From Photorhabdus heterorhabditis (lineage in GTDB: Bacteria; Pseudomonadota; Gammaproteobacteria; Enterobacterales; Enterobacteriaceae): a stretch of DNA of 64,000 nt. Below the pieces are notes generated by a model. It was not told the DNA's origin. It did no database searches and was given only the letters and a program-made list of their open reading frames with translations. The stretch lies in NCBI RefSeq assembly GCF_018448905.1, contig NZ_RCWA01000018.1, positions 1 through 64,000 of the forward strand, read 5' to 3'. Of the stretch, positions 1-64,000 are shown one piece after another; the first letter of the stretch is position 1, and every line of letters starts with the position of its first letter. The translations under genes and the position numbers were made by a program.

Positions 1-3000
1 CGGTATCGCGACTTAAGTTCGCGATATCCTGCGTCTGGTGCGCTTTGTCCCGGATAATCAGGTTGCCGTCACTGACGGCGGCGTGCGTGGTGGTGCTGTC
101 ATGGCCCTGGTTATTGGAACCGCTCAGCCCATTGACCGCCAGATTATTCAGGACCTGACCGGCGGTCGGTTTACCAAGGCTGACGCCCGCACTCTGCTGC
201 TCGACAGTAAAGTCCGCTTGATTTTGAATGTCCTTGAAGCCCAGCGTCCCGGTGTTCAGGGTGTTTTTGGCTTTGTCGGCTTGACTCGCTATCACCGCGC
301 CGTCCAGTTGGGTATGGTCACCGACGTTAACCTGATAGCCGCCTTTGCCGGCAAACAGCCCGGTCTGCTCCTGCACGCTGTCATAGTTGCTGTGCAGTTT
401 ATTGCGGCTGGCATTGAGGCTCGCTGTGCCGTTGGTGAGGGGGCCTGAGGTGGCACTGACGCCCGCGCTGGCATTCTGTTGTTTGCTGTCATAACGCTGG
501 CTGTTCTGCTCGCTGCTTAATGTCAAATGACGTTTCACGTCGGCGGTAATCTGCTCGCCGCTGACTTGTGCCCCTTTTAGCGTGGTGTCCCGGCCACTGT
601 TCAGCCCGACGGTCTGTCCCGCCTGTAACGTGGTGTTAGTGTGACTGACGCCGTTGCCGTTTTCACGGCCGTTGCCCCGACTGACATTGGCCGAGACGTT
701 CAGACCGGTGCCTCCCGGTCCCGCAGTCAGGCCCACGCCCAGAGAGCTGCCGTGGCTGCTGTTTTTGCCGGCAGTCTGTTCGGTGTTCTGGCTGGAGGAG
801 AGCTGAATATCCCGGCTGGCATTGAGTTGCAGGTCTTTACCCGCCTGTAGCTGGCTGCCCTGAATACGAATATCGCCATTCTGGCCTGATGCGCCTTTGC
901 CATCCCCTTTGGCGGTTATATTGAGGTTATCCCCGGCAGCGAGATGGCTGCCCTGTTGAGTGGTCTGGCGGTGCTGCTGTTCTGAACGGGAAGACTGGCG
1001 ACCGTAGGACAGGCTAATCCCGGCCAGATTATTATTGCCTTTTTCGTCACTGCCCTGAGCCTCCGCCAGTCGGCCTGCCTGCACCGCTTGCACTCCACTG
1101 AGGGCAGCTTTAGTGTTTTGCAGGGCTTTCACTCGAGGGTCACTTTCATTGCGGGCGGCTCTGGCGGTTTGCACCGCGCTGTTGACGGCACCCCCGGCGG
1201 TACCACTTAGCGCCACGGTTAAGCCGCTCTGTTTCTGTTCGGTTTTTGTCGTGGTGTGATTGCGGTTTTCCGCACTGGTGATATCGACCTGTTGACCGGT
1301 CAGCGTCAGGTCTTTACCGGCAATCACCTCACTGCCGTGAACCCGGAGCTGTTCACCGGCATTGAGGGTGACGTTGCCCTGACTGCTGCCAACTGTGCTG
1401 CCTTTGCTAAGCTGGCGGTCACTGTCGGTGGTAACTTTCTGGCTGGCTTTACCAACGGTAAAACCAATGCCGCCGGTCCCCATCAGGCCGGATTTTTTCT
1501 CCTGCCGCAAATGGGTTTCATCGTGCGCTTCCGCAGCGGTGGTAACAGTGAGCTGATGACCGGCGTCCAGGCTGACATCTTGCGTGCCCGCAACATTACT
1601 GCCGCGGATATTGAGGTTTTTTCCGGCCTGGAGATTCACTTTATCGCCACTGAATGTGGTACTGAGTACCTGCCGGTCATGCACTTCATCGTGGGTTTCC
1701 ACTGACGATTTCGACAGCCAGCCTTTGCTGGTTTGCTTGCTGTGCTCCACTAAGTCGGATGAGGCTGTACCGGTGGTCAGCGTCAGGGTATTTCCGGCCT
1801 GCGCCGTCAGGTGTTGACCGGCGTTGACATGGGCGGCAGTGGCGTTCACGTCATGCCCGGCTTGCAGGGTCACCTCACCGGTGCCGGTTATCTGGCTGCC
1901 AATATCCTGTTGTTGGGTCAGATGGCGAGTGTTATCTTTCCCCCAATTCCCCTGCTCTGTGCGGCGCGTACTTAAGGTGTCCAGCGTCAGGTCATGGCCT
2001 GCGGTTATCTCGGTGTGGCCGTCTTTACCGGCATTCTTGACGTCACTGGCGGTTAATTGCACATTGTTGATAGCGCTCAGCGATAAGGTACCGTTATCGT
2101 TCTGCACATAGATGCCCGCCGGACGGTCCAGCCAGCGGTTAGCTTCATCCCCGCGTACGGTCGAGGCGCTGGTGATATCGCGGCCTTTCAGCGTCACCCG
2201 GTCATCCCCCTGAATCTGGCCGCCGCGATTGGTGAGCGTTTGTTGGGCCGTTAAATCCACTTTGCCGCCGCGAATAAAGCCGTGGTTGGTCAGGTTGTTG
2301 GCCGTCAGTTGAGTGACATCACGCCCGCTGACCGTGCCGCGGTTGGTGATATCGCCCTGACTGTTAAGCGCCACGGTATTGCCGGCGAGGAGGGCGCCGT
2401 CACCGCGCAGGTCACCGGATTTCACCCGGGCGTACACCTGCGGCACCGTCACCACCTCGGTAGTGCCGTCCGGCAGCGTGACCGTCTGGTTGGTCAGCCA
2501 GATAATGTCCGAGGTCAGCAACGCCATCTGCGCCGGACTCAGGGCGACGCCGGGGGTGAGCTGCTGTTCCCTGCCGAAAGCCACCCCGGCATCCATCAGC
2601 GCTTTAAACTGGGCTTCATCGTTATTGTAGCCCGGCAGATAGCGCTGGCCGGTCAGCTGGGTAATCTGCTCCCGCACCAAACGTTGTTCATAAAACCCAT
2701 CTCCTAACCGTTTGTGGACCAGCGCCGGGTCATGCGTTAATTGTTGCCGCATATAGTCCGAGCCCAGCCACTGTTTGTACTGGGTAAATTTCGGGTCGGT
2801 CTCCACCAGATAGTGGCTGTCACTGCCCGGTTGCACGGTATACAGGCTGTTATTCGGCAAACGCGTATCGGGCGTCACCACGCGTATCACCGGATCGACT
2901 GTTTGCCCTTTGACGGTCTCCGGGGGCAATACCAGTGGCTGATTTTTGATACCGTTCACCGGTGTGACCGTCGTGGGGGCAGAATGTATCTGACCGGTCT

Positions 3001-6000
3001 GTCGGTCTGTAATCGTGATATCGGTGCCCTGTGGACGGGTATGCGCCTGCCAGGCCAGGGTTTTCAGGTCGATGGTTTCTATTACGGGGGCCGGGTCATA
3101 ATTGCTGCGGCTTTTCCCCTGCGAGGTTTTGGTGCCACCGAACCCGAACTTTTTCTTTTTGGTTTTTTTAGCATACCAGTGGGTCTGACTGCCCGTATCG
3201 GTGGTAATCCGTTCTCCCTGAGTAGCGATATTGTGCAGTTCGCCAATTTCACCACCGAGCGTGCCGCCAGCGACAATCTGGCTGTCGTGATTAGTGACCT
3301 GCGCACTGTTGAGCGTGATATTGCCCCCGGCCAGAATTTTACCGGGGTCACTCTGTTTAACCTGAGTTTCCTTGACGGTCCGGGTGTACTGATATTCGTA
3401 AAAGTCATTACTGCGGCTGCCATCCGGCATGATAGCATCGTGCACTTTGTATTTATTGTGGTGGGAAGTGTCCACCTGTGACCAGTCATAGCGAGTGGTC
3501 TGGCCGCTTAGTACTGCATCGTGATGCTGAGACTTTTCCGTTTCGACGACCTGAGTGACCAACACGGCGTTGGTGTTGTTAATCTGGTCGGCATTAATCT
3601 TCAAGTGGCGCCCGGCTTCAATCGTCGCCGCGTGGTTATTGAGCTCACGGGCTTGACCGGAGGCCGTCAGGGTATTATCCAACCGGCCGCCGATGCGCAT
3701 GTCGCCCACGCTGTAAATCTGGGCATGGTCACTGTTGTTCAGTGTTCCGGTGCCGATATCCAGCCGGTCACGCGCCGCAATCACGGCGGCTTTGCCGTCC
3801 TGAGCGGTGTTATTCAGGGTCCCCGCCTGGAGGACCAGCTGGTCCCCGTAAATGCGCCCGGTGCCGGTGTTGTTCAAAGTGTTGGCCGTGAGATGGGTTA
3901 AGCCGCCGTCAATCAGCCCGGTATTGTTCAGCGTATCGTGAGCCTGGATTTGCGTTTGTTTAGCGCTGATTTCACCGGAGGCGTTATTGGTGAGATGGTG
4001 TGCGTCAAGATGCAGCACCTGACCGGCTTTTATCTGGCGGTCATTGATAAGATTGCCGGTCGTTTTCAGCGTCAGATTGCCATTAGCCGCGGTGTTGCCG
4101 GTATGGTGAAAATCCTCAGTTAAGGTGACCGCCATATCGCCCTGTGATAACAGTTGGCCGTCACCGCTCAGAGAGTGTGCGTTAATCGTGGTCTGTTCCC
4201 CGGCAATCAAGGTACCTTGCCGGTTGTTAATCACCAGATGCGGTTGCTGAGCCTCGCTTTTGAGAGTGAGCTGTTTGCCCGCAGAGACCAGCCCCTGGAT
4301 ATTATTCAAGGTCTGGCGGATGTTCGCTTGCAGATGGTTGGCTGCCCGTAAAGCGCCCTGGGTATTGTCCACCTGTTGGGCGTTGACCGTCAGGTTTTGT
4401 GCTTCCAACCCGTTATCCGTCTGCTTTGTTTCCCGGTTAATCAGGTGAGCGGTGTTCAGGGTCAACTGCTGACCGCCACGGATAAGGCCGCCAGTGTTAT
4501 CGGTTTCGGTCTTAACATTCAACGCGGTGTCGCCCACCGCCTGCACCTGCCCGTGACGATTATCGAGCTGATGAGTGTTCAGGGTTAACGTGTCGGTGGA
4601 TAACAACTTGCCGTCCCGGTTATCGGTCTGCGCCTGTCGAGTGTCGATAACCACCTGTCCGCCTTGAAGATGACCGTGGCGATTGTCCAGCGGGCCGCTG
4701 GTGATGGTCGTCTTGCCCTCACCGAGAATATGGCCCTGCTGGTTATCCAGCAACTGTCCGTCAGTATCCAGAGTCAGGGCATCTGCGGATTGTAAAGTCC
4801 CGTTGCGGTTAGTGAGTTGTCGGCTGTGAATGTCCAGCCCGCCATTGCCGGCTATCTGGCCCTGAGTATTATTAAGCGCGGTGCTGGTCAGCGTGGTATT
4901 GCCGTCCGCCGCGATTATCCCGCCGGTGTTATCGATGTCGCCGGTGCGCAGGGTTAACTGCCCGCCGCTTAACACCCGGCCCGACTGATTGTCCAGCGTG
5001 TCTTTGACTGCCAGTGTCAGCGAGCCTTTTTCGGCGGCCACGATGTTTCCGTGACGATTATCGACGGTCGTTGCTTTAAGGTTCAGGTTGCCGTTGCCCG
5101 CAAGGGTGCCGTGCTGGTTATCCAGCCTCCGGGTGGTGAGGGACAGGGTATCTTTGCCCCGTTGTTGCATCACGCCGCCTTGATGGTTCAGGGTGTCGGC
5201 GTTGAGGGTTATCTGCCCGGCCTGAGTTTCAGCCTGGTTGAGTTGCAGTTCACCGGCCTGTATCGTCAGGGCACCATTGGTCAGTAGTTTGCCCTTATCT
5301 CCCAGCCACCGTTGGGTGTTGAGCGATAATCGCCCCTGACCGGCCAGTTGCACCGTCCCCCGGTTGTTATCGGCCTGATGCGCGGTGAGATGCAGATCCT
5401 TGCCCTGACTGGCAATCGTGCCCTGACGGTTATTAAGCCGGTCAGTGGTGAGGGTCAATGTCCCCTGATTGAACACGGTCCCCTTATGGTTATTCAGGGT
5501 GCGGGTATGGAGCGTCAGTTCACCGCTGCCGGTCTGGTTAATTTTTCCCTGCTGATTGGATAAATCCGGCGTCGTGAGGTGGATTTCCCGCGCCACTAAC
5601 TGGCCGCCGTCGTTGTTAAACTGGCCCGGTGTTTTCGCCGTCAAACGGTCGGCGCTGACGGTAGCGTGAGCGGTACTGATGCCCGATTGACCGGCGGTGA
5701 GTTGAATCTGACCGGCTGCGGTCTGGCTGTCGCTCAGGTCAATCTGTTGGCTGTGGACAGCCAGCGTATCAGTGGCCAGATTTTTGCCATTGGCCTGAAT
5801 GTGCTGCGCGGTCAGGGTCAATGAGCCGGGTCGGGTAGTGTTGCCGTTATCATCCAGCCCCGCAGCCCATATGCTGTCATGGCTGCTGTGTATTGTGCCC
5901 GCGTTGGCGGTGATATCGCCGCGGGCTTCCACCCGGCCCTGATTGCGCAGTGCTCCCCTGGTATGTAAATTCACCGCCGATTGTGACAGCAATTTGCCGG

Positions 6001-7048
6001 TGTTAGTGATATCGGCAGACGAAGTTAATTGTAACGTATCCCGGCTACTGAGGGTGCCGCGGTTCTCTATCCAGCCATCGGCGGTGATATGGACCTCCCC
6101 GGCAGACGCGCCGATATTACCGGCATTATGCACGCCCACCCCCGTTTCGGTGCCTATCAGCCTGATTTTATGGGCATACATGCCGCCCAGCGCCGCCACA
6201 TCCAACGCAAACGCCGGGTGCTTTTCATCGTCAATCGATTTTTTCTCCATTTGCTGATGCGCCGCATCCACAATATTGCGCCCGGTGGTCACTTTCAGGT
6301 CTTGCGCATGTAATTTGGCGTTGATGGCGACGGAGCGGGCGATAATATCGGTGTAACTTTGCTGTGTGCTGTCCATGCCGTGCCCGTCAATCCGCACTTC
6401 CCCCTGATTGACATCAAACCCTTTCAGCCGGCCTCGCTCCATCAGGGCTTGTCCGGTAGTGAGCGTGGTGCGATGTGAGTTAATGAACCCACAACCGTTA
6501 CAGGTGATGCCCGCCGGGTTGGCAATAATCACCTCAGCTTTATGCCCGGCGACTTCAATCCAGCCATTGAGTTGACTGGGGTCACGACTGTTGACTTCGT
6601 TAAGAATAACGCTGGCGTCCCCTTTGGCTAACCACGGATTACCGGCCACCATGCCGCCGAGTTGCGTCTGGGTGGCCTGATGGCTGTTATTGAGGATAAC
6701 TCCCTGTTTATCCACATCAAACTGGCGATAGGTATTGTGGGAAACGCCGTCGGCTCCCGGGGTCTGGATATTGACCTGCGGCGTGCCGTTGGCGCTGCGA
6801 ACGATGGTCGGTTGCTGGCGCCCCGGCGCCTGTCCATCCGCCACAATCGCCGCCTGTGCGGTGAGCGAAATCCCGCCCAAGGCCAGCAACACACTGAAGT
6901 GTAACGCGGTGAGCCGGCAAAGCCGCTGAGCTGATGGCCGCCTTCGGCGGCGTCCGGTTCTTCCCCGTCTGGCCCGCGCTATCTCGGCCACCACCATCCA
7001 CATTTGGCGAGATTGGTTAAAGATAATACGATATAACTGCTTATTCAT
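1..7048 (-). CDS. TpsA: filamentous hemagglutinin/hemolysin-type exoprotein, partial
   Basis: Large two-partner-secretion exoprotein; the reading frame is open from an ATG at 7048 to the left window edge, about 2349 codons, so the C-terminus is missing. The start is backed by GGAG eight bases upstream. The N-terminus is an extended signal peptide: MNKQLYRIIFNQ, then WMVVAE, an Arg-rich stretch, and a hydrophobic core ending LTAQA near residue 66. The secretion (TPS) domain follows, with NPAGITCNGCGF near residue 176, the family's NPNGI/cysteine-pair motif with Ala replacing the second Asn. The rest is repeated LNN-, DNR- and LTL-rich beta-helix sequence. It lies 48 bases after its transporter gene in the same direction. 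Members can be hemolysins, adhesins or contact-dependent toxins; the deciding C-terminus is outside the window. Confidence 0.93.
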   Translation of the reverse strand, partial: MNKQLYRIIFNQSRQMWMVVAEIARARRGRTGRRRRRPSAQRLCRLTALHFSVLLALGGISLTAQAAIVADGQAPGRQQPTIVRSANGTPQVNIQTPGADGVSHNTYRQFDVDKQGVILNNSHQATQTQLGGMVAGNPWLAKGDASVILNEVNSRDPSQLNGWIEVAGHKAEVIIANPAGITCNGCGFINSHRTTLTTGQALMERGRLKGFDVNQGEVRIDGHGMDSTQQSYTDIIARSVAINAKLHAQDLKVTTGRNIVDAAHQQMEKKSIDDEKHPAFALDVAALGGMYAHKIRLIGTETGVGVHNAGNIGASAGEVHITADGWIENRGTLSSRDTLQLTSSADITNTGKLLSQSAVNLHTRGALRNQGRVEARGDITANAGTIHSSHDSIWAAGLDDNGNTTRPGSLTLTAQHIQANGKNLATDTLAVHSQQIDLSDSQTAAGQIQLTAGQSGISTAHATVSADRLTAKTPGQFNNDGGQLVAREIHLTTPDLSNQQGKINQTGSGELTLHTRTLNNHKGTVFNQGTLTLTTDRLNNRQGTIASQGKDLHLTAHQADNNRGTVQLAGQGRLSLNTQRWLGDKGKLLTNGALTIQAGELQLNQAETQAGQITLNADTLNHQGGVMQQRGKDTLSLTTRRLDNQHGTLAGNGNLNLKATTVDNRHGNIVAAEKGSLTLAVKDTLDNQSGRVLSGGQLTLRTGDIDNTGGIIAADGNTTLTSTALNNTQGQIAGNGGLDIHSRQLTNRNGTLQSADALTLDTDGQLLDNQQGHILGEGKTTITSGPLDNRHGHLQGGQVVIDTRQAQTDNRDGKLLSTDTLTLNTHQLDNRHGQVQAVGDTALNVKTETDNTGGLIRGGQQLTLNTAHLINRETKQTDNGLEAQNLTVNAQQVDNTQGALRAANHLQANIRQTLNNIQGLVSAGKQLTLKSEAQQPHLVINNRQGTLIAGEQTTINAHSLSGDGQLLSQGDMAVTLTEDFHHTGNTAANGNLTLKTTGNLINDRQIKAGQVLHLDAHHLTNNASGEISAKQTQIQAHDTLNNTGLIDGGLTHLTANTLNNTGTGRIYGDQLVLQAGTLNNTAQDGKAAVIAARDRLDIGTGTLNNSDHAQIYSVGDMRIGGRLDNTLTASGQARELNNHAATIEAGRHLKINADQINNTNAVLVTQVVETEKSQHHDAVLSGQTTRYDWSQVDTSHHNKYKVHDAIMPDGSRSNDFYEYQYTRTVKETQVKQSDPGKILAGGNITLNSAQVTNHDSQIVAGGTLGGEIGELHNIATQGERITTDTGSQTHWYAKKTKKKKFGFGGTKTSQGKSRSNYDPAPVIETIDLKTLAWQAHTRPQGTDITITDRQTGQIHSAPTTVTPVNGIKNQPLVLPPETVKGQTVDPVIRVVTPDTRLPNNSLYTVQPGSDSHYLVETDPKFTQYKQWLGSDYMRQQLTHDPALVHKRLGDGFYEQRLVREQITQLTGQRYLPGYNNDEAQFKALMDAGVAFGREQQLTPGVALSPAQMALLTSDIIWLTNQTVTLPDGTTEVVTVPQVYARVKSGDLRGDGALLAGNTVALNSQGDITNRGTVSGRDVTQLTANNLTNHGFIRGGKVDLTAQQTLTNRGGQIQGDDRVTLKGRDITSASTVRGDEANRWLDRPAGIYVQNDNGTLSLSAINNVQLTASDVKNAGKDGHTEITAGHDLTLDTLSTRRTEQGNWGKDNTRHLTQQQDIGSQITGTGEVTLQAGHDVNATAAHVNAGQHLTAQAGNTLTLTTGTASSDLVEHSKQTSKGWLSKSSVETHDEVHDRQVLSTTFSGDKVNLQAGKNLNIRGSNVAGTQDVSLDAGHQLTVTTAAEAHDETHLRQEKKSGLMGTGGIGFTVGKASQKVTTDSDRQLSKGSTVGSSQGNVTLNAGEQLRVHGSEVIAGKDLTLTGQQVDITSAENRNHTTTKTEQKQSGLTVALSGTAGGAVNSAVQTARAARNESDPRVKALQNTKAALSGVQAVQAGRLAEAQGSDEKGNNNLAGISLSYGRQSSRSEQQHRQTTQQGSHLAAGDNLNITAKGDGKGASGQNGDIRIQGSQLQAGKDLQLNASRDIQLSSSQNTEQTAGKNSSHGSSLGVGLTAGPGGTGLNVSANVSRGNGRENGNGVSHTNTTLQAGQTVGLNSGRDTTLKGAQVSGEQITADVKRHLTLSSEQNSQRYDSKQQNASAGVSATSGPLTNGTASLNASRNKLHSNYDSVQEQTGLFAGKGGYQVNVGDHTQLDGAVIASQADKAKNTLNTGTLGFKDIQNQADFTVEQQSAGVSLGKPTAGQVLNNLAVNGLSGSNNQGHDSTTTHAAVSDGNLIIRDKAHQTQDIANLSRDT

Positions 7049-7096
7049 AACGTTTACTCCACACAACACTACCCACTGGCAGTTTTGCTATTTGAA

Positions 7097-8761
7097 TTAA
7101 TACTGCCAATACAGGTTAAATCCGGCTGTGACGGGGGAGGTTTGGAAGCCGGCGGGTTTGGACAACGGGACGCCGACAAACAGGTCGTAGCTCACCCCTT
7201 TCAGGCTGCCGCGCCAGCCCAGGGCGCTCCCTGCCAGGTGTTTTCCGAGCAGCGCGTCGCTGCCCCGGCCGCCCACTTCGCCGTAATCCATTGCCAGATA
7301 CAGCGACTGCCCTTTCAGCGGGGTTTGCCAGTCCAGTTCGTTGCGGCTGTACCAACCCCGATCAGCGGATAAGGTCAACTCGCCATCAAAGCCGCGCACC
7401 GTCCAGCGGCCACCGATTGAAAATCGATCCTGGGGCGTCAATGAGCTGGCGCTTATCTGACGCAAATATTGGGTCTGATAAGAAAAAGGCTGAGAAAACA
7501 GCGTGAACGGCCCGGCAAGCGTCGCTGAGAACTGGGTGATTTTAGGCAAAGCGGTTCCTTCATTGCGGTACTCTTCCGGTGCCGGTTGTGCGCCAAACCA
7601 GCGCATGCCCTGTTGGTAAGTCACCCGGGTATCCAGCGTCGCGCTGCCGATAAAGTGATGATGGGACAGCCCCAGCTTCCAGCCCGCGGTTTCCCGGCGC
7701 TGAACATCAATTTCAGTGTTATCAATAAAATTGCGCGACGCCCGACGATAAATTTCACCGTTAAGCAGGGTTTTCTGATCAGCGTTACGATGCAGCACCC
7801 GGCTAAGCTGGACCGCCAGGTTTTGGCTTTTGCCCCGGTATTGGATCGCTTGATTCAGCCCGGCTATCGTCTGGGTATAATCGTAATGACTGGCTGTCAC
7901 GCTCGCCATCCAGTAGCCGAAGGGCAAAGAGTAATAGAGCGTGTCGTTTTGGCTGCCTTTCCCGGCAGATGAATGAATATCGCGCCCACCGGAGAAATAG
8001 AACAGGTCGCTGAGCGCCAGGGGGTTATCCAGAAAAAAGGTGAGTCCGCCCTGATAACGCCCGGTGCTTTTCGAGCCGGTATCATCCAGATACGTGGCGA
8101 TCCGCCAGTGCCGGGACTGACGCCAGTCCAGCATAATATCGCTTTCCCCCGGCTGTTCTGCCGGAACAATGTTCATATCCGCCTGCACGGTCGGGAAACG
8201 TTGCAAATTTTCCAGTCCCTGCTCAATATCCCGTAAATCCAGTAATTTTCCTTCACGCGCGGGAAAGGGAGTTATCCGCTGGATATATTTCCCGCTGTCA
8301 GGGGTATAGCGGATATGCCGGATTTTTCCCGGTACCATCACCAGTTTTAGCGTTTGGGTATGCAGATCCTGGGGAGAAACCAGAACCCGGCTGGTGACAT
8401 AGCCGTGATTAATGAGCTGATCCTGCAATTGGGTTATTAACCGGCTAATGCCTTTATCGCCCAGGCAATGGTTTTCGCCCTGTTGAGCGACACGCCGGAA
8501 CGGTAACCAGTGCGGGAAATTTTCGGTGCCTGCCAGTCTGACGTGGGTAATAGGAAAACACGGGGTTTCCACCGGAAAGACGGATGACGCCCCCGTTTCC
8601 GGTACCGACAGGTGAACCTCCGCAGGCGGCGGGGCTAATTGCGCCTCCAGGGCTTGCTGGCGGGCCTGTTGATGAATGAGTTGTTGATCTGCGATGTCTG
8701 CGGCTTGACTGCCTGAAACTGCGCTACAAAAAACCGTGAATACTAAAATACTGCTTTTCAT
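7097..8761 (-). CDS. TpsB: two-partner secretion outer-membrane transporter (ShlB/FhaC/HecB family)
   Basis: This 554-residue protein should form the outer-membrane pore that exports the adjacent TpsA. It starts with a signal peptide (MKSSILVFTVFCSAVSGSQA), then a Gln/Ala-rich linker, POTRA-type periplasmic domains over roughly residues 70-220, and a C-terminal 16-strand barrel ending in aromatic residues (LYWQY). The segment GGRWTVRGFDG near residue 440 matches the conserved VRGF/Y tip of the L6 loop inside Omp85/TpsB barrels. The length is normal for the family. It is the first gene of a tpsB-tpsA operon. A good CRP-type palindrome lies about 260 bases upstream. The upstream SD is weak. Confidence 0.93.
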   Translation of the reverse strand: MKSSILVFTVFCSAVSGSQAADIADQQLIHQQARQQALEAQLAPPPAEVHLSVPETGASSVFPVETPCFPITHVRLAGTENFPHWLPFRRVAQQGENHCLGDKGISRLITQLQDQLINHGYVTSRVLVSPQDLHTQTLKLVMVPGKIRHIRYTPDSGKYIQRITPFPAREGKLLDLRDIEQGLENLQRFPTVQADMNIVPAEQPGESDIMLDWRQSRHWRIATYLDDTGSKSTGRYQGGLTFFLDNPLALSDLFYFSGGRDIHSSAGKGSQNDTLYYSLPFGYWMASVTASHYDYTQTIAGLNQAIQYRGKSQNLAVQLSRVLHRNADQKTLLNGEIYRRASRNFIDNTEIDVQRRETAGWKLGLSHHHFIGSATLDTRVTYQQGMRWFGAQPAPEEYRNEGTALPKITQFSATLAGPFTLFSQPFSYQTQYLRQISASSLTPQDRFSIGGRWTVRGFDGELTLSADRGWYSRNELDWQTPLKGQSLYLAMDYGEVGGRGSDALLGKHLAGSALGWRGSLKGVSYDLFVGVPLSKPAGFQTSPVTAGFNLYWQY

Positions 8762-9021
8762 TGTTGCTTAATTCCACAAATTTGAAGCGGTATTAACCCT
8801 AAATTTCACTTAGCGATCAATGTTTGTGGTTGATTATCACTTAGGAAATTAAAAACAGGGATTAGGCTAAGATAGCAGCAAAAACAAGGCGTTATATTTT
8901 AGTGCAAAAAATAGACGCAGGTTATTATGATGTGACAAATCGTATAAAAAATAGATTAATATTAATCATTTAATAATCAATAGTAATGATTTCAAATTAA
9001 TTTTATTTTTTTGTTTTATTT

Positions 9022-9037
9022 TGTGATGTGCATCACA
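9022..9037. promoter_or_regulatory. Candidate CRP-binding site upstream of tpsBA
   Basis: The 16-mer TGTGATGTGCATCACA is a perfect match to TGTGA-N6-TCACA and fully symmetric. It lies about 260 bases upstream of the tpsB start codon. Seen in sequence; the regulatory role is inferred. The distance is long for a direct class I/II site unless the leader is long. Confidence 0.55.
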
Positions 9038-9512
9038 AAATAATGTCTCATTTCTGGAAAAAATCACTTGCAAAAAGCAGATTTTCGTTATTACACGAAC
9101 AGGTAAAAACCTTTCCCTCTGTCTGACGATGCTGAGGCGATATCATGGCAATTGCGTTGCTCTGATGGTTAAAACGTTGTGTGCTGTACGTTCTTTTACT
9201 TGTTATTCACCTGAGACTATTATCTGAAATCATACGTTAGCAATATACGTAGCAACGATTGGAAAAAGTGAATCAATTTATATCCTCTACTTCGCCCTCC
9301 TAGGGAGATAAGTCAACAGTGAAAAAAGTGTAGCGATATTATGTAAAGTTATTTATAAAATCATTAACTGATGGAAATATAGCTGTTTTTACTATTCACT
9401 ATTTCAATACAAATATATAATTAAATAATAATCTTAAATCCCCATTAATTTTCCTTAGTTTTATTATATTATAATAACACCCATATACCATTTATATTAA
9501 CAATTGCATTAT

Positions 9513-9647
9513 GAATTAATTTTCCAATATTTCCCAGGGAGCATAGAACTTTCAGATATAACAGGGCACGTTATAAATAAATTTAATAATCGTCCACATA
9601 AGATATTTCAGAATAAAACACCCAATGAATTATTTTCAAATAAATAA
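9513..9647 (+). pseudogene. IS30-family transposase, 3' remnant
   Basis: Translating the plus strand here gives a short open stretch with Q-Y-F-P-G, then NNRPHKIFQNKTPNELF and a stop. This resembles the end of IS30-type transposases, where a QYFPKGT stretch is followed by N-RPRK-L-KTPNEVF. No start codon, catalytic DDE core or clear terminal repeats were found, so it is a fragment. Identification rests on motif memory only. Confidence 0.5.
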
Positions 9648-10149
9648 AGTTCACTTATCGTATAGATAAAATCATTCTCACTTATTATGTGAATGCACAA
9701 ACATTAAATAAAAACAATCAACTAAATGCAATCTTTACGCAAAAACATATACCATTCATGTACAAACAAAAAAAGCACCCATTAAGCTCCCGATAACTTA
9801 CTGCAACCCTTTAATTTTAATTAATTCCTGCTCAAGACTGGAATTAAGGGTAATTTTATTTTTTGACAGGAATAAGTAAAATCATAAAGTTATAGGAAAT
9901 AAAAACCATGTGAATATGTATTACCAATAATGCCAAGTGAAATAGTGTGATCTTCACCTGGCAGAGGACACTCCACAACTCCCCCATTAATACAAGCAAT
10001 TAAACATAAATACCCGCTAAAGAGAATCCTAGTCATACATTAGAAATTTTTTTAATCATATAATTAACCTGTTTGATATTATAAGTAAATAATAACATTG
10101 TCAGCTGTGGTTGATTTCAACTCTCGATGATTTACTTTAAGAATACTAT

Positions 10150-10752
10150 TCAAAAACCTATTGCAAGATATTGTCCATTTATAGCATTTGGCGGATAATC
10201 AGGAGTAAAAACCCATTCCTTTCCAAGATAATCATTAGCCCGCCCACTCACCCAAGCCTTAAAACTATTCAATGTTCCGTTAGGTGTTGCAGCCATCGGT
10301 AAACAAGCACTTCCAGTATCGATCATAATAATAGCCAGACAACTATGGTGAAAAGAAGTCGGTAGAACTACCGTATTTTCAGTTAATACTTTAAATGGAT
10401 GTCTGCCCCATTGAAGTATCAATCCACCAGGAAACTTCTGATAACCATTAAACGATAATTGAGAAGGAAATTGTTCCTTCGTATGATTCTTCAATGAATC
10501 TGTAAAAACCTTATTAAGAATTTCCATATCCCCATTATCTTTTACATCATTCCCACTCTGTATGGACATAAAATTAGCCACAACAGATGCTATCGTTGAC
10601 GACTGACGTAATACTTTATTTAATACATGAGTGGTAACATTATCTGGGGGAAACCCCATTTTTAAACTTTGTTCCTCTTCATATTTCTCCTGACTCACTA
10701 CGTTTGCATTATTATTAATAGAAAAGGCTTTAAAATCATTTTTGGTACTCAT
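10150..10752 (-). CDS. Orphan phage tail-fibre-like protein
   Basis: About 200 residues from the ATG at 10752, preceded by GAGGAG at ideal spacing; an in-frame ATG 14 codons earlier lacks support. The N-terminal half is hydrophilic (KYEEEQSLKMGFPPDN). The C-terminal half has NGYQKFPGGLILQWG, then VVLPTSF, and ends QYLAIGF, which resembles the gp53-like C-terminal domain of phage tail fibres and pyocin-like fibres. There are no other phage genes near it, and AT-rich DNA lies on both sides. It could be a leftover of a tailocin or a recruited secreted protein; function unknown. It sits downstream of flhA, where flhE lies in other enterics. Confidence 0.65.
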   Translation of the reverse strand: MSTKNDFKAFSINNNANVVSQEKYEEEQSLKMGFPPDNVTTHVLNKVLRQSSTIASVVANFMSIQSGNDVKDNGDMEILNKVFTDSLKNHTKEQFPSQLSFNGYQKFPGGLILQWGRHPFKVLTENTVVLPTSFHHSCLAIIMIDTGSACLPMAATPNGTLNSFKAWVSGRANDYLGKEWVFTPDYPPNAINGQYLAIGF

Positions 10753-10794
10753 ATACACTCCTCGAATTAAATAACACTCTTTCATAAGAAACAT

Positions 10795-11171
10795 ATTTAA
10801 CCATTAAAAAGACGATTTCTTTCAATTCGCATAAATAACAGTTTAGTTCATAAAAATAACAATGGAGTGTTCTTATTACTTATAAGATTAACTATTTTTG
10901 TATAATTTGTGACTTTCCAAACCCCGACTGACAGTTTTATGTATATTTAACCAATGTTAATTGAAGTTAATATAAACAAGAAAGAAGAATAGGAAATTAG
11001 AGGAAAGTTCAAAATATTGGTTCATGCTGAATAGGATAATAACATCAGTAAAACTTGCCGTTATTGAGGAATATCCCGAAATACTTTTATCGTTGGAAAT
11101 AAGGATTATGCTGTCAGATAATTAATATCAGGCCATTTTTAGGAAAATGGCCCACTATTCTATTGCGACAA
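10795..11171. other. Intergenic region between flhA and the tail-fibre-like gene
   Basis: About 380 AT-rich bases holding the promoter region of the tail-fibre-like gene and a hairpin after flhA. No flhE-like reading frame is present. Confidence 0.6.
11131..11152 (-). terminator. Hairpin downstream of flhA
   Basis: A perfect 9-bp stem (GGCCATTTT/AAAATGGCC) with a 4-base loop lies 20 bases after the flhA stop. The T-tract on the minus strand is poor, so this is a weak terminator or an RNA-stability hairpin. Confidence 0.5.
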
Positions 11172-13253
11172 CTATCCGTTACCACCAATCGTCGCTGTCA
11201 TACGAATTTGACGGTTATCACTGATTTCAAGATTAGATAAAACCACTAATTGAGGTAAAGTCCTTCGCAAGAAACGCGATAACAGTGGACGTAATGCATG
11301 ATTAACCAACAGTACCGGAGGCGCACCTAGCATTTCCTGACGTTGCAAGGCTTCAGTCGCCTGCTGTTGCAACTTATCCGCCAATCCAGGCTCCAGACCG
11401 CCACCATTTTGTAACGCCTGAATTAACAAGCGCTCAAGGCCCACGTCTAATCCAATGACCTGAATTTCCTGCGCTCCTGGGAACCACTGTTGAGCTATCG
11501 CCCGACCAAGCGCAATTCTGACTACAGAAGTCAACTCATAAGGATCAGTTTGTCCCGGGGCATGTTCAGCCAGAGTTTCAATAATTGTCCGCATATCGCG
11601 GATCGGCACTTGCTCAGACAAGAGATTTTGTAAAACTTTATGTAAGGTTGTCAGACTGACAATATCGGGAATAAAGTCCTCAGTGAGTTTTGGCATCTCC
11701 TGACTGACTCGCTCAAACAACTGCTGGGCTTCCTGACGACCAAACAATTCATTGGCATATTGAGTCAATAGATGATTCATATGGGTAGCAACAACCGTAC
11801 TGGCAGCCACCACGGTGTAACCCTGAACCTGAGCCTGTTCTCTGAGACTGTCATCAATCCAAACCGCAGACAGCCCAAAAGCCGGATCTTTAGTGATATC
11901 GCCTTGCAATTCACCTACTGCACCACCGGGGTTTATTGCCAGCCAACGCCCCGGATGCGCTTCGCCTCGACCAATTTCTACCCCTTTCATTAAAATGCGA
12001 TAGCCCGCTGGCGCCAGTTCAAGGTTATCCCGGATATGAACTACGGGGGGTAAATATCCCATCTCCTGAGCGAATTTCTTACGAATTCCGCTGATTCTCC
12101 CCAGTAATTCCCCATTCTGGCGAAAATCAACCATCGGAATCAGACGATAGCCCACTTCCATACCCAAAGGATCTTCAAGCTGAACATCGGACCATGAAGC
12201 TTCAGATGTCTGTTGCTGCTCTTCTGCTTTTGGTTTTTCTATATTTATCGTCGGGCTGTCCGCACGGCGATATAAATACCAACCAATACCTGCCAACGCC
12301 GCAGTAAATAACAGGAAAACAAAATTTGGCATCCCCGGAACCATACCCAGTAATCCGAGAACACCGGCACTCAACATCATCACCCGCGGGTTATTGAACA
12401 GCTGAGTTATCATCTGCTGACCAACATCCTGATCGGTTGCCACACGGGTAACAATCACACCAGCAGCGGTCGAAATAATTAAGGCGGGTAACTGTGCAAC
12501 TAAGCCATCACCAATGGTTAACAAGGTATAAGCTTCTCCCGCATCAGCCATACTCATGCCGTGTTGGGCCACACCAACAATTAAGCCACCAACGACGTTG
12601 ATAACCAGAATCATTAAGCCGGCAATCGCATCACCGCGCACAAATTTACTGGCACCATCCATAGAGCCATAAAAATCAGATTCCTGTGTTACCTCAGCAC
12701 GGCGTTTCTTCGCTTCTTCCTCACCGATCAATCCGGCATTCAGATCAGCATCAATCGCCATCTGTTTACCTGGCATACCATCCAACACAAAACGCGCGCC
12801 AACCTCAGCAATACGCCCCGCACCTTTGGTAATCACCATGAAGTTAATCAATACCAAGATGACAAATACCACGATACCGATAGCGAAATTACCGCCAACC
12901 AGAAAGTGACCGAATGCCTCTACAACGCGCCCCGCAGCCGCAGAGCCGGTATGCCCTTCCAATAAAATGATACGCGTTGAAGCCACATTAAGAGACAAAC
13001 GCAGTAAAGTTGAAAACAACAATATTGTCGGAAACGCGGCAAAATCCAGAGTACGCCGGGTAAACATAGCCACCAGCAACACCATGATTGACAGGGCTAT
13101 GTTAAAAGTAAACAACAAATCAAGCATGAATGGTGGCAACGGCAATACCATCATTGACAAGATCATGAGGATCAATACCGGCCCGGCAAGAATTTGCCAT
13201 TGCGAGCCTTTCATATTGCCCGGTAAACGAAATATAGAGGCCAGATTAGCCAT
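11172..13253 (-). CDS. flhA: FlhA, flagellar export apparatus core protein
   Basis: Inner-membrane component of the flagellar type III export gate, with about eight N-terminal membrane segments and a large cytoplasmic domain that docks chaperone-substrate complexes. The protein from MANLASIFRLPG (start 13253) is 693 residues, matching enteric FlhA in length and almost continuously in sequence: the PGKQMAIDADLNAGLI loop in the membrane-proximal region, and the ending SDNRQIRMTATIGGNG. The chosen start gives an 8-base ATGGCTAA overlap with the flhB stop, the usual flhBA coupling; an upstream in-frame start would add seven unsupported residues. No flhE follows. Confidence 0.98.
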   Translation of the reverse strand: MANLASIFRLPGNMKGSQWQILAGPVLILMILSMMVLPLPPFMLDLLFTFNIALSIMVLLVAMFTRRTLDFAAFPTILLFSTLLRLSLNVASTRIILLEGHTGSAAAGRVVEAFGHFLVGGNFAIGIVVFVILVLINFMVITKGAGRIAEVGARFVLDGMPGKQMAIDADLNAGLIGEEEAKKRRAEVTQESDFYGSMDGASKFVRGDAIAGLMILVINVVGGLIVGVAQHGMSMADAGEAYTLLTIGDGLVAQLPALIISTAAGVIVTRVATDQDVGQQMITQLFNNPRVMMLSAGVLGLLGMVPGMPNFVFLLFTAALAGIGWYLYRRADSPTINIEKPKAEEQQQTSEASWSDVQLEDPLGMEVGYRLIPMVDFRQNGELLGRISGIRKKFAQEMGYLPPVVHIRDNLELAPAGYRILMKGVEIGRGEAHPGRWLAINPGGAVGELQGDITKDPAFGLSAVWIDDSLREQAQVQGYTVVAASTVVATHMNHLLTQYANELFGRQEAQQLFERVSQEMPKLTEDFIPDIVSLTTLHKVLQNLLSEQVPIRDMRTIIETLAEHAPGQTDPYELTSVVRIALGRAIAQQWFPGAQEIQVIGLDVGLERLLIQALQNGGGLEPGLADKLQQQATEALQRQEMLGAPPVLLVNHALRPLLSRFLRRTLPQLVVLSNLEISDNRQIRMTATIGGNG

Positions 13254-14397
13254 GACGATTATTTTCTCCAGCAAAATCCAGTGCTGGCGGCACTGGCAGA
13301 TTTTCAGGTTTCTTCGGCTTCAAGCCGCCTTCCCGTTTCCAACGTTTCAATTGGTAGACCCAGGCAAGAACTTCCGCCACTGCCGCGTAAAGTGTTGCGG
13401 GAATATGTCCCCCTACTTCACTATGACGATAAAGCGCCCTGGCAAGTGGCGGCGCTTCAAGGAGTGGAATGCGGTTTTCTGTACCCATTTCTTTAATACG
13501 TAATGCAATTATTCCTGCGCCCTTCGCCAATACTTTTGGCGCACTCATCTGTTTTTCGTCATATTGCAGCGCGACAGCGTAGTGAGTTGGGTTAGTGACG
13601 ATAACATCCGCTTTCGGAACATCCGCCATCATACGTTGACGAGCAGCCGCCCGTTGTTGTTGACGGATACGCGCCTTAACGTGTGGGTCCCCTTCTTGCT
13701 CTTTAAATTCATCCTTTATTTCCTGACGAGTCATTCTCAGCTTTTTCAAATGGCTGTATATCTGGTAAACAACATCGAAAGCCACCATCGGTATTAACAT
13801 GAAGACGACCACATAACCGGCAAACACCAGCATTTGCATAGCATCATCCAGCGCCAATAACGGTGGTTGCGCGATTAACCGCAACATGGAAGGCCAGTTC
13901 ATCCAAAGAAATAAAGCAGCACCAATACCGACAAACCCAGCTTTAAGCAGCGCCTTGAATAATTCAGCTAACGCATTCATTGAGAAAATACGTTTCAGAC
14001 CTGAAATCGGATTCAATTTTTTCGGATCAAATTTGATGGATTTGGTACTGAACACTAACCCACCCAATAGCGCCGGGGCACTTAATGCCACTAACACTAA
14101 TCCGGCAAAAACCGGCAATAAAGCCCAAACAGCTTGCCGAAGCAATCTGCCAATCTGCTGAACCATCTGTTTATCATTGCTGACCATGCTGTGGTCGAAA
14201 TTAAAACCTTCAAACACCATCAACGACAATTCATGCGCAATTGACTGACCGCTTAACCAGAGCAAACTCAGGCCACTAGTCAGCATCAATATAGAACTCA
14301 GCTCTCTGGAACGCGCAATCTGCCCCTCTTTCCGGGCTTTTTCCCGTTTATGGGGCGTGGGTTCTTCTGTCTTCTCAAGATCGCTATCTTCAGCCAC
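13246..14397 (-). CDS. flhB: FlhB, flagellar export switch protein
   Basis: Membrane protein that, with FlhA, forms the export gate and switches substrate specificity from rod/hook to filament after autocleavage. It has 383 residues with four membrane segments in the first half and the autocleavage motif NPTH (in VIVTNPTHYAVAL) near residue 270. The start codon is GTG at 14397, preceded by AGGA at six bases. It is the first gene of flhBA. In other enterics cheZ lies just upstream; here a ~9.7 kb accessory segment intervenes, so flhBA probably needs its own FlhDC-dependent promoter. I could not place that promoter. Confidence 0.97.
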   Translation of the reverse strand: MAEDSDLEKTEEPTPHKREKARKEGQIARSRELSSILMLTSGLSLLWLSGQSIAHELSLMVFEGFNFDHSMVSNDKQMVQQIGRLLRQAVWALLPVFAGLVLVALSAPALLGGLVFSTKSIKFDPKKLNPISGLKRIFSMNALAELFKALLKAGFVGIGAALFLWMNWPSMLRLIAQPPLLALDDAMQMLVFAGYVVVFMLIPMVAFDVVYQIYSHLKKLRMTRQEIKDEFKEQEGDPHVKARIRQQQRAAARQRMMADVPKADVIVTNPTHYAVALQYDEKQMSAPKVLAKGAGIIALRIKEMGTENRIPLLEAPPLARALYRHSEVGGHIPATLYAAVAEVLAWVYQLKRWKREGGLKPKKPENLPVPPALDFAGENNRHG

Positions 14398-14631
14398 GGC
14401 TTTCCTTGTTAACTTTCAAAACGCGGTCGGTCAGAAAATATGGAATCAAATGGCTGCTAGCATGACAAAAGAGAAAAAATTCGATGGCTGGAACAATGAG
14501 AAATTTGACGGGGTATTTGTAGGATCAAGTTCGATATCTGAGGCAATTCAGCAAAGACAAATGAAGTTCCCTGCAACATTTTCTATGGAAATTTACTGTT
14601 TCTTAACCAAATATTAATCAGAGGTGAAGAG

Positions 14632-14993
14632 ATGGCAATAGGATATTATCTGCTCATCGGTGGTAGGGTGACCTGTGTAAACACCCCGGTACTCATATGA
14701 TTGTCGCTGATGTCTCAGATATGTTTAACATGGGACGCACACTGGATAGTGTGAGTACCTGCCCTTGTCGGGCCAGATTTATTAACTCGGTTAATGAAGG
14801 CGAAGAGGATTATTTAAATTGGTATCATCTTAGCGAGATTGCTGAGCGATTTGATAAAGCCCCGACTCGAGTGCGTTTTCGCTGGATCAGAGATGAAGGA
14901 GGTTGCTGCTACTATTATTCCAGCAGAGATACACCAAAAAATCAGTGCCACATATGGGGGCCGAAACACTCCCACTCAAATAGAACAAGTTAG
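14632..14993 (+). pseudogene. PAAR-like protein, apparently frameshifted
   Basis: A short frame starting MAIGYYLLIGGRVTC at 14632, behind a GAGGTGAAGA SD, stops at 14700. The ATG at 14697 overlaps that stop and continues in the -1 frame with GRTLDSVSTCPCRARF and a 98-residue tail. The two pieces together resemble the start and the next conserved block of PAAR-type spike-tip proteins (MAIGYY-GD-TTC, then GDTLDS-S-CPC). I read it as one gene with a single-base frameshift. An alternative is a translationally coupled pair. There are no type VI genes nearby. The family assignment is tentative. Confidence 0.45.
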
Positions 14994-15019
14994 AACGAGT
15001 TAAGTCAACCGCATTTTTA

Positions 15020-15089
15020 CCCACCTCAGAAGTACGTTGGTAACTAATATAAAGAGAGGATTTTTTTGAGAGCCAATTCATTAATCCAC
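15020..15089. repeat. 70-bp dispersed direct repeat, copy A
   Basis: Starts CCCACCTCAGAAGTACGTTG and ends CATTAATCCAC. It is about three-quarters identical to 16620-16689 in the same orientation. The two copies bracket the DUF6392-like fragment, the cupin gene and two palindromic elements. Origin unknown; it could be the end of an old insertion. Confidence 0.6.
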
Positions 15090-15149
15090 AGTTTACAAAC
15101 CTAAACTGAAAATGAATTTTCTTAATTGAAAAAATAGGTTATATAAATA

Positions 15150-15338
15150 ATGCCGATTAACATTGAAACGTTAGTTAATAGTTTAGGTAAATCTTATCAA
15201 GAAATTTTTGATAACGGCTTAATTCCTTATAAAACGAAGCCAATAGGATACCCAAGAAATCCTGATATCACTTTAGATATGATTATTATCTCTAATATAT
15301 TTCTCCATTTTATTTCCAGTAAATCTAATGTTTCATAG
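15150..15338 (+). pseudogene. Truncated DUF6392-like (immunity-like) fragment
   Basis: 62 codons beginning [20 protein letters not shown] and containing [11 protein letters not shown] and PDITLDMI, a pattern I associate with the N-terminus of DUF6392-type proteins often found beside bacteriocin-like toxins. The normal family continues well beyond this point; here the frame degenerates and stops, and the SD is poor. Probably a remnant. The family call is from memory and uncertain. Confidence 0.35.
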
Positions 15339-15434
15339 GCTAGTACCTGATCCCCTTCATGAGATGCTCATATTATATTAATCGAAAAAATCTCATATCA
15401 TCCTTTTATCACCCCAATAACTTATCCTGATTTA

Positions 15435-15572
15435 TACCCGTTATCTTTCAAGTTGCCTCTTTGTTGGCTGCACTCGCTCACCCCGGTCACAGAATTATCT
15501 ATGACATAGTTACCTATGCTCCCGGGGATTCACTCCCTTGCCGTCGCGATCCATCTTGAAATCCATAGGGTA
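15435..15572 (+). repeat. TA-flanked palindromic element (MITE-like), copy 1
   Basis: 138 bp with ends TACCCGTTATCTTTCAAG and CATCTTGAAATCCATAGGGTA, flanked by TA on both sides. The interior has TTTGTTGGCTGCACTCGCTC and CTCCCGGGGATTCACTCCC. It has no coding capacity. It belongs to the seven-copy family seen throughout this window. Confidence 0.85.
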
Positions 15573-15646
15573 TATAATTATCTTCATGAATATCATAGCA
15601 TTCTCATAACCCATCAAGCACTAGCACATATTTAATTTATCCCAAG

Positions 15647-16069
15647 TTAAACCTTTAATTCCTCTGGGGTTCCCTCTCTATATGGCACCAGCGTCGTCCT
15701 ATTTTGTGAATCAACCGCACAATGATTATTACCAACAACAACCATGACCAAATCGCTGGTTGCCTTAATCGCGTGATCTATTTCTCCATTCACAAAATAA
15801 CAAACTCCAGGTTCTATTTCATGCTTTTCACCAGCATAAATAACATAACCCGTTCCTGCGAGTACAAATAAGATATGATGCCCTACGTGAGTATGATTCT
15901 TCATCCCTTCATCTTTGCTGAAACGAATTAGATCAGCACCAAAGCCATCAAACGAAACTAATCCCTCGCCCGTTCCCATACTGTTAACCATTTTATGACT
16001 TCTAGCCATTGTATCTACAACGAGATGCTCACCATTCCAGTGACAAAATCTATTTTTAATAAATTCCAT
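15647..16069 (-). CDS. Small single-domain cupin protein
   Basis: 140 residues from an ATG with GGAAGG four bases upstream. The core NHTHVGHHILFVLAGTGYVIY, then GEKHEIEPG and VNGEIDHAI, is a cupin barrel with the metal-binding His pattern of motif 1 (HTH, later Glu replaced by hydrophobics) and His of motif 2. The tail is TTLVPYREGTPEELKV. It is a lone gene in a decayed region, opposite to the fragments beside it and in the same direction as bkdABC, 1 kb downstream. The substrate cannot be inferred; cupins include enzymes, sugar-binding proteins and polyketide cyclase-like proteins. Confidence 0.75.
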   Translation of the reverse strand: MEFIKNRFCHWNGEHLVVDTMARSHKMVNSMGTGEGLVSFDGFGADLIRFSKDEGMKNHTHVGHHILFVLAGTGYVIYAGEKHEIEPGVCYFVNGEIDHAIKATSDLVMVVVGNNHCAVDSQNRTTLVPYREGTPEELKV

Positions 16070-16665
16070 ATTACCTTCCTTTTATCTCTACAAATAAAAT
16101 TTTATTTTAAAGTAACTATCCCTCTATCAAATAAAATAATATTTCCCAGTAAAACTTTAATCTTCAAAAAATTATCTTGATAAAGAAATTAACTGGTTCT
16201 TAACAACATATCAAATAGAAATATGTAATTCTATAGTAGTATTTTACAAAAACTCACTTTGTGATAACAATCACTGTAAAATACTTATTTTAAATATCTT
16301 TGTGGAAGATAACTTCAGTTTAAAATAATATCTGGCAAAATTTAGGCTAATTACATTATTAAGCCATGACAATAATGGCGTTAATTAAGTTGACATTAAT
16401 TCTCACTAAAAATAACCATTTCAAAAATATATACCCAATAGATTTCAAGTTGCAGAGCAGCGGTAAGTGAACGCATCCCCAGAAGCATAGATAACGATGT
16501 GGCTGGGGTAAGTGAACACAGCCAACAAAGCAGCAGCTTGAAAGATAAAAGGTATATCATATGATATGACTAAAGAAGGAGTGTATTTGGCATTTAAAAG
16601 AGAGAATAAGATTTTATTTCCCACCTCAGAAGTGCGTTAGTAGTCAATAAAAGAGATCGTTTCTC
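16070..16665. other. AT-rich intergenic region
   Basis: No gene seen. It contains the reverse-oriented palindromic element at 16432-16554 and the start of the second 70-bp repeat. Confidence 0.5.
16432..16554 (-). repeat. TA-flanked palindromic element, copy 2 (reverse orientation)
   Basis: 123 bp with left end TACCCAATAGATTTCAAGTT and right end CTTGAAAGATAAAAGGTA, flanked by TA. It is the reverse complement of the arrangement in the other copies and more diverged at the right end. Confidence 0.8.
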
Positions 16666-16689
16666 TTGAGACCCAATTTATTAATCAAC
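16620..16689. repeat. 70-bp dispersed direct repeat, copy B
   Basis: Starts CCCACCTCAGAAGTGCGTTA and ends ATTTATTAATCAAC; direct repeat of 15020-15089. It runs straight into the truncated antitoxin-like fragment. Confidence 0.6.
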
Positions 16690-16941
16690 AAAACGATTTG
16701 GCAAATCATCAGGTTGTTACCTTTCCACAAGACAGGTCGTCACCGTCAGATTCTATTTGCTGATCTGATGGCCTATAAGCAAAAACGTGATCAGGAAAGC
16801 CTTAAAGCAATGCAGGCATTAGCCTATCAGGCACAAGAATTAGAACTGACTGATGAAACATTCACCCCCCTAGAGATGCTGCTTAAGCAAGGCTTACCCA
16901 TGACTGCAAAGGCGTTGGAAGGATACACGTTCGTCTTTTAA
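16666..16941 (+). pseudogene. Truncated excisionase/antitoxin-type DNA-binding protein
   Basis: The central part, LPFHKTGRHRQILFADLMAY followed by KQKRDQESLKAMQALAYQAQEL, matches the C-terminal half of small excisionase-like antitoxin proteins, where a helix-turn-helix precedes P-F-H-GRHRRI-FADLMAYK. The N-terminal HTH is missing and the frame instead begins inside the 70-bp repeat, and the C-terminus departs from the family. There is no toxin gene beside it. Most likely a broken gene. Confidence 0.5.
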
Positions 16942-17070
16942 TCACGTTGACATAAATAAGACTTTCTTATTAATTCTCCCATAAAGCTTGGTGTATCAGT
17001 AACCAACTGAGAGGATTTCTCCAGGAACTACCAGGTACTGGATTTAAAAAATATTTATCACCAAACCGAA

Positions 17071-17096
17071 AATTCCCTGTTGTACAACAGGGAATT
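17071..17096 (-). terminator. Terminator of the bkdABC operon
   Basis: A perfect 26-base palindrome (AATTCCCTGTTGT and its complement) lies 23 bases beyond the bkdC stop and is followed on the minus strand by TTTTCGG. Strong stem, short T-tract. Confidence 0.7.
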
Positions 17097-17119
17097 TGTG
17101 TGGAAAAAACCGGCACCGA

Positions 17120-18970
17120 TTACGGTTTTGCAATCACAGACTCATGGTTAGGTAACCAGTAACGCCGATGTTCAAAAGCATATTTAGGCAATCTAATGCG
17201 TAACGGTTTCTGCCCAGAAGGCCAGCAGGTACGCCAATCTATATCCCGACCCTGTAACCATAAAAATCGAGAATCGTCTTCCGCCATATGGAGCCATTGT
17301 TCTTCATTGGCTGAAACAGATGAAACAAAATCACGTAACTGGCTCAGGAGATCTTGTCTTGATGTCGCAACAAACAATGCCCGATGAGGTAAAGCTGCCC
17401 TACCAAATTGCAATGTCCAGCTCACCGCTTGTAAATCGATATTTGCCTCGTTTTCAATAAAATCTCCCAGCATGACAACCATTTTTTGTAATGATGCCGG
17501 GCTATTAGCAGCAATAGGATAGTAATATTTCTCCGAACTGGCTTTAACCGATTGCTGTGTTTTAGTCGGAGCTTCCTCCAAAATAACATGAGCATTACTT
17601 CCACCCAATCCAAAGGAACTTAACCCAGCAAAACGTTTTTGCCCTACCCCCACCTGCCAGGAATGTACTTCCGTAGCCAATTGTAAGCGCGTATCCGTGT
17701 TATCAATTTCAGGATTCAAATGCTGAAACGCTGCACTAGGTACAATAGATTTATGCTGCAACATCAATAAGACTTTAACGATGCCAGCTAATCCCGCCGC
17801 TCCCTCTAAATGTCCTATATTGGCTTTTACTGAACCAATATAACAAGGCTGCCGGGTTTTTCCTGATTTATCATGGTTAAAGACTTCGTTAAGCGCGTTA
17901 AATTCTATAGGATCACCCAGCGAAGTCCCCGTTCCATGGGCTTCCATGTAACTAATTTGCTCCGCAGAGACTCCAGCCTGTTGCAAACAATCATTGACTA
18001 ATGCGATTTGCTGCTCAGGGTTAGGTGAAGTCAGTGAGTTGGCTCGCCCACCATGATTTATCGACGATGCCCGAACATAGCCATAAATCGGGTCCCGATC
18101 CTCTAATGCCTGTTTGTGCGTTTTCAGAAATAGGCACACAGCCCCTTCACCACGGACAAAACCATTAGCATCTGCATCAAAAACCCGACAACATCCATCT
18201 TTAGATAACATTCCCGCTCGATAATAAGCAGCCATGTTAAATGTGTTGCTCAATAGATTAATACTGCCAACTACCGCCTGTTGACATTCTCCAGAACGCA
18301 ATGAATTTACAGCTTGAGTCAATGCAGTTAACCCGCTTGAACACGCGGTATCAATTTGTAAACTCGGGCCAACGAAGTTGTAATAAAATGACAATCTGTT
18401 TGCCAGAAGGCAATTCAGTGTTCCCGTCGTGACATAAGCATTTGCCATCGTCATATCAGCCGCAGCGAGTTCACGATAGTCATTACTGCACGAACCAATA
18501 AAAACACCCGTTTTTGATCCTGAGTAGTCAAGCGGATTAGCCCCGCTATCTTCAATTGCCTGCCAGGTCAGCTCCAATAGCATTCTCTGTTGCGGGTCCA
18601 TCATAGCCGCTACCCGCGGAAAAATACCAAAGAATGGCGCATCAAAGCCATCAATACTATCAAGTAACCCTGCTTTCAATGCTTTTTGGGGCACCGGAAC
18701 AGCGTAAGGTTTCCCAGATGCAAGCCGTTCCTCGGGAATCTCTTTTATCACACTGCGACCAGATTTTAAGATCTCCCACATTTGTTCAGGAGAATCTTCT
18801 GCTCCAGGGAGCCGGAAAGCCATGCCTACAATAGCAATAGGCATCTGCTTCGTATCACCCGCATCACTTATTGATGGAGCAATGGCGTTCAGATGTTCCA
18901 ACAAGACAGATTTAGCCATCTGTTGTTCATCTGGACTGAGTGAATGATATATGTGATACAGATTATCCAT
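17120..18970 (-). CDS. bkdC: BkdC: stand-alone beta-ketoacyl synthase
   Basis: 616-residue ketosynthase of modular-PKS type. In Photorhabdus the gene in this position is known to condense the branched acyl unit with malonyl carrier protein to give the beta-ketoacyl precursor of isopropylstilbene. The catalytic triad is intact: Cys210 in DTACSSGL, His345 in EAHGTGTSLGDP, His387 in NIGHLEGAAG. A short N-terminal segment (residues 1-40) resembles a docking helix. After the KS core come a KS-to-AT-like linker and the post-AT-like motif LPKYAFEHRRYWL, yet no AT, KR or ACP domain, so the protein looks cut out of a modular PKS. ATGGATAA overlap with bkdB indicates coupling. Its ACP is probably the one on BkdB. 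Confidence 0.9.
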   Translation of the reverse strand: MDNLYHIYHSLSPDEQQMAKSVLLEHLNAIAPSISDAGDTKQMPIAIVGMAFRLPGAEDSPEQMWEILKSGRSVIKEIPEERLASGKPYAVPVPQKALKAGLLDSIDGFDAPFFGIFPRVAAMMDPQQRMLLELTWQAIEDSGANPLDYSGSKTGVFIGSCSNDYRELAAADMTMANAYVTTGTLNCLLANRLSFYYNFVGPSLQIDTACSSGLTALTQAVNSLRSGECQQAVVGSINLLSNTFNMAAYYRAGMLSKDGCCRVFDADANGFVRGEGAVCLFLKTHKQALEDRDPIYGYVRASSINHGGRANSLTSPNPEQQIALVNDCLQQAGVSAEQISYMEAHGTGTSLGDPIEFNALNEVFNHDKSGKTRQPCYIGSVKANIGHLEGAAGLAGIVKVLLMLQHKSIVPSAAFQHLNPEIDNTDTRLQLATEVHSWQVGVGQKRFAGLSSFGLGGSNAHVILEEAPTKTQQSVKASSEKYYYPIAANSPASLQKMVVMLGDFIENEANIDLQAVSWTLQFGRAALPHRALFVATSRQDLLSQLRDFVSSVSANEEQWLHMAEDDSRFLWLQGRDIDWRTCWPSGQKPLRIRLPKYAFEHRRYWLPNHESVIAKP

Positions 18971-20492
18971 GCTGCTTCCCTCCTTCTATGAGGTTCTGCA
19001 ACCTTAATGCAGCTTCACCATCAAGGTCACGCACTGCATTAGTAAAGTCATCTAAGGAATGCTTTTTCTTCTCCGTCATTTCAGTGCTGGAAATGTCAAG
19101 ATACTCAATTAATCGATGCGGCGAACTATAGCGCCAGAACAGGGTTGGAGATAATTTTCGACGAAAATCCCGTGACATCAGTTCCGCAAGTTTTACCGCT
19201 TTAAGCGAATCAATACCCAAATCAGCCCAGGTACGTTGCATCATTGATTCAGTAAAATCTTCATCCCAATTTAGAAAATCAGCCAAAAGTGTGCGTAACT
19301 GACCAGAGACCGATTTGACGGATTTACCTGCCATTTGATGGGCTACCGATTGTGATCCAGTCAGAGCACGAACCTGAGTAATAACCTCTGTAATAAATGC
19401 AGACGCCTCTACCCCATTAAGCAAATAGTGATTAAATGCCAGAACCAAGCTCATTTCTTTGTTATGAGGCGCACCGATGAACAATGTTGACTGAGATGGC
19501 GGCACAATAACAGGTACAGCAAAGGTAGCACCATCGTTGCCGGTATATGAAATCATCATAGGAACATCAATATCAACGGGCAGTTTTTCAGCATCTGGAT
19601 CAAGGACACTATTTAGATGCTGTCTAAACTCGAAAAAGCCCATTGTCTGCGTTCCCGGTACTTTTAACGAACTCAAATCACCTTTTTCGTTCAGAAAAGC
19701 AATACCCAGGTTGATATCCGCATAAGTGTGATAACGTTCTTGATCAAGCGGTCTTGAGCGCAACATCGGGAATTTTTTCAGTGCCTGAGCAACTGCATAA
19801 GTGATTACCTGAAATGGCGTTATCCACTCTTGTTGTCCAGAGGTTTCCGTCAAATGACGAACGGCACTATCAACAAGCTCCATCGGTAATGGTTTAGCTG
19901 CCCAACAAGGCTGTACAGTCGCACTATTTAACCGTATTGCACGATTAAGGCGCTGCTGATCTCTTGACAGAAAACCCACATTGCCATTTTCTACCTTGCC
20001 CTTTTCTGACGGTTTGGCTTCACGGTGCTGTTGAAGATAATCATCAATATGGACGGGTAATAATGTCCCATGTTTTTCCGCCAGTTGGCTAAGAATTTGT
20101 GGCTCAATGTGATGTTCTTGTGCGTATTGACGGGTTTTAGGCGGAATACGCGCTGGAGGAGCTGATACCTCAGCTTCAGGAGCCACCACCACTGTCTCCA
20201 CGTTCTCCAGCTGAGGCGCTAACTCTTCACTGACAGGGGAAGGCTCCGCCAATTCGCCGGCGACTCTAATGACTGCAATAGCCGATCCAACGGGGATAAT
20301 ATCATTTTCCGCCGCTAACCATTTTTCCAGTATCCCCTCAACATCAGATTCAATGGTAAAAGCAGCCTTATCCGTCTCCATTTCATAAACAGGTTCATCA
20401 CGCTTGACATAATCTCCCACCTGCTTAAGTAACTGGATGACGACAACTTCCGTGGTTCCTTCTCCCATCGGAGGAATAAACAACTGTGCCAT
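18963..20492 (-). CDS. bkdB: BkdB: lipoyl acyltransferase (E2) fused to an acyl carrier protein
   Basis: 509 residues. Domains in order: lipoyl domain 1-80 with the lipoylated Lys42 in METDKAAF; a Pro/Glu/Val linker; a probable peripheral-subunit-binding segment near 115-155; an acyltransferase core about 175-400; then an acyl carrier domain with Ser429 in DLGIDSLKAVKL, and a charged C-terminal tail. The usual E2 active-site motif DHR-x-DG reads NHYLLNG: His kept, Asp changed to Asn. The architecture suggests that a branched acyl group made by BkdA moves from lipoyl to the attached carrier arm and on to BkdC. It starts 9 bases after bkdA and overlaps bkdC. The fusion is seen directly; the acyl route is inferred. 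Confidence 0.9.
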   Translation of the reverse strand: MAQLFIPPMGEGTTEVVVIQLLKQVGDYVKRDEPVYEMETDKAAFTIESDVEGILEKWLAAENDIIPVGSAIAVIRVAGELAEPSPVSEELAPQLENVETVVVAPEAEVSAPPARIPPKTRQYAQEHHIEPQILSQLAEKHGTLLPVHIDDYLQQHREAKPSEKGKVENGNVGFLSRDQQRLNRAIRLNSATVQPCWAAKPLPMELVDSAVRHLTETSGQQEWITPFQVITYAVAQALKKFPMLRSRPLDQERYHTYADINLGIAFLNEKGDLSSLKVPGTQTMGFFEFRQHLNSVLDPDAEKLPVDIDVPMMISYTGNDGATFAVPVIVPPSQSTLFIGAPHNKEMSLVLAFNHYLLNGVEASAFITEVITQVRALTGSQSVAHQMAGKSVKSVSGQLRTLLADFLNWDEDFTESMMQRTWADLGIDSLKAVKLAELMSRDFRRKLSPTLFWRYSSPHRLIEYLDISSTEMTEKKKHSLDDFTNAVRDLDGEAALRLQNLIEGGKQHG

Positions 20493-20501
20493 AAATTCTC
20501 C

Positions 20502-22499
20502 TTAGCCCATTACCGCATAAACGGAAGCCAAAATGTCATCCGTGCTGGGTAAGACAGCTTTTTCTAAACAAGGATTAAAAGGAATATGAATATCTTCACG
20601 CGTCACCAAGCGCGGAGGTGCCAGCAAAGAGAAGAAATTGTCATTCTCATCCAAAATATCAGCAATAATGGATGCTCCAACACTGGCCGTCCGGGTATCC
20701 TCCTGCACAACGATAAGCCGCCCGGTTTTGCGCAAAGATGCGGCAATCCGTTGTTTATCCCAAGGTACCAGACTACGTAACTCAATCACTTCAATGTCAA
20801 TATTGTTTTTTTCCGCCTGAAGAGCAGCCATCGTCGCAAGCTGAACAGTATTTCCCCAAGCAACCAGTGTAATATGCTTACCAGCCCTGACAATATTTGC
20901 CTGCCCAAGCGACACTGGAGTCACCAACCGGCGCTCATGACGCTCTCTCATCAGGTGTTTAGGGATCAAGATCAGACTCGGCATATCCAGACTTAATGCG
21001 GTACGGAATAACGCGACTGTATCAGCGGGTGTTGTTGGAACAAGCACATTAATACCGGGAATATGCGCTAAGATACCGTCCGAGCTTTGGCTGTGCCATA
21101 TACCACCTCCAGGGAGATAAGCACCATAAGGAGCATATATCACTACCGGACAGCGCCATTTTCCCACGGTTCTCCAACTTAAAGTGCCAAGTTGTGACTG
21201 TAACTGATTGAGTCCTAGCCCAACAAAGTCGATAAATTGCAGTTCAACAATCGGACGCCAACCACAGGCGGACAATCCAACAGACGAGCCAATAATCGTG
21301 GCTTCAGAAAGGGGAGCATTAAAAACGCGATCAGGATAACGGGTGGATAAGCCGCGGGTGAAACCAAAAACCCCCCCTTTAGGATCTTCAATATCCTCAC
21401 CAAATAACAGCACATTTGGATGCTGGCTCAACGCCTCGTCCAAGACCTGATTCACCGCTTTAAACTGTGTCTCTTCGGCTTCCATTTCAATATGTACAAC
21501 AGGAGCGCTTTCACGATTACACAAATAGGTACTGACACTTGCAGGATCAGGCTCTGCCTCGTGATAAACACGCTCAAATATCTCCACGACATCAGCTTTA
21601 ATGCGCTCTTTTTGTTCAGTCAGGACCTGTTCAGTAATCGCCCCTTTTTCCTTTAAATAGGCAACATAATTTTCAATAGGGTCCTGTAATGCTTCCAGCT
21701 CATCTTGGGTACGGTACAGTTTGTGAGAATCTGAGTTGGAGTGAGAATCTAACCGGTCCACTCGACAAACCAAGATGCAAGGTGTTCGCTCAAATCTCGC
21801 CTTATTGAATACCTCCTGTGCAACAGGAAATACGGTTTCCGGCCTGCGGGCATCAACACGGCGAATCAAACACTCGTCAAATATTCCCAATCGATACGGA
21901 GCCATCTTCTCCGTTGAGGTACTAATACCCAATTTATTATCAGAAACCACAAAGACGACGGGCAAACGCCTTTCAACCGCAAAGCTAACCGCTTCATAAA
22001 ATTCTCCCTGCCGGGTTGCCGCATCACCGACACCACACACGACAAGTCCATTTTTATTATCCAACGCGCTTGCCCAGGCAGCGCCAGCCGCAGGAATACA
22101 TTGGGTTCCCGTCAAACTGACTACCGAGAAAATATTATGCTCTTTGGAGCAAAAATGATTCGACATGGTCCGGCCAGCTGAGTGAGAAGTGGCCTTTCCC
22201 ATCAGTTCCCTTGTCATTTCAACAATAGACATACCACGCGCTAATACTAATGCCCGATCACGATAGTAAGGAACCAGCACATCATTCTTTTCCATAAGCT
22301 GTGGCAACACTGCCAGTCCTTCATGTCCAGCAGCCGACACATGAAACCAAGCTCTGCCCTGTCGGGTAACTAACGCACTACGATTATCAAATTCCCGTGA
22401 CAGCAGCATGTCATAAAGTAACTTTTGCTCATCTAAACAATTATCCATTGAAGGGCTGTGTTCCTTAAGAGGTACTTCATTGATCTGTACGTCTATCAC
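20502..22499 (-). CDS. bkdA: BkdA: branched-chain 2-oxoacid dehydrogenase E1, alpha and beta fused
   Basis: Thiamine-diphosphate decarboxylase of a Bkd-type complex; both E1 subunits lie in one chain. The alpha half (about 15-320) has VPYYRDRALVLARG, HFCSKEHNIFS and the TPP/Mg motif GDAATRQGEF...SDN. The beta half (about 345-665) has LFGEDIEDPKGGVFGFT and VFNAPLSEATIIG. I prefer GTG at 22499, which has GAGGA seven bases upstream; a GTG five codons earlier (22514) has no SD. It is the first gene of bkdABC. There is no E3 gene in the cluster, so dihydrolipoamide dehydrogenase is presumably borrowed. In Photorhabdus this gene supplies the isovaleryl-type starter for stilbene and branched lipids. 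Confidence 0.88.
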   Translation of the reverse strand: MIDVQINEVPLKEHSPSMDNCLDEQKLLYDMLLSREFDNRSALVTRQGRAWFHVSAAGHEGLAVLPQLMEKNDVLVPYYRDRALVLARGMSIVEMTRELMGKATSHSAGRTMSNHFCSKEHNIFSVVSLTGTQCIPAAGAAWASALDNKNGLVVCGVGDAATRQGEFYEAVSFAVERRLPVVFVVSDNKLGISTSTEKMAPYRLGIFDECLIRRVDARRPETVFPVAQEVFNKARFERTPCILVCRVDRLDSHSNSDSHKLYRTQDELEALQDPIENYVAYLKEKGAITEQVLTEQKERIKADVVEIFERVYHEAEPDPASVSTYLCNRESAPVVHIEMEAEETQFKAVNQVLDEALSQHPNVLLFGEDIEDPKGGVFGFTRGLSTRYPDRVFNAPLSEATIIGSSVGLSACGWRPIVELQFIDFVGLGLNQLQSQLGTLSWRTVGKWRCPVVIYAPYGAYLPGGGIWHSQSSDGILAHIPGINVLVPTTPADTVALFRTALSLDMPSLILIPKHLMRERHERRLVTPVSLGQANIVRAGKHITLVAWGNTVQLATMAALQAEKNNIDIEVIELRSLVPWDKQRIAASLRKTGRLIVVQEDTRTASVGASIIADILDENDNFFSLLAPPRLVTREDIHIPFNPCLEKAVLPSTDDILASVYAVMG

Positions 22500-22514
22500 T
22501 CTCTTTTTCCTCAC

Positions 22515-24107
22515 AAATAGTTAACGTGGTAATTGTCGTTATTGCGCTTAGTGCCTGATAAAAAAGCGAATACGGGATAGTCCCATTCATGATTACCTGA
22601 GAGACTATAGATCCCGATAAAGAAGTGAAAGCGGGGTAATACCTTCACACAGATTACAAAAGATAGAAGTATACGGTCACGATTTTTAATAACATTTACA
22701 TATCTGGAATGGTAGGCAAAATTCTCTCCATGACCATGAATAGCTCTGACTGTCACGATATTCCCCGAATTTTGAGCATTGTCCTGATCACAATGTGATA
22801 CCATTTAAAAAGCTCCAACCGATGAACAATAGCCATTTGCTAAGGACAAAACCAATAAACATCGGCATTTCCATGATTACGATACGATTAAAAAACAGGT
22901 TTTTGCCTATACTTTTGAATCCTGCAATGATAAGACGCTGGAATAATTTCTCACTCTGTTAAGCGATTTTAAAGTTATACTTCCGCAACAGATTCTTCAT
23001 TAGGTATTTTTACATTTAACTGAGAAATAGACCTAAAATAGCATTACATCAATCAAGCTTAAATTCAATGATTTTATACTTATTACAAATCTTTATATTT
23101 TGTGATAAACCTCAATAATAACCCCACTTATTGCCAAATACATCCCATTAAATTCATGAATCCATATAGCACCAACACTGATACTTTACAAAAAATTAAT
23201 TTATTATCTCTTATGTTTTATCATAAAAAAACTAATCGTAATGAGTGAATGATCACAAAAGCGCTGATATATTTAACTACCTGATTCTACTAAATTTACA
23301 AGTCTAATATCGTTGATATTATAGTGCAGTTAATAGCATATCTACATATAAAAATATATTGCTTAACCATTTGAATATTTTATCAATTACTTATAGTAGT
23401 AAACTAAAAAAATAATAATAGAAAATATAATTTCAGCAAGGTTGATCTGAATGAATTTATCCCTATGTTGTGTGCAAATTATTTCTATAAATAATAACAT
23501 CAAATACATCTGTCCTTTTAGCCCTCTCGATACTATTAATCCTCTTCATACTATGGAAAAACGATTAATTCATGCAATTATTTTAATTTTAATTACTACT
23601 TCTTATTTTAAATAACAACGGCTTTGACAGCTCCCTTGTTTAACATTGATAAACAACTCTACCACTTTCGCACCATGCCAATTATTCCTATCGATCTCGC
23701 AAACACACAGTGATGGGTACCTACCCCACTGTTACTTATTTTTCTGCCGAATTTGAGCATTTGATCACAATAGCCTGACCGTTTTATTCCGGGTCCAATC
23801 AGACCCGATTTTGATCTATGCTGAGTACCAGAGTAGCATGAAAGATTGAATCCACATTTCCTTCTGAGGATGGCAAAAACTGATGGATATTTACAAAATC
23901 AACAATTCATTTATACATATTATCGCTACTCTCTTGTTTTACTAGTCTGGCTGCCAGGCAGAAGTGAAACGGCGGCCATAAATTGTTTCACCTTTAGCAA
24001 CAATTGCCAAAAGATAACCCCAACCGTTCTATTTTATCCCATCAGGGAGAATAAGATTAATGTCGCTCAATACCACCAATCATATTTCCGAAAAATTTTT
24101 AATTCTG
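22515..24107. other. Gene-free AT-rich region between bkdA and cheZ
   Basis: About 1.6 kb upstream of bkdA with no convincing gene; frames at 22511-22804 and 23846-24121 lack SD and recognisable sequence. A GC-rich hairpin CGGGTC-6-GACCCG followed by ATTTT lies at 23790-23811. Two stretches, near 22755-22790 (minus) and 23750-23785 (plus), share GAATTT-GAGCATT and GATCACAAT, suggesting an old duplicated element. The bkd promoter must be here. Confidence 0.5.
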
Positions 24108-24130
24108 AGTGGCAGGCTTAGCCCGCCACT
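24108..24130 (-). terminator. Terminator after cheZ
   Basis: Stem AGTGGC-GGC/GCC-GCCACT with a TTA loop and one mismatch, starting 6 bases beyond the cheZ stop. T-rich sequence occurs on both strands (TTTTATT on plus, AATTAAAAATTTTT on minus). It marks the end of the che operon and the boundary to the bkd segment. Confidence 0.6.
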
Positions 24131-24135
24131 TTTAT

Positions 24136-24786
24136 TCAGAAACCTAAGCTATCCAGTAGATCATCAACCTGAGCCTGATTAGCAATAACACCCACGCCAT
24201 TTTGATTCACTTGCGGGCCATTTAGCAAACTATCAGTCTCTTTCTTGGTTTTCACCATCTGATCAGCCGGCATGTTTTCCATCAATACCATCACCAGCTG
24301 TTTTTCTATTTCCTGAATAACATCCATCATCCGCTTGATAACCTGACCAGTAAGATCTTGAAAATCTTGTGCCATCATGATCTCCATCAGTTGAGCGTTA
24401 GTAAAAGCAGTATGATCAGGTACTGTATTGAGGTAATTTCGGGTATCCACAACCAATGAGCGCGCCACAGGCATTTCAACTGGATTTGCAAACCATTCAT
24501 CCCAGCGTTTTGTCAGTGATATTGCCGATGATTCCAACTCATTCTGACGAGGTTGCGCCGCCTCAACACAATTCAGCGCTCTTTCGGCTGCCTGCGCAGT
24601 CATCTGAACAACATAGTCCAGGCGTTCTCTCGCATCAGGTATCGCCTCAGCCGCCTGAGCGATAGTTTGATCCAACCCTAGCTCACGTAAACTATCACGC
24701 AACATCCGCGTAAGTTGGCCGATACGGCTGATAATCTCACTGGCAGTAATGGTCTCATCCCTCGGCATGACTGGATTTACACTCAT
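24136..24786 (-). CDS. cheZ: CheZ, CheY-P phosphatase
   Basis: 216-residue cytoplasmic phosphatase that dephosphorylates CheY-P. The catalytic Gln lies in [14 protein letters not shown] (near 145), in the long helical hairpin, and the C-terminal CheY-binding helix is [13 protein letters not shown]. The length matches enteric CheZ. It is the last gene of tsr-tap-cheRBYZ, 9 bases after cheY. In E. coli flhB comes next; here the bkd segment does. Confidence 0.97.
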
Positions 24787-24795
24787 TATGTCTCC

Positions 24796-25185
24796 TTAGA
24801 GGCCCAATTTTTCGAAAATTTTATTAAGCTTCTCTTCCAGAGTGGCAGCTGTAAAAGGTTTAACAACATAACCACTAGCCCCGGCCTGCGCAGCTGCAAT
24901 AATGTTTTCTTTCTTCGCTTCTGCTGTCACCATCAAAACGGGTATTTTGGATAATTGTGCATCTTCACGAATGATTTTTAACAACTCCAGACCATCCATA
25001 TTAGGCATATTCCAGTCAGAGATAATGAAATCAAATTGGGATGAACGAATCTTAGTCAGAGCTTCTGCTCCATCCTGAGCTTCTTCTACATTGTTGAAAC
25101 CCAGCTCTTTCAGCAGGTTACGAACAATGCGCCGCATGGTTGAAAAATCATCAACCACCAGAAATCTAAGATCCTTATTCGCCAT
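24796..25185 (-). CDS. cheY: CheY, chemotaxis response regulator
   Basis: 129-residue single receiver domain that carries the signal from CheA to the flagellar switch. Numbering equals E. coli: acidic pair Asp12/Asp13 in [10 protein letters not shown], phosphoacceptor Asp57 in [11 protein letters not shown], Thr87 in VTAEAKKEN, Lys109 in GYVVKPF. It lies 69 bases after cheB and 9 bases before cheZ. Confidence 0.98.
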
Positions 25186-25254
25186 AAAAACTCCTTGAAA
25201 TTATTTACTAGTCAGCACAGAGCTGCTTAAAAAATTAAATTTATCCAACTGCCG

Positions 25255-26307
25255 TTAAATACGAACAGCCTGCCCCGAGCTTATTTTTGCCAGCATTCTC
25301 TTGCTCATTTTGAGTATATCCATAACCTCATCCACAGCCCCCATTTGTATTGCCGCTCTGGGCATACCAAATACAACACAACTTGCTTCATCCTGGGCTA
25401 ACGTGTACGCTCCGGCTTGCTTCATTTCCAGCAATCCCGCTGCGCCATCACTGCCCATTCCTGTCAGTAGTACACCAACAGCATTCCTTCCAGCAAATTT
25501 AGCGACTGATCGGAACAATACATCCACAGACGGACGATGACGATTAACCGCCGGTGCATCAGTTATCAAAACCTGATAATCAGCACCATTGCGGCATAGT
25601 TCCATATGGCGATCACCCGGAGCAATGTACGCATGGCCTGGCAAAATTCGCTCGCCGTTTTCGGCTTCTTTTACTGTAATTTGGCTAAGTTTATTCAGCC
25701 GTTCAGCAAAAGAGCGGGTAAAACCAGGTGGCATATGTTGAGTAATTAGCAGTGCTGGGCTGGTTACAGGCAATGGTTGCAACAAACTCTTTATTGCTTC
25801 CGTTCCCCCAGTAGAAGCCCCGACTGCAATCAGTTTTTCACTGGATAACAGAGGCTTAAAACTCAAAGGAGCAAAATCTACCGGTGTGGTTATTTGCGTA
25901 GATAATTTAGCCTGGGCTGCTGTCCGCACTTTTTCTGCAATAAGTTCACTGTAAGCCAGCATCCCTTCACGAATACCCAATTGAGGTTTGGTTACAAAAT
26001 CAACAGCGCCAAGTTCCAATGCTCTTAATGTGATTTCAGAACCTTTAGCTGTTAGAGAAGAAATCATAACCACAGGCATCGGTCGTAAGCGCATTAATTT
26101 TTCAAGAAAATCAATGCCATCCATGCGTGGCATTTCAACATCCAGCGTTAATACCTGTGGGTTATGTTTTTTAATGAGATCTCGAGCCACCAATGGATCT
26201 GGCGCACAAGCCACTACTTCCATATCCGGATGACTATTGATGATCTCTCGCATGATTTGCCGCATAAGCGCTGAATCATCGACACAAAGAACACTAATTT
26301 TATTCAT
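25255..26307 (-). CDS. cheB: CheB, receptor methylesterase/deamidase
   Basis: 350 residues: receiver domain 1-120 with phosphoacceptor Asp in [12 protein letters not shown], linker, then the catalytic domain with Ser in AVGASTGG, His in TQHMPPGFT and Asp in GMGSDGAAG. It removes methyl groups from MCPs, antagonising CheR. Its ATG overlaps the end of cheR by 8 bases. Confidence 0.97.
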
Positions 26308-27187
26308 GACCTCTCCTTGCCTGGGCTACACCGTAAACGGTCTGTCCTTGCAAGTAGAATTCCCGGCTGATTTGAGTGACATTCTCGGAATGCCCGGCAA
26401 AGAGCAATCCATCGGGTTTTAATAAAGTAACAAAATGACGTAGTATCCGTTCCTGCGTCTTTTTATCAAAATAAATCATTACGTTACGACAAAATATAGC
26501 ATCAAACTTACCTTCGAGCGGCCAACTAGCATCCAACAAATTGAGGTGTTGGAATGTTACCATGTCAGCAATCTGAGGCCGGACACGGGCATAACCTTCA
26601 TAAGCACCAGTACCTTTAAAAAAGTAGCGTTTCCTCTGTTGATCTGTCAGCTGACGCAATTCATCCAGACGATAAACACCTTTACGCGCTTTCTCCAGTA
26701 CATTGGTATCAATATCACTGGCAATAATCTTTACCCGATGAAAACGATGCCCCAATACATCACTCAGTGTCATTGCAATTGAGTACGGCTCTTCCCCTGT
26801 AGATGCTGCCGCACTCCACACCCGGTACGATCCATTTTTCTTACTCGCATGCTTAGATAACAGAGGGAAATGATGAGCTTCTCTGAAAAAAGCCGTCAGG
26901 TTAGTCGTCAATGCATTGATAAACTCCTGCCATTCATCACTATCAATATCATTTTCAAGAATGAACAGGTATTGACCAAAATCACGGATACCAAGAGTAC
27001 GTAAACGCCGAATTAAACGGTTGTAAACCATCTCCCGTTTATGTGCAGCAAGCACAATACCAGCACGTTGATATATAAACTGACAGATGCGCTCAAAATG
27101 CACATCTGACATGGTATAGCGCTGAATCATGTGATTCAGCGGTGGAGACGGCAAGCTTGTAGCTGAAGCAATTAAATTTGATTTCAT
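26300..27187 (-). CDS. cheR: CheR, MCP methyltransferase
   Basis: 295 residues, with an N-terminal helical domain ([18 protein letters not shown]) and a SAM-dependent methyltransferase domain with [29 protein letters not shown] and [12 protein letters not shown]. It methylates glutamates of the two receptors just upstream. It starts 6 bases after the tap-like MCP and overlaps cheB. The receptor pentapeptide it normally docks on is present only on Tsr. Confidence 0.97.
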
Positions 27188-27193
27188 CTGGCC

Positions 27194-28834
27194 TCAGCGA
27201 GTCTGACTGACTGCCCCTTCGCTATCCGCAGACCTCAGCGTAGGTGAAAGTTCATTTTCAAGCTTATTTTCTGAATTATTTGGTAATTCAAATTGCGCTA
27301 CGGTTTTCACCAGAATATCCGCTTGATCTTCAAGTGCCGCTGCTGCCGCCGCAGACTGTTCAACCAATGCGGCATTCTGCTGAGTAACCTGATCCATCTG
27401 CGTAACAGCTTGTGCCACTTGATGAATACCCCGACTTTGTTCATCGGAGGCCGCAGCAATTTCGGCCATGAGATCTGTAACCTGATTTACAGAAGTCACC
27501 AATTCATTCATGGTCTTCCCTGCGTGGCTAACCAATTCGGAACCTTGGCTTACCCGCTGAACTGATTCACTAATTAATGTCTTGATCTCTTTTGCTGCTT
27601 CAGCACTTCGCTGCGCAAGATCCCTAACTTCTCCAGCAACAACGGAGAAACCACGGCCTTGTTCACCCGCCCGCGCAGCTTCTACTGCCGCATTAAGTGC
27701 CAGGATGTTGGTTTGGAATGCAATGCCATCAATAACGCTGATAATTGCACTGATTTTCTGTGAACTGTTAGCAATTGCATCCATCGTTTCTACAACCCCC
27801 GTTGTCAGTTCACCACCTTTAGAGGCTGTTTTCGATGCAGATACTGCCAATTCACTAGCCTGACGCGCATTTTCAGCATTTTGTTTTACTGTTGCAGTCA
27901 ATTGTTCCATACTGGCCGCTGTTTCTTCCAGAGATGCAGCTTGTTCTTCAGTGCGGGAAGAGAGATCCGTATTACCCTGAGTAATTTCCTGAATACCGCT
28001 ATACATCAGGTTAGTATTCTCTTTAATCAAGGTAATAGAATTAACCAGTGAACGCTGCATATCACGCAACTTGAGAAACACTTCACCAATTTCATCATTA
28101 GTGAAAACAGCAACTTCTTTGTTTAACTTCCCTTCTGCAACAAGCTGGAAGTGACTACGCATATTAGCGAATGGTCTGAGAAGATTTCTTTTTAGCCACC
28201 AATGAGCAGCCCAGGCAACTACCAATACCATCAGGATCGCGCCTGCGAACATGGCAGTTGCAATCTGATAATAAAATCGACCATCTTGAACGGCAGTGGT
28301 AATCTCCTCGCCAATGTACTGCATATAATGGTTGAAATCAGATTCCAGTTGCTGCTGATATTTTTCAGTCGGCTGGTCTAAAAAAGCATCATAATTACCC
28401 TCTTCTAAGAAAACCGAGAGCTCTCTAAGTGCTTTTATATATTCCTTGTAACTGGTTTCCACTGATGCCAGTAAGACACTGCTGCCATCTTCCTCACTTA
28501 ATTTAGGCAAAGAGATAAACGCTGCAAAATGCATCTCAGCCTTATCCAGCGTTTCTCTGACATTAGCGACCATACCGCTAATATGATCCTCAGATTGCTG
28601 TAGCGTTTTTCCTACGGCGATTCTATTAAGTGTATTACGCGATTGCAGCAAAGCTGCCCAGCTCAACCCTAACGAATCTCTTTTTTGTGTTCCCAGATCA
28701 ATCCGTTCGATATAAGACTGATCTGTGTGAATTATTCTAAGAGATAAACCACTTGAGATTATCTGCATTAAACAAAACATCATCAGTAACAGATATAAAC
28801 TGGTTGATATACGAAGCCTGCCTAGCCCTAACAT
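27194..28834 (-). CDS. Methyl-accepting chemotaxis protein (Tar/Tap-like)
   Basis: 546-residue receptor: TM1 (about 10-30), four-helix periplasmic sensor domain with [15 protein letters not shown] and [14 protein letters not shown]2 near 190-215, HAMP, methylation helices, and the signalling tip [20 protein letters not shown]. The sensor fold is of the Tar/Tsr type but diverged, so the ligand cannot be assigned. It ends GAVSQTR without the NWETF pentapeptide, like Tap/Trg. In the tar-tap slot of enterics, 53 bases after tsr and 6 before cheR, with AGAGGTGA SD. Confidence 0.93.
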
Positions 28835-28887
28835 GTAATCACCTCTGTTAACGGCTGCATATGCAGCCGTGGTTATCGCTTAGTGTT

Positions 28888-30579
28888 TTAAAATGTTTCC
28901 CAATTAGACTGTTCTTCCACGTTACTAACTTTCTTCAATACAGGTGAATTCGATTTAACAGGAAGAGTTTTAACCACAGGTAAATGTTCAGTTTTTGTTT
29001 CAGGCTGAGGTTTACCGTCAAGATTCGGTAATTGGAATAGAGAAACCAGCTTCTTCAATCCAGCGGCTTGATCTTCCAGTGCTGCTGCTGCTGCTGCTGA
29101 CTGCTCAACTAAAGAAGCATTTTGCTGTGTTACACGATCCATTTCAGAAATAGCCAAACCAACCTGAGTTATCCCTCTGCTTTGTTCATCTGAAGCAGAG
29201 GCAATTTCACCCATAATGTCAGTTACGCGGGTTACTGAGCTGACAATATTGTTCATTGTTTCACCGGCGCTCTCAACCAGAACAGACCCCGTATCCGCAC
29301 GGCTAACTGAATCTTCTATTAATGCCTTAATCTCTTTTGCTGCTTCAGCGCTACGTTGTGCGAGGTTACGAACTTCCCCCGCAACAACCGCAAAACCTCG
29401 TCCATGTTCACCCGCACGCGCTGCTTCTACCGCAGCATTAAGCGCCAGAATGTTAGTCTGGAACGCAATGGCATCAATAACGCTGGTAATATCAGAAATT
29501 TTCTGTGAACTACCCGCAATTTCATGCATTGTCTGCACAACATTCGCTACGACTTTCCCGCCCTGACGGGCAATCTCAGAAGCACTATCAGCTAGGTTAC
29601 TTGCCTGACGAGCATTTTCAGCATTCTGTTTTACTGTGGCTGTCAGTTGTTCCATACTTGCCGCCGTTTCTTCCAAAGAAGCAACCTGCTCTTCAGTGCG
29701 TGAAGAAAGATCATTATTTCCGGCAGCAATTTCGCTGGTCCCATCATAAATATTTTCACTGCTCTGACGAACACTACTAACAGTATTGATGAACTCTTTC
29801 TGCATATGCTTCAGGCCAACAGATAACATACTCATCTCATTTCTGCCTGAAACCGTAATATTCTGTGTCAAATCACCAGTAGAAAGCGCCTTGATATTCT
29901 CCAGCAATTTATTTAATGGATTCAGCAAACTATGCTTGATGCTCACCCAACTGAAAATCATGGCCGATACCAGAATCAGCATGATAATACCCAACATAAT
30001 CATTGCATTTCTGTAGGATATGCCCGCATCAAATACAACATCGGAATAGAGATGGTCGTTTTGAGTTAAATAGAAATTATATTCTTCCTCAAAAGCACTC
30101 TGATATTTGCCAGTTGGCTGATTGAAAAATTCGACAGCCCGATCATGTTCAATCAGGACAATGAGCTCATGAAGTGCCGAAATATAAACATCATAAGCTT
30201 TTTTTAGACGATTAAGGCTTTCTGATTCATGAATAGGCAATTTAGCAGTTTGTTCATACTGCTCAAAGCGCTGTTCTGCGATAGAAAGATTACTTCTGGC
30301 ATCAGTCAGCAACTGTTCCAACGTGTAATAGTTATCAACACCTTCACCCTTCATCATGTACCGAATGCCAGCACGGTTCAGACTGTTACGAGCCTGTAAT
30401 AAATTAACCCAAGTCTCATTCAAAAATGTCTGCTGCTCACGCATCTTATCCAGTGTTTCTAGATTTTCTTTGTTACCTTTCAACTCATGGAAGAAAAGCC
30501 CTCCGGATATAAATTGCAAAGCACCAAACAATATGATGACCGTCATCAATCCAGTCACTATTTTCATTCGGTTAAACAT
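28888..30579 (-). CDS. tsr: Tsr-like serine/amino-acid chemoreceptor
   Basis: 563 residues from [10 protein letters not shown] at 30579, which has AAGGG five bases upstream; an upstream TTG would add six residues. With this start the serine-binding arginines fall at 64, 69 and 73 ([13 protein letters not shown]) as in E. coli Tsr, and the Thr of [10 protein letters not shown] is kept. TM1, periplasmic bundle, TM2, HAMP and the signalling hairpin are all present. The protein ends SNWETF, the CheR/CheB tether. A textbook sigma-28 promoter precedes it, so tsr-tap-cheRBYZ can be transcribed as its own class 3 operon. Confidence 0.95.
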
Positions 30580-30615
30580 GTTTTCCCTTTTTAACAATAG
30601 ATCGGCATGGCTCTG

Positions 30616-30642
30616 TTATCGGCATAACTAAACGGAACTTTA
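30616..30642 (-). promoter_or_regulatory. Sigma-28 (FliA) promoter of the tsr operon
   Basis: Minus-strand TAAAGTTC-N11-GCCGATAA, seven of eight -35 bases and all eight -10 bases of the enteric FliA consensus with exact 11-base spacing. About 35 bases upstream of the tsr ATG. Confidence 0.9.
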
Positions 30643-30738
30643 CTGATTGAATAAAAGAAATTTGAATATTTTTTATGGCAGTCATTGGAGGAGGATAAAA
30701 AGAAAAATAGCTGCCATCTATCTATGGTGGCAGCTATA

Positions 30739-31005
30739 TACCCGTTATCTTTCAAGTTGCCTCTTTGTTGGCTGCACCACTCACTCACCCTGGTCACATA
30801 ATTATCTATACCCTTCATCTTTCAAGCTGCTGCTTTGTTGGCTGCGTTCACTTACCCCAGTCACATAGTTATCCAGTCACATAGTTATCTATGCTCCTGG
30901 GGATGCGTTCTCTTGCCGCCGCACTGCAACTTGAAATCTATTGGGTATATGCTCCCGGGGATTCGCTCCCTTGCCGTCGCAATGCATCTTGAAATCTATT
31001 GGGTA
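30739..31005 (+). repeat. TA-flanked palindromic element, copy 3 (outer, interrupted)
   Basis: An element of the same family whose two halves are separated by copy 4. Removing 30809-30947 plus one TA rejoins ATCTA to TGCTCCCGGGG, as in intact copies. It lies between the tsr promoter and the end of cheW, flanked by TA. Confidence 0.9.
30809..30947 (+). repeat. TA-flanked palindromic element, copy 4 (nested in copy 3)
   Basis: 139 bp, TACCCTTCATCTTTCAAGCT to CTTGAAATCTATTGGGTA, inserted at a TA of copy 3 with the TA duplicated (ATC-TA-element-TA-TGC). It carries an internal tandem duplication of about 16 bp (AGTCACATAGTTATC, twice). Confidence 0.9.
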
Positions 31006-31017
31006 TAAGTTTGACAA

Positions 31018-31515
31018 CTAATTTTTAGCCACTGAATCTACCAGAGCCATCTCTTCACTGTTAAGCAACTTCTCAATATCCACCAGAATCAGCATGCGAT
31101 CATCAAGTGAACCCAATCCAGTCAAATACTCAGTAGACAATGTCACGGCAAATTCTGGAGCCGGACATATTTGTTCAGCTTTGAGCGATAAGACATCTGA
31201 AACACCATCAACAACAATGCCAACTACGCGGTTTAACAGATTCAAAACAATCACAACGGTATTATCATTATAGGTAACCGTTTCCTGAGCAAATTTAATT
31301 CTCAGATCAATAATAGGAACGATAACACCGCGCAGATTGGTTATTCCTTTAATGAACGCAGGCGTATTCGCGATACGAGTGACCTGATCATAACCACGGA
31401 TCTCCTGCACTTTGAGTATTTCAATACCGTACTCTTCATCACCCAAGGTAAAAACCAGATATCCTTCTCCAGCAGTTTCTCCTGACAATTTATTAAAAGC
31501 TTCTATGGCCGACAT
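31018..31515 (-). CDS. cheW: CheW, receptor-kinase coupling protein
   Basis: 165-residue SH3-like coupling protein that joins CheA to MCPs; contains [40 protein letters not shown] and DGVSDVLSL, all typical. It starts 53 bases after cheA and ends the mot-che operon. Two nested palindromic elements separate it from tsr. Confidence 0.97.
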
Positions 31516-31568
31516 GATCTTACCTTTTACTGTGAGATTGACTATTTTTCTATGGAGACAAGCCCCAC

Positions 31569-33611
31569 TCAGTGCTTATTTTTTTCTGATAATTCAGCTT
31601 TGCTGATTGCCAATTGGTCATGGTTGAGTTGCTGCAATGCAGCAACATCAATAATCAGTGCTACACTGCCATCTCCCATAATTGTGGCAGCGGAGATCCC
31701 CGGTATTTTGCGGTAGTTACTTTCGATATTTTTCACAACTACCTGATGCTGTCCAACTAACTGGTCAACCAGTAAGGCATAACGCCGGCCAGCACTTTGT
31801 ACAATCACAACAATCCCTTTAGTCGGATCTATTTTTGCATCAGGAATATCAAAGACTCGGTATAACTTGATCAGTGGCAAATATTCGCCTCTAACATGCA
31901 GTAATTTTTCATCACCAGCCAATGGATAAATATCTTCTTCCTGTGGCTGGAGAGAACTCACTACTGCACTTAATGGCAAAATAAACACTTCTTCATTAAC
32001 TTTCACTGACATACCGTCAAGGATTGCCAATGTCAGAGGTAACAAAATCCGTGTAACTGTCCCTTTACCGGCTTGGAAACTAATCTGGATTTGTCCTCCC
32101 ATTTCCTGAATATTTCGCTTAACTACGTCCATGCCCACGCCGCGACCAGACACATCTGTCACCACTTCAGCAGTGGAGAAACCGGGAGCGAAAATCAACA
32201 TAGCAACCTCTTCGTTACTCATGTTTTCACTGACTGACAACCCTTGTGACATTGCTTTAGCCAAAATCTTTTCACGATTCAAACCTGCACCATCATCAAC
32301 AACTTCGATACAGATATTTCCGCCTTGATGCTCAGCTGAGAGGGTCAACTTACCCGTTTCAGGCTTGCCTGAAGCGAGTCGAATTTCAGGTTCTTCAATA
32401 CCATGATCAAGGCTGTTACGGACCAAGTGAGTCAGCGGATCAATAATACGCTCGATTAAACTCTTATCCAGTTCAGTAGAACTACCAACCAAAGTCAAAT
32501 CCACTTTTTTATTCAGTTTGCCAGCAAGATCCCTGACTAAACGCGGGTAACGGCTGAACACATATTCCATTGGCATCATACGAATAGACATAACAGATTC
32601 TTGCAAGTCTCTGGAGTTTCGCTGTAACTGAATCATACAATTTAGTAAATCGCCATATGAAGTCGGTTCAAGATCGTTGCAATGCTGTGCCAGCATAGAT
32701 TGTGTAATAACTAATTCACCGACCAAATTTATAAGCTGATCAACTTTCTCAACCGCAACCCGGATGCTAGAAGATTCAGCTCGTTGACGTGGTGAGCCGG
32801 CCTGTGGCATGGGTGCCGGACGTCCGACAGGTGGTGTGGAGCTTTTTTCCGGCACAGTGGATTTGATTTTAGCTGTATCTTTGTTTCTAGCTTCATCTTT
32901 TGATTCAATTACCGGCAAGAAAGTTATCTGCTCCGGCTCAATCACAAAACAGAGCACTGCCGTAATGTCGTCCTCTGTGGCTGATGTTACCAACGACGCT
33001 TCAACGCTATCTGTAGTCTGTTCCGCATCATAAACCTCACCCAGATTACCCAGTTCATCGAGCATTAAAGAGACTTCGCGCTCTTTTAGACCAGAAAGAT
33101 GAACCCGGACTCTACCTTGTTGGTTTTTGGTCGCATCAGATTCTGGTTTTAATTCTGGTTTGGGTCCAGGTAGCTGTGATGGCGCCACCGGTACAGCGGA
33201 CTCAACCTCACCTTCATTGCCTTTTTGTACTTCTAATGCAAGCTGGCGCAATGTCTCACAGATGTAGGTAAAAGCACTTTCATCCGGTTCCTGAGAACTT
33301 TTATAGGCATCCAACTGTTGCTGCATAATATCTTTCGCTTCCAAAAATAAGTTGATAATGTCAGTTGTCAGACTCATTTCATCTCGTCTGGCACTGTCTA
33401 ACAAATTTTCCAGAACATGCGTAGTTTGCTGTAGCTTGATAAAACCAAAAGTCGCAGCCCCGCCTTTTATTGAGTGCGCACTACGAAAAATAGCATTCAA
33501 CTGTTCTTGATCTGGCGCATCTGGATCGAGCTGCAATAAATGCTGCTCCATATCCTCAAGCAATTCGTCTGCTTCATCAAAAAAGGTCTGATAAAACTCG
33601 GTAATATCCAT
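31569..33611 (-). CDS. cheA: CheA, chemotaxis histidine kinase
   Basis: 680 residues: HPt domain with the phosphorylated His46 in [15 protein letters not shown]; the P2 CheY/CheB-binding domain around 165-235; dimerisation helices; the kinase domain with [12 protein letters not shown] (N box), DDGAGL (G1) and [10 protein letters not shown] (G2); and a C-terminal CheW-like domain. Flexible Pro/Lys-rich linkers flank P2. It receives signals from Tsr and the second MCP and phosphorylates CheY and CheB. Operon position: 15 bases after motB. Confidence 0.98.
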
Positions 33612-33626
33612 TGTTACTTTGTCACC

Positions 33627-34610
33627 TTAGTCAGTATCACGGTTAGGCTCAGCATTCGGTGATACTGGTTGAGCTGATATTGTGATTTCTTTGGATTGTT
33701 GTGATGACTCACTCTCAGCTAAATCCTTTCCAATCGCCTCGTGAACTTCCTTACTATCATTAATAATCAACGAGTTGCTACCAGTGTTTTGCTGTTCAAT
33801 CCGCTCTTCCTCTTGCTTATTGAGCACCAAAATACTTATGCGACGGTTAACTGGTGAGCTAGCATCTTCCTGTTTCAGACGAACAGTTGAAGCCATACCG
33901 ACCACTCGCAGTATCTTTCCTTCATCCAATCCACCTATCAACAATTCTCTTCGGGAGGCATTCGCACGATCTACGGACAGTTCCCAGTTACTGTAGCCAC
34001 GCTCACCATTAGCATACTTCAAGTCATCCGTATGACCGGACAGGCTGATTTTATTTGGAATCTCGTTCAGGATTGGCGCGATAGCCCGCAAAATATCTCT
34101 CATATAACTTTCAACTTTTGCACTACCAACCATAAACATTGGCCGATTTTCCCGGTCAATAATCTGGATACGTAATCCTTCATCCATCATGTCGATTAAC
34201 AAGTGTGGACGTAATGCTTTAAGGCGGGGGTCAGTAATAATTAACTGATCGAGTTGCTCACGCAGTCTGTTTAACTTACGTGCTTCATCATTAGCTTCAA
34301 CAACTTCAATCTGACGAAGAATATCTCCTTCCTGATAAAGCACATCCTGCCCTCCCCCAGGAATAGGATTAGAACTATCGCTGCTACGTTCCCCTTTATT
34401 TATTGCAACTTGCAATGGAGTACGGAAATATTCTGCAATGCGGGTCAATTCCTGCGGACTGGAAATTGCCAACAGCCACATAACCAAAAAAAATGCCATC
34501 ATGGCAGTCATAAAGTCAGCATATGCAATTTTCCATGAACCACCATGATGCTTGGTGTCATTTCTTTTACGTCTTTTTACCCTAATGACAGAGACGTTTC
34601 GTGCCCTCAT
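33627..34610 (-). CDS. motB: MotB, flagellar stator protein
   Basis: 327 residues. Short cytoplasmic N-terminus, one membrane segment with the proton-carrying Asp32 in [16 protein letters not shown], a plug region, and a C-terminal OmpA-like peptidoglycan-binding domain ([28 protein letters not shown]). The last 40 residues are Ser/Glu-rich and a little longer than in E. coli. The ATG overlaps the motA stop (ATGA). Confidence 0.97.
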
Positions 34611-35494
34611 ATTTGTTCTTCAGCTTCTTGCTGGACAGGTACTTTCACCCGGCGAACATGTTCCTCCAACTCAGTGAAAGAAGGACGATCTGTGAGGTAT
34701 AAGGTCTTACGACCGAACTCAACAGCAATTTGAGGAGCATAACCATTCAGGCTTGATAACAACGTTACTTTAATGCACTGCATCATTTTGAGGTGCTCAC
34801 CACTACGCTGGCGTAACAGTGTTGCAAGTGGAGAAATAAAGCCATATGCCAGCAAAATACCAAGGAATGTTCCAACCATTGCATGGGCAATCAGTGCACC
34901 AAGTTCTCCTGCCGGACGATCTGCCGAACCCAAAGCATTAACAACCCCCATAACAGCAGCAACAATACCAAAAGCAGGAAGTGAATCACCAACCATCATA
35001 AGACTGGTTGCTGGGATCTCACTTTCCTGCTCATAAGTTTCAATTTCTTCATCCATCAAAGCTTCAATTTCATGAGGATTCATATTGCCACTTACAATCA
35101 ACCGCATGTAGTCAGTGATAAAATCCATCAAATGCTTATCCTTAAGCAAACGCGGATACTGGGTGAAAATATCACTCTGCTGAGGGTGTTCAATATCTCG
35201 TTCTAACGCCAAGACACCATGCTGGCGGGATTTTGCTAGCAACCGGAAAAGCAAAGCCATCAGATCCATATACATCGCTTTATTATATTTGGATCTACGC
35301 ATTATCTTTGGCAAAACACGCAATGTTGCCTTAATCGCTTTTCCGTTGTTACCAACAATGAAAGCACCGATACCAGCACCAGTGATAATTAAAAATTCAG
35401 CGGGTTGATAAAGTGCGCCCAAATGACCACCTACAATCAGGTAACCACCGATTACCGCACCAAAAACTACGATATATCCTAAAAGTACTAACAC
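34607..35494 (-). CDS. motA: MotA, flagellar stator protein
   Basis: The real start is GTG at 35494 with AAGGA six bases upstream, giving [19 protein letters not shown] and exactly 295 residues, the E. coli length; the open frame extends 43 codons upstream without support. Four membrane segments; the cytoplasmic loop carries the charged residues that contact FliG (around [19 protein letters not shown]); [13 protein letters not shown] is the conserved segment before TM4. Forms the proton channel with MotB. Confidence 0.97.
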
Positions 35495-35629
35495 GCGATA
35501 TCCTTTAGCTAAGTTGGTGAGCGGATGGGAAGTTGAACAGTTTGAATCCAGAATGGCGACAATTTCAATCCAGGTTACAGGAAGAAAAGTATAAATCCGT
35601 AACCTGTAGGAATGATTTCCCATTTAAAT

Positions 35630-36211
35630 TCACATTGCGCGCTGAGCAAGTCCATCCAGCAGTTGTGAATTAGTATCGGCAGATTGAGAGGAAAGTTTAC
35701 GTTTTTTTACTGCACGTGATGGTGGTTGGCAAAGGCTACAAACAAAGCTATTTACAGGTTGATGAGCATGGGTAATAAAAGTTCCTCCGCAAGTACGGCA
35801 TTGTGAAGGTTGCAACATACCACTGTCCACAAAACGTACCAAAGTCCAAGCACGAGTCAGTGCCAAAACAGGTGCGTCCCCTGCTATAGGAGGACATTGT
35901 TCAAGATAGAGCCGATAAGCTTTAACAACTGCCTCTACACCATCACAATAACCACTCTTGAGTAAAAAGCGATAAGCATTGTAGAACATTGATGAGTGAA
36001 TATTCTGTTCCCAAGTCATAAACCAATCTGTTGAAAAAGGCAGCATCCCTTTGGGCGGGGGACTTCCTCTCAATTCTTTATAAAGCTTAATTAATCGCCC
36101 TCTGCTCAGTTGTGTTTCACTTTCAAGCATTTGTAACCGCGCGCCCAAAGTGATGAGTTCCATTGCAAGCTGTATATCCTTCGCTTCTTGAACTATACTT
36201 TTCCCGGCCAT
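35630..36211 (-). CDS. flhC: FlhC, flagellar master regulator subunit
   Basis: 193 residues; together with FlhD it forms the FlhD4C2 activator of class 2 flagellar promoters. Zn-binding cysteines are in QCRTCGGTF and FVCSLCQPP. The sequence is near-continuous with enteric FlhC through [15 protein letters not shown]. It starts 2 bases after the flhD stop. Its 3' end contains the sigma-28 promoter for motA. Confidence 0.97.
35673..35699 (-). promoter_or_regulatory. Sigma-28 (FliA) promoter of the mot-che operon, inside flhC
   Basis: Minus-strand TAAACTTT-N11-GCCGATAC: near-perfect FliA consensus with the correct spacer, in the last codons of flhC and about 180 bases before the motA GTG. Gives motA-motB-cheA-cheW class 3 timing. 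Confidence 0.88.
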
Positions 36212-36213
36212 CT

Positions 36214-36564
36214 CTATGCTCTTTTCTTCACTGAAGTATCGTCTTTCGAAGATAACTGCTGAAATAAATGAGTAGATAACAAAATGCCTGTATGTATTTG
36301 TTGCAAATCATCTACCCGAGATTCCCTGGTAAGCTGCTGAATAGTTTCACTGTTTTCGAACCGGAAATTACAGACTAATTGATTAGTCTCGGCGAGCTTT
36401 ACCAACTGAGGTAATGTCAATTCAGACAACGTATCAGCCATAGAATCGCTAATACCTAAACGGAACATCGCTGATGCTTTTTCATGGTTAATTAATCGCT
36501 GAGCTAAAAGCAGATACGATAAATTTATGTCATAAATATGTTTGAGCAATTCAACCGTACTCAT
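36214..36564 (-). CDS. flhD: FlhD, flagellar master regulator subunit
   Basis: 116 residues; begins [20 protein letters not shown] and carries [33 protein letters not shown], the conserved dimer/HTH region. First gene of the flhDC operon. The leader is long (about 260 bases from the predicted start site) with CRP and RcsAB-like sites upstream, so motility should respond to carbon status and envelope signals. Confidence 0.97.
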
Positions 36565-36801
36565 TTCTCTATCCCGTCCGATTACATTAAAAAATCAGTT
36601 TAGTGTTCGAAAAACCACTCGTGACAAAATTCCTAAAATAGCTTAGGGATTAATAATCTCTCACATAACTAAAATATACAGGCTTAGTCAGAGTAGTAAC
36701 CATCCTTTGTATTACTTTTGATTCGTCCAACTTCAAAAATATTACGGTAGTGAGTTGCAAAAGTATTATTGCGTTACCTGATATAACATTTTTTACTGTC
36801 G

Positions 36802-36819
36802 ATTAAGAATATTCTTAAT
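36802..36819. promoter_or_regulatory. Candidate RcsAB box in the flhDC promoter
   Basis: Perfect 18-base palindrome ATTAAGAATATTCTTAAT. Its core TAAGAATATTCTTA agrees with the RcsAB consensus (TAAGAATATTCCTA). If transcription starts near 36822, this box falls at about +4 to +20, the same place as the RcsAB box of E. coli flhDC. The match is seen; repression of flhDC by Rcs is inferred from the family. Confidence 0.65.
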
Positions 36820-36834
36820 GCAAGACAACTTTAC
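36820..36834 (-). promoter_or_regulatory. Putative flhDC core promoter (-10)
   Basis: Minus-strand TAAAGT at 36833-36828 is a plausible -10 hexamer, giving a start near 36822. Chosen mainly because the CRP box then centres near -71, as in E. coli. No strong -35, as expected for an activated promoter. Confidence 0.4.
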
Positions 36835-36885
36835 TCCTGAATCATCAACTTATACAACGGAAAGAGGCCGCCATTTTAAATACTA

Positions 36886-36901
36886 TGTGACATGACTCAC
36901 A
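36886..36901. promoter_or_regulatory. CRP-binding site upstream of flhDC
   Basis: TGTGACATGACTCACA matches TGTGA-N6-TCACA exactly. It lies about 320 bases before the flhD ATG and about 71 bases upstream of the inferred start site. CRP activation of flhDC is established in enterics. Confidence 0.75.
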
Positions 36902-38559
36902 AAAATAAAGTCTTTTAATATGTATTTAATCGATGAATTGCTCATTAACTATTCAAACAATTAAATAAAATCCGAAATCCCAATTTTAATAAGTTAAATT
37001 ATCTAAATAAAAATATTAGATATATTTTTTGATTTTATACGATCTATTAAACTTATAAATTTAAAATAACGATAAAAAATCCTACCCTTAGTCAAACAAT
37101 CGATAAAAAAGCCAGTTTTATCTCCAGGTAACAAGTGTAAACAATAATCTTATTCTGGGATCTGACATCTCCATTTACACGATAAAACTGATTAAATTTA
37201 TGTAAAATTTCGTTACAAAAAAGATGCTGGTATGATCACTTTTAGTTTAGATTTGTACTTTTTTCAACCTCAAGGCTTAACTAAAAATGCGTACCACCAT
37301 TCACAGATAACACTAACCATACAAAAATAGCATAAAATACAGTAAGATAATGAATAAAAAAACAACTACAGTAGCATTTCATTGCTGACATAGTAACCAA
37401 TATCTAGCATAGAGATAATCCCAAAAATCAATCCATTTTGTTTCATTACAGTCCAATCACCAGAAAAAATCATTAAAAAAACTTATCAAAAATCATATTT
37501 TTTAATGTCATTATATGCAAAATACTTTTGTTAATTACTTTACCCTTTTCACCTTTAATTTTCATTTTTCATTATAACTCATTAGTTAAATTTACACATT
37601 ATCTATATATATATTTTAAAAACATTAGGTATTTTAAATAAATTTCGATTATTTATTAGCCTATGGCCCATTTTAAAATGCTATTAAAACACATAATAAT
37701 AGAAATAAAAATTTTCAAGCCACATAAATATATAACCTCATCAAATGAAAATCATAAATGGCATCACCATTCTTTATAAAATTCAATAAAAATATAATTC
37801 ATACATTAATTTTCATATAAATAATATAAGTCATTTCAGAATTCATGTCCTTATGATACAAATTAAATAAAATACTAAAAGATATTTTTCCTACTTTTCA
37901 TTATTTCATATAATATTTACGACTCTCATCCCAAAAATATTTTTTATACGTGTAAAAAACACAAATAAGGTTGCTATTAATGGATATCATAGATTTCATT
38001 TTTTAAAATCATAATTACGGATAACATAGTTAATTGAGATTTATTGCAAAAATAGCCAACAGTAATAGAATGATAAGAAACCCCAATACCATTCTTTACC
38101 AGAGAAATAATGTTAATAATCATTATTAATAAAAATACCATGATATTTTTATAAAAAAGATGAGAAAAAATATGATTTTGAGTAAAAATTTATTTTCCCA
38201 TATAAATAGTAATGATAATTTTTCAAACAATTATAACTGCTCATCAAACATAGAAAATAATGCAGCAACTGATTACAGCCTCATCTCATCACAGAAAATA
38301 TTCTCAGGGCAAAAACTCCATACTCATTAGTTCAACAAACAGGATGCAAGAAATATAGATATCGAGAATCATTATCAGTTATGTAACCAATAACACTGGA
38401 AATTCCATTGCAGTTTGGATAAAAGACACGCCTCTCATGCACAATATATAAACAGTAAATTCTTGAAAAAATCACCATTTAATACACTAGATTGGTAGAA
38501 TCGCAACTCAAAAAACAACATTTTTTACTTAAATAATGCATAAAATCAACATATATATC
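36902..38559. other. Gene-free AT-rich DNA upstream of flhDC
   Basis: About 1.7 kb of very AT-rich sequence with no frame of meaningful length and no recognisable family on either strand. It may hold distal flhDC regulatory sites (H-NS-type silencing would fit the base composition) or be decayed genes beyond recognition. Confidence 0.5.
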
Positions 38560-39690
38560 TATATCACGAAAATCAAACAAAATCTTTTTATCAATACCAC
38601 AAACATCTAATATTTTTAGAATCTCATTTATAAAATTTTATCAAGTGCATTTTATCTCAATGGTAAAGAAGGCTACGAAATATCATACATTAGATCTTGT
38701 ACTAGTAAATGAATGTTCCCCATTGACAAAAATGGAATAAAGGTACCAGCAAAAAACATTACCAAGTCTGAACTTACCGTTATATTCAAGTAGTTGATGA
38801 TATTTCTATTCGTCTATCTTCCCTTAACTATCCAGCTCATCTAATCCTCTCAAATTTTTATCAAATCAGGTAATATCTATCGCTTTTTCTGATATATCTG
38901 TACTTGTACTAACAAAAACTCCAACATCAGGGTATCTCAATACCTCAGTGTCATTAACGTCATCACCAGAAAAACTAACTATATGCCTGTTATTTTATAA
39001 CATAGGGTTCTTACAATACGCAGTTTGTTAAATATCGATCTTATTCCATTTCACTTTTCAGGGTTTCAGCGCACATCGGCTCAGTTTGTTAGGTTGTTAA
39101 AATAGCTTTGGCATCTAATCCTAGATCATGACAAATTATGACAGTAATAGCAGAATTATCTTCGGTAAGAACTTTTGCTATTACGCCATTCTCTCTTAAT
39201 GCAGAAATAGCAGAGGCTACTCTATTCTCTATCAGATCAAAAAAAATCCGTTCCCCTTGTAATATCGCCAATCTTTCTCATCAGAAAGCAACAAATGTTT
39301 CCACTTTATCATAGGATAAATATCGAGCTGATAAAAATTAATACTCTGAAATCTTGTCTGATAGTAACCATTAGCTAGTACCATTATTTTTTCACGGCGT
39401 TCTCCATCAAGCAGAATTATTATCTATTTTACTCTTATATAAGAACAAACTTAGATCATTTCCTCTACTATACCTTTGCAGCTTAATTGATATTTCCTCT
39501 AAAGATCCCGCACTGGAATAGATAACCAATACCGAACAAAATAAAATGTCAACTCATCAATTTTTCTGTACCCGGGCATAATAATACTGCATCGTTACCC
39601 ACTTTTCTTGTAAAACCATCAATCAATAATACCAATACGAAATTATTTCCAGTATAAAGCGAATTGATAATCAACGACCGCCACGATAAA
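38560..39690 (-). pseudogene. mgtB: mgtB-like Mg2+-transporting P-type ATPase, decayed
   Basis: Translation of the minus strand in shifting frames gives, in order, blocks matching MgtB: VLVLLIDGFTRK (membrane region), DELTFYFVR, SCKGIVEEM, DGERREKI, SALRENGVIAKVLTEDN, FSGDDVNDTEVLRYPDVGV, NYLNITVSSDL, FIPFLSMGNIHLLVQDLMYD. Several in-frame stops and frameshifts interrupt these. The stretch between the first two blocks is missing about 200 residues, including the phosphorylation motif DKTGTLT, so it cannot work. The best surviving open piece is 39089-39271. It lies downstream of mgtC in the same direction, the mgtCB order of Salmonella. Confidence 0.82.
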
Positions 39691-40221
39691 ATTAGCCTGA
39701 AATCTACCACTAACAATCAATAGACTTAGCCATAAAAATAATAACCACTGGACAGCATCACTGTTCATATTTCACCCAAGAAGTAGCAAGAACATAATAT
39801 TGCCTGACACAATATATTTGATAGGTATTTAGGGTTGGGGTTGGGGTTGGGCTTGGGATTTGCAATACTATGACTTAACCACTATTGGCTTGATCACAGG
39901 TTTCACCGCTTGCTCGAAAGGTATTCTTATCAAGACTTTAACAAATTACCTAACCACAATCGCTCTGATGATGACATCTATAAAATTTGCTTTCTTTGAT
40001 TGTTACCAATATCACCAACATTTTAATAAAACCTACTGATGAGGTATTCATCTTATTATTAGAGAAAAAGCTCCAAATAGTTTCTTAATTACGCGTTGCC
40101 TAACAGAGAAAAGACTTAGTAGGCAACGCTCCATTTGTTTCATATAACAAAAGGCAATTCATCAACAATGACACTTTTTTTAGACTAAATTATTATTACC
40201 TTATATCAATAATTTTCAGAC
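39691..40221. other. Region between mgtC and the mgtB remnant
   Basis: Probably includes the lost 5' part of mgtB but I could not match it. Contains a G-run array at 39832-39857 and a 10-bp stem hairpin (GCGTTGCCTA and its complement) at 40093-40129. Confidence 0.4.
39832..39857 (+). other. G-quadruplex-type array
   Basis: Five G-runs (GGG, GGGG, GGGG, GGG, GGG) separated by TT, TT, TT and CTT. A short-loop pattern strongly predicted to fold as a G-quadruplex, in otherwise AT-rich DNA. Role unknown. Confidence 0.6.
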
Positions 40222-40914
40222 CTATAGTTCAGAAGCAATTTTCCAGTTTATTGAGCTAACACTCTTTTCCAGACTCATGCGACAAACAATCGCTTCTATC
40301 TCTTTTTGCTCAGTCGATGTTGCTAATATTTCAATACACACTTCGAGTTTTTCAGGTTGAATCATATCAATGAAACTCAGTGATTGTAATCTCACTGCCA
40401 CTCCATTTAGAGCTTGCAACACTAAAGTTCTAACCAGAATTCCGTCATGACTATCGCATACCACGTGAATTCTATAACACCGTGCCAAATCAGTGACCTG
40501 TTGTTTAGGTTGTAAATTAATACGCTGAGCAGCTTCACGTAATAATATATTTGCGCAAAGAATAATAACCGTTGCTATTGCAGCCAGCCAATATTGCCCA
40601 AGACCACATAACACACCAATTCCGGCAGAACACCATAAAGTTGCAGCAGTATTTAACCCACGGATATTCATACCTTCTCGCATAATGACACCCGCGCCCA
40701 GGAAACCAATACCTGAAACAACCTGAGCAGCAATACGACCAGCACTATCTGGTGAAGTTGTTATCGAACTAAGAATAAAAACGGCAGCACCAGTCGCAAC
40801 TAATGCATTCGTTCTTAAACCTGCCATACGCTGACGCCATTGACGTTCTGCGCCAATTAATGCACCAAAGCACATAGCTGATAATAAATGGAAGACAAAA
40901 GGAGTTATTAACAC
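40222..40914 (-). CDS. mgtC: MgtC, virulence-associated inner-membrane protein
   Basis: About 231 residues, with five membrane helices in the N-terminal two thirds: CFGALIGAERQWRQRMAGLR, NALVATGAAVF, GIGFLGAGVIMREG, NTAATLWCSAGIGVLCG, then a C-terminal ACT-like domain. In Salmonella MgtC inhibits the F-ATPase and helps survival in low Mg2+ and inside macrophages. I prefer GTG at 40914 (VLITPFVFHLL), which has GGAG six bases upstream; an ATG at 40926 has no SD because a palindromic element ends two bases upstream. Intact although the following mgtB is destroyed. Confidence 0.93.
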   Translation of the reverse strand: MLITPFVFHLLSAMCFGALIGAERQWRQRMAGLRTNALVATGAAVFILSSITTSPDSAGRIAAQVVSGIGFLGAGVIMREGMNIRGLNTAATLWCSAGIGVLCGLGQYWLAAIATVIILCANILLREAAQRINLQPKQQVTDLARCYRIHVVCDSHDGILVRTLVLQALNGVAVRLQSLSFIDMIQPEKLEVCIEILATSTEQKEIEAIVCRMSLEKSVSSINWKIASEL

Positions 40915-40929
40915 GACATTCTCCATATA

Positions 40930-41063
40930 TACCCGTTATCTTTCAAGTTGCCTCTTTGTTGGCTGCACTCACTCACCCCGGTCACATAGTTATCTATGTG
41001 TTATCTATGCTCCCGGGGATTCGCTCCTTTGCCATCGCGATGCATCTTGAAATCCATTGGGTA
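40930..41063 (+). repeat. TA-flanked palindromic element, copy 5, in the mgtC leader
   Basis: 134 bp, TACCCGTTATCTTTCAAGTT to CTTGAAATCCATTGGGTA, flanked by TA. Its left end lies 16 bases from the preferred mgtC GTG. An internal TGTGTTATCTA insertion distinguishes it. It replaces or lengthens the native mgtC leader. Confidence 0.88.
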
Positions 41064-41465
41064 TAATTAAATGGATAAATAATCATGTGCATTTATTTTG
41101 CACACAGAAATTTGTGCCGAATGTTTAATTCAGCATTATTTTCTGTACATACCTGGAGGTAATAAGGTGTAAATGTATAACAGCATAATAAAAACTCAAT
41201 ATAATATTCTTCGCTACTCTACCGAGTACCAAATAACAATGCTTTTTAGGTAAGTACAGCTCAGATATTTTGAGTGGTACCGCCCGCCTTGTTTGGCAAG
41301 CAGCAAATCGGGAGGAAATGAACAGCTTGCCGTGTTATTTTTTATTTAATCGAAAACTTTGACTGTCCAATGATAATTTCTCCAATGAAATTTGGATGAA
41401 GTATAATCAGGGGTAGTTAATAAGTAAAGGGAATATTACTATAACAAAGAAAAACAACAAAGAAA
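41064..41465. other. Intergenic region between the mgtC leader and cspC
   Basis: No supported gene. An inverted repeat GTGCATTTATTTTGCAC lies at about 41085-41101. A plus-strand GGAGG followed by ATG at 41317 opens only a 14-codon frame (MNSLPCYFLFNRKL), too short to support. Confidence 0.4.
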
Positions 41466-41497
41466 AAGTCCGCCACTACTAAAATAGTGACGGACTT
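41466..41497 (-). terminator. Terminator of cspC
   Basis: Long stem AAGTCCG-CACTA with one mismatch around an AAAA/TTTT loop, followed on the minus strand by TTTTTC; starts 18 bases beyond the stop codon. Confidence 0.8.
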
Positions 41498-41514
41498 GAA
41501 AATCATTCAGGCAA

Positions 41515-41727
41515 TCAGATAGCAGTTACGTTTGCAGCTGCTGGGCCTTTAGCACCATTTTCAATGGTGAATTCTACGTTCTGGCCTTCTGCCAAAGTTT
41601 TGAAACCGTTACCCTGAATGGCAGAGAAGTGAACGAATACGTCTTTGCTACCGTCAGCTGGGGTGATGAAACCGAAGCCTTTAGACTCGTTGAACCACTT
41701 CACTTGACCTTTCATTTTGTCAGACAT
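41515..41727 (-). CDS. cspC: CspC-type cold-shock domain protein
   Basis: 70 residues from [12 protein letters not shown] at 41727 (AGGA eight bases upstream). RNA-binding motifs KGFGFI (RNP1) and VFVHFSAI (RNP2) are intact. [19 protein letters not shown] and the ending AAANVTAI are closer to CspC than CspE. Single-stranded nucleic-acid chaperone. Seven further codons upstream are open but unneeded. Confidence 0.9.
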
Positions 41728-42208
41728 TGTGACTTTCCTATATATCAAAAAAATTTTGCCACCATGGGCATGTATTGGCCAGTTATCAGCTATTACTTAT
41801 GGAGGCACTAAGAAGGAAACGCGTCAACAAAGGCTATCTGAGGATAACACTTACACATAACTCATTAACTCAAGATGTCGTACATAAAGTAGGTCTGTTT
41901 ATCAGGCCGGCAGCATTAACGCATGATAGAAAAGGAATAGCAACCTTTTTATGCATCCGTGTTTTAAAAAACACGTTTAAGCTCACTATTAGAACAATAA
42001 TACAACAAGTAAAACAAATTAGTTATAAATTTTTTTGATTTATTCAACCATTATCTTAATGAAAGCGTTAGAATTAATCTTAGCCAATAACAGATCATAG
42101 ATTAAAGTAAAACAACTGATCTACGTAAGATCATCTACCTCATGCTAACCTTAAGAACCGATAACTATGAAAACATACCACTTTTCCTTCATCTACTCAG
42201 GTTAATAT
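41728..42208. other. Divergent region between cspC and ylaC
   Basis: About 480 bases with the two divergent promoter regions. The frame at 41775-42038 has no SD and no family resemblance. Cold-shock genes often have a long structured leader; I cannot define it here. Confidence 0.4.
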
Positions 42209-42727
42209 ATGAATATCATTAAACAGATACTGATTCGGGACCTTGAACGAATTAACATTGAAGAACAGCGTGATGGCAAACCTCGTTTTAACAGCCAGTT
42301 TCTCAGCAACCACCCTTACCTTTTCCTGGCTATGCTCATCTCTTATCTGTCTCTCGCTGTGCTTATCTGGTACGCCCCATACTTTGGTTTATTTTCACTG
42401 CTAGCCTTTACTGTACTCTTCATTGTTATGGCTACTATTCTGCTATTTGAAATCAAACCTGTATATCGGTTTGATGATATTGGTGTACTTGATCTACGGG
42501 TATGCTACAACGGTGAGTGGTTCGCCAGCGAAAAAATATCAGACCATGCTCTCGAAGAGATCTTTTCTCATCCTCATGTTCCGTTAACAATGAAAGATGA
42601 AATCAAACGTGTTATGAAACTGAAAGGTGAAATATATTTTTATGACGTTTACATAATGGCATTTTCTGAACAACCAGACAAAACACCATCACCACCGATG
42701 ATGAATAAAAGTACTCAATTTCAATAA
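42209..42727 (+). CDS. ylaC: YlaC family inner-membrane protein
   Basis: 172 residues. Cytoplasmic N-terminus (RDGKPRFNSQFLSNHPYLF), two adjacent membrane helices (about 36-58 and 62-85), then a soluble domain with YRFDDIGVLDLRVCYNGEW and KGEIYFYDVYIMA. These blocks match enteric YlaC (KPRF, DVLDFRVCYNGEWY, KGELSFYDI). Function unknown. Single gene, divergent from cspC. Confidence 0.88.
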   Translation: MNIIKQILIRDLERINIEEQRDGKPRFNSQFLSNHPYLFLAMLISYLSLAVLIWYAPYFGLFSLLAFTVLFIVMATILLFEIKPVYRFDDIGVLDLRVCYNGEWFASEKISDHALEEIFSHPHVPLTMKDEIKRVMKLKGEIYFYDVYIMAFSEQPDKTPSPPMMNKSTQFQ

Positions 42728-42794
42728 AATAGCATAGTTATAACACAACATGCTCATATGACGAGCAAACAATAAAATTGTAAGACTTTTTGCG

Positions 42795-42823
42795 TTGACA
42801 GTGTTTCAGTTCATCGCTAATAT
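42795..42823 (+). promoter_or_regulatory. Promoter of tRNA-Asn copy 1
   Basis: TTGACA at 42795-42800, exact 17-base spacer, TAATAT at 42818-42823. Confidence 0.85.
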
Positions 42824-42845
42824 TCGCCTCGTTCTCAGGAATGAT

Positions 42846-42921
42846 TCCTCCATAGTTCAGTCGGTAGAACGGCGGACTGTTAATCTGTATGTCACTGGTT
42901 CGAGTCCAGTTGGAGGAGCCA
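42846..42921 (+). tRNA. tRNA-Asn (GTT), copy 1
   Basis: 76 bases including encoded CCA. Acceptor TCCTCCA/TGGAGGA, anticodon loop CTGTTAA with anticodon GTT, T-arm GGTTCGAGTCC. Compared with copies 2 and 3 the 3' side of the anticodon stem reads TCTGT instead of TCCGT, changing one G-C pair to G-U. Confidence 0.97.
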
Positions 42922-42982
42922 AATTCAAGTCTGGAGATGCTAAAAGGAATCTCTGGTACTATCAGACAGATAGTCTGCAAGA

Positions 42983-43011
42983 AAGCCCAATAAAATTTGG
43001 GCTTTTTTTTT
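42983..43011 (+). terminator. Terminator of tRNA-Asn copy 1
   Basis: AAGCCCAA/TTGGGCTT stem with a short AT loop and a run of nine Ts. It may also serve the minus-strand gene ending at 43048, though the T-run favours the plus strand. Confidence 0.9.
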
Positions 43012-43047
43012 GTTTATAAAATAGCACATTTAGGGGTACTGGGGTGA

Positions 43048-44121
43048 TTAATCCAAAACCACTTTATAAATTCTCTCTTTAGATTTGTGTAGTATATTTA
43101 CTTCGTCAACAAGTTCTATTTCGTAATGAATTATTACCCGACCATTACCGATATAATTAAAGAAATCAATTCCACCTGGCTGGCCATCGGCATTTGCTTC
43201 AGGATTAATTATCCCCAACCGGACAACATTATCTTCATTGGCTACTAAAGATTCTATTTTTAATACTAGCTCGCCTACATCCTGATTATCATCAGAATAA
43301 CCTCTTATATGAACTGTGCCTTTTTTAAACTCCTTATTTTGAAGTTTAACATCGCTGACCATAATATTGATGTCATATTCAATAATACTCTCACCAATTG
43401 GTCGGCCTCTCGTTTCATCATATTCATCAATATAAGGCATTTCCAAATCACGGCGAACCTGAATTGTTCCAGGGTCTTCATCTAGTTCTACAATTATATA
43501 TTGAACAGTAGAAAATTTAGCGCTACCACTTTCACTAATAGTGTAATAAACACTGTCGTGTTTACCGCTAGTAAGAAGATCGCTTTTCACAGACAAGCTG
43601 CGGATATCATTGCTATCCTGAGTGTTTGGAACAGAGACAATAGTATCATCAAAAATGAATTTTACTTCATGATTTTTCAGAATATTAGAATCAACAAAAA
43701 GTACTTTAACTCCTGAATTTATATCATTGCTATCAATTATATTATCATAATTTGCCGGATATATAGGTGCTGATAATCCCACTGACTTCAGTTTGAATCG
43801 ATCCAGAACAGCTTCAGCAACCACATTACCACTAGCATCAGTTACTTCCGCAACAAACTTAATTGTGGCATTAGCTTTTTGATCTGTTTTAATTTTTACT
43901 AAAACTTCAGATGCCCTGCTAATAGAGTCGAATATTTTATTGTTATTTACAATTTCATATTCTCCTTCACTCAAACCATGTACTGAAATTTTACTTTTGT
44001 AATTATCTAATGATACAGAATAATCATCATCTTTTAGAACTATAAACAATCGTAATGGAACGTTGAACCAATCTTTATGTGAAACCCAGTTAGTTACATC
44101 AGTATTAATTAAGAACTTCAT
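43048..44121 (-). CDS. Hypothetical protein, probably beta-rich, between two tRNA-Asn genes
   Basis: 357 residues with a good SD (GAGG) before ATG 44121. No signal peptide or membrane segment. It is rich in Val/Ile/Asp/Asn. It shows two or three loosely similar beta blocks of about 110 residues: ATIKFVAEVTDASGN...APIYPANYDN with GVKVLFVDSN; VQYIIVELDEDPG with RGRPIGESIIEYDINIMV; VHIRGYSDDNQDVGELVLKIE. The pattern resembles Ig-like repeats of surface or secreted proteins, but I do not recognise the family. It faces against its tRNA neighbours and is AT-rich, consistent with acquired cargo. Confidence 0.7.
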   Translation of the reverse strand: MKFLINTDVTNWVSHKDWFNVPLRLFIVLKDDDYSVSLDNYKSKISVHGLSEGEYEIVNNNKIFDSISRASEVLVKIKTDQKANATIKFVAEVTDASGNVVAEAVLDRFKLKSVGLSAPIYPANYDNIIDSNDINSGVKVLFVDSNILKNHEVKFIFDDTIVSVPNTQDSNDIRSLSVKSDLLTSGKHDSVYYTISESGSAKFSTVQYIIVELDEDPGTIQVRRDLEMPYIDEYDETRGRPIGESIIEYDINIMVSDVKLQNKEFKKGTVHIRGYSDDNQDVGELVLKIESLVANEDNVVRLGIINPEANADGQPGGIDFFNYIGNGRVIIHYEIELVDEVNILHKSKERIYKVVLD

Positions 44122-44686
44122 GACTTTTCCTCATTTTATATAAAAAATACAGAAAAATTAGCCACTCTTTTCTGGTAAAATATTATTTACTTTATTGCAT
44201 ATTATATACAAATATAAAATAATTATTAATTTAATAACATATTAATCCATTAACACCAGATAAAACCTCATTATCAACGGAGAACTATTTTTCCTAGACT
44301 GATACTATGCTTTCCAATTTATGATTGAAATAATTAATTACTCTTTCAATTAAGAATTGTAGACGAAAAAATCCACTAATAAATATCAAAAGACAATACA
44401 CGATCTATTAAAAAAACAAAATAGGAAGATTAGCAAGAAATACAAATCACCTATAAATAACATTAAAAAACAATTAAAAATATATTTCATTATATTTTTA
44501 ATATCCCCAGTTAATTATATTTTAAATAAAAAAATAGATAATATTCCCCCTACCTAACTATCATAGATAAATATTAATTAGTATTGGTATTACCTGTCCT
44601 AAGAGACTTAATTGACTAAAAAATAGCAAACAAACGCCATTTTGAACACCAGTTAATCAATCAAACTCAATTTGCAGTTTTCCCCT
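44122..44686. other. AT-rich intergenic region upstream of tRNA-Asn copy 2
   Basis: About 570 bases of very AT-rich DNA containing the promoter region of the hypothetical gene; no other feature seen. Confidence 0.5.
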
Positions 44687-44715
44687 TTGACAAGCCTAAA
44701 ATACCCAGCTATTAT
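44687..44715 (+). promoter_or_regulatory. Promoter of tRNA-Asn copy 2
   Basis: TTGACA at 44687-44692, 17-base spacer, TATTAT at 44710-44715. From here to the tRNA the leader is nearly identical to that of copy 1 (ATTCGCCTCGTTCTCAGGAA). Confidence 0.85.
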
Positions 44716-44737
44716 TCGCCTCGTTCTCAGGAACGAT

Positions 44738-44813
44738 TCCTCCATAGTTCAGTCGGTAGAACGGCGGACTGTTAATCCGTATGTCACTGGTTCGAGTCCA
44801 GTTGGAGGAGCCA
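44738..44813 (+). tRNA. tRNA-Asn (GTT), copy 2
   Basis: 76 bases, identical to copy 3, with fully paired anticodon stem (GCGGA/TCCGT, one terminal G-T) and encoded CCA. Confidence 0.98.
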
Positions 44814-44823
44814 AATTATGAAG

Positions 44824-44850
44824 AGCCCGCTTAATGCGGGCTTTTTGCTT
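44824..44850 (+). terminator. Terminator of tRNA-Asn copy 2
   Basis: AGCCCGC-TTAAT-GCGGGCT followed by TTTTGCTTTT, 10 bases after the tRNA. Confidence 0.9.
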
Positions 44851-45013
44851 TTCTGATTTACACTACCGCTCTTACGACCCAACATTCAATGTAATAATGC
44901 TATTCAACCTACATTCCTAGCATACAATTCCTGCAACCAGCCATTGTTTAGCACAAAAACAGATCAACAAGTTCAGTTTGCCAGCAAACAAACCCTATTT
45001 GTTGTTTTCTGCT

Positions 45014-45042
45014 TTGACAAAGCAAAAATGTATCGCTAATAT
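45014..45042 (+). promoter_or_regulatory. Promoter of tRNA-Asn copy 3
   Basis: TTGACA at 45014-45019, 17-base spacer, TAATAT at 45037-45042; the leader downstream differs from copies 1 and 2. Confidence 0.85.
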
Positions 45043-45062
45043 GCACCCCGTTGTGAAGGAGT

Positions 45063-45138
45063 TCCTCCATAGTTCAGTCGGTAGAACGGCGGACTGTTAA
45101 TCCGTATGTCACTGGTTCGAGTCCAGTTGGAGGAGCCA
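45063..45138 (+). tRNA. tRNA-Asn (GTT), copy 3
   Basis: 76 bases, identical to copy 2, encoded CCA. No clear terminator hairpin before pyrC. Confidence 0.98.
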
Positions 45139-45287
45139 ACTTCATATCATTTTACCCTCATGTTTCATTTTTCCCTGTTTATAAGAAAATCTACCTCTGG
45201 TTACCCTACACTACCCTAATCTAATTGATTTGGGTGGAATTTTCGTTGAAAGTTACATTCATCAATAGCTATTTAATCTTTTTCACT

Positions 45288-45360
45288 TTATTATCCATTC
45301 CCGGCTTGAACATGCTGAATTCAGCACTTGTCTTTTCTATTATATATACTGGAGCCGGTT
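45288..45360 (+). promoter_or_regulatory. pyrC promoter and CTP-sensing leader hairpin
   Basis: A -10-like TTATTA at 45288 is followed 7-10 bases later by the cluster CCCGG. CCGGCT at 45301-45306 is exactly complementary to AGCCGG at 45353-45358, which overlaps the SD (GGAG); between them is the palindrome TGCTGAATTCAGCA. This is the layout of enteric pyrC, where starts at C give a leader that hides the SD and starts at G do not. Elements are seen; regulation is inferred. Confidence 0.6.
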
Positions 45361-45362
45361 TC

Positions 45363-46415
45363 ATGACCACTGAATCATATACAATAAAAATCCGCCGCCC
45401 TGATGACTGGCACATTCATTTCCGTGATGGTGAAACGCTAAAAACTGTCGTTCCTTATACTAGTCACTTTTTTGGCCGAGCTATCGTCATGCCTAATCTG
45501 CTTTCTCCGATAACAGAGGTTGGTCGTGCCAAAGCCTATAGAAACAGAATATTGGCAGCTATCCCTAAAGGGCACAATTTTCAGCCTCTTATGACTTGTT
45601 ACCTCACTGATTCTACCAACAGTTCCCAAATAGAGGTCGGTTATAAAGAAGGAATTTTCACTGCCTGTAAGCTCTACCCTGCCAACGCCACAACCAATTC
45701 AAGCCACGGTGTCTCTGATATTAAGAACATTTATCCACTACTAAACGTTATGGAAAAACTGGGGATGCCTCTGCTCGTCCACGGTGAAGTTACTGCTCCT
45801 CATATTGATATTTTTGACCGTGAAGCCCGTTTTATCGAACAAGTCATGGAGCCATTACGTAACCAGTTTCCCACACTGAAAGTCGTGTTTGAACACATAA
45901 CAACCAAAGAAGCAGCGCAATATGTCCTTGAGGGTGATGACAATCTAGCAGCAACGTTAACGCCACAGCACTTAATGTTCAACCGCAACCATATGCTGGT
46001 TGGTGGTATCCGTCCAAACCTGTATTGCCTGCCCATTCTGAAACGCAATGTTCACCAAAATGCTTTACGCACAGCCGTCGCCAGTGGATGTGATCGCTTC
46101 TTCCTAGGTACAGACTCTGCACCACATGCACAACATAAAAAAGAATCATCTTGTGGTTGTGCTGGCGTATTTAATGCCCCATCAGCATTACCTGCTTACG
46201 CAACAGTATTCGAAGAGATAAATGCATTACAGCATTTTGAAGCTTTCTGTTCCCTTAATGGCCCTAAATTCTACGGATTACCCGTTAACGAAGGATTTGT
46301 CGAACTGACTCGCAAATCTTCTACGATCATTGAACACATTGATTGTGGCAATGAAAGGCTTATTCCGTTCCTGGCTGGCGAAGATGCCCGTTGGGAAGTA
46401 AAAACAGCAGATTGA
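45363..46415 (+). CDS. pyrC: Dihydroorotase (PyrC)
   Basis: 350 residues from the ATG at 45363 with GGAG eight bases upstream; 46 open codons before it are the leader. Third step of de novo pyrimidine synthesis, carbamoyl aspartate to dihydroorotate. Zn ligands: [10 protein letters not shown] (HxH), the carboxylated Lys in [21 protein letters not shown] and Asp in [10 protein letters not shown]. Substrate-binding [12 protein letters not shown]. Length as in class II enteric PyrC (348). Confidence 0.97.
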
Positions 46416-46454
46416 TATATGTGGGGATGGTCATCATCCCCATTAATTCGTATA

Positions 46455-46577
46455 TACCCGTTATCTTTCAAGTTGCTTCTTTGTTGGCTACACTCACTCC
46501 CCCCGGTCACAGAGTTACCTACGCTCCTGGGGATTCGCTCCCTTGCCGTTGCGATTCATCTTGAAATCCATTGGGTA
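46455..46577 (+). repeat. TA-flanked palindromic element, copy 6
   Basis: 123 bp, TACCCGTTATCTTTCAAGTT to CTTGAAATCCATTGGGTA, flanked by TA, 39 bases after the pyrC stop. As a long imperfect palindrome it could act as a transcript end hairpin for pyrC. Confidence 0.88.
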
Positions 46578-46738
46578 TAGTTATCAACCTACCAACAAGC
46601 CGGATAATAATTCCTAACAAAAAACCTTCTTACTTTTATTAAAAAGCATATACTAATAATAACTCATTCAGGAATGAGGTAGTTTGCTCTTAGTCAATGA
46701 TATTAATAATTAATGCGGCGATCTGATTAGGAGGTTTT

Positions 46739-46993
46739 ATGGGCAGTAAAGATGAAGTTATTCAAACGCATCCTGTTGTAGGTTGGGATGTCAGTACGGT
46801 TGATACGTATGATGCAGTGATGTTACGCCTTCACTACTTGTCCTCCCAAGATCAAACACCAGAACATGTCATGGTAGACCGAACCTTATGGTTGACAACT
46901 GACATTGCAAAGCAATTGATATACATCCTCCAAGCAGGAATAGAAAAGATCGAATCCTCTGAATACAGCGATCTGAACCATATTAAGCACTAA
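46739..46993 (+). CDS. bssS: BssS, biofilm/signal-secretion regulator
   Basis: 84 residues with a strong AGGAGG SD. EVIQTHPVVGWDVSTVDTYD, then LRLHYLSS, TLWLTTDIAKQ and AGIEKIESSEY, match enteric BssS (YceP) almost without gaps. In E. coli it affects biofilm formation and AI-2/indole signalling. It lies near pyrC and dinI as in E. coli. Confidence 0.93.
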   Translation: MGSKDEVIQTHPVVGWDVSTVDTYDAVMLRLHYLSSQDQTPEHVMVDRTLWLTTDIAKQLIYILQAGIEKIESSEYSDLNHIKH

Positions 46994-47003
46994 TCTTAAA
47001 TTC

Positions 47004-47027
47004 GGACACCCAAACAAATGGGTGTCC
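47004..47027 (+). terminator. Hairpin after bssS
   Basis: GGACACCCA-AACAAA-TGGGTGTCC, perfect 9-bp stem 11 bases after the stop; no T-tract follows. Confidence 0.6.
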
Positions 47028-47193
47028 AGCTTGGAGGTACATTGATTCATCTCAACGATTTTATCTGGAATACCATACCATTATATAATAACTTCGGATT
47101 AATCTGACTTTATTATCGCAATTGCCGAGTTGACTCTTAACAGATAAGGCGTTTATTGTGAACTCCGCCCAACAGGAACAGGGATGTACAATA

Positions 47194-47796
47194 ATGAAAA
47201 TCTTAGTAGTTGAAGAATGCTATTATACCCGTTCAGGTATTAGTGAGTTTTTAAAGAAAAATGACAACATTGAGGATATTGAAACCGCTAGCTGTTCTTC
47301 AATTAATGAAGCTATAGATATTATAAATCATTTTTCTCCTGACATTGTTTTAGCTAACCTGACTCATTATTGTCACCATACCAGTTACTGCTCCAATTTA
47401 CATAAATTTATTACCCTTTTAGATAATACTCGTATTTATATATACCTTAATAATCCATACCCTTACTGTGATAACTATATTATATTGAAAAGTAATGTTT
47501 TTCTTCTAACAAAGAGAAATCTTCCCTATTTACTTAACAAACTGGGTCAAACAACATTACAGGAAATTCAGAAATACCGTGAAAAAATTGATGAATGTTG
47601 TTCTATTTTCAGTCCACAAGAACATAAAATAATTAACTACTGGATGAAAGAAGTTCCAAATTATCAGATATCCCAAAAGTTAAGGATTAGTAATAGTACA
47701 GTATATTCTCATAAAAGGCATATTGCAGAGAAAATCAATGTACGTAATAGAATTGAACTCTGTTTTATCTACAACGTATTTAAATATCTCTATTAA
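47194..47796 (+). CDS. RcsA/BglJ-like LuxR-type regulator with pseudo-receiver
   Basis: 200 residues from ATG 47194; a GTG at 47158 with AAGG upstream would add 12 residues and cannot be excluded. N-terminal receiver-like domain (MKILVVEECYYTRSGISEFL), but the phosphoacceptor position reads VLANLTHY with no Asp, so it is probably not phosphorylated. C-terminal LuxR-type HTH: FSPQEHKIINYWMKEV, NYQISQKLRISNSTVYSHKR. Layout and the YTR-G start resemble RcsA, which works as a partner of RcsB; BglJ or EcpR are alternatives. Lone gene between bssS and trhO, with low GC compared with its neighbours. Confidence 0.75.
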   Translation: MKILVVEECYYTRSGISEFLKKNDNIEDIETASCSSINEAIDIINHFSPDIVLANLTHYCHHTSYCSNLHKFITLLDNTRIYIYLNNPYPYCDNYIILKSNVFLLTKRNLPYLLNKLGQTTLQEIQKYREKIDECCSIFSPQEHKIINYWMKEVPNYQISQKLRISNSTVYSHKRHIAEKINVRNRIELCFIYNVFKYLY

Positions 47797-47817
47797 AAAA
47801 TCCATTACCTAAAGATA

Positions 47818-47845
47818 AACTGGCACATGAATTTCTGTGCCAGTT
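47818..47845. terminator. Bidirectional terminator between the RcsA-like gene and trhO
   Basis: AACTGGCACA/TGTGCCAGTT stem with an 8-base loop between two convergent genes. Confidence 0.75.
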
Positions 47846-47855
47846 ATTAACATTC

Positions 47856-48899
47856 TTACTTAGTTAAACTCATTCCATCCTGTAGACGATACCGAGATTT
47901 ATTAAATATTTTAGCTCCATTTTCACGACCAGCCCGACGAGTACGTTGTTCTGTTTCTGGTAATCTAACTTCTTCCCTACATGTTTCACTGCAACAGCCT
48001 TCAAATTTATCTGCACATTCCGAACACTGAATAAATAACAAGTGGCAACCATCGTTTTTGCAATTAGTATGGCTATCGCAAGGCGCACCACATTGATGGC
48101 AATGAGCAATCACATCATCTGAGATACGTTCTCCCATCCGCTCATCAAATACAAAGTTCTTACCAATAAAACGTACCGGCAATCCCTGTTCCTTGGCTTT
48201 ACGGGCATATTCAATAATACCGCCTTCTACGTGATACACTTTTTTAAAACCATTATGCAACATATAAGCACTGGCCTTTTCACAACGAATACCACCTGTA
48301 CAATACATCACAATATTCTTATCTTTATTATCCTGCAACATTTCTACTGCCATTGGCAATTGATCGCGGAAAGTATCGGACGGAATTTCAATTGCCTTTT
48401 CAAAATGCCCTACTTCGTATTCATAGTGATTACGCATATCAACAAATAGCGTATCAGGATCATCCAGCATCTGGTTAACCTGCTCTACCTTAAGATATTC
48501 ACCCGTTTTTGATGGATCAAAAGTTTCATCTTCAATTCCATCAGCGACGACACGATCACGTACTTTCATACGCAAAACCCAGAAAGATTTCCCATCATCA
48601 TCAAGTGCAATATTCAATCTCAGATTATCTAAAGCAGGATCAATGGAATACAATAAAGCTTTCAACGCTTCCATATTATGGGTTGGCACACTTATCTGCG
48701 CATTGATCCCTTCTTTGGCAATATAAACCCGGCCAAATACTGCAAGCTCGGTAAATTGTTGATAAAGATTATTACGAAAAGCCCAAGGATCTAATATATT
48801 AAAATATTTATAAAAAGAGATGGTAGTACGAGGCTGAGTCTCCGCTAGCATACGTGCTTTCAGCTCTTTATTAGAAATGCGGTTATGTAACACTGGCAT
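47856..48899 (-). CDS. trhO: TrhO (YceA), tRNA U34 hydroxylase, rhodanese family
   Basis: 347 residues from [14 protein letters not shown] at 48899 (AGGA nine bases upstream); the open frame extends 34 codons more. N-terminal acylphosphatase-like domain, central rhodanese domain with active-site Cys in [14 protein letters not shown], and a C-terminal Cys-rich region ([26 protein letters not shown]) likely to bind metal. Catalyses oxygen-dependent formation of 5-hydroxyuridine at tRNA position 34. Next to lpxL/dinI as in enterics. Confidence 0.96.
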
Positions 48900-49085
48900 G
48901 GTGTACTTTCCTAAATGATAAGTCATAAGAGTGGATGTATAAGTGATGGCCTCCGCCATCAAAGGTATATGATAACGAAAATGATTTTCAACGAGTAGCA
49001 ATTTATAGCATGGTAATTGAAATCAGGGAGGAATCCATCCTCCCTTCAATTGATTGCGAATTTATTGGCAACAAACTGCCAGCAG

Positions 49086-49112
49086 CCTAATCCTAATCCT
49101 AATCCTAATCCT
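49086..49112. repeat. CCTAAT tandem hexamer repeat
   Basis: Four and a half copies of CCTAAT (GGATTA on the minus strand), beginning directly after the dinI stop codon. Simple repeat liable to slippage; minus strand GG runs could form a two-tier quadruplex. Confidence 0.85.
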
Positions 49113-49348
49113 CAAGGTTGAAACCAGTCATCAGCGCTTTCCCATGTTTCTTGTAGAATCTCTTCAATGAGTTCCCTATCATTGGAAGTACCACCGCGAA
49201 TAGACAGCCCATCACTACTTGCTAATTTCACATTAGTCTTAATATCAGGCCAAAGATACTTAAGGCGTTTATCCAGTTCTACAGCTAGGGCAGGGACAGC
49301 ACCTTTTGGCAACTTCTTAGATTTATTGATAGTTACTTCTACATGCAT
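49112..49348 (-). CDS. dinI: DinI family SOS modulator
   Basis: 78 residues from MHVEVTINKSKKLP at 49348 (GAGGG upstream). The C-terminal helix ILQETWESADDWF is nearly identical to DinI, which binds RecA filaments and tunes LexA/UmuD cleavage; the middle is more diverged. A perfect LexA box sits 24 bases upstream. Eight codons further upstream are open but would place the start inside that box region. Confidence 0.92.
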   Translation of the reverse strand: MHVEVTINKSKKLPKGAVPALAVELDKRLKYLWPDIKTNVKLASSDGLSIRGGTSNDRELIEEILQETWESADDWFQP

Positions 49349-49371
49349 AATTTTTCCCTCAACAAACATCA

Positions 49372-49387
49372 CTGTTTAAGCATACAG
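49372..49387. promoter_or_regulatory. LexA (SOS) box of dinI
   Basis: CTGTTTAAGCATACAG, matching CTGT-N8-ACAG exactly, 24 bases upstream of the dinI ATG. Confidence 0.9.
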
Positions 49388-49675
49388 TAATATTGTCCAT
49401 GAGAATTGTAAATAGCTTCTGAAAAACTATTTTAATGATTATTTATCAATAATTTATAAATATTATTTTCGCAGACATCAAAACTGAATGATCAATGAGT
49501 ACACCATTATCTACCCAAAGAAGGTAGCCAGCAGTTTGACGGAATTGGTCAGAATATTATCCACCATCGATCTCATAAATATTTTAAGTCTGAAAACTTC
49601 GACATCTAACCAAAAGATGTCACAATAGATATATTGTTTTATCCATATTGTTGGAATTAAATAACCAGAGAATCC

Positions 49676-50617
49676 ATGATACAAGCACCTTCTTTTCAAC
49701 GTTCACTGCTTCATCCTCGTTATTGGCCTACCTGGTTTGGTATCGGCCTACTTTACTTATTGGTTCTGCTCCCCTATCCAGTTATTTACTGGCTAGGTAC
49801 CCGTCTGGGCAGATTCTCCATGCGTTTTCTAAAAAGGCGTGCAAAAATCGCCGAAAGAAATCTTGAGTTATGTTTTCCTGACATTCCACAAGAAAAACGT
49901 AACGAGATGCTAGTCAAAAACTTCGAATCTGTCGGCATGGGAATATTTGAAACGGGTATGGCCTGGTTTTGGCCGGACTGGCGAATAGAACACTGGTTTA
50001 AAGTAACCGGACGGGAAAATATTCAGAAAATTCAGTCTACCGGGCAAGGAATTATCGTTATTGGTATCCACTTCCTCACGTTGGAACTGGGCGCCCGAAT
50101 TCTCGGCACGCTAAATCCGGGCATTGGTGTCTATCGCCCAAATGACAATCCAGTTATGGACTGGCTGCAAACATGGGGAAGATTGCGCTCCAACAAATAT
50201 ATGTTGGACCGGAAAGATCTTAAGGGCATGATCCGCTGCCTTAAAAATGGTGAAATTGTCTGGTACGCACCAGATCATGATTACGGTCCACGAAAAAGCG
50301 TATTTGCACCATTATTTGCGGTAGAACATGCAGCTACTACCACAGGTACCTCAATACTTGTACGTCTTGCCGATCCGGCAATGATCCCATTCACTCCCCG
50401 CCGTTTGCCTGACGGAAAAGGCTATGAACTCATTATTCAGCCAGCAGTAGATGGATTTCCAAAAAGTGATGAAGTGAAAGCCGCTACTTTTATGAACAAA
50501 GTCGTAGAACAGGAAATCTTACAGGCTCCTGAACAATATATGTGGTTACATCGTCGCTTTAAAACTCGGCCTGAAGGTATGCCTTCTCTGTACGGTCAAG
50601 CTGATAGAACCCATTAA
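49676..50617 (+). CDS. lpxL: LpxL-type lipid A lauroyl acyltransferase
   Basis: 313 residues, inner-membrane acyltransferase that adds the secondary lauroyl chain to Kdo2-lipid IVA. One N-terminal membrane anchor ([20 protein letters not shown]), catalytic HX4E motif in [13 protein letters not shown], and conserved [13 protein letters not shown] and [11 protein letters not shown]. Neighbour trhO is on the other side of dinI, as lpxL-yceA are neighbours in E. coli. LpxP is the alternative, since both share these motifs. Confidence 0.92.
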
Positions 50618-50627
50618 ATACCCTCAA

Positions 50628-50656
50628 CGGCTGTTTCTTCACTCAAGAAACAGCCG
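50628..50656 (+). terminator. Terminator of lpxL
   Basis: CGGCTGTTTCTT-CACTC-AAGAAACAGCCG, perfect 12-bp stem 10 bases after the stop, then CGATAACTTTT. Confidence 0.8.
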
Positions 50657-51213
50657 CGATAACTTTTGTGTACAATCCAATAATCCTTATTTTTTTCAAT
50701 ATTGATGTTATGTATTTTAATTTGGTTTATCTCTGAGTTTTATATAAGAAATCAAAACTAATATAAAACTGACAAATAAAAACAAAGCTGATAATTAAAC
50801 ATCTTTACTTTCTTACTTTTTATAATTACCTTCAATAATTGGCTACTAAAACTAATATTTATATATTATAAATATTATGTGATTTTCACTTTAACTTATT
50901 CTTATTGATAAAAATCCCCCAGATATAAATATAGGCAAGTCAATAGTCCGCCCCTTGTTTTAATCAACCAATGGTAAAAAATGAGATTTCTATCGGATTT
51001 TTCTCTGAAAAATGAAATATAAAGTACGAGACATCCTGTCTACCAATAAAATTGGCCGGAAAATATGTTAAATATATATTAATAAGACAGGACGTCATTT
51101 AATAAGAATGCGGCTTTTTTTTGCTCCAGACCTAAATCTGAAAGAGCTTTTTAAAAGCTTTATTTGTCTCATACACCACACTCCTGGAGTGTAGTATTAT
51201 TAGGAAAACTTAG
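50657..51213. other. Intergenic region upstream of the POT transporter
   Basis: About 560 AT-rich bases; contains a short perfect hairpin ACACTCC-T-GGAGTGT at about 51178-51192, just before the SD of the transporter gene, which could affect translation. No gene seen. Confidence 0.45.
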
Positions 51214-52752
51214 ATGCAATCCTCTATTAACAATACAAAAAACCGAACCTTCTTCGGGCATCCTTATCCATTAAGTTCCTTGTTCTTTACCGAAATGTGG
51301 GAACGTTTCTCTTTCTACGGCATTCGCCCACTTTTGATCTTGTTTATGGCAGCAACCATTTATGATGGTGGGATGGGTATTCCCCGTGAACAGGCATCTG
51401 CTATCGTCGGTATTTTTGCCGGGAGTGTTTATCTAACTTCACTGCCCGGCGGTTGGCTGGCGGACAACTGGTTAGGTCAACGTCGGGCAGTCTGGTACGG
51501 TTCTATTATTATTGCATTAGGACACTTATCTATCGCCCTTTCCGCCTTCCTAAACCATCACCTGTTTTTTATTGGTCTACTGCTGATCGTATTAGGTACC
51601 GGGCTGTTTAAGACCTGTATCACAGTCATGGTCGGGACTCTGTACAAAAAAGATGACCCGCGTCGTGATGGCGGTTTTTCCTTATTCTATATGGGGATTA
51701 ATATAGGTTCGTTTATCTCTCCACTGATTACAGGCTGGCTGATTCGTGACTATGGCTGGCACTGGGGTTTTGGTATCGGTGGACTGGGCATGTTGGTTGC
51801 TCTGTTGATATTCCGTTTCTACGCAATTCCCTCAATGCGCAGCTATGATAAAGAGAGTGGTTTGGACTCAAGCTGGGATTACCCCACGGTTAAACGCAAA
51901 AACGTTGGTAAATGGGTCTTTACTGCTGTTATCGCTATGATTGCTATTATTACTTTGCTAATCCTTGGTGTAATTCCATTCAATCCGGTAGCTGTAGCCA
52001 GTACGATGGTCTATATGATCTCATCCTGTGTAACGCTTTACTTTATCTATCTGTTCCTGTTTGCCGGTTTGAGCAGTAGTGATCGTTCCCGTTTACTGGT
52101 TTGTTTTATTCTACTGGTATCTGCTGCATTCTTCTGGTCTGCATTTGAACAGAAGCCGACTTCATTCAACCTGTTTGCCAATGATTATACAGACCGGATT
52201 GTGATGGGATTTGAGATCCCAACAGTATGGTTCCAGTCAATTAACTCACTATTTATTATTCTGCTAGCCCCAGTATTCAGTTGGTTCTGGCCTATGTTAG
52301 CCAAAAATAATGTCAACCTGAGTAGCATCAGTAAATTTATTATTGGTATTTTGTTTGGTGCCGGTGGTTTTGGTCTAATGATTCTGGCTGCACAGAATGT
52401 ACTAGCAACAGGTGAAACCGTTTCTCCACTCTGGCTGGTCGCAAGTATTTTATTGATGACTCTCGGAGAACTGTGCCTCAGCCCTATTGGGCTTGCAACT
52501 ATGACTCTGCTGGCACCATCCCGTATGCGTGGTCAAGTGATGGGCCTGTGGTTCTGTGCAAGTGCACTGGGTAATCTGGCTGCGGGTCTAATTGGTGGAC
52601 AGGTCCGCGCTGACCAACTGGACAACCTGCCCGATCTATTCTCCCGCGTATCTCTGGCTCTGGTCATCTGTGCAGTTGTGCTGATGGTATTAATCGTGCC
52701 AATACGTCGCCTGCTTAATAATGCTGACAAATCAGAGGCAAAAGCCCAGTAA
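51214..52752 (+). CDS. POT-family proton-dependent oligopeptide transporter
   Basis: 512 residues, 12-14 membrane helices, AGGA SD eight bases upstream. The family's ExxERFxYYG motif reads EMWERFSFYG in TM1; the PTR2 signature is seen in GGWLADNWLGQRR and FSLFYMGINIGSFISPLITG. Takes up di- and tripeptides with protons. It differs from DtpA/DtpB of E. coli and is more like PepT-type members. Single gene with its own terminator; convergent with the AraC-type gene. Confidence 0.9.
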   Translation: MQSSINNTKNRTFFGHPYPLSSLFFTEMWERFSFYGIRPLLILFMAATIYDGGMGIPREQASAIVGIFAGSVYLTSLPGGWLADNWLGQRRAVWYGSIIIALGHLSIALSAFLNHHLFFIGLLLIVLGTGLFKTCITVMVGTLYKKDDPRRDGGFSLFYMGINIGSFISPLITGWLIRDYGWHWGFGIGGLGMLVALLIFRFYAIPSMRSYDKESGLDSSWDYPTVKRKNVGKWVFTAVIAMIAIITLLILGVIPFNPVAVASTMVYMISSCVTLYFIYLFLFAGLSSSDRSRLLVCFILLVSAAFFWSAFEQKPTSFNLFANDYTDRIVMGFEIPTVWFQSINSLFIILLAPVFSWFWPMLAKNNVNLSSISKFIIGILFGAGGFGLMILAAQNVLATGETVSPLWLVASILLMTLGELCLSPIGLATMTLLAPSRMRGQVMGLWFCASALGNLAAGLIGGQVRADQLDNLPDLFSRVSLALVICAVVLMVLIVPIRRLLNNADKSEAKAQ

Positions 52753-52766
52753 ATATTAAACTTACA

Positions 52767-52797
52767 ATAAAGCCATCTGCTCATAAGATGGCTTTAT
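52767..52797. terminator. Bidirectional terminator between the transporter and AraC-type genes
   Basis: ATAAAGCCATCT-7-AGATGGCTTTAT, perfect 12-bp stem with A/T tracts at both ends, between two converging genes. Confidence 0.88.
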
Positions 52798-52818
52798 ATA
52801 TTTCAATATCTGGAAATA

Positions 52819-53529
52819 TCATTTTGTCTTGCGTAATCGAGCAGGCGTACAACCATAATGCTGATTAAATGCAAAGGTAAAAGCAGACTGGGAAGCATAG
52901 CCGGACAAAAATGCGATATCAGCCAAAGAATTATAACTGTTGACCAATAAATTATAAGCGAGTTTCATCCGGCATGTTTTCAAATAAGCCATTGGACTCA
53001 TTCCCGTTGCGATAAAAAGTTTTCGATGCAAAGTGCTGACAGATACCGTGCAAATATCGGCCATATCCATCACGGTCATTTTCTCATGTAAACGCCCAGA
53101 AAGCCCCTGATTCAGTTTTACTATCAGCGCTGAAGATGAACTTATTTGCGGTAACTGAGCCAATAGCAAACGGGCAACATCGGCATGGCTGGCTGAAGGT
53201 TGTGGGTAATCATGCAACCATTTAATAAGAGCCAATGCAGACTCAGGTAACGGTTGCCAAAAAGAATCACCATGCTGTAATGGTCCAAACTGCGCCGAAG
53301 GTAATTCCAATACTAATTGCTGATTTTCACCGCTGGCGAAAAAACTATGCTTAGTATCAGGGGGGATTACAACAACATTCCGGGAGTTAACAACTCCTTG
53401 CTCCCCTCCTATATTTAATTCCAATTGCCCGTTATAACCAAAAACAAACTGCCATAGTCCGTGATGGCTATGGCTGATAGTTTCAGTTGAATACTGACGC
53501 AAATGTAATGAAGGTAATTGAGGAGCCAT
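52819..53529 (-). CDS. AraC-family transcriptional regulator
   Basis: 236 residues. N-terminal cupin-like sensor (SHSHHGLWQFVFGYNGQLEL, VVVIPPDTKHSFFA) and two C-terminal helix-turn-helix motifs (MDMADICTVSVSTLHRKLF; SLADIAFLSGYASQSAFTFA), ending in FNQHYGCTPARLR, the AraC signature. Effector unknown. Separated from csaA by about 56 bases in the same direction but with no clear SD. May regulate the adjacent transporter; no direct evidence. Confidence 0.9.
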   Translation of the reverse strand: MAPQLPSLHLRQYSTETISHSHHGLWQFVFGYNGQLELNIGGEQGVVNSRNVVVIPPDTKHSFFASGENQQLVLELPSAQFGPLQHGDSFWQPLPESALALIKWLHDYPQPSASHADVARLLLAQLPQISSSSALIVKLNQGLSGRLHEKMTVMDMADICTVSVSTLHRKLFIATGMSPMAYLKTCRMKLAYNLLVNSYNSLADIAFLSGYASQSAFTFAFNQHYGCTPARLRKTK

Positions 53530-53585
53530 GTTTATCGCCGATAATTAAAATACACTCTATTTATTCGGCAATAAAATAGCACAGG

Positions 53586-53921
53586 TTACAATAACTTATG
53601 ACCATTTGGGACAGGAAGAGTAAATTCTGCGATCACCACTGCACCATTTTCATCCATACCGCCTGTTAACAATACCTCTGATTTGACACCTGCGATCCGC
53701 TTTGGCGGAAAATTACATACACAAAGAACTTGACGGCCAATCAATTGCTCAGGCGTGTAATGCACCGTTATCTGGGCGCTTGAACTTTTAACACCTAACT
53801 CACCAAGATCAATGTGTAATTTATAGGCAGGTTTGCTGGCTTTAGGATTCAATTCTACCGAAACAATTGTGCCAACTCGCATATCAACTTTCTCAAAGTC
53901 AGCCCATTCGATCTGTTCCAT
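53586..53921 (-). CDS. csaA: CsaA-like tRNA-binding protein
   Basis: 111 residues, one EMAP-II/OB-fold tRNA-binding domain: WADFEKVDMRVGTIVSVE, KPAYKLHIDLGELGVKSSSAQIT, QVLCVCNFPPKRIAG and SEVLLTGG are the family blocks. Strong GAGG/GGAG SD. Homologous to Bacillus CsaA and the MetRS C-terminal domain; proposed chaperone/tRNA-binding role. Confidence 0.9.
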   Translation of the reverse strand: MEQIEWADFEKVDMRVGTIVSVELNPKASKPAYKLHIDLGELGVKSSSAQITVHYTPEQLIGRQVLCVCNFPPKRIAGVKSEVLLTGGMDENGAVVIAEFTLPVPNGHKLL

Positions 53922-53950
53922 ATACTCCTCTCCTCAATGTGAAATCACTA

Positions 53951-54069
53951 TACCCATTATCTTTCAAGTTGCCTCTTTGTTGGCTGCACTCACCCCAGTC
54001 ACATAGTTAGCTATGCTCCTGGGGATTCGCTCCCTTGCCGTCGCGATCCATCTTGAAATCCATTGGGTA
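53951..54069 (+). repeat. TA-flanked palindromic element, copy 7
   Basis: 119 bp, TACCCATTATCTTTCAAGTT to CTTGAAATCCATTGGGTA, flanked by TA, 29 bases upstream of the csaA start; could lie in its leader. Confidence 0.88.
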
Positions 54070-54185
54070 TATATTCACATAACAGCAGAGGAAATTCTTT
54101 CGAAAGGCTGCCAACAATTATCGACAAACTGCCGGTTTCTTCCGACAGATCACTCAATTTACTATGAGATCTCTTTGGGTAGTGC

Positions 54186-54557
54186 TCATTCTCTATCAAA
54201 AAAGTTACTTCTCGTCATGCCACCATTCTCTTTGATTTTAATCTCCCGTTCAATTTCCCGATTAATTCTCTTATTAGCTTCATCATTAAATCTCCAGCTC
54301 TCTTGCCAATTTGCAGTATATTTCTTTTCATATCCTTCTTGTTTTTCCTGCTCTAGCTTTTCTGCGGCTTCATTATCCGCAATGAGTTCATTGACATTCC
54401 AATGCTTGGATTGGAGATTTTCCCGTTTCTTCAAATAGTCTGCTGATGGCTTATTGTCAGCCGGAATATCACTTTTGTAGTCAAAATTTAAGGCAAATAC
54501 CTGGAAAGAAATTGCAGATAAAATGACAAAAATGTAACGCGATCCTTTAATCATCAT
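54186..54557 (-). CDS. Small exported hypothetical protein
   Basis: 123 residues from the ATG at 54557, with GAGG six bases upstream (seven open codons before it are not needed). Signal peptide MMIKGSRYIFVILSAISFQVFA, then a mature part of about 100 residues that is highly charged and mostly helical (NEAAEKLEQEKQEGYEKKY, NKRINREIEREIKIKE). No cysteines for disulfides or lipidation. Family not recognised; periplasmic location is inferred. Confidence 0.7.
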   Translation of the reverse strand: MMIKGSRYIFVILSAISFQVFALNFDYKSDIPADNKPSADYLKKRENLQSKHWNVNELIADNEAAEKLEQEKQEGYEKKYTANWQESWRFNDEANKRINREIEREIKIKENGGMTRSNFFDRE

Positions 54558-54700
54558 ATGATCCCTCTTTAAAACCATAACTTCGAATAACTATTAAATA
54601 ATTATTGTCAATAGGAATCAATAACATTTACACATAACAAATCAGTTATCAATATCAGGTTTAAACTCTATTTAAATTGTGCACTTTCCGTTAGTTTAAT

Positions 54701-54737
54701 AAACAACTAACCCGCTGAATCTGCGGGTTAGTTGTTT
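54701..54737 (-). terminator. Terminator of iolR
   Basis: 15-bp perfect stem (AAACAACTAACCCGC and its complement) with a 7-base loop, 30 bases after the iolR stop, followed on minus by ATT. The A/T ends make it usable in both directions. Confidence 0.85.
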
Positions 54738-54766
54738 ATCAGGAATACAAGAGAGTTATCTCACAA

Positions 54767-55600
54767 TTAAAGATCACTTCCTTGCCGATAAGCCAGAGCA
54801 ACCGCCAAAGATTGCACCAAACACAGAGTAGCAGACTGAGAACGGAATGCGTCCACCTGCGCTTCTTTAACCACAAAACAGACATCACTGAAACTGGCAA
54901 GAGGACTAATCTGGCTATCAGTAATCACAATCTGTTTTGCCCCTGCTTTCGCCGCTCTCTCACTGATCATCAGTGTCTCTTCTGCATAAGGAGTGAAACT
55001 GATTGAAACGACAATATCCTCTTCCCCAATTAAGTTAATCTGTTCCCTGAACATTCCTCCCAAGCCATCCACCAGCAAGGGACGGCATTCCAGATGACTT
55101 AGAGCATAAGTAAGATAAGCCGCCACACTGAAAGAGCGACGCAGCCCAATGATGTAGATACTCTTAGCCTGAGCCAATAAATCTACTGCGTGCTTTAAAT
55201 CTTCGGGGGCAGTTCTGGCAGCCAGCTGTTGCATAGCCTGTACATTAGAACGAGCAAACTCCTGCAAAATATGTTGAGGATCTTCTGGCGGCTCCTGTTC
55301 GCCATCCAATTCTCTGAATAGTCTGGCTCTGTCTGCATAACTAGCCGTCTCTTCCACCATATGCATACGAAATAGCTGTTTCATTTCATTAAAGCCACTG
55401 AAATCAAACGCATTAGCAAAACGAATTAATGTTGATGGAGGAACATCTGCTTCTCTGGCTATCACAGCAACAGTATCAAAAGCCACACTATTGGTATTAT
55501 CCAGCACATATCGAGCCACTTGTTGTAAGCGTTTACTTAATTCACCATAGCGGGAACGGACTTGCTCTTGAAATTCATTCAGATTCGATGCTACAGACAT
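54767..55600 (-). CDS. iolR: RpiR-family regulator of inositol catabolism (IolR)
   Basis: 277 residues: N-terminal HTH (about 10-85, VAFDTVAVIAREADVPPSTLIRFANAF) and C-terminal SIS sugar-phosphate-binding domain (AKSIYIIGLRRSFSVAAYL, VVSISFTPYAEETL). Divergent from iolA across a 304-base gap. In Salmonella and other enterics an RpiR-type IolR represses iol genes until an inositol-derived phosphate accumulates. Role assigned from context. Confidence 0.88.
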   Translation of the reverse strand: MSVASNLNEFQEQVRSRYGELSKRLQQVARYVLDNTNSVAFDTVAVIAREADVPPSTLIRFANAFDFSGFNEMKQLFRMHMVEETASYADRARLFRELDGEQEPPEDPQHILQEFARSNVQAMQQLAARTAPEDLKHAVDLLAQAKSIYIIGLRRSFSVAAYLTYALSHLECRPLLVDGLGGMFREQINLIGEEDIVVSISFTPYAEETLMISERAAKAGAKQIVITDSQISPLASFSDVCFVVKEAQVDAFRSQSATLCLVQSLAVALAYRQGSDL

Positions 55601-55904
55601 AAATCCCCCATAAAATTTATTGTCAGCAATTGTAATAGTTTTACATTATAAGTTGAATTGTATTGCATTTTCATAGTTAAAAATGAAATAAATAATCCAT
55701 TAAATGTAACGAATTATTATTATTACCTTATTGATTAGTACCTAATTATTCATTCAATTACCTGTAATTCATAAGAACTTTACCCCGATCACATTAATCA
55801 CCTTTTATTCTAAATTAAATTGAAAGCGAAACAAATATTTCATATATCTATGACTAACGTTTTCGATTCAGTACAAACATCAAAATTCACGAGAGAGACT
55901 CAGC
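55601..55904. other. Divergent iolR-iolA control region
   Basis: 304 AT-rich bases. It holds a palindrome at 55828-55841 and a weaker related sequence GAAATAAATAATCC at 55685-55698; both promoters should lie here. Confidence 0.6.
55828..55841. promoter_or_regulatory. Candidate IolR operator, site 1
   Basis: GAAACAAATATTTC, 64 bases before iolA. The same pattern with the same left flank (AAATTGAAA) recurs at 62835 and, less perfectly, at 59742. Confidence 0.55.
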
Positions 55905-57416
55905 ATGGAACAAATAAAGAATTACGTTAACGGGCAACTCATTCCCAGTCATAGTTCCCGTTTTTCTCCTGTTTTTAATCCAGCTACAGGTGAACAAATT
56001 CGCCAGATAGCACTTAGTACCGCCTCTGAGGTTGAACAAGCGATTGAAATTGCCCATCAGGCTTACAGCGAATGGTTTAAAGTTTCACCTCTCAAACGGG
56101 CTCGTGTGATGTTCCAGTTCAAAACATTACTGGAAGCTAATATAGGCAAACTGGCACGCTTGATTACAGAAGAGCACGGAAAAATCTATTCAGATGCTAT
56201 CGGTGAATTAACACGTGGTTTGGAGGTTGTTGAATTTGCCTGTGGCATTCCTCATTTGCAAAAAGGTGAACATTCCGCTAATACCGGAACGGGTGTGGAT
56301 AGCCATTCATTAATGCAGCCTTTAGGTGTTTGCGCCGGAATTACCCCTTTTAACTTTCCAGCCATGGTTCCTATGTGGATGTTTCCTATCGCACTGGCTA
56401 CGGGAAACACTTTTGTACTAAAACCATCAGAAAAAAATCCTTCTCTTGCTATTGAATTAGCGCTACTGCTTCAACAAGCCGGTTTACCCAACGGCGTATT
56501 TAATGTTGTCAACGGCGATAAAGAAGTCGTCGATGTATTACTTACGGACCCAAGAGTACAAGCCGTCAGCTTTGTTGGTTCGACTCCTGTCGCTGAATAT
56601 ATCTACACAACCGCCTCTGCTCATGGGAAACGCTGCCAGGCGCTAGGTGGTGCAAAAAACCACTGTATTCTGATGCCAGATGCCGATCTTGATATGGCGA
56701 GTAACGCTATTACAGGTGCCGCTTTTGGAGCAGCAGGTGAACGTTGCATGGCATTGTCTGTTGTATTGGCAGTTGGGGATGAAACGGCTGATGCGCTAAT
56801 TGAAAAATTACGTCAACAGATCAACAAAATGTCTGTCGGTCCCGGTATTGTGGCAAGCAAAGAACATGATATGGGACCCGTTATCTCCGCCCAGCATAGA
56901 GCTAAAATCTGTGACTATATCGCTAATGGCGAACAACAAGGGGCTAACTTGTTAATTGATGGCCGTCAACTCAACATTCCCGGCTATGAAAACGGCTATT
57001 TTATTGGCCCGACGCTGTTTGATAGCGTCACACCAGATATGAAAATCTATCAAGAAGAGATCTTCGGCCCAGTACTGGCAATTGTTCGTGTACCCGATTA
57101 TGCCACCGCGTTAACATTAATTAACGGACATCAATATGGTAATGGTACCGCTATATTCACCCGCGATGGAGAAACAGCCCGCCAGTTCAGCGAAGACGTA
57201 CACGCGGGTATGGTAGGCATCAATATCCCCATTCCAGTACCCATGGCATTCCACAGTTTTGGTGGCTGGAAACGCTCAATTTTTGGTCCACTTAACGTTC
57301 ACGGCAATGATGGTGTTCGCTTCTACACCCGCATGAAAACAGTCACCAGCCGCTGGCCGGCAAGTATCCGATTAGAACATCATTCCAGCAGTTTTGTGAT
57401 GCCAACTATGGAATAA
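55905..57416 (+). CDS. iolA: IolA, (methyl)malonate-semialdehyde dehydrogenase
   Basis: 503 residues, CoA-acylating aldehyde dehydrogenase. Catalytic Cys281 in GAAGERCMALS; NAD-binding GITPFNFPAMVPMWMFPIA and VSFVGSTPVAEY; LGGAKNH is typical of the MmsA group, where the usual general base Glu is absent. Last step of inositol catabolism, malonate semialdehyde to acetyl-CoA and CO2. iolD follows 15 bases later. Confidence 0.95.
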   Translation: MEQIKNYVNGQLIPSHSSRFSPVFNPATGEQIRQIALSTASEVEQAIEIAHQAYSEWFKVSPLKRARVMFQFKTLLEANIGKLARLITEEHGKIYSDAIGELTRGLEVVEFACGIPHLQKGEHSANTGTGVDSHSLMQPLGVCAGITPFNFPAMVPMWMFPIALATGNTFVLKPSEKNPSLAIELALLLQQAGLPNGVFNVVNGDKEVVDVLLTDPRVQAVSFVGSTPVAEYIYTTASAHGKRCQALGGAKNHCILMPDADLDMASNAITGAAFGAAGERCMALSVVLAVGDETADALIEKLRQQINKMSVGPGIVASKEHDMGPVISAQHRAKICDYIANGEQQGANLLIDGRQLNIPGYENGYFIGPTLFDSVTPDMKIYQEEIFGPVLAIVRVPDYATALTLINGHQYGNGTAIFTRDGETARQFSEDVHAGMVGINIPIPVPMAFHSFGGWKRSIFGPLNVHGNDGVRFYTRMKTVTSRWPASIRLEHHSSSFVMPTME

Positions 57417-57431
57417 ATTGGAGTTCTGTAA

Positions 57432-59366
57432 ATGAGCAAGTTAACAATGACAACCGCTCAGGCATTGGTGAAATTCCTGAATCAGCAATATGTGGAAACA
57501 GATGATGGACAATATCCATTCATCAGAGGCGTTTTTACCATTTTCGGTCACGGTAATGTTGTCGGATTGGGGCAGGCACTGGAACAAGATCCCGGCCATT
57601 TAACCGTTTATCAGGGATGCAATGAGCAAGGCATGGCCCATATTGCAACAGGTTTTGCCAAGCAAAAAAAACGTAAACAGATTTTTGCTGTTACCTCATC
57701 GGTTGGCCCTGGTTCCGCCAACATGGTAACAGCCGCGGCAACCGCAACCGCCAATCGTATTCCTCTATTATTACTACCCGGCGATACATTCGCCTGTCGC
57801 CAGCCTGATCCGGTTTTACAACAGGTTGAACAGTTCTATGACTACACTATCAGCACTAATGACTGTTTCCGTCCGGTTTCCCGTTACTGGGACCGCATCT
57901 CCAGACCTGAGCAGTTAATGAGCGCTATGATTAATGCGATACGGGTTCTGACAAATCCTGCCGATACAGGCGCTGTCACAATTTGTCTACCACAAGATGT
58001 TCAAGGTGAGATTTGGGATTTTCCTGACTACTTCTTTCAAAAACGGATTCATCGCATTGAACGCCGCCCTGCTTCCTCTGCCATGATCAACAATGCCGTA
58101 GCACTCATTAGCCGTAAGAAAAAACCGCTGCTAATCTGCGGTGGTGGTGTGCGCTATTCAGAAGCACACAAGGCTTTCCGTCAGTTCGCAGAAAACTTCA
58201 ATATCCCTTTTGCTGAAACACAAGCAGGAAAAAGTGCTGTAGTTGCCGATCATCCACTCAATTGCGGTGGTTTAGGCACAACAGGCTGTCTTGCGGCAAA
58301 CCTGATAGCCAAAGAAGCCGATTTGATTATTGGCATCGGTACCCGGTTTACTGATTTCACTACTGCATCCAAATCCCTATTTCAAAACCCGGATGTAGAA
58401 TTTCTCACCATCAACGTAACGGAATTCGACGCCTATAAACTAGATGCTGTCCCCGTCGTAGCAGATGCCCGTGAGGGATTAAACGCCATTGCAGAGAAAC
58501 TTACTCAGCTAAGTTATCGCAGTGGTTATCAGAATGAAATTTCTCAGGTACGGGAAGCATGGCGAAAAGAATTAAACCGCTTGTTCGAAATTCAATATCA
58601 GCAAGGCTTCATTCCAGAAATTTCCGGCCATCTTGATGATAAATTGGAAGAATACAGCCAGACATTACAAACCCAGTTGACACAAACCAGAGTACTAGGA
58701 TTGCTGGACAGACATCTTGAACCGGAAGCTATTATTGTCGGCTCAGCAGGTTCCCTTCCCGGTGATTTACAGCGAGTATGGCAGCCCAAGCAACCAGACA
58801 CCTATCATCTTGAGTATGGCTATTCCTGCATGGGCTATGAGATAGCGGCAGCTGTTGGCGCCAAAATAGCATGCCCAGACCAACCCGTTTATGCCATGGT
58901 AGGTGATGGTTCTTATATGATGCTTCATTCAGAGCTGCAAACCGCAGTACAGGAAAACATTAAGATCACGGTATTGCTATTTGATAATGCTGGATTCGGC
59001 TGTATCAATAACTTACAAATGAGTCAAGGAATGGGCAGTTTTGCAACAGAAAACCGTTATCGAAACCCCAAAAATGGGTGCATGGATGGAAAACTGATTA
59101 AAGTTGATTTTGCCAAAAATGCAGAAAGCTACGGCTGCAAAAGTTACCGAGTTCACGATGAACAGCAATTGCTTTATGCATTACAGGAAGCCAGAAAACA
59201 AACTGTACCAGTGTTAATAGATATCAAAGTTCTACCTAAGACCATGACACATGACTATGAATCATGGTGGCGAATAGGAACAGCGCAAGTAGCCAAAAAT
59301 CCCACTATAGAATCCGCTTCAGAGAAGATAAAGGAGATGGTTTCAACCAAAATACGTCAATACTAA
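57432..59366 (+). CDS. iolD: IolD, trihydroxycyclohexane-1,2-dione hydrolase
   Basis: 644 residues, thiamine-diphosphate enzyme of the acetolactate-synthase superfamily that opens the inositol-derived ring. N-terminal Pyr domain with the catalytic Glu in [18 protein letters not shown], central domain [14 protein letters not shown]-terminal PP domain with the TPP/Mg motif [11 protein letters not shown] and [19 protein letters not shown]. Co-transcribed with iolA. Confidence 0.95.
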
Positions 59367-59372
59367 AAGTTG

Positions 59373-59396
59373 GTAGCCTGTCATTTGACAGGCTAC
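59373..59396 (+). terminator. Hairpin after iolD
   Basis: GTAGCCTGTCA-TT-TGACAGGCTAC, perfect 11-bp stem just after the stop; no T-tract, so possibly a stability or partial terminator element. Confidence 0.6.
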
Positions 59397-59741
59397 AGAC
59401 CGCAAACAAATCCTGCCAACACGTTAAATTGTGTCAGAATAAACCGCCTTCTTTCACCCAGATGCGTGGCAGGTTATTTTTCCTTATCTAATCACATGCC
59501 TAATGTCATTTTGAAATTTTTATTTCGAAAAAAATCACCTTTTCTTTTCCTTTACCCCCTATCGCCAAACATAGCAATTACTTAACAAAATACACGTTAT
59601 AATTTGTTTTAAAAGGAAATTTTTATCAATCCATCTACTACTCCCCTCACTTTACGTGATCTATTTAACACAAATTTAATATTATCATTAATAAAATGCT
59701 ATCCGTCACGCAAAAACATAATTTCCAATCATTGTAAAATT

Positions 59742-59754
59742 GAAATAAATATTC
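59742..59754. promoter_or_regulatory. Candidate IolR operator, site 3 (imperfect)
   Basis: GAAATAAATATTC, one base short of the 14-base palindrome, preceded by AAAATT; 59 bases before iolG. Confidence 0.4.
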
Positions 59755-59812
59755 TAATTGATATATTTTTAAGTATACCCAAAGCAGATTACCCAGGTAT
59801 CAAGGAGCATTT

Positions 59813-60799
59813 ATGTTCAACATTGCATTATTTGGCGCCGGACGGATTGGACAAGTACATGCGGCAAATATCGCTAACCATAAAGAAACCTGCCTTTATT
59901 CCGTTATCGATCCGCATAAGAAAAGTGCAGAACTTTTAGCACAGAAATATCAGACAAAAATACAGACTATTGAACAGGCCATGTCTGACCCCAAAATAGA
60001 GGGTGTTCTTATTGCTTCAGCAACAGACACTCATGCAAACCTAATTGAAATCGCAGCAAAGCATCACAAAAAAATTTTCTGTGAAAAACCCATTCACCTG
60101 GATATTGAACGTGTTCATCATTGCCTTGAGACGATTAAACAATATCAGGTCCCGCTATTTGTTGGCTTTAACCGTCGTTACGATCCTCAATTTCGTCGAA
60201 TAAAAACCCTATTTGATGCTGGCACGATAGGAAAAGCTGAATCTCTGCTGATTACTTCCCGTGATCCTTCTCCTCCATCTGTTGAATATGTCAAAGTCTC
60301 TGGTGGTATGTTCCGAGATATGACAATCCATGATTTCGATATGGCACGTTTTATTATCGGTGAAGAGCCATATTCGATCTATGCACAAGGCAGTAACTTA
60401 ATTGACCCCGCAATTGGGCAGGCCGATGATATCGATACCGCCTTTATTGTTATGAAATTTCCATCAGGCGTAATAGCAGCCATTACCAATAGTCGACGTT
60501 CCGGTTATGGCTATGATCAGCGGATTGAACTGCATGGTGAAAAAGGCTTACTCCGTGCTGGTAACATCAAAGAAAACAGTGTTGAACTTTGGGAAAACAC
60601 GGGTTGTTTAACGGCCAAGCCAGAGCATTTCTTCCTGCAACGTTATCGAGAAGCATATATTGCTGAATGGGATCATTTTGTCGATGTCATGTCTGACCGG
60701 GCTATACCAGAATGCAATGGCTCTGATGGCAAACAAGCACTTTATCTGGCAGATAAAGCGCTCGAATCCCTGCACTCCGGCCAAGAAGTCAGATTATAA
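59813..60799 (+). CDS. iolG: IolG, inositol 2-dehydrogenase
   Basis: 328 residues, Gfo/Idh/MocA family. NAD-binding GAGRIGQVHAANI, catalytic Lys in CEKPIHLD, and active-site His/Asp region GGMFRDMTIHDFDMARF, matching IolG (oxidises myo-inositol to 2-keto-myo-inositol). AAGGAG SD. First catabolic step; iolB, iolC and iolE are not in the window. Confidence 0.93.
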   Translation: MFNIALFGAGRIGQVHAANIANHKETCLYSVIDPHKKSAELLAQKYQTKIQTIEQAMSDPKIEGVLIASATDTHANLIEIAAKHHKKIFCEKPIHLDIERVHHCLETIKQYQVPLFVGFNRRYDPQFRRIKTLFDAGTIGKAESLLITSRDPSPPSVEYVKVSGGMFRDMTIHDFDMARFIIGEEPYSIYAQGSNLIDPAIGQADDIDTAFIVMKFPSGVIAAITNSRRSGYGYDQRIELHGEKGLLRAGNIKENSVELWENTGCLTAKPEHFFLQRYREAYIAEWDHFVDVMSDRAIPECNGSDGKQALYLADKALESLHSGQEVRL

Positions 60800-60848
60800 A
60801 ACAGGACCACACCTGAATAACTGACTCACATTTATTTTCACCATAAAA

Positions 60849-60871
60849 ACGGGAAAAACCTTTTTTCCCGT
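60849..60871 (+). terminator. Terminator of iolG
   Basis: ACGGGAAAAA-CC-TTTTTTCCCGT hairpin, 50 bases after iolG and before the symporter; the T-run is within the stem. Confidence 0.55.
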
Positions 60872-60917
60872 CAGCATATTACTGCCTAAAAACAGTCAAT
60901 CAGGCATGGAGGATAAT

Positions 60918-62585
60918 ATGTTAGCTTTTCTCTCATTTACCGGTTTCACCTTATTAGTAGCAGGTTTTGCTTATTACAAAACACATAATGCCCGCCTGAC
61001 AGAATCTGCTGAAGGTTATTTTCTTGGTGGCCGTTCCCTGACAGGAGTTTATATTGGTAGCTCTATGCTGCTGATGAACCTATCGACAGAACATTTAGTC
61101 GGTTTAAATGGCTTGGCATTCCGAACCGGGTTTATCGTCATGGCTTGGGAAGTTATTGCAGCCATGACAATCGTCTTATTTGCTATTTATTTCCTACCGA
61201 AGTACCTCAAACTTGGCATTTCAACCATACCGGAATATCTTGAACGTCGGTTTGACAAAAATACCTTATTTATTACCTCAATTCTATTTCTGGCAATGTA
61301 TGTTATTTCATTACTACCCATTGTGCTGTATACCGGCGCGATTGCGCTGGAAAGTCTGTTCCAGGTTTCTGAGGTATTTAGTGTCAATAAAGCCACAGCT
61401 TTGTGGATTATGGTTTGGGGTGTCGGTGGATTAGGCGCTATTTATGCCATATTTGGTGGTATCAAAGCCATTGCAGTGGCAGATACCATTAACGGAGTTG
61501 GTTTAATCGTTGGTGGATTAATGGTGACAATTTTTGCTCTGCTCTACGTCGGCAGTGGCAATGCCTGGCAAGGATTAGTTGAGGTTTATCAAGCTAATCC
61601 CGATAAATTTAACTCTATCGGCAGTGAAGATTCGCTGGTTCCTTTCTCCACATTATTTACTGGCTTGATTATTTCCAATATGTTTTTCTGGTGTACCAAT
61701 CAATCTATTGTTCAAAAAGCCCTTGGTGCAAAAAACCTGGCAGAAGGACAAAAAGGTGTCATGCTGTGTGCTTTCTTTAAGTTAATCATTCCCTCTATTA
61801 TTATTCTGCCAGGCATTATTGCCTTCCATATTTTCAAAGGGCAAATAGATAACCCCGATAACGCCTATCCCGAACTGGTACATCTGGTTCTGCCTGAAAT
61901 ATTAGTTGGTTTCTTTGCGGCTGTCGTTGTCGGTGCAGTATTCTCTACATTCAGTGGAGGACTTAATTCATCTATGACACTTTTTACCGTCAATATCTAC
62001 AGACAACGAATTAATAAAAACGCAACTGAAGCTCAAACAGTGACTGTTGGTAAATATCTGGGGATTGGGTTAACTTTAACAACCATGATTGTTGCTCCAT
62101 TAGTCGCTAATGCGCCAGATGGCCTGTTCTATCTCATTCAACAATTACAGGGGATTTTTAATGCACCGATTCTCAGTGTAGTATTAGTTGGTCTGATGAC
62201 TAAACGTGTGCCCCCTATCGCCGCTAAACTCGGCCTACTATTCGGTATGTCCGCTTATATTATCTGCAACTTCATTTTAAAAATTGATCTGCATTTCTTT
62301 CATCTGGTCGGTATTCTATTTGTTCTCAATATCATTTTCATGCTGGCTATTGGCTACTTCTTTCCAGCCAAACCATTTGAAGATGTTTATACCGAGCAGG
62401 TAGATATTACACCGTGGTCTATAGTGAAACCTGTTGCATGGTTAATTATATTGAGTTCAATTTCTATGTATGTATTTCTCGCACATCATGTCCCCCAAGT
62501 AATCATGGTTATTTATTATTTGTTTGCCGCATTAGTGTTGTTTTATGTGTTCTATAAAATGGGTAAATCCTTGCTCAGGAAGTAA
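60918..62585 (+). CDS. Sodium/solute symporter (SSS family), probably for inositol
   Basis: 555 residues from ATG 60918, which has GGAGG five bases upstream; an ATG four codons earlier lacks an SD. About 14 membrane helices. SSS features: GYFLGGRSLTGVYIGSSMLL at the N-terminus, YLERRF, YAIFGGIKAIAVADTING, and the later AVFSTFSGGLNSSMTLFTVNIY sodium-site region. Sits among iol genes, so inositol is the likely substrate, unlike the MFS-type IolT carriers of Salmonella; a close SSS relative is SMIT/SGLT. Substrate inferred from context. Confidence 0.85.
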   Translation: MLAFLSFTGFTLLVAGFAYYKTHNARLTESAEGYFLGGRSLTGVYIGSSMLLMNLSTEHLVGLNGLAFRTGFIVMAWEVIAAMTIVLFAIYFLPKYLKLGISTIPEYLERRFDKNTLFITSILFLAMYVISLLPIVLYTGAIALESLFQVSEVFSVNKATALWIMVWGVGGLGAIYAIFGGIKAIAVADTINGVGLIVGGLMVTIFALLYVGSGNAWQGLVEVYQANPDKFNSIGSEDSLVPFSTLFTGLIISNMFFWCTNQSIVQKALGAKNLAEGQKGVMLCAFFKLIIPSIIILPGIIAFHIFKGQIDNPDNAYPELVHLVLPEILVGFFAAVVVGAVFSTFSGGLNSSMTLFTVNIYRQRINKNATEAQTVTVGKYLGIGLTLTTMIVAPLVANAPDGLFYLIQQLQGIFNAPILSVVLVGLMTKRVPPIAAKLGLLFGMSAYIICNFILKIDLHFFHLVGILFVLNIIFMLAIGYFFPAKPFEDVYTEQVDITPWSIVKPVAWLIILSSISMYVFLAHHVPQVIMVIYYLFAALVLFYVFYKMGKSLLRK

Positions 62586-62597
62586 AGCAATAGAAAA

Positions 62598-62629
62598 ATC
62601 TCTTCCCTACAACAATAGGGAAGAGATTA
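62598..62629 (+). terminator. Terminator after the SSS symporter
   Basis: 13-bp perfect stem (AATCTCTTCCCTA and complement) with a 6-base loop, 12 bases after the stop. Confidence 0.8.
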
Positions 62630-62950
62630 ATTATGTGATTTATTCCCACCATTAAGGCCCACACTATATACCAGAACATGAATGGAACAAAAATTTCAAT
62701 ACCCCATTTAATTTACCTTTACTACTAAATAATGAATATACCATGAGAACATTACCTCTATTTAACATCATGTTAACCAAAAAATCCTTACCAGATCACA
62801 ATGCGAAATTAAAAATCCAAATTAAATTGAAAATGAAATAAATGTTTCGTATAACGGGAATATGACAACAACCAGGGTCAACTGACAACACACACAAACT
62901 TACAGTAAACAATAGACAGCTTGCCAGCTTTCATTCGGAGAAACACAGCT
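62630..62950. other. Promoter region of the second dehydrogenase
   Basis: About 320 AT-rich bases with the candidate IolR site at 62835-62848; no gene. Confidence 0.5.
62835..62848. promoter_or_regulatory. Candidate IolR operator, site 2
   Basis: GAAATAAATGTTTC, preceded by AAATTGAAAAT and followed by GTATA, closely matching site 1 over about 30 bases. Confidence 0.55.
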
Positions 62951-64000
62951 ATGAAAGAGATTCATATCGGCTTAATCGGTACTGGTTACATCGGGCGAAC
63001 GCATGCAATTGCATATGCACAAGCTGCCACTGTTTTCCCAATGAAAGGCAAGTTAGTTCGTGACATGGTAGCGGAAGTTTCTGCTGAACTGGCAGCAAAA
63101 CAGTCTAAAGCATTAGGCTTCCGACGTTTTACCGATAATTGGCGTGAACTAGTCGCAGATCCTAATATTGATGTTGTTGACATCTGTTCACCAAATTTTC
63201 TTCACAAAGAGATGGCCCTCGAAGCAATCAAACACGGTAAGCACGTTTATTGCGAAAAACCACTGGCACTAAATTCAACTGACGCAAAACTTATGGTTGA
63301 AGCAGCCCAAAAAGCCGGAGTAAAGACCCTGGTAGGGTTTAACTATGTGAAAAACCCCACGTCACAACTGGCTAAAGAGATCATTTCAAATGGTGAAATT
63401 GGTGAAATCATTCACTTCTATGGCACTCATAACGAAGACTATATGGCTGATCCACTCAGCCCTATTCACTGGCACTGTTTCAAAGATAAAGCGGGATTAG
63501 GTGCATTGGGTGATCTTGCTGCACATATCATTAACATGGCGCAATATCTGGTTGGTGATATTCAAACTGTTTGCGCAGACATGGAAATTGTCATCAAAGA
63601 GCGCCCGGAAAAAATAGGCTCCAGCGTCATGGTTGCCGTAGAAAACGAAGATCAAGCGCATGCCATGGTACGTTTCGGCGGCGGAGCAATGGGTATTATT
63701 GAGACTTCACGTGTTGCCTGTGGCCGCAAAATGGGCTTGAGCTACATCATCACAGGCACAAAAGGCACTTTAAGTTTCACCCAAGAAAGAATGGCTGAAT
63801 TAAAACTTTACCGCCACGATGAACCAGCAAACCGTCAAGGATTTAAAACTATTCTTATTGGCCCAGAACATCCTGACTACGCACCATTTTGTAACGGTAC
63901 CGGTCACGGCATCGGTTTCAATGATCAAAAAACGGTGGAAATCAGAGATTTGCTTAATGGTATCGCCAGCAATAAAGAGATCTGGCCGGATTTCACCGAA
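62951..64000 (+). CDS. Gfo/Idh/MocA dehydrogenase (IolG2-like), partial
   Basis: Open from ATG 62951 to the right edge, 350 codons, C-terminus missing. Rossmann motif GLIGTGYIGRTHAIAYA, catalytic Lys in CEKPLAL, active-site His in LGDLAAHIINMAQYLVG. A larger relative than the IolG at 59813; probably a scyllo- or keto-inositol dehydrogenase of the IolG2/IolW kind, but the substrate is uncertain. Preceded by a candidate IolR site, so likely the start of a further iol operon. Confidence 0.85.
   Translation, partial: MKEIHIGLIGTGYIGRTHAIAYAQAATVFPMKGKLVRDMVAEVSAELAAKQSKALGFRRFTDNWRELVADPNIDVVDICSPNFLHKEMALEAIKHGKHVYCEKPLALNSTDAKLMVEAAQKAGVKTLVGFNYVKNPTSQLAKEIISNGEIGEIIHFYGTHNEDYMADPLSPIHWHCFKDKAGLGALGDLAAHIINMAQYLVGDIQTVCADMEIVIKERPEKIGSSVMVAVENEDQAHAMVRFGGGAMGIIETSRVACGRKMGLSYIITGTKGTLSFTQERMAELKLYRHDEPANRQGFKTILIGPEHPDYAPFCNGTGHGIGFNDQKTVEIRDLLNGIASNKEIWPDFTE

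Follow-up and report, generated by a model that had tools for sequence, protein, structure and literature searches.

Comparative sequence analysis makes it likely that the bkdABC operon of Photorhabdus heterorhabditis encodes a detached starter unit, in which an isovaleryl group would be passed from a lipoyl arm to a fused acyl carrier protein (ACP) and from there to a ketosynthase (KS). Below, we document the gene order, the domains, the conserved catalytic residues and the kinship of the parts; as read from the sequences, branched acyl groups probably pass straight to the chain-building enzyme.

Photorhabdus BkdABC is reportedly treated in Brachmann 2012 and Joyce 2008. The carrier domain of BkdB, its need for the PPTase NgrA and the product, a 5-methyl-3-oxohexanoyl thioester, are already known from PMC4578411 and PMC4901931. 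It is also published that a bkdABC mutant is without iso-fatty acids and that bkdABC yields iso-fatty acids in E. coli. Our addition is that bkdABC resembles a detached starter module of streptogramin-type assembly lines. We found no description of a shared descent of bkdABC and the streptogramin starters in the literature searched; one may exist beyond it.

Gene order and domains of the bkd locus

Based on the list of open reading frames (ORFs) and Pfam, the 64,000-nucleotide stretch of DNA analyzed here (the window) contains a bkd operon with the gene order bkdA-bkdB-bkdC and all genes on the minus strand. The genes and the parts of BkdB are as follows:

20502..22514, minus strand: bkdA, fused E1 alpha-beta thiamine-diphosphate decarboxylase, 670 aa (Pfam E1_dh 36-324, Transket_pyr 352-523, Transketolase_C 537-661)
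18963..20492, minus strand: bkdB, lipoyl domain, helical linker domain, E2 core and ACP, 509 aa
17120..18970, minus strand: bkdC, stand-alone PKS-type KS, 616 aa (Pfam ketoacyl-synt, E 2.4e-77, plus C-terminal extensions)
20268..20483, minus strand: lipoyl domain of BkdB, residues 4-75, lipoyl Lys42 in ETDKA (PF00364, E 6.6e-13)
20028..20150, minus strand: helical region of BkdB, residues 115-155, at the position of the peripheral subunit-binding domain in classical E2s
19356..19979, minus strand: E2 acyltransferase core of BkdB, residues 172-379, with Ser315, His355 and Asn359
19413..19433, minus strand: active-site motif NHYLLNG of BkdB, residues 354-360
19098..19301, minus strand: ACP domain of BkdB, residues 398-465, phosphopantetheine Ser429 in GIDSLKAV (PF00550, E 3.1e-8, 34.2 bits against a cut-off of 20.8)
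18966..19097, minus strand: C-terminal tail of BkdB, residues 466-509, helical in the model

bkdA and bkdB are spaced by 9 bases, bkdB and bkdC overlap by 8 bases, and GGAGGG precedes the ATG of bkdC. Pfam identifies BkdA as the E1 decarboxylase partner of BkdB, and BkdC has the Cys-His-His triad in DTACSS, EAHGTGT and NIGHLE. No extension modules follow bkdC in the listed stretch of the window. The operon has no dedicated E3 gene, and the flhB-cheZ interval holds no ORF of >140 aa besides bkdABC in the ORF list. Elsewhere in the genome, one lipoamide dehydrogenase scored over the cut-off; the genome also has one FabH over the cut-off and, as PPTase candidates, a 255-aa PPTase-family ORF and an AcpS-size ORF.

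The first-pass annotation described BkdB as a lipoyl domain, an E2 core and a C-terminal ACP, and this description was confirmed by Pfam (PF00364 and PF00550) and a fold search. Both computational analyses that it proposed agree with a carrier domain: the Pfam search gave the PF00550 match listed above, and the predicted structure has helices across the ACP region 395-477 (395-406, 415-418, 429-442, 451-454 and 458-477). Lys42 is invariant in the family alignment (29/29 rows), and PP-binding was recognized at E<=1 in 16 of these 29 rows, which is the number of rows reaching past the core. Pfam E3_binding (PF02817) was recognized in none of the 29 rows at E<=1 vs all three classical controls, and a three-helix region is found in its place (118-126, 131-141 and 146-155 in the BkdB model). 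Among the fold-search matches listed for BkdB, E2 cores fill the list, with chloramphenicol acetyltransferases at the foot of one list; ACP folds do not appear among these matches, which says nothing about the ACP because the core takes up the list. The fold search and alignment together identify an acyltransferase fold with the catalytic His and Asn kept. As judged from the alignment, the fusion of E2 and ACP is real and conserved in relatives. In the structural model, the tail at residues 466-509 is a possible docking element to BkdC. We note that this tail is unseen in the actinobacterial alignment rows, which are themselves cut shortly after the ACP.

Kinship with actinobacterial starters and the proposed acyl route

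In all three actinobacterial proteins scanned using Pfam (E<=1e-5), lipoyl, E2, PP-binding and KS domains follow each other in one uninterrupted chain, with neither a loading acyltransferase nor a ligase detected between them at this threshold. A fused E1 gene directly precedes the actinobacterial lipoyl-E2-ACP-KS chains, and for such uninterrupted chains, direct loading of the carrier would be the simplest reading. BkdA is 50-52% identical to the E1 adjoining E2-ACP-KS in five Streptomyces records, while BkdB is 29-33% identical to its streptogramin-A-type counterparts. BkdC scored 405-497 bits against KSs following E2-ACP vs 264-316 bits against KSs located further along these lines, and at most 410 bits against single solved KSs. 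For the streptogramin-A-type line, the key to Fig. 1 of PMC10006238 has BCDH and ACP among its items, and SnaE1 appears in PMC6963833.

In the KS tree, which holds only KSs from these loci, BkdC grouped with the KSs after E2-ACP (20 rows vs 19; support 99/96.7; the L080 KS was retained and counted as a KS after E2-ACP). The E1 tree grouped Photorhabdus with the actinobacterial unit with a support of 96/99.9, and a second row set, from which L082 was dropped, gave 90/87.9, not starred. The E2 tree calculated without the ACP, with ten further rows dropped as long-branch rows or near copies, gave the same grouping (94/88, not starred), and the alternative tree placing Photorhabdus with ACP-less E2s was not rejected (p 0.113). 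Long-branch warnings were issued in five tree runs, including the KS tree, the E2 tree without the ACP and the second E1 set; in the KS and E2 trees, they concerned branches toward the Photorhabdus rows. The E1 and E2 trees were calculated without L080 (interrupted reading frame in its contig), L069, L076, L081, L084, L085 and the near copy L058, and L083 fell out of the trees with the motif or length lacking. Photorhabdus was represented by 3 of 12 named loci plus the window, and the classical E2s by 13 of the 17 loci of L014-L030. Because the 51 family loci stem from a single genome-contig scan with two peptide patterns, the family is undersampled. Within this sampling, common descent of BkdC with the first KS of streptogramin-A-type lines is well supported by sequence, and the KS, E1 and E2 trees all appear to group Photorhabdus with the actinobacterial unit, the E1 tree with good support in one of two row sets.

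Based on these comparisons, we suggest that BkdA decarboxylates 4-methyl-2-oxopentanoate, the presumed substrate in this strain, and loads the resulting acyl group onto the lipoyl arm of BkdB. Using His355, Asn359 and Ser315, the E2 core would then move isovaleryl onto the phosphopantetheine of Ser429 in the fused ACP, with this direct transfer as the putative main route. BkdC would accept isovaleryl from the ACP and condense it with carrier-bound malonyl, and the resulting 5-methyl-3-oxohexanoyl thioester would feed iso-fatty acids, isopropylstilbene and photopyrones. The lipoyl arm would be re-oxidized by a general lipoamide dehydrogenase encoded elsewhere in the genome.

Two other readings bring in free CoA. 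One E2 may load both the fused ACP and CoA, which overlaps with a starter unit rather than excluding it; PMC5986005 reports for E2o an equilibrium constant near unity for succinyl exchange between CoA and the lipoyl domain, and PMC3838401 names isovaleryl-CoA as the Bkd product. We found no direct counter-evidence and give such dual use a modest chance. It is unlikely, in our estimate, that BkdB is a conventional E2 that releases free isovaleryl-CoA, with the fused ACP doing no more for BkdC than carrying malonyl (the extender) or the product. The core fold and catalytic residues do match those of CoA-using E2s, ACP-less relatives exist that presumably use CoA, and papers name isovaleryl-CoA for Bkd and isobutyryl-CoA for streptogramin A; however, the kinship with single-chain lipoyl-E2-ACP-KS starters, in which the ACP lies ahead of the KS as a loading carrier, argues against it.

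The active-site motif of the E2 core

The altered E2 motif pointed out in the first-pass annotation, NHYLLNG, is present, but it is a weak sign of special chemistry because the motif retains its His, has an Asn that is family-wide and lacks an Arg that is near-dispensable in E2o. His355 and Asn359 are invariant in all 29 alignment rows, and an equivalent of Asn359 is found in 43/43 family members whose motif could be read, 20 of which lack an ACP. Azotobacter vinelandii E2p has a native Asn at the same position, named as Asn614 in a PDB title. The occurrence of this Asn in ACP-less relatives and in A. vinelandii E2p rules out that it marks a loss of activity. The first-position Asp-to-Asn change was found only in Photorhabdus; in E. 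coli E2o, this substitution leaves 9.7% activity, i.e., slowed and not abolished (PMC5986005). By these comparisons, NHYLLNG does not mark a dead enzyme. It is highly improbable that the E2 core has a purely structural role, with the lipoyl arm serving the ACP or KS without E2 catalysis, as the altered motif and the existence of E1-lipoyl-KASIII fusions without E2 or ACP might suggest, given the invariance of His355 and Asn359 and the conservation of Ser315 in 19/19 ACP-fused rows.

The motif Arg is missing in 19/19 ACP-fused E2s and kept in 19/19 free E2s among the rows examined; the rows for this comparison, for Ser315 and for one tree were picked using a pattern requiring His and accepting either Asp or Asn at the final polar position, which for 13 of 14 classical rows demanded DHR too. 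A second Arg-to-Ala difference between ACP-fused and free E2s lies at residue 185, with no tie to CoA contacts found. We rejected the argument that a missing motif Arg proves specificity for the ACP, since E. coli E2o with Ala at this position has 56% activity and an unaltered Km for CoA (PMC5986005), by which this Arg is nearly dispensable in that enzyme. Because of this unchanged Km, the analyzed residues do not prove that CoA is not the acceptor.

Comparison with known systems

BkdABC of Photorhabdus luminescens/laumondii is identical in kind in operon, gene order and the ACP-bearing BkdB; bkd identity across the genus is 84-94%, and we saw no difference from the present genome beyond species divergence. 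The classical E2p, E2o and E2b share with BkdB the lipoyl domain, the core fold and the catalytic His, whereas BkdB differs in the added ACP, the unrecognized E3-binding domain, the motif NHYLLNG and an operon without an E3 gene. Armatimonadota, Hydrogenedentota and other groups have pairs of E1 alpha-beta and E2 that belong to the same E1 and E2 families as bkd (22 loci among L051-L076); these pairs have HxxxNG where readable but, unlike BkdB, retain the Arg of DHR. None of the 20 pairs with a complete ORF has an ACP, the other 2 ending at a contig end, and no BkdC-like KS lies beside these pairs in the DNA examined.

Two gammaproteobacterial proteins fuse E1, a lipoyl domain and a FabH-type synthase (KASIII), without E2 or ACP. 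This E1-lipoyl-KASIII protein was not found in the three other genomes of its order, and no description of the fusion was found in the literature searched, beyond which one may exist. We tentatively propose, as a possibility somewhat short of an even chance, that a CoA-free route from 2-oxoacids to chain building exists in three or more variants built on one E1 family: the split bkdABC of Photorhabdus; the actinobacterial single-chain lipoyl-E2-ACP-KS, with streptogramin A starting from E2-made isobutyryl-ACP and not isobutyryl-CoA; and E1-lipoyl-KASIII, whose lipoyl arm would hand acyl groups to the FabH-type synthase. Should the transfer prove direct, oxidative decarboxylation would supply an assembly line without drawing on the CoA pool, the depiction of the streptogramin A starter would change, and branched starters could be loaded by a unit that is compact and portable. 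Through the kinship of bkdABC and the streptogramin starters, the published assumption of an isobutyryl-CoA starter can be put to a direct test using a small protein like BkdB.

The streptogramin-A-type starts share with bkdABC the fused E1, the lipoyl-E2-ACP-KS order and the catalytic residues, and their KS is the closest to BkdC among the KSs compared. They differ in that the Photorhabdus KS is a separate protein without following extension modules and, according to the literature, in the acyl group, which is isovaleryl in Photorhabdus vs isobutyryl in streptogramin-A-type lines. Because BkdC is a separate 616-aa protein and no further modules are found in the listed stretch of the window, bkdABC is not counted as a member of these starters; it probably works like a streptogramin-A-type starter and is related to it.

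The bkdABC locus and the relatives of BkdB

The first-pass annotation described BkdB as an E2 acyltransferase that carries an ACP and is encoded beside a ketosynthase (KS). This arrangement is real and conserved: full-length BkdB was found in all 12 other Photorhabdus genomes searched (84-94% identity), and in the 46 further genomes from the family or order, matches were only partial and weak (best E 2.3e-11). The locus is organized as follows.

13246-25185: region in which the bkdABC operon lies, with flhB on one side and cheZ/cheY on the other
20502-22514, minus strand: bkdA, fused E1 alpha-beta, 9 bases upstream of bkdB
18963-20492, minus strand: bkdB, lipoyl-E2 core-ACP
17120-18970, minus strand: bkdC, PKS-type KS with an intact Cys-His-His triad, 8-base overlap with bkdB

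Between flhB and cheZ, there is no E3 gene and, besides bkdABC, no listed ORF of >140 aa. Elsewhere, the genome encodes one lipoamide dehydrogenase above the family cut-off (among 14 matches in total), one FabH above the cut-off, two members of the aromatic ammonia-lyase family, taken together here, and a pair of PPTase-family ORFs (145 and 255 aa). Overall, bkdABC is conserved and functional-looking. We note that a small cupin protein is encoded downstream of bkdC (15647-16069, minus strand) and that 9 of 12 Photorhabdus loci have it on the same side of bkd (93.6-95% identical). The 12 named Photorhabdus loci, each with at most 8 kb of flanking DNA, gave FlhB-like matches in 9 cases and CheZ in 3; hence, either the spacing is variable or the flank stops short.

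A single genome scan with a ten-sequence profile identified 51 loci, which sorted into 12 Photorhabdus loci, 11 actinobacterial E2-ACP-KS chains, 22 free-standing E2s, and 6 weak or classical matches. The actinobacterial chains include that of Streptomyces sp. SW4 despite its broken frame (L080:4716-14352); here, the E1 and E2-ACP frames are in pieces, which may be a sequencing error. The Pfam domain order was lipoyl, E2 core, PP-binding, and KS in all three actinobacterial chains scanned. PP-binding matched in 16 of the 29 family-alignment rows (E≤1), which is the number of rows that reach past the E2 core; in two of these (L070 and L077), the residue preceding the carrier Ser is not Asp. Five Streptomyces plasmid records have this E2 family close to the beginning of a giant PKS/NRPS gene, with a fused E1 adjoining. 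Annotation is available for three of the records; in two of them, the genes adjoin those for pabB, chorismate mutase, prephenate dehydrogenase, and ornithine cyclodeaminase, neighborhoods that we take to be streptogramin-type clusters. The third has the ornithine cyclodeaminase gene, and the other three are absent from the 41.5 kb viewed.

The free-standing E2s (among L051-L076) derive from Armatimonadota, Hydrogenedentota, Planctomycetota, alphaproteobacterial MAGs, and unplaced bacteria. None of the 20 complete ORFs has an ACP, while those of L069 and L076 end at a contig edge. Within the locus DNA examined, a related fused E1 was nearby at 10 of the 22 loci and a BkdC-like KS at none; a crude pattern for a separate ACP in ORFs of <160 aa flagged none near the E2 at the 19 loci inspected.

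Descent of E1, E2-ACP, and KS

In trees computed with the ACP cut off, the Photorhabdus E2 joined the actinobacterial ACP-fused E2s (SH-aLRT 91; 94/88 in a second tree, not starred); the alternative topology, with Photorhabdus among ACP-less E2s, was not rejected (p 0.113). In the E1 tree, Photorhabdus grouped with the actinobacterial unit (96/99.9), and this support dropped to 90/87.9 (not starred) after three E1s were added and one outgroup row was dropped. BkdC grouped with the KS directly following E2-ACP (99/96.7); a quick KS tree was also made. The tree tool gave a long-branch warning for both E2 trees, both KS trees, and the enlarged E1 tree. In bit scores, BkdC matched the KSs after E2-ACP at 405-497 versus 264-316 for KSs further along these assembly lines. 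Among solved structures, the top score for a single KS was 410 bits; the higher total for 7zma sums two KSs, the better of which scored 332.5 bits. Taken together, trees and scores favor one inherited unit of E1, E2-ACP, and KS over separate assembly of look-alikes, and the KS is the firmest part of this case.

When 369 gammaproteobacterial and 398 pseudomonadotan genomes were searched with BkdA, three E1 relatives, own genome aside, reached an E value of at most 1e-100; they cluster together in the E1 tree (100/99).

L102:2593-5940, minus strand: 1116 aa, E1 alpha-beta-lipoyl-FabH-type KASIII
L106:2788-6123, minus strand: 1112 aa, E1 alpha-beta-lipoyl-FabH-type KASIII
L103:6626-8968, plus strand: E1 alpha-beta-lipoyl only, without E2

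The L102 and L106 proteins, from two different gammaproteobacterial families, share 47% identity along almost the entire sequence and have KASIII motifs but neither E2 core nor ACP, an architecture that suggests direct lipoyl-to-ketosynthase transfer. The L102 protein was not found in the three other genomes of its order. Downstream of the L103 gene are SET, WelO5-like halogenase (weak), alpha/beta hydrolase, and ATP-grasp family matches, possibly a small biosynthetic cluster.

The changed E2 motif

NHYLLNG in BkdB departs from DHRxxDG, as noted in the first-pass annotation; however, its Asn also occurs in ACP-less relatives and in A. vinelandii E2p, and the acceptor is not shown by it. Specifically, the last polar position is Asn in 12/12 Photorhabdus, 11/11 actinobacterial, and 20/20 free-standing E2s with a readable motif (DHRxxNG in all 20; two are cut off) and Asp in all 14 classical E2s of the comparison set. 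Native A. vinelandii E2p reads DHRVING (1dpd chain), sharing this Asn with BkdB, whereas the 1dpc chain reads DHRVIDG; mutant and native were assigned from the PDB title, which gives the catalytic set Ser558, His610, and Asn614, equivalent to Ser315, His355, and Asn359 in BkdB. By alignment, the hallmark of the ACP-fused group is instead loss of the Arg after His, which is Tyr, Thr, Ser, or Cys in 19/19 ACP-fused rows and kept in 19/19 free-standing rows.

For E. coli E2o, PMC5986005 reports 56% activity for Arg376Ala, with a Km for CoA of 0.0198 versus 0.0204 mM, and residual activities of 9.7% (Asp374Asn), 9.5% (Asp379Ala), and 2.1% (His375Ala). Given these values and the kept catalytic residues, the motif is compatible with an acyltransferase that works, if possibly at a lower rate, but leaves the identity of the acceptor unrevealed. 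Pfam detected an E3-binding domain in 0/29 family rows and 3/3 classical controls; the BkdB model has three helices where this domain would stand.

Published knowledge and a proposed acyl route

The main claim on BkdB is already published in outline. PMC4578411, citing its reference 18, places an ACP domain within BkdB whose activation required NgrA, states that iso-fatty acid formation upon expression in E. coli depended on BkdABC, and gives the product as a 5-methyl-3-oxohexanoyl thioester; in PMC4901931, BkdB is a holo-acyl carrier protein that NgrA generates. The core point of the first-pass annotation, an ACP-bearing E2 with a ketosynthase next to it, was thus already known for Photorhabdus. 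For the iso-fatty acids that bkdABC yields in E. coli, PMC3838401 refers to Brachmann 2012, which we infer to be reference 18 of PMC4578411. Branched fatty acids are tied to bkdABC (PMC3838401, PMC8248439), stilbene is linked to it via isovaleryl-CoA (PMC3838401), and the link is repeated in PMC5313471 and PMC9002308. For streptogramin A, the starter is named as isobutyryl-CoA in PMC6963833 and PMC9636800, and the Fig. 1 key of PMC10006238 has a BCDH element and ACP domains. In the literature searched, we found no description of kinship between bkdABC and the streptogramin starter unit. Our analysis adds the family-level picture and, following from it, a possible test of CoA independence.

In the best reading, the acyl group would pass within one unit from E1 via lipoyl and ACP to KS. 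Isovaleryl-CoA is a poor substrate for the FabH of E. coli, and the iso-fatty acids that bkdABC yields in this host would therefore imply a dedicated KS; BkdC would stand in for FabH with isovaleryl. The malonyl carrier could be AcpP or, after hand-over, the BkdB ACP itself. Where actinobacteria have one chain, the tails at the end of BkdB (helical in the model) and at the start of BkdC (putatively helical) may serve in docking.
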